Shown piece after piece: positions 1 through 13,032 of a stretch of 13,032 nt of DNA (positions within the stretch are counted from its first letter, which is position 1; every line of letters starts with the position of its first letter). Both the position numbers and the translations under genes were made by a program. The notes beneath the pieces were generated by a model that did not search any database, was not told the DNA's origin, and was given only the letters and a program-made list of their open reading frames with translations. Origin of the DNA: an uncultured Coriobacteriaceae bacterium (GTDB lineage Bacteria > Actinomycetota > Coriobacteriia > Coriobacteriales > Atopobiaceae); the NCBI GenBank assembly GCA_947367165.1, contig CANBCO010000002.1, positions 1 through 13,032 of the forward strand, given 5' to 3'.

Positions 1-1
1 A

Positions 2-27
2 CCTACCACTAAAAGATTGGTGGTAGG
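2..27. other. Hairpin at left edge
   Basis: An 8-bp perfect inverted repeat (CCTACCAC at 2-9, GTGGTAGG at 20-27) closes a 10-base loop. No T-tract follows on the plus strand, and the sequence to the left is outside the window, so I cannot tell whether it is a terminator for either strand. It shares the string TACCACTA with the next hairpin. Confidence 0.4.
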
Positions 28-57
28 AAATGTTGTGCGTTCGGCGTTATTCGTCCG

Positions 58-85
58 AAAAAACTTACCACTAACGCGCTAGTGG
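58..85 (-). terminator. Probable terminator of the minus-strand ATPase fusion gene
   Basis: A 6-bp stem (CCACTA at 68-73, TAGTGG at 80-85) has a 6-base loop. Read on the minus strand it is followed shortly by a T-run, because the plus strand has an A-run at 58-63. It lies about 40 bases past the stop codon of the minus-strand gene, as expected for an intrinsic terminator. The stem is short, so strength is uncertain. Confidence 0.5.
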
Positions 86-122
86 CAACTTTTGCTACAG
101 TGAGACTCACCGAGAGAGGGCA

Positions 123-2438
123 CTACAGCGAATCTTGCCTGGACAAGGCACTACAGAATGCATCTAAAATAACGCTTGCTAGCGTCTGCGCTTTAGCTGC
201 GGTAAAGCCCCCCGAGTAATCGTTTACCTCATTTGGCATCTTAAGAAGCACGTGGGGAGGATGCGCCTGACTCATTTCGCGCGCCATAGCAATCCTAATA
301 CCCAAATCGCGTGTGAGATTTGAAACTGCTACCAACGTAGTTCCCTTTTTGGGGTGCTCATCTTGGCAGGTAAGCTCGCAAAGAAACTCAATTTCTTCAC
401 CAGCACTTTCTTCGCTGTTAAGCAAAACGAGCCCCGAGTTTTCCGTGGTTGCACTCGCAAGATTCCACACTCTTGCTGCGATTGACCGGGTGATAGGATC
501 GCTTCCGAGAAGCCCAATCTTGCACGTTTCAAGCACTTCGGCAGCACGGGCAAAGCCTAAGGGAGTCCCTGCTAGCGGGCTCGTTCTGCCATCTTGCCCC
601 TCCCAGACGTGGTGTAGGCGCAAGACGGCTTGTGCGGTATCTGGAAAGCACATGCCATCTCCAAGCTCGCCAATGTTTTCTTGAAACTGTTTTACGGCGG
701 CTTCGGTGTGAGCTCCATACACGCCGTCAATAGCACCGGCGTGAAAGCCCAAAACGTTTAGGGCATTTTGTAGCATCTTCACATCATTTCCATGAAAATT
801 TGGAAGTCGCAAATAGAGCGTTCTGTCGCCTAATGTGTACGTTGCATCTACCAGAGCTTCCCAACATGCGTTGTCAACACAGTCGCCTTCTGGAAGATTG
901 ACATCCCTTCTAAATAAAGAAACCGCAGATTGGGTGCTCTTTTCAAAGGCATGGGCGGTTTTCTCGGCGGCGTAGTTAGTAAGGGCAGAGGCGAGAGGAT
1001 GTTCGCTTTTTGCCTCTATGCTCGCAGCAAGTGAGATGCAGGTATCCTTAGAAAACGTTGCGTTTGGAGAAAGCGTACAAGCCACAATGCGAGGGGCTCC
1101 TTTGGTAAGCGTTCCGGTCTTGTCAAAGATGACGGTGGTGAGCATGCCCGCTTGCTCAAGGGCATCGCTATCTTTAATGAGAATGCCCTGCTTGGCGGCT
1201 CGTCCCGTTCCCACCATGGTTGCCGTAGGAGTTGCAAGGCCAAGCGCACATGGGCATGCAACTACTATGACCGAGACGCCCACCATTAAGGCTCGCTCAA
1301 AGCCTGCTCCAGTTATAAAAAGCCAGATGAGAAAGGTGACAAGAGCTATAGTTAGAACACAAGGAACAAATATGGCACTTATGGTGTCGGCAAGACGCTG
1401 AACTGGGGGCTTTGCGGCCTGCGCTTCTTCTACAAGGTCAATGATGTGCGCAAGGGTGGTGTCTTGGCCAGCGCGCGTAATGCGCACTTCAAGTGTCCCT
1501 GTTGCGTTTATGGTGCCGCCGGTAACACTGCTACCTGCGGTTTTTTCTTGCAAAAACGCTTCTCCGGTAAGCATGGATTCGTCAACTGATGACGCCCCAC
1601 TCACGACTTCGCCATCTGCCGGAATGCGCTCTCCTGGCCTTATGACGCACACATCGCAAGGCTCAAGCTCTTCTGTGGGCTTTTCGACGAGCGCATCGCC
1701 CTGTTTTACCAGTGCGGTTTGCGGAGTAAGCTCCATCAATTCTTCTACCGCGCGCCCAGCCGTTCCTTTTGCACGTGCTTCAAGCATTTTTCCTAAAAGC
1801 ACAAAGGTGATTAGCATCGCACTTGTCTCAAAAGGAGCCATCGCGCCACTGTGCGAGCTCGGACTAAACGTGAGGTAGGTGGCGTAGGCAAAGGCGATAG
1901 TAGTTCCCAAAGAAACAAGCGTATCCATATTGGCACGTTTTGCTTTAAGGGCGCCCCACATCCCTTTGTAATAACGCGCGCCACAGACAAATTGCACCGG
2001 AATGCAGAGAAAAAAGCAGATGACATTAGTGACAAACATGACACGAGCGTGGTCGTGCGTGCCCAACAGTGCAGAAACTACATCCATGCCAACGCTGGTC
2101 ATAGAAAGGCTCATGATGGTGACGGTAAGCACGCATGCAACAATAAAAAGGACAAAGCTCCTTTTTTGACTGCGTATTTCTCGGACGCGTTTTTCTTCTG
2201 CTGCTTTTACCTTGCTTTTTGCATCAATTACCGCCGCCGAGAAACCCAACTTGTCAATTTTTGCAAGAATAGCTTCTGGCGTTGTGAGTTCAGGGTCATA
2301 CGTTACTCGTCCATTTGAGCGTGCAAGGTTTACTTGAATGGCCTGGACACCTTCCATTCTGCCAACCATTTTTTCTATGATAGAAGAGCAGCTTGCGCAT
2401 GTCATTCCCATGATATTAAGCTGAATTGTTTTTGTCAT
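123..2438 (-). CDS. Chimeric protein: truncated CopA-type copper P1B-ATPase fused to a peptidoglycan-binding (CwlM-like) C-terminus
   Basis: Residues 1-68 form a heavy-metal-associated domain with GMTCASC (11-17). Membrane helices follow from about 94, then the actuator TGE (291-293), the CPC metal-site motif (395-397), the phosphorylation motif DKTGT (439-443) and SEHPL of the nucleotide-binding domain (478-482). Together these identify a copper-exporting P1B-ATPase. Homology should continue to the hinge motif TGDGxNDxPAL and two more helices, but these are absent. From about residue 505 the protein resembles the end of one peptidoglycan-binding domain ([10 protein letters not shown]), then a complete second one (about 550-608) as in actinobacterial CwlM. 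An unrecognised tail follows, possibly a degenerate amidase-like fold. The reading frame is intact across the junction (about 915-945). Without the hinge the ATPase part cannot be expected to pump. It may be a real deletion fusion or an assembly chimera. The ribosome binding site AGGAGG stands just before the ATG. Confidence 0.85.
505..515 (-). repeat. One-mismatch copy of the 11-bp word
   Basis: CCGAGAAGCCC differs at one base from CCGAGAAACCC. It lies inside the peptidoglycan-binding part of the fusion gene. Other one-mismatch copies are at 957-967, 2562-2572, 4971-4981 and 8015-8025. Confidence 0.6.
2237..2247 (-). repeat. Exact copy 1 of GGGTTTCTCGG
   Basis: On the plus strand this reads CCGAGAAACCC. 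On the coding (minus) strand of the ATPase gene it encodes G-F-S of the HMA domain. A T precedes the word, giving the 12-mer TGGGTTTCTCGG shared by six of the seven copies. Confidence 0.9.
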
Positions 2439-2459
2439 GAAGCCTCCTTTTATTTACAG

Positions 2460-2512
2460 TAAGTGTACCCTTTTGCTGCTAGCACTTGTGGCATAAAAAA
2501 TCGCTACACTTA
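2460..2512. promoter_or_regulatory. Divergent promoter region between the ATPase fusion and serS
   Basis: TAAGTGTA (2460-2467) and TACACTTA (2505-2512) are perfect inverted copies 37 bases apart. Each provides a TACACT hexamer usable as a -10 box, one facing left into the ATPase gene and one facing right into serS. The -35 boxes are poor on both sides. The left copy is also half of a small dyad, TACAG-TAA-GTGTA (2455-2467), which loosely recalls cop-box type operators but has the wrong spacing for CopY. This is a tentative call. Confidence 0.4.
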
Positions 2513-2541
2513 TAACCCTACACGTAAAAAAAGGAGCATAC

Positions 2542-3837
2542 ATGCTGGATATAAAAAGCATCCGAGAAAACCCAGAAGTGCTTGATCAGGCTATGGCCTC
2601 AAGGAATAGCTCGTGGGATAAGGAGAAGTTTTTATCACTTGATACTGAGCGCAGAGAAGTAATTGGCGAGGTAGAAGCGCTTCAGGCAAAGCGAAACGCT
2701 GCTTCTAAAGAGATAGGAAGTCTCATGCGCACTGGCAAGCGCGAAGAAGCAGAAACGCTGAAAGCTGAGGTCGCTGCCCAAAAAGAAACCCTTTCTCAGC
2801 TTGAAGAAAGACGTGCGGCCGTAGATGCTGAGCTTACAACATTCATGAGTGCGATTCCAAATATTCCAGATCCGTCTGCTCCCATCGGAAAAGACGAGAG
2901 CGAAAATGTGGAAGTGCGCAGGTGGGGAACGCCGCGAGAGTTTTCGTTTACAGCTCAAGCGCACTGGGATTTAGGACCGCACCTTGGTATTATTGATTTT
3001 GAACGCGGAGTAAAGCTTGCCGGAAGCCGGTTTTATCTTCTTGGCGGTATGGGTGCTCGCCTGGAGCGCGCGCTTATTAACTTTTTTATAGACCTTCACC
3101 TACAAGCTGGCTATAAGGAGTGGTGGCCGCCGGTTATTACCAATGCAGAAACGCTTTACGGTACAGGCCAGCTCCCCAAATTTGAAGACGATCTGTTTCA
3201 CGTAAGTCCCAACTTTTATCTTATCTCCACTGCCGAGGTCGTTCTTACCAACATTCATCGTGATGAGATTTTGGCAGGAAGCGCGCTTCCACTTAACTAT
3301 ACTGCGTTTACTCCGTGTTTTCGCGAGGAAGCGGGTGCTGCCGGAAGGGACACCCGAGGCATTATCCGCGTGCACGAGTTTGACAAAGTGGAGATGGTTC
3401 GCTTTTCGGAGCCGCAAGAAAGCGACATACGCCTAGAAGAGATGACCGCAGAAGCCGAGGCATGCCTTCAAGCACTTGAGCTTCCCTATCGTGTAGTTTC
3501 GCTCTGCACAGGAGACTTGGGTTTCTCGGCAGCAAAAACATACGACTTAGAAGTGTGGTTGCCCAGCTATAACGCTTACAAAGAGATTAGCAGCTGTTCA
3601 AATTGTAGAGATTTTCAGGCGCGCAGGGCTAACATTCGCTATAAAGACCCCGAGAAGTTCAAGGGTTCGCGCTTTGTTCACACGCTGAACGGCTCTGGTT
3701 TGGCGGTTGGGCGCACAATGGCTGCGATTATTGAAAACTACCAGACTGAGCAGGGTACTGTGCGCATTCCTTCTGCGCTTCAGCCTTATATGGGTGGCGT
3801 GGAAGAAATCGTACCCGAGAAAAGCCCGCTTGCGTAG
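2542..3837 (+). CDS. serS: Seryl-tRNA synthetase
   Basis: This cytoplasmic class II aminoacyl-tRNA synthetase charges tRNA-Ser with serine using ATP. The first ~105 residues form the long antiparallel coiled-coil arm that recognises the long variable arm of tRNA-Ser, rich in Glu, Lys and Arg (about 37-100). The catalytic domain follows. Motif 2 is CFREEAGAAGRDTRG (259-273), and motif 3 is GLAVGRTMAAIIEN (386-399). The conserved stretch GFSAAKTYDLE (327-337) and the serine-pocket segment TAEV (230-233) are also present. At 431 residues it has normal bacterial length. AAGGAG sits 5 bases before the ATG, so the start is secure. It is transcribed away from the ATPase fusion and converges on two tRNA genes, one of which is a tRNA-Ser substrate of this enzyme. 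It carries an exact copy of the repeated 11-bp word at codons 326-330. Confidence 0.98.
   Translation: MLDIKSIRENPEVLDQAMASRNSSWDKEKFLSLDTERREVIGEVEALQAKRNAASKEIGSLMRTGKREEAETLKAEVAAQKETLSQLEERRAAVDAELTTFMSAIPNIPDPSAPIGKDESENVEVRRWGTPREFSFTAQAHWDLGPHLGIIDFERGVKLAGSRFYLLGGMGARLERALINFFIDLHLQAGYKEWWPPVITNAETLYGTGQLPKFEDDLFHVSPNFYLISTAEVVLTNIHRDEILAGSALPLNYTAFTPCFREEAGAAGRDTRGIIRVHEFDKVEMVRFSEPQESDIRLEEMTAEAEACLQALELPYRVVSLCTGDLGFSAAKTYDLEVWLPSYNAYKEISSCSNCRDFQARRANIRYKDPEKFKGSRFVHTLNGSGLAVGRTMAAIIENYQTEQGTVRIPSALQPYMGGVEEIVPEKSPLA
3519..3529 (+). repeat. Exact copy 2 of GGGTTTCTCGG
   Basis: The copy lies in the sense strand of serS and is read as G-F-S within a conserved synthetase segment. 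T precedes and C follows the word. Confidence 0.9.
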
Positions 3838-3868
3838 TTTGTATGTAGAGAGGGGAAAGAGAAAAGAC

Positions 3869-3945
3869 TGGTGCGCCGTATAGGATTCGAACCTATGACG
3901 TCCTGATTCGTAGTCAGGCCCTCTATCCAGCTGAGGTAACGGCGC
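3869..3945 (-). tRNA. tRNA-Arg (anticodon ACG)
   Basis: On the minus strand the acceptor stem GCGCCGT (3945-3939) pairs with ACGGCGC (3879-3873). Discriminator A (3872) and an encoded CCA (3871-3869) follow. The anticodon stem CCTGA/TCAGG encloses loop CTACGAA, giving anticodon ACG (3911-3909) for CGN arginine codons, with A34 normally edited to inosine by TadA. The T-arm has the usual GGTTCGAATCC pattern. Length without CCA is 74. It converges on serS, whose stop codon is 31 bases away. Confidence 0.97.
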
Positions 3946-3957
3946 AACTGGCTTTTA

Positions 3958-3986
3958 AGTATGACGCGAGCACCAAACAATGTCAA
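3958..3986 (-). promoter_or_regulatory. Promoter of tRNA-Arg
   Basis: On the minus strand a perfect -35 box TTGACA (3986-3981) is separated by 17 bases from CATACT (3963-3958). The expected start point lies a few bases before the mature tRNA 5' end at 3945. This indicates that tRNA-Arg has its own promoter rather than depending only on read-through from tRNA-Ser. Confidence 0.7.
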
Positions 3987-4012
3987 GTGCAATTACGGTT
4001 ACAAAGAGATAC

Positions 4013-4103
4013 TGGCGGAGAGCTGGGGATTTGAACCCCAGATAGGAGGTTATCCTATACTCGCTTAGCAGGCGAGCACCTTCAGCCACTCGGTCAGCTC
4101 TCC
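4013..4103 (-). tRNA. tRNA-Ser (anticodon GCT)
   Basis: On the minus strand the acceptor stem GGAGAGC (4103-4097) pairs with GCTCTCC (4023-4017). Discriminator G (4016) and an encoded CCA (4015-4013) follow. The anticodon stem CTCGC/GCGAG holds loop CTGCTAA, so the anticodon is GCT (4069-4067), reading AGC and AGT codons. The long variable arm (AGGATAACCTCCT) is the class II hallmark of tRNA-Ser, and it is the part the SerRS coiled-coil arm recognises. Length without CCA is 88. Confidence 0.97.
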
Positions 4104-4135
4104 ACGCATCATAGCGCCTAAAGCGGCGTCTAAGC

Positions 4136-4164
4136 ATTATAACCTAACCTACACTTTTTTGCTA
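4136..4164 (-). promoter_or_regulatory. Promoter of tRNA-Ser
   Basis: On the minus strand a perfect -10 box TATAAT (4141-4136) lies about 35 bases upstream of the mature tRNA 5' end. A weak -35 box TAGCAA (4164-4159) is placed 17 bases upstream of it. The -10 identity is strong and the -35 is poor. Confidence 0.6.
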
Positions 4165-4242
4165 CTCTGTTTCCTTTCATGACTGAGCGCAATTTGGAGT
4201 ATCATTGGTTTTGCTAAAACAGAACAGGTTTATCGGAGGCCT

Positions 4243-6150
4243 ATGAAAAGAAGAAATATTCTCATTTATGCTGTGATTATATTTGGACTTGTTAGCAGTC
4301 TTACGTCGTGTTTAGCACGAAACCTACCTTTTTTCTCTACGTATTCTATTCCAAAAGTAACGATTGAAGCTCAGGTTGATGAGGAAGGAAACGTGCGGGT
4401 TATAGAAGAGCGCACGTATCATTTTTCGAGTTCTGTCCATGGGGTGTATTGGTTACTTCCTATGGGTCAGTATGAAGGAAAAGATATTCGTCCGCAAGAT
4501 ATTTCTGTGGGAAAGTATGATGCTCAGGGAAGACTGCAAACGTTTTCCAGGAGTTCCTTGGGCACAAACTATACGTTTAGCGAAGTGCAAAAAGCAAACA
4601 ATGTCCAGGTTAAGGTCTATGACAGCAAAGCAGAGGGAGACGAGACGTATCGCATTTCGTACGAGCTAGACGGGCTTGCTCTGCGTTATCAAGATACGGC
4701 TGAGCTGTACTGGAAATTCATAAGCGACGGGTGGGACAAAAGAAGCGAAAACGTAACGTGCACCATCACGCTTCCTGTGCCCAAAGGTGAGCAGCTTGAA
4801 GGCGAGAAGAACGTGTGGGCATACGGACACGGTCCTTTGGATGGGGAGATTTCAGTTGGAAGTGATTGCGTTACGTATACCGTCCCATACGTGGGAAGTG
4901 ACGAGTTTGCAGAGGCGCGCATCTTGTTTCCCGAGTCCTGGCTGCCTTTGGCGCGCATGATGAGTGGGGCGCGTTTCTCGGCAGTGCAGGAAGAAGAGGA
5001 GACGTGGGCAAAAGAGGCAGATAGAGAGCGCATAGTTGCACAAGTGCTTGTCTGGGGCGCTTTTGCTTTTGTGCTTGTAGCAGGTGCTGTGGGAAGTTTG
5101 CTCGCCTATCGCACGCTCAAAAAATACCGAGAATACAACAGGCCACTTTTTAGCGACGAGTACTACAGGGATATTCCAAGTAAAGGTCATCCTGCTCTGC
5201 TGGGCTCGCTCTATCACCGAGGCAAGGCCGGGGCACCAGAGATGAGTGCGACGCTTATGCGGCTTGTGGATGAGGGCGTGTTCTCGTTTGACCCTGCAAA
5301 CACGCAAAAAGAAGGGGCGCTTCTGTATAACGAAAAAGCCGCGCAAAAGCTTACAGACGAGATCGATAAAGCGTTTGTCTCGCAAGTTCTTGTGCCGGTT
5401 TTAGAAAGCTCCGCCGAGAAACCCACCCAAACTATCTTGAACTTACACGAGCTGGAACGCTATGCAAAGAGCTCGCCTGCAAAATACCAGGCAGCTATTG
5501 ATGGCTGGAGAGCAAAAGTTGAAGCCGCCGGTGTGATGCGAGGTTTTTATGTTGCAAAACATAAGGTGAGCAAAGTGCCGTTGCTTTTAGGGCTCGTTTT
5601 TGCGGCGGTGGCGCTACTGTTAGGCCTTGGAGCATTCTTGTCTTTTGATGTTCCTATGGCCTTTTATGTAACCTTGCTACTACCTGCTGCGGCAATTGGA
5701 TTTTGTATCTATGTGTTGCAAAAAACGCCTTCGCTTTCTGAAGAAGCGATTGAGCTGGATGCAAAATTGCATGCGCTCAAGCATTGGCTAACAGACTTTA
5801 CTAAGCTTAATGAGGCAATTCCGCAAGACGTTGTGTTATGGAACCACCTTTTGGTTATGGCGTGTGTTCTTGGTGTCTCAAAAGAGGTACTGGAAGAGCT
5901 GAGTATACGCATGCCAGAGCTTGTTCAAAATCCTTCTTTTGTCTACTACTATCCGTTTATGTTTGGGTATGGCCCTAACCGTCTGTTTTATTCGCAGATG
6001 GGATCGGGAATGTATAAAAGCTATCACGCATCTGCGGCCTCTGTAGCAGCTTCCTCGGCCTCTTCTCATGGTGGGGGTGGCGGATTTAGTGGCGGCGGAG
6101 GCGGGGGCGTTGGTGGAGGCGGCGGTGGTGGCGCCTTTTCGAGGTCATGA
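4243..6150 (+). CDS. DUF2207 family membrane protein with Gly-rich C-terminus
   Basis: The N-terminus has a signal segment ending in a lipobox-like LTSC (20-23), so it may be a lipoprotein or simply have a cleaved signal peptide. Residues 35-235 form the extracytoplasmic DUF2207 domain, with its typical pattern VDEEGNVRVIEERTYHF (45-61) and HGVYW (66-70). A membrane helix follows at about 267-290, then a cytoplasmic winged-helix-like stretch (about 315-440, MRLVDEGVF) and two more helices (about 446-469 and 472-492). The end (609-632) is almost pure glycine, broken by FS and V, as is usual for this family. Function is unknown in the family, which is widespread in actinobacteria and Firmicutes. 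GGAGG (4235-4239) precedes the ATG. The next gene starts 41 bases downstream, so the two are probably cotranscribed. A weak promoter, TTTGGA (4193-4198) 16 bases before TAAAAC (4215-4220), is possible. Confidence 0.88.
   Translation: MKRRNILIYAVIIFGLVSSLTSCLARNLPFFSTYSIPKVTIEAQVDEEGNVRVIEERTYHFSSSVHGVYWLLPMGQYEGKDIRPQDISVGKYDAQGRLQTFSRSSLGTNYTFSEVQKANNVQVKVYDSKAEGDETYRISYELDGLALRYQDTAELYWKFISDGWDKRSENVTCTITLPVPKGEQLEGEKNVWAYGHGPLDGEISVGSDCVTYTVPYVGSDEFAEARILFPESWLPLARMMSGARFSAVQEEEETWAKEADRERIVAQVLVWGAFAFVLVAGAVGSLLAYRTLKKYREYNRPLFSDEYYRDIPSKGHPALLGSLYHRGKAGAPEMSATLMRLVDEGVFSFDPANTQKEGALLYNEKAAQKLTDEIDKAFVSQVLVPVLESSAEKPTQTILNLHELERYAKSSPAKYQAAIDGWRAKVEAAGVMRGFYVAKHKVSKVPLLLGLVFAAVALLLGLGAFLSFDVPMAFYVTLLLPAAAIGFCIYVLQKTPSLSEEAIELDAKLHALKHWLTDFTKLNEAIPQDVVLWNHLLVMACVLGVSKEVLEELSIRMPELVQNPSFVYYYPFMFGYGPNRLFYSQMGSGMYKSYHASAASVAASSASSHGGGGGFSGGGGGGVGGGGGGGAFSRS
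5414..5424 (-). repeat. Exact copy 3 of GGGTTTCTCGG
   Basis: It reads CCGAGAAACCC on the plus strand, antisense within the DUF2207 gene, and is translated there as E-K-P. Flanked as GCCGAGAAACCCACC, it matches the copy at 7613 on the Pro/Thr side. Confidence 0.9.
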
Positions 6151-6191
6151 CGAGGGTGCTATGAGCTGCGTTACCACAGGAATGAGTAGGT

Positions 6192-6848
6192 ATGGATGAC
6201 GTTTCTTTAAACACAGGAGAACTTTGCTTGGGAAATCCTGCACTCATTTGCAGGTGGCGACTTTGCCAAGGTGCACTGCCTTTTTTAGACCGTCATATGC
6301 GAGGACTCGAAAAAAGGAGCGTGCGTACAACCGATGGGCGCGAACTCATCACGCCTGAGTTTGTGGCCTGGGCAAAGCAGCATATAGAAGCGCATCTTAT
6401 ACCGCAAAAAAACGCGGAAACGTCACAAGAAGTGCTTATGCTTGTTGTGGGAGAGCTGGGAGCAGCGGTTATGAGTAAGGGTGCCTACGTTTCTCTTGAA
6501 GACACAAGCAAAGAGGCGCTTTTTGCCAGAGCAAAGATGAGTGAGACAGAGCGAAAACGTACAGGCGTTGCTCCTGAGGTGCTGTTCTCGGAGACAAAAG
6601 ACGGGCTTACAGTTTATACAGATAGTGGCAGTGCTTTAAGTGCGCTTGCAAGCTTAGGCCTTGATCTTGCAGCTACGCTAGGCGTTTCTGTGAACTATGA
6701 GATGCTTAACAAGGTGCCAGCTGAGCCTGTGGCGCTTTTCTCGGATGAACACGGAATAGTTGTAGCAGAGAGTGTTACTGCAGCAGAAGCCCCTACCCTT
6801 TGCGCTCTTTCAAAAAAAGTGGAAGACTTCTACGCACAGTATTCATAA
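6192..6848 (+). CDS. Unrecognised 218-residue protein
   Basis: I do not recognise a family. The protein has no signal peptide or membrane segment and should be cytoplasmic. Visible features are a Cys-containing N-terminus (C12, C20, C25), a WAKQHIEAHL helix (55-64), a hydrophobic VLMLVVGELGAAVM stretch (about 81-94), and an Ala/Leu-rich segment SALSALASLGLDLAATLGVS (about 147-166). Near the end, LFSDEHGIVVAES (182-194) has the look of a beta-hairpin. That phrase vaguely recalls fold-type IV aminotransferases, but no lysine or other diagnostic motif supports this. The start at 6192 has AGGAATGAGTAGG upstream. An in-frame alternative upstream is excluded because the ATG at 6161 opens only a 12-codon frame that overlaps this start. 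It follows the DUF2207 gene by 41 bases and probably shares its transcript. Confidence 0.75.
   Translation: MDDVSLNTGELCLGNPALICRWRLCQGALPFLDRHMRGLEKRSVRTTDGRELITPEFVAWAKQHIEAHLIPQKNAETSQEVLMLVVGELGAAVMSKGAYVSLEDTSKEALFARAKMSETERKRTGVAPEVLFSETKDGLTVYTDSGSALSALASLGLDLAATLGVSVNYEMLNKVPAEPVALFSDEHGIVVAESVTAAEAPTLCALSKKVEDFYAQYS
6737..6744 (+). repeat. Core 8-mer TTTCTCGG (partial copy of the repeated word)
   Basis: GCTTTTCTCGG (6734-6744) keeps the 8-bp core with two changes at the 5' end. The same 11-mer variant occurs at 3815-3825 in the opposite orientation. Other core-only copies are at 2177-2184. Confidence 0.5.
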
Positions 6849-6952
6849 TGTGTAGTCTTCACACGTCACGCCACGTAGCCTCAATTTGAATGAAAAGGAG
6901 CGGCTCGATTTGTGACACTTTTGCTTTATAGGGGCAAAAAAGCCTACTTAAC

Positions 6953-6981
6953 TTGAAAAACTTTTCAAAAGATGGTAGTAT
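6953..6981 (+). promoter_or_regulatory. Promoter with overlapping palindromic operator candidate
   Basis: TTGAAA (6953-6958) and TAGTAT (6976-6981) are separated by exactly 17 bases, the best-formed promoter on the plus strand of this window. The -35 box is part of a perfect 7-2-7 palindrome, TTGAAAA-AC-TTTTCAA (6953-6968). A repressor bound there would block RNA polymerase. The promoter is placed for the Pce-like gene, whose ATG is 33 bases past the -10. Confidence 0.7.
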
Positions 6982-7014
6982 GCTCTAGCACTATTTTGGA
7001 AAGGAAGATGTGAT

Positions 7015-9072
7015 ATGAAATGTATGCTAAAAATGTTCGCATTTTTAACAATTGTAGCAGGGGTTTTAAGTGCAGGGGTGCTCGTAACGTCAGCTCAAGC
7101 GGAGCCAAATTCTGCTCCTGCCCCAACACAAACTGCACAAATTCATATACTGGCAGAAAACTATATGGACGCCATTGTGCTTGAGAGCACCGATGAAAAT
7201 GGTGAGCCCATCTTTGGTATTGTTGACTCTGGACAGGGAGACGATTGGCCTGATGGCAGCGATGCACGTTATCCTGATAGACCAGGCATTACCAAATGGG
7301 ACTCTATCAAAGAAGAAATGGTTGATTACCTAAACCAGCTTGGGGTTACCAACGAAAATCTCGAGTTTTACCTGGGTACGCACGTGCATTCAGACCACAT
7401 TGGCACGGCGGCGTTCCTCATTCAAAAGTATCAACCCAAACGCGTTTATGCTCAGCCTTATAGAGATGAGCTCATTAATAATACTGCTCGCCTATGGGAT
7501 AACCTCTATCAGTATGACCAGCTCAGAAAAGCAGCGTCTCAGGTGGGGGCGACTTTTATTCAATATTTTGATACGAGTGCCGAGGTAGATCCCGTGCGCG
7601 ACCCTGAGGTTCCCGAGAAACCCACCAAAACAACAACACTCGATGGCATCACCATTGAGGCTTATACGGCAAATCCTGCCTTTGAGCTTGGAGACATGGA
7701 GCTTCAAGTCATGCATTACTTTAATGTTGACAATGCACCTGCAAGTTCTATGCGAGATGCCAATTCGCTTTCGCTTGGGGTTAAGGTGACCTCAAAAACA
7801 ACGGGAATGAATGCGTTTTTATCGGGCGATATAGATAATTACGTATCGAGTTATGCACCTGCAAGTAACGCCGAAGATAAGCTCGCGTCTCAAGTGGGAA
7901 AGGTCGACTTTTTAAAACTTGGCCACCACGGGCTTGAGGGCTCTAACACTGAGAAGTATTTGCGGACACTTTCTCCTAAAGTAGCATTTATGACAGGACA
8001 ATTTACCCTCGTACCCGAGAAAACCTACACCACGCTCGCTGCATTACAAACTCAGTTTTATCAAGCTGATGAAGTGAGGCAAACGGGAGCCGTGGCATTT
8101 TCTGTTGATCTTGCCAAGAAAGTGGGCTCGCTTCCTGCGCTTTATAACACAGGAAACACAGCTTCTGAGCCGCATTTGCGGACAGCTAACGAAGGCGAGC
8201 ATCATACGTGGTACTACGTAAATGGTCTCCCAACGCCGCATGATGGCCTCGTAAAAGAGGGCGACAACTGGGCGTACTTTGAAAACGTGGCGTATTCAGT
8301 TCAATCAAAATGGATTTGGCACAATAATGGTTGGATCTACTATGACGATAAAGGCCTTTTAGAGCATAACGGCTGGACTTTTGTACAAGATACGTACGGA
8401 TCGCACTGGTATTACTTTACTAATGACGGAACTATGCTTAAAAAGCAGTGGATTGAAGACCCCGTAACGCACGCGTTATTTTACGTGGATGATTCCGGAT
8501 ATATGCAACAAGGTTGGAATTGGGTTGAAGACGCGTGGCGTTATTTTGATCCAAGTAACGGAGCGTTGTATTCTGGCTGGAATACGATTGGAGGAGATTT
8601 GTATTATTTAGACCCAAGTAATAAAGGAGCTATGGCAAAAGATGGCTGGGTCTGGATCGACAATGCGTGGCGTTATGCTGATAGTTCTGGACACATATAC
8701 CACTTTGGGTGGAGCTGGATTGAAGACGGCTGGTACTATCTTGACGCAAAAGATAACGGGCGTATGTATAAAGGATGGCAACAGATTGATGGCATCTGGT
8801 ACTACATGCTTGACAACGGAAAGATGCAAAAAGGTTGGCAGTGGATTGGCTGGGCTTGGTTCTATTTTAATGAGAGCGGGTATATGCAAAGTGGATGGCA
8901 TTGGATAGATTCTGCTTGGTATTATTTGGATGTGCCAGGCGGTGCTTTGCGCCAAGGATGGTTTTGGCTGGACAGCGACAATGCCTGGTATTACAGTTAT
9001 GCAGGCGGAGCCATGGCTCACGATTGCTGGATAGGAAACTACTGGCTTACTTCAAGTGGAGCCATGCTCTAG
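7015..9072 (+). CDS. pce: Secreted Pce/CbpE-like phosphorylcholine esterase with choline-binding repeats
   Basis: A signal peptide (1-29, ending AQA) is followed by a metallo-beta-lactamase fold. Its metal motif is HVHSDH (123-128), with further likely ligands D272 in SGDID and H304/H305 in LGHHG. Phrases such as WPDGSDARYP (78-87) and ARLWDNLYQYD (158-168) closely match, from memory, pneumococcal Pce (CbpE). That enzyme removes phosphorylcholine from teichoic acids and from PAF-like lipids. Residues from about 432 to the end form about 12 Trp/Tyr-rich repeats of 20-24 residues (GWxWIDxxWYYLDxxG type), which bind choline or glucan and hold the protein on the wall. The substrate here is inferred. 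AAGGAAG (7001-7007) favours the first of three clustered ATGs. The next gene starts 9 bases after the stop, so the two are an operon. An exact copy of the 11-bp word lies at codons 200-203. Confidence 0.88.
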   Translation: MKCMLKMFAFLTIVAGVLSAGVLVTSAQAEPNSAPAPTQTAQIHILAENYMDAIVLESTDENGEPIFGIVDSGQGDDWPDGSDARYPDRPGITKWDSIKEEMVDYLNQLGVTNENLEFYLGTHVHSDHIGTAAFLIQKYQPKRVYAQPYRDELINNTARLWDNLYQYDQLRKAASQVGATFIQYFDTSAEVDPVRDPEVPEKPTKTTTLDGITIEAYTANPAFELGDMELQVMHYFNVDNAPASSMRDANSLSLGVKVTSKTTGMNAFLSGDIDNYVSSYAPASNAEDKLASQVGKVDFLKLGHHGLEGSNTEKYLRTLSPKVAFMTGQFTLVPEKTYTTLAALQTQFYQADEVRQTGAVAFSVDLAKKVGSLPALYNTGNTASEPHLRTANEGEHHTWYYVNGLPTPHDGLVKEGDNWAYFENVAYSVQSKWIWHNNGWIYYDDKGLLEHNGWTFVQDTYGSHWYYFTNDGTMLKKQWIEDPVTHALFYVDDSGYMQQGWNWVEDAWRYFDPSNGALYSGWNTIGGDLYYLDPSNKGAMAKDGWVWIDNAWRYADSSGHIYHFGWSWIEDGWYYLDAKDNGRMYKGWQQIDGIWYYMLDNGKMQKGWQWIGWAWFYFNESGYMQSGWHWIDSAWYYLDVPGGALRQGWFWLDSDNAWYYSYAGGAMAHDCWIGNYWLTSSGAML
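7613..7623 (-). repeat. Exact copy 4 of GGGTTTCTCGG
   Basis: It reads CCGAGAAACCC on the plus strand, antisense in the Pce-like gene, and is translated as E-K-P in a Pro-rich spacer that looks like an insert within the catalytic domain. Confidence 0.9.
8308..9069 (+). repeat. Choline/cell-wall-binding repeat region (coding)
   Basis: About twelve degenerate repeats of 60-72 bases encode GW(x)W(I/V)(D/E)xxWYYLDxxGxM(x)xG units. The DNA copies have diverged considerably, so this is an old array rather than a recent tandem expansion. The last unit (CWIGNYWLTSSGAML) is shortened, a common way for such arrays to end. Confidence 0.85.
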
Positions 9073-9081
9073 GGAGAGGCG

Positions 9082-10200
9082 ATGGCTCACATAGGTTCAA
9101 AAAAAGAACGAACCAAAAAAGTAGTGAGAGCAGGGAAAGTTGGTATTGTTGTCAACTTACTGCTCTCAGCTTTTAAAGCACTTGTGGGTTTCTCGGCAGG
9201 CTCTATTGCCATTATTTTAGATGCGGTAAACAATTTAACCGATGCCATTTCTAACATTGTTACCATTTTGGGAACGGTACTAGCCAATAAACCGCCCGAT
9301 GCCAAGCACCCTTATGGGTATGGGCGCGTGGAATACATGGCTTCTATGATAATCTCTGGCATTATTCTCTACGCTGGAATCTCTGCGTTAGTGGAGTCGG
9401 TAAAAAAGATTATCTGGCCTGAGCGCGCCGACTATACCACACCAACACTTATTGTTGTGAGTATTGCTATTGTGGTAAAGATTTGCATGTCGCTTTACTT
9501 TCGCAAAAAAGGAAAAGAGACGGACTCTTTTGCCCTTTTAGTGAGCTCGGTAGATGCAAGAACCGACGTCTTTTTAACGGGAGGCACGTTACTTTCTGCC
9601 TTGCTCTCTCTTGCGTTTTCTATAGATATTGACGGGCTCGTAGGTGCCATTATTGCTGTTGGCATTATCAAAGCAGGTGTTGAGGCTATGAAAGATTCTG
9701 TGGGGCCTGTTATAGGAGACGCTGTTGATTCGCGTTTTGCAGCTTCTTTTACCGAGTTTATGCTTTCATATGAAGAAGTTGAAGGCGTCTACGATATCTC
9801 TGTGGACGATTACGGCCCTACACATTCTTTAGCAACGTGTCATATTGAAGTGGCCGATACGCTTACTGCGCGGCAAATTCATGAGCTCAGCAGGCGAATT
9901 GGAAGAGATGCGTATAAGAAGTATCGTATTTTGCTTACTATTGGCATTTATGCTACTAATACCCACGGAAAGTTTGCAAAAGAAAAGGAGGAGATTCTGG
10001 CGATTGTGGCTAAGCATCCTTCTATAAAAAGCGTCCATGCGCTCTATATTGATCCTAAAACACACTTTATCGACTTTGATATTGTCCTTGAATTCAGCGC
10101 AAATGGAAAGAAAGTCCGAGAAGCACTGGCACATGATTTAGCCGAGAAGTTCCCCAAATATAGGTTCTCGATAGTGGAAGACGTGGACTATAGCTCTTAA
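9082..10200 (+). CDS. Cation diffusion facilitator (CDF) family metal efflux protein
   Basis: This membrane antiporter exports divalent metal (zinc, iron or manganese) in exchange for protons. About six helices span residues 18-205. Family signatures are SIAIILDAVNNLTDAISN (41-58), with metal-site D47, N51 and D54, then HPYGYGRVEYM (76-86) and SSVDARTDVF (155-164), with D158 and D162. The cytoplasmic C-terminal domain (about 210-290) contains the usual VEGVYDISVDDYGP and HIEV strands. At 372 residues it is longer than a typical ~300-residue CDF. The extra ~75 residues (KHPSIKSVHALYIDPKTHFIDFDIVLEF region) look like a second ferredoxin-like regulatory domain. The ATG lies 9 bases after the Pce-like stop with GGGAGAGG between, so translation is probably coupled. 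Metal specificity cannot be read from the sequence. It holds an exact 11-bp word at codons 35-39. Confidence 0.92.
   Translation: MAHIGSKKERTKKVVRAGKVGIVVNLLLSAFKALVGFSAGSIAIILDAVNNLTDAISNIVTILGTVLANKPPDAKHPYGYGRVEYMASMIISGIILYAGISALVESVKKIIWPERADYTTPTLIVVSIAIVVKICMSLYFRKKGKETDSFALLVSSVDARTDVFLTGGTLLSALLSLAFSIDIDGLVGAIIAVGIIKAGVEAMKDSVGPVIGDAVDSRFAASFTEFMLSYEEVEGVYDISVDDYGPTHSLATCHIEVADTLTARQIHELSRRIGRDAYKKYRILLTIGIYATNTHGKFAKEKEEILAIVAKHPSIKSVHALYIDPKTHFIDFDIVLEFSANGKKVREALAHDLAEKFPKYRFSIVEDVDYSS
9186..9196 (+). repeat. Exact copy 5 of GGGTTTCTCGG
   Basis: The copy is on the sense strand of the CDF gene and is read as G-F-S in the first membrane helix. T precedes and C follows the word, as in copies 1 to 3 (read in the same orientation). 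Confidence 0.9.
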
Positions 10201-10215
10201 GATAGCGCGGGCTAG

Positions 10216-10247
10216 GCGCGACAACGGGCTACATCCCGTTGTCCCGC
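10216..10247 (+). terminator. Strong hairpin ending the Pce-CDF unit
   Basis: A 13-bp stem with a single mismatch (10216-10228 with 10235-10247; inner arms GACAACGGG and CCCGTTGTC) closes a 6-base loop, CTACAT. It starts 16 bases after the CDF stop. The tract after it (TCTGTTGTTGTTT) is T-rich but interrupted, so termination may be intrinsic but not ideal. It may also serve the opposing minus-strand gene that ends at 10294. Confidence 0.7.
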
Positions 10248-10275
10248 TCTGTTGTTGTTTAAGCTGGAAGGTGGA

Positions 10276-10286
10276 GGGTTTCTCGG
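10276..10286 (+). repeat. Exact copy 6 of GGGTTTCTCGG (intergenic)
   Basis: It lies between the hairpin after the CDF gene and the stop codon of the minus-strand small protein, so no protein constraint can explain it. It is the only exact copy not preceded by T. Confidence 0.9.
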
Positions 10287-10293
10287 ATAGAGA

Positions 10294-10560
10294 TTAGTCT
10301 TGACCTTCGACGTTTTCTTCTACTCGGGCATATTGGTGGCCACTTGCATCGGTGCCTACTTCAATGCGCTCGGAGACTTCGTTATCTTGGGCGTCTTCAA
10401 TTGATTTTGCTACTATTTGCTCGGGATAACGGTCTTCGATGTTATAGTTAGGCTTGATAGAAGCTTCCATTGAGTGCTTTTCGTTTTCGAGCTCGCCTTC
10501 TCTCACTACGTCATCGGTAAGGGTTTTTTCAACTTTTTTTGCATTAAGCTCTTCTGCCAT
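10294..10560 (-). CDS. Small acidic protein of unknown function (88 residues)
   Basis: The start chosen is the ATG at 10560, because AAAGGAG stands 6 bases upstream. A longer in-frame start at 10602 would place that ribosome binding site inside the gene. The protein starts MAEELNAKKVEKTL and is rich in Glu and Asp, with an overall strongly negative charge. It has no signal peptide, membrane segment, cysteine or tryptophan. The central part NYNIEDRYPEQIVAKSIEDA and the end GHQYARVEENVEGQD give no family match I know. Likely a soluble, partly disordered cytoplasmic protein. It is divergent from pth2 and convergent with the CDF gene. Confidence 0.7.
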   Translation of the reverse strand: MAEELNAKKVEKTLTDDVVREGELENEKHSMEASIKPNYNIEDRYPEQIVAKSIEDAQDNEVSERIEVGTDASGHQYARVEENVEGQD

Positions 10561-10655
10561 GGTGGCTCCTTTCTCGTGGGTCTTTGTAAGTATTGTTCCC
10601 ATATTTTGCTTGTCTTAATTCGCTACTATAGAAAAGAATAGATTAGGAGGCGTTC

Positions 10656-11081
10656 ATGAGTTTTTATAAAGCTAAGCAAATGATTGTTATGCGGCGTGAT
10701 TTAAAGATGCGTAAAGGAAAAATTGCTGCTCAAGCGGGGCATGCTTGTGTGCAAGCTACGCTTCAAGCTCTGATGAGCCATCGGGAGTTGGAAAAATTGC
10801 GGCGTCAGGGCAATACGCTCTATGTGGAGTCTCGCGATAAGTATAACCCGATGGCTGATTGGTTTAATGAAGGAGTGGCAAAAGTGTGCGTGTATGTGGA
10901 TTCAGAACGGGAACTTTTAGATATTGCCGAGAAGGGAAAAGAGGCCGGTTTTATCTATGCCCTTATTAGAGATGCGGGTCTCACCGAGTTTCATGGCGAG
11001 ACCACGCTAACTTGTCTTGCATTTGAGCCTTTATATGACAAGCAAATTGACCCTATAACAGGAGATTTGCCTCTCTATTAA
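10656..11081 (+). CDS. pth2: Peptidyl-tRNA hydrolase, Pth2 type
   Basis: Pth2 enzymes cleave the ester bond of peptidyl-tRNA released from stalled ribosomes, recycling tRNA in the cytoplasm. The N-terminus KQMIVMRRDLKMRKGKIAAQ (7-26) is the diagnostic Pth2 segment with the catalytic Lys in MRKGK. QAGHACV (26-32), ALIRDAGLTEF (102-112) and TCLAFEPL (119-126) complete the core fold. This is the family typical of archaea and eukaryotes and is scattered in bacteria. It is unrelated to the usual bacterial Pth. Length (141) is slightly above the ~115-120 norm because of an insert around residues 55-73 (YVESRDKYNPMADWFNEG). TTAGGAGG lies 6 bases before the ATG. Its TAA overlaps the stop of the convergent dehydrogenase gene. 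Confidence 0.93.
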   Translation: MSFYKAKQMIVMRRDLKMRKGKIAAQAGHACVQATLQALMSHRELEKLRRQGNTLYVESRDKYNPMADWFNEGVAKVCVYVDSERELLDIAEKGKEAGFIYALIRDAGLTEFHGETTLTCLAFEPLYDKQIDPITGDLPLY

Positions 11082-12262
11082 AGGCTTGCTTGGTAAATCT
11101 CTCTAATGTCTTCTGGGTAAAGGTCAATAAAGCCGTGAATGACGCCTGCTTGTCCTGCGGCATGTTTTGCCATTGCATCAAAGTGAGTGGTATCAATAGC
11201 AAGCTTGCTTAAAGAAGGTGCTAACTGTAAATCGTTTACAAAAAATGTTTGTAGCGCGTCAATGCCTGCAAGTGCTTTGTCTAGATCCGAGAGTTCTTGT
11301 GAGGTTATACCAAAGACTTGCTCGGCAAATTGAACAAACTTGGGCAAGGTATGCTCTTGGTCTTTTGCTAATACGTGACGCATCCAATGTGGCGTGAGAA
11401 TGGCAAGCCCAAGACCGTGAGTGATGTCGTAGTAGGCAGAAACTTCGTGCTCGATTGGGTGAACTGACCACGCCTGTGTTTTTCCGCCGTTTACAAAGCC
11501 GTTTATTGCCCAGGTAGAAGCCCACATGAGATTTGCGCGGGCTTCGTAGTCATCACCTTTATTCATAGCACGTGGAGCAAACTTTATAACAGTACGCAAC
11601 AGGCCTTCCATAAAGGTGTCAAGAAAGAAGAGATCTTTATCTTGCGAAAAGTAAGCTTCGAGCGTATGTGAGATGATGTCGGCACTTCCCGCTGCTGTTT
11701 GGAAAGGAGAAACAGTAAAGGTATTTGTTGGGTCAAGAAAACTTACTTTGGGAAGCAACTGGGGAAATGCTCGGCCTATCTTTTCATTAGTGGCAAGATT
11801 GGTGATGACAGCGCCAGCATCCATTTCGCTTCCTGTGGCAGCAAGAGTAAGTACGGTAAGGAGTGGTAATGCCTTTGTTACTTTGGGCCTGGTAGGCGTA
11901 AACCATTCCCAAGGGTCAATATCAGAACAGGCTGCGGCGCAGATAAATTTGGAACAGTCTATGACTGAACCTCCTCCTACAGCAAGGACGACGTCGATGT
12001 TGTGTTTTTTACAGAGCTCGCCTCCTTCACGAACGCTTTCAATTCTTGGATTAGGGTCAATGTCAGAGAGTTCTGTCACTTGAAGGTCAAACTGGGCAAG
12101 TTGCTCAAGCACTTTTTTGTAAAGTCCCGTTTTTTTAATAGAACCCCCACCATAAGTAAGCAGTACGCGTTTTCCGTATGAAGCAACTTCTTTTCCAAGA
12201 TGCGAAAACTCATCTGGGCCAAAATAAATTTTTGTAGGAACATGGTATTCAAAATTAATCAC
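11078..12262 (-). CDS. Iron-containing (group III) alcohol dehydrogenase, butanol dehydrogenase-like
   Basis: This NAD(P)H-dependent cytoplasmic oxidoreductase probably interconverts aldehydes and alcohols during fermentation. The nucleotide-binding half carries YGGGSIKKTGLY (37-48) and VGGGSVIDCSK (95-105), then ATGSEMD (142-148). The metal-binding half has AGSADIISHTLE (191-202) and HPIEHE...ITHGLGLA (268-286), giving likely ligands D195, H199, H268 and H282. The resemblance is closest to clostridial BdhA/B and E. coli YqhD. Length (394) is normal. The start is GTG, supported by AAGGAGAG 4 bases upstream and by MINFEYHVPTKIYFG matching usual N-termini. It is notable for containing no copy of the repeated 11-bp word or even its 7-bp core. 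The last four bases overlap pth2. Confidence 0.95.
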   Translation of the reverse strand: MINFEYHVPTKIYFGPDEFSHLGKEVASYGKRVLLTYGGGSIKKTGLYKKVLEQLAQFDLQVTELSDIDPNPRIESVREGGELCKKHNIDVVLAVGGGSVIDCSKFICAAACSDIDPWEWFTPTRPKVTKALPLLTVLTLAATGSEMDAGAVITNLATNEKIGRAFPQLLPKVSFLDPTNTFTVSPFQTAAGSADIISHTLEAYFSQDKDLFFLDTFMEGLLRTVIKFAPRAMNKGDDYEARANLMWASTWAINGFVNGGKTQAWSVHPIEHEVSAYYDITHGLGLAILTPHWMRHVLAKDQEHTLPKFVQFAEQVFGITSQELSDLDKALAGIDALQTFFVNDLQLAPSLSKLAIDTTHFDAMAKHAAGQAGVIHGFIDLYPEDIREIYQASL

Positions 12263-12557
12263 AAGCTCTCCTTTTGATTGATTTGTTTTATCATACTCCT
12301 TTTAAACCACATGTATCCAGGGAAACATGCTTTTTACAAAATCTGACGCGTTCACGTTCTATTTTGGAAAGATCAATTCTTCTCTCTTTTTTGCGGCGTA
12401 GTTATTCTTTTTAATATTGGATTGTTTTACTTTATAAAAAAAAGAATTGTGAGGGTGAGGAATTAAAGCAGCAAGTTTTGTTTACTAGTAAAAAGAAGAT
12501 TGAACACTTTTGGGAATATACTATGAAAGATGCACCCCTTCTAGAGAAAGAGCGCAC
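12263..12557. promoter_or_regulatory. AT-rich divergent intergenic region
   Basis: This region holds upstream signals for the dehydrogenase (minus) and the membrane protein (plus). On the minus strand TTGTAA followed 17 bases later by ATACAT is a possible promoter. It partly overlaps an imperfect dyad, ATGTATCC-AG-GGAAACAT (about 12311-12328). On the plus side TATACT (12517-12522) could be a -10 box, without a convincing -35. A perfect 12-bp palindrome is listed separately. No open reading frame with a ribosome binding site and no RNA gene were recognised here. Confidence 0.4.
12481..12492. promoter_or_regulatory. Perfect 12-bp palindrome, operator candidate
   Basis: TTTACTAGTAAA is fully self-complementary and lies about 25 bases upstream of the TATACT hexamer preceding the membrane-protein gene. 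The position suits a regulator binding site. No regulator is known. Confidence 0.35.
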
Positions 12558-13032
12558 ATGAAAATAGAAGCATTTAGCGATTGGATTAAAGAAGCACCTA
12601 AACCAACCAAACATGAAAAAGAGTGTGCTGGCGAGGGCATTCTTCACAAAAACGGCAAGTTGAGCACGCCACAGTTTGTAACACTTTTTCATCATACAGT
12701 TAGCCAAACTACAGCCGTGTATTTTATCTTATCTCTCGTAGCGGCTGGGTTTCTCGGAATCTTTTTTATACAGCTTGTTGTACAAACCATGCAGGCGGTG
12801 CTCCAAGGCCACTACACTGGAAACATCGAGGTCACACTTTTTGTGTTTTCCATTGAGCTTCTGCTTATTTGTCTTTTGGTGGCGGGCTTTTGCATTTTGG
12901 CTCGGCGAATGCTTTTTGGAAAAACGAAACACAGACTTGCGCTTTGCGAGTGGATGATTGTTCTTTTAGGGCTCGTGCTTATCTGCCATTTAATGGTATT
13001 TGGAGTGAACTTTTCATTGGTGTGTTATGGCC
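12558..13032 (+). CDS. Membrane protein of unknown function, truncated by the window end
   Basis: An open frame begins with ATG at 12558 and continues for 158 codons without a stop to the right edge, so the 3' end is missing. The first ~45 residues are charged and cytoplasmic in appearance (MKIEAFSDWIKEAPKPTKHE). Three hydrophobic helices follow at about 53-75, 92-115 and 132-152. The loop ARRMLFGKTKHR (115-126) is basic, which suggests it is cytoplasmic. I do not recognise a family. The ribosome binding site AGAAAGAG (12544-12551) is moderate. An exact copy of the 11-bp word is read here in a different frame (G-F-L-G, codons 64-67). Confidence 0.75.
   Translation, partial: MKIEAFSDWIKEAPKPTKHEKECAGEGILHKNGKLSTPQFVTLFHHTVSQTTAVYFILSLVAAGFLGIFFIQLVVQTMQAVLQGHYTGNIEVTLFVFSIELLLICLLVAGFCILARRMLFGKTKHRLALCEWMIVLLGLVLICHLMVFGVNFSLVCYG
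12747..12757 (+). repeat. Exact copy 7 of GGGTTTCTCGG
   Basis: It is on the sense strand of the partial membrane-protein gene, read as GGG TTT CTC GG, a different frame from the copies in the ATPase, serS and CDF genes. Confidence 0.9.

Follow-up and report, generated by a model that had tools for sequence, protein, structure and literature searches.

Our analysis identifies the 11-mer GGGTTTCTCGG as a genome-wide DNA recognition word of an uncultured member of the Atopobiaceae, and we hold with moderate confidence that it most likely serves an actinobacterial competence system in the self-specific uptake of DNA. The word was noticed in a window of 13,032 nucleotides (the whole stretch of DNA that was analysed) by a sequence-only reading, which had proposed that it might be a DNA uptake sequence or another kind of recognition word used genome-wide. 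Its density, its spread over both strands and its background-like flanks support that proposal, and uptake itself is what we infer from them. The genomic signature is that of an uptake word of the Neisseria/Haemophilus type.

Rechecking the window recovered all seven exact copies with the coordinates and strands originally reported. Six of them lie within ORFs, namely at 2237..2247 (-), in a P-type ATPase ORF (123-2438, -) on the same strand as the word; at 3519..3529 (+), in serS (2542-3837), where it is translated as G-F-S-A; at 5414..5424 (-) and 7613..7623 (-), antisense within genes for a DUF2207 protein (4243-6150) and a metallo-beta-lactamase-fold/choline-binding-repeat protein (7015-9072), respectively; at 9186..9196 (+), in a cation-efflux gene (9082-10200); and at 12747..12757 (+), in ORF 12510-13031. 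The copy at 10276..10286 (+) is indeed intergenic, with one ORF ending at 10200 and the next starting at 10294. Six of the seven exact copies extend to the 12-mer TGGGTTTCTCGG, and recounting the core TTTCTCGG (14 occurrences in the window) and TTCTCGG (21) gave numbers in agreement with the earlier ones. The five reported one-mismatch copies were likewise found: the GNKTTTCTCGG variant GGTTTTCTCGG at 957..967 (+), 2562..2572 (-) and 8015..8025 (-), the GNKTTTCTCGG variant GCGTTTCTCGG at 4971..4981 (+), and the YTTCTCGG variant GGGCTTCTCGG at 505..515 (-), a form common in the related genus g15. Further GNKTTTCTCGG variants are located at 3815..3825 (-) and 6734..6744 (+). The 12 window matches to GGGTTTCTCGG with at most one mismatch compare with a mean of 0.13 and a maximum of 2 in 200 dinucleotide-preserving shuffles. 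No plasmid records resembling the window were found.

The window's own genome (G000; 618,578 bases in 133 contigs, 57% complete) carries 131 copies, 64 forward and 67 reverse, and the reversed-word control yielded no copy on either strand over the same 618,578 bases. When 11-mers were counted against a Markov background, as had been suggested, 85 copies were observed and 0.133 expected under a third-order model (40 of the 133 contigs, 296,687 bases), so that the word lies hundreds of times above expectation rather than close to it. Among the 11-mers that reached a minimum count in these 40 contigs, it ranked second only to the G/C homopolymer. The enrichment over the genome's own composition is strong. 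Among the matches listed by a literature search for the 8-mer, no title dealt with such a word.

The motif is also sharp, as TTTCTCGG itself is enriched 16.6-fold, whereas 19 of its 24 single substitutions stay within 1.5-fold of expectation or below and the other five reach 1.9- to 3.6-fold. Sequence flanking GGGTTTCTCGG comes close to background beyond roughly positions -3 and +13 relative to the word, and the weaker signal in the flanks consists of a G-rich half upstream; the true recognition unit exceeds the 11-mer in length and degeneracy, spanning 11-17 bp with eight strict bases plus flanks. Neighbouring cores up to 40 nt apart were inverted in 26 cases and direct in none (8:0 in G000 and 18:0 in the first 400 kb of the relative G027), and clear T-runs, which would point to use as terminators, were not evident at these close inverted pairs. 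Inverted neighbours are also modestly in excess at longer distances, which is not predicted by the uptake model and counts against it. The spacing of the words is no more even than random (coefficient of variation 1.03).

Within genes, the copies in G000 use all six frame/strand placements (sense 8, 8 and 18; antisense 8, 21 and 8), and word density is higher in intergenic (0.61/kb) than in coding DNA (0.26/kb); the coding and intergenic counts come to 86, one above 85, likely because called ORFs may overlap. A total of 71 genic copies was observed against 0.75 under synonymous-codon shuffling (60 shuffles, largest 2), bearing out the earlier statement that protein constraint is not the explanation. 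Moreover, among best hits of at least 40% identity, amino-acid identity at 73 word sites was 0.478, compared with 0.615 at sites drawn at random from these genes (none of 2000 permutations reached so low a value), 0.582 at residue-matched sites and 0.586 at 8-mers of the same composition. The words sit in coding and intergenic DNA, independently of frame, at permissive, less conserved protein sites.

Conservation across the Atopobiaceae, a further check proposed by the sequence-only reading, proved uneven, with four of 140 family genomes rich in the 11-mer and 0-22 copies in the others. Word density differs tens-fold between related genera, and G021 is poor in words although it lies inside a word-rich clade. 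Some relatives keep the core with other edges (G000 versus G027, G028 and G316), the form GNKTTTCTCGG being found in the window's genus and GNKYTTCTCGGCA in g15 and in G316, which belongs to another family. Related dialects exist in related taxa, with codon effects confounding the weaker cases (20- to 60-kb samples, restricted to words above a minimum count and of sufficient complexity). After codon shuffling of the relatives' samples, again for words above a minimum count, YTTCTCG is still enriched about 2- to 4-fold in many samples and hardly or not at all in G016, G017, G030 and G051, and many samples have other 7-mers ranking above it. Even in a 40-kb sample of the word-rich G028, the 7-mers reached only 22 versus 11.5 and 10 versus 9.2 over the codon shuffle. 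YTTCTCG as a wider dialect core across the sampled genera is suggestive, because Glu-Lys codons confound the GC-rich genera and other 7-mers rank higher.

Word positions are not kept in orthologues. For 25 word sites of G000, spread over 21 best-hit orthologues, no coinciding word was present in G027, nor was there one for the 11 sites of the reverse comparison (best hits of at least 45% identity), two of these 36 sites falling in gaps, and smaller site sets agree (G029, 0/4 and 0/1; G028, 0/4 and 0/2). Between G027 and G028, which are 93% identical, all three comparable sites were shared (19,230 aligned bases; alignments of at least 300 bases and at most 99.5% identity). At the serS word site, TTCTCGG occurred in one of the 13 relatives readable by the search pattern among 52 named loci scanned. 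The assignment to Atopobiaceae within Coriobacteriia was upheld, and the 80 named serS loci used for naming (counts for the first 53) do not have the length needed to rank genera.

Competence genes, whose presence had been named as a test, gave a divided result: relatives carry comEC, dprA and tad-type genes, and G000 shows DprA only, at 57% completeness. Specifically, comEC is present in 137 of 140 family genomes and dprA in all 13 genomes tested, G000 included, and G029 and G027 possess a tad-type locus and also comEA/comEC. Neither ComEC nor a T2SSE ATPase was seen in G000, and 297 kb of it gave no Tad, ComEA or ComEC match at E 1e-6, absences that are uninformative at this completeness. 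ComEC and T2SSE/Tad-type ATPases are found both in genomes rich in the word and in genomes poor in it, and gene presence is therefore no predictor of the word; a search with Flp pilin and prepilin peptidase outside its scope found no receptor or gene peculiar to word-rich genomes. Tad minor pilin genes seen in relatives are receptor candidates. Additionally, G027 and G028 encode a second T2SSE ATPase of 374 residues, so the filament could be another than Tad.

In the uptake model, a surface receptor, possibly a Tad/Flp minor pilin (TadE/TadF/TadG) or ComEA, would prefer word-bearing DNA, ComEC would move one strand inward, and DprA and RecA would recombine the incoming strand. Because word-bearing fragments would enter and recombine more often, words born by point mutation might spread by biased gene conversion, leading to roughly one core per kilobase, with both strands used, at any site where the protein can accommodate it. 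Uptake, receptor and drive are the parts of this model that we infer. The random-like spacing, the scarcity of words in G021, the small 7-mer excess in G028 and the three sites shared by G027 and G028 likewise weigh against it.

The main rival, which we consider unlikely but the most serious, is that the word is bound by a protein that organises or segregates the chromosome (nucleoid-associated or nucleoid-occlusion type) and recognises an asymmetric word chromosome-wide. The spread along G027 without a strand rule and the frame-independent recognition would fit such a protein equally well, and the presence of ComEC or Tad-type ATPases does not track the word. However, known chromosome-organising words are mostly palindromic and either depleted or clustered in a macrodomain, whereas the word here lacks symmetry and is not clustered on a large scale (variance/mean 1.22 for 100-kb counts along G027). 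Such a protein alone would also leave unexplained the missing direct close pairs and the tens-fold density differences between genera.

A Chi-like site regulating a recombination nuclease appears improbable. Chi and KOPS words are likewise short, asymmetric and genome-wide, and Chi words share the over-representation, but they are oriented with replication, whereas the word in G027 is unoriented. Polarity was tested on G027, a single-contig chromosome, with G000 lying in 133 contigs. Copies occur on both strands of G027, and the best origin/terminus choice (arcs of 0.6-1.4 Mb) gave 57.2%, below the shuffled mean of 58.8%, and the polarity of the real copies was equalled or exceeded in 82 of 100 shuffles. 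This set comprised 187 of 205 positions, 12 reverse copies beyond 1,902,676 and six forward copies being left out. Strand polarity of the word in G027 was rejected by this test, and the strong polarity toward the terminus that was said to point to Chi or KOPS was not seen there. Furthermore, the genic copies in G000 are 34 sense and 37 antisense, and a unit of 11-17 bp enriched hundreds-fold is unlike a Chi site.

Less credible again is a role in marking self DNA for a modification or defence system (a methylation-type motif): the lineage-to-lineage variants resemble the variety of modification motifs, but these are shorter and not usually enriched hundreds-fold, and eight strict bases plus flanks do not resemble them. 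An FtsK-orienting (KOPS) or terminus (matS) word would share the asymmetry and genome-wide occurrence, yet it is very improbable, as G027 shows neither polarity nor regional clustering. Fragments of a dispersed mobile repeat would account for the many copies, but beyond the motif the flanks are almost devoid of information, so that the word does not belong to a dispersed repeat with conserved flanks, and orthologous alignments seldom have gaps at word sites, which makes this origin hardly tenable. Codon or protein constraint (recurrent G-F-S and E-K-P peptides, perhaps combined with Glu-Lys codons that raise the count of a short word in high-GC relatives) partly drives the CTTCTCG excess in GC-rich genera (shuffle expectation about 11-26 per ~37 kb of genes), but is already refuted for G000 by the codon shuffle, the six placements, the denser intergenic copies and the lower conservation at word sites, and is, like Chi, KOPS and mobile repeats, disfavoured.

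Returning to the uptake word, we tentatively consider a Coriobacteriia-wide system, independent of Neisseria and Haemophilus, that would combine a YTTCTCG(G) core, a Tad/Flp-pilus receptor and dialects, and would vary between lineages from strongly amplified to weak or absent. A statement in a 2025 paper holds that sequence-specific uptake does not occur in monoderms (PMC12153270); the Coriobacteriia system, if true, would be such a case, contrary to that statement. An independent case would allow tests of why uptake words evolve and would open a way to study how Coriobacteriia exchange genes. If GGGTTTCTCGG is no uptake word, it is still a recognition word of very high density.

Among known systems, the Neisseriaceae DUS is a 10-12-bp word occurring about once per kilobase on both strands, and the Pasteurellaceae USS is asymmetric, dense and without strand preference, and is flanked by a longer but weaker motif with downstream AT-tracts. 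Our word is likewise asymmetric and dense, with weaker flanks and no strand preference, but it is unrelated in sequence to the USS and its flank signal is the G-rich upstream half instead of downstream AT-tracts. With the DUS it shares a similar density and, as far as the relevant passages of PMC3630211 describe, genic and intergenic placement, inverted pairs, an inner core kept while edges change between genera, and permissive locations; it differs in its unrelated sequence, its host in the Actinomycetota, an apparently Tad/Flp-type rather than type IVa pilus, and a receptor and uptake role that are putative. In the actinobacterium Micrococcus luteus, transformation needs Tad genes and comEC according to PMC4322843, whose main text contains 'uptake sequence' and 'sequence specific' 0 times, a difference from the system proposed here; the likeness lies in the Actinomycetota affiliation and in tad, comEA/comEC and dprA, as in G029 and G027. 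That Atopobiaceae have a word with this genomic signature suggests a further origin of self-recognition in transformation, this time in Actinomycetota and perhaps through another pilus.

The sequence-only reading had placed seven exact copies of the 11-bp word GGGTTTCTCGG and five one-mismatch copies in the window, and all were confirmed at their positions, together with six 12-mers, 14 occurrences of the core TTTCTCGG, 21 of TTCTCGG and one copy between ORFs; shuffles keeping dinucleotides gave a mean of 0.13 exact or one-mismatch matches in the window. The whole assembly of this genome, G000, is probably a MAG, 57% complete, with 618,578 bases in 133 contigs and with the window as its contig C2. 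It carries 131 copies, 64 forward and 67 reverse, and no copy of the reversed word used as a control. The claimed over-representation also held against a third-order Markov background: in 40 of the 133 contigs (296,687 bases), which also underlie the core, motif and gene statistics of G000 below, 85 copies were observed versus 0.133 expected, and the sole 11-mer ranking above the word was a G/C homopolymer. Runs of this kind are over-represented in these contigs (L001-L040), with 34 counts of the 11-base run. The core occurs 286 times versus 17 expected (0.96 per kb; 16.6-fold), while 19 of its 24 single substitutions stay at or below 1.5-fold over expectation and five reach 1.9- to 3.6-fold. 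Alignment of 222 sites of the degenerate form GNKTTTCTCGG revealed GG at -3/-2, Y at -1, then G N K TTTCTCGG, C/A, any base and A/G; this signal extends past the 11-mer, with flanks near background outside it, which makes the unit a degenerate motif spanning up to about 17 bp.

Protein constraint, which had been discounted beforehand, does not explain the word, as 71 genic copies compare with a mean of 0.75 (maximum 2) after 60 synonymous-codon shuffles of 259 genes, called in this analysis as longest ORFs in the G000 contigs. All six frame/strand placements are occupied (34 sense, 37 antisense), and word density is higher in intergenic (0.61 per kb) than in genic DNA (0.26 per kb). Amino-acid identity was 0.478 at the 73 word sites for which a best hit from another genome could be aligned. 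Randomly chosen sites in those genes gave 0.615, and none of 2000 permutations fell to the observed value; residue-matched controls gave 0.582 and 300 8-mers of the same composition 0.586. The word occupies less conserved protein positions or altered the protein there.

The 11-mer is present at least once in 127 of 140 family genomes, and the rich ones are only G000 (genus g1), G027 and G028 (genus g15; 205 and 220 copies) and G029 (genus g16; 113), the remaining ones holding 0 to 22 copies. G028 is Olsenella sp. KGMB02461, placed in Atopobiaceae, Coriobacteriia. GNKTTTCTCGG is found in 393 of 396 genomes of the class, with high counts (reversed controls in brackets) of 374 (5) in G000, 413 (31) in G027, 417 (27) in G028, 441 (12) in G029, 233 (12) in G108 and 185 (24) in G091, and also 413 (27) in G316 from another family of the same order; moderate counts occur in genus g2 (59-105), G022 (67), G026 (81) and G060 (90), with values no higher than 90 in several further genomes. 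GNKYTTCTCGGCA is richest in G027 (484), G028 (475) and G316 (401), with reversed controls of 3, 4 and 2, and is less dense in G000 (47; control 0). The relatives' variants share a fixed core with changed edges. In samples of other genera, YTTCTCG exceeds the codon-shuffle expectation about 2- to 4-fold; this excess hints at an older, shorter word, but it is uneven, and weak even in the G028 sample. In a tree of serS, one gene with bootstrap not settled, G000 adjoins G027/G028 (96/87). Outside these lie G021, which has few words, and further out G029 (96/93), so that the rich genera of Atopobiaceae form nearly one clade; G091/G108 and G316, the latter on a long branch, are placed elsewhere. G021, with few words inside this clade, is a candidate for natural loss.

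Density, missing polarity, frame independence, low site conservation, turnover, inverted pairs and dialects together constitute the signature of an uptake word, and we infer that the word probably serves DNA uptake. Each feature singly could be compatible with another recognition protein, and a binding site of a chromosome-organising protein is an unlikely but serious alternative. A Chi or KOPS word is disfavoured by the lack of polarity in G027, the one genome tested (a single 2.0-Mb contig; 106 and 99 copies by strand): for 187 of 205 positions, across origin/terminus choices with arcs of 0.6-1.4 Mb, the best value was 57.2% versus a shuffled-strand mean of 58.8%, with 82 of 100 shuffles at or above the observed value. 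Counts in 100-kb bins have a variance/mean of 1.22; the bin at 800-900 kb of contig C1 holds 2 of the listed words versus a mean of 9.7 and is possibly an acquired island. An inherited repeat is rejected, because word positions differ between orthologues of G000 and G027.

In 21 best-hit orthologues (65% identity) between G000 and the examined part of G027, the 25 G000 sites were never words in G027, nor were the 11 G027 sites words in G000, with alignment gaps at 2 of the 36 sites; the smaller orthologue sets of G029 and G028 likewise had no sites in common with G000. Between G027 and G028 (93% identical), all three comparable sites are common to both. The word is kept across genera, its positions replaced.

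Of the 140 family genomes 137 encode ComEC, as do all seven further class genomes, G316 among them; DprA was present in 13 of 13 genomes including G000. The T2SSE ATPase occurred in 13 of 14 and three of four genomes, the missing one being the 57% complete G000 both times. The tad locus of G029, away from its ComEA-ComEC, encodes a T2SSE ATPase (TadA), two T2SSF proteins (TadB/C), a ParA-like protein (TadZ), a SAF protein (RcpC/CpaB), TadE, a 740-residue TadE/G-like protein and one without Pfam match, called TadF by position; all eight have matches in G027. As ComEC and the ATPase also occur in word-poor relatives, this machinery is only permissive evidence.

Other words and genes were noticed. 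In G027, CTACTAAGTAC (21 copies in 400 kb; L044, L048, L057, L058) lies in few clusters near 62-64, 150-152, 330 and 344 kb, with several close inverted pairs, and looks like a small repeat element. Strongly over-represented are also TGCGCTTTTCC and ACGGAAAAGCG in 40 kb of G040 (24 and 20 copies; L119, L120), GGGGTACTCCC in G006 (L093, L094), TTGGGGTTGGG in G043, the Atopobiaceae member Olsenella phocaeensis (L123, L124), and AAGCGCTT in G003 (L091, L092) and G316 (L259, L260). In the window, the P-type ATPase ORF at 123-2438 (-) has HMA and E1-E2 domains, a partial hydrolase domain and a peptidoglycan-binding domain (PF01471) at residues 550-590; residues 520-771 had no match at E 1e-6 in other fetched loci, and the ORF is either an odd fusion or a misassembly. 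At 7015-9072 (+), several choline-binding-type cell-wall repeats are joined to a metallo-beta-lactamase-fold protein.

Every pair of neighbouring cores with a spacing of at most 40 nt is inverted, both in G000 (8 of 8) and in the first 400 kb of G027 (18 of 18), and T-runs were not evident at these pairs. Beyond 40 nt direct neighbours are frequent and the inverted excess is modest (96 direct, 142 inverted in G000; 107 and 150 in G027), and beyond 320 nt orientation still alternates somewhat above expectation (72 and 107 in G000, L001-L040; 89 and 126 in G027, L041-L060). By gene call, 2 of 8 close pairs versus 33 of 286 single sites are intergenic in G000, and 11 of 18 versus 61 of 276 in G027. 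The literature searched yielded nothing pairing 'DNA uptake sequence' with 'Coriobacteri', nor anything linking competence genes and natural transformation to 'Coriobacteri', and among the matches listed titles and abstract openings held no report of an uptake word in a monoderm. Transformation of Micrococcus luteus is described as requiring tad genes and comEC (PMC4322843), all genomes with the Neisseriaceae DUS are described with inverted pairing (PMC3630211), and terminators are stated to contain uptake words in both uptake-word families (PMC13020248).
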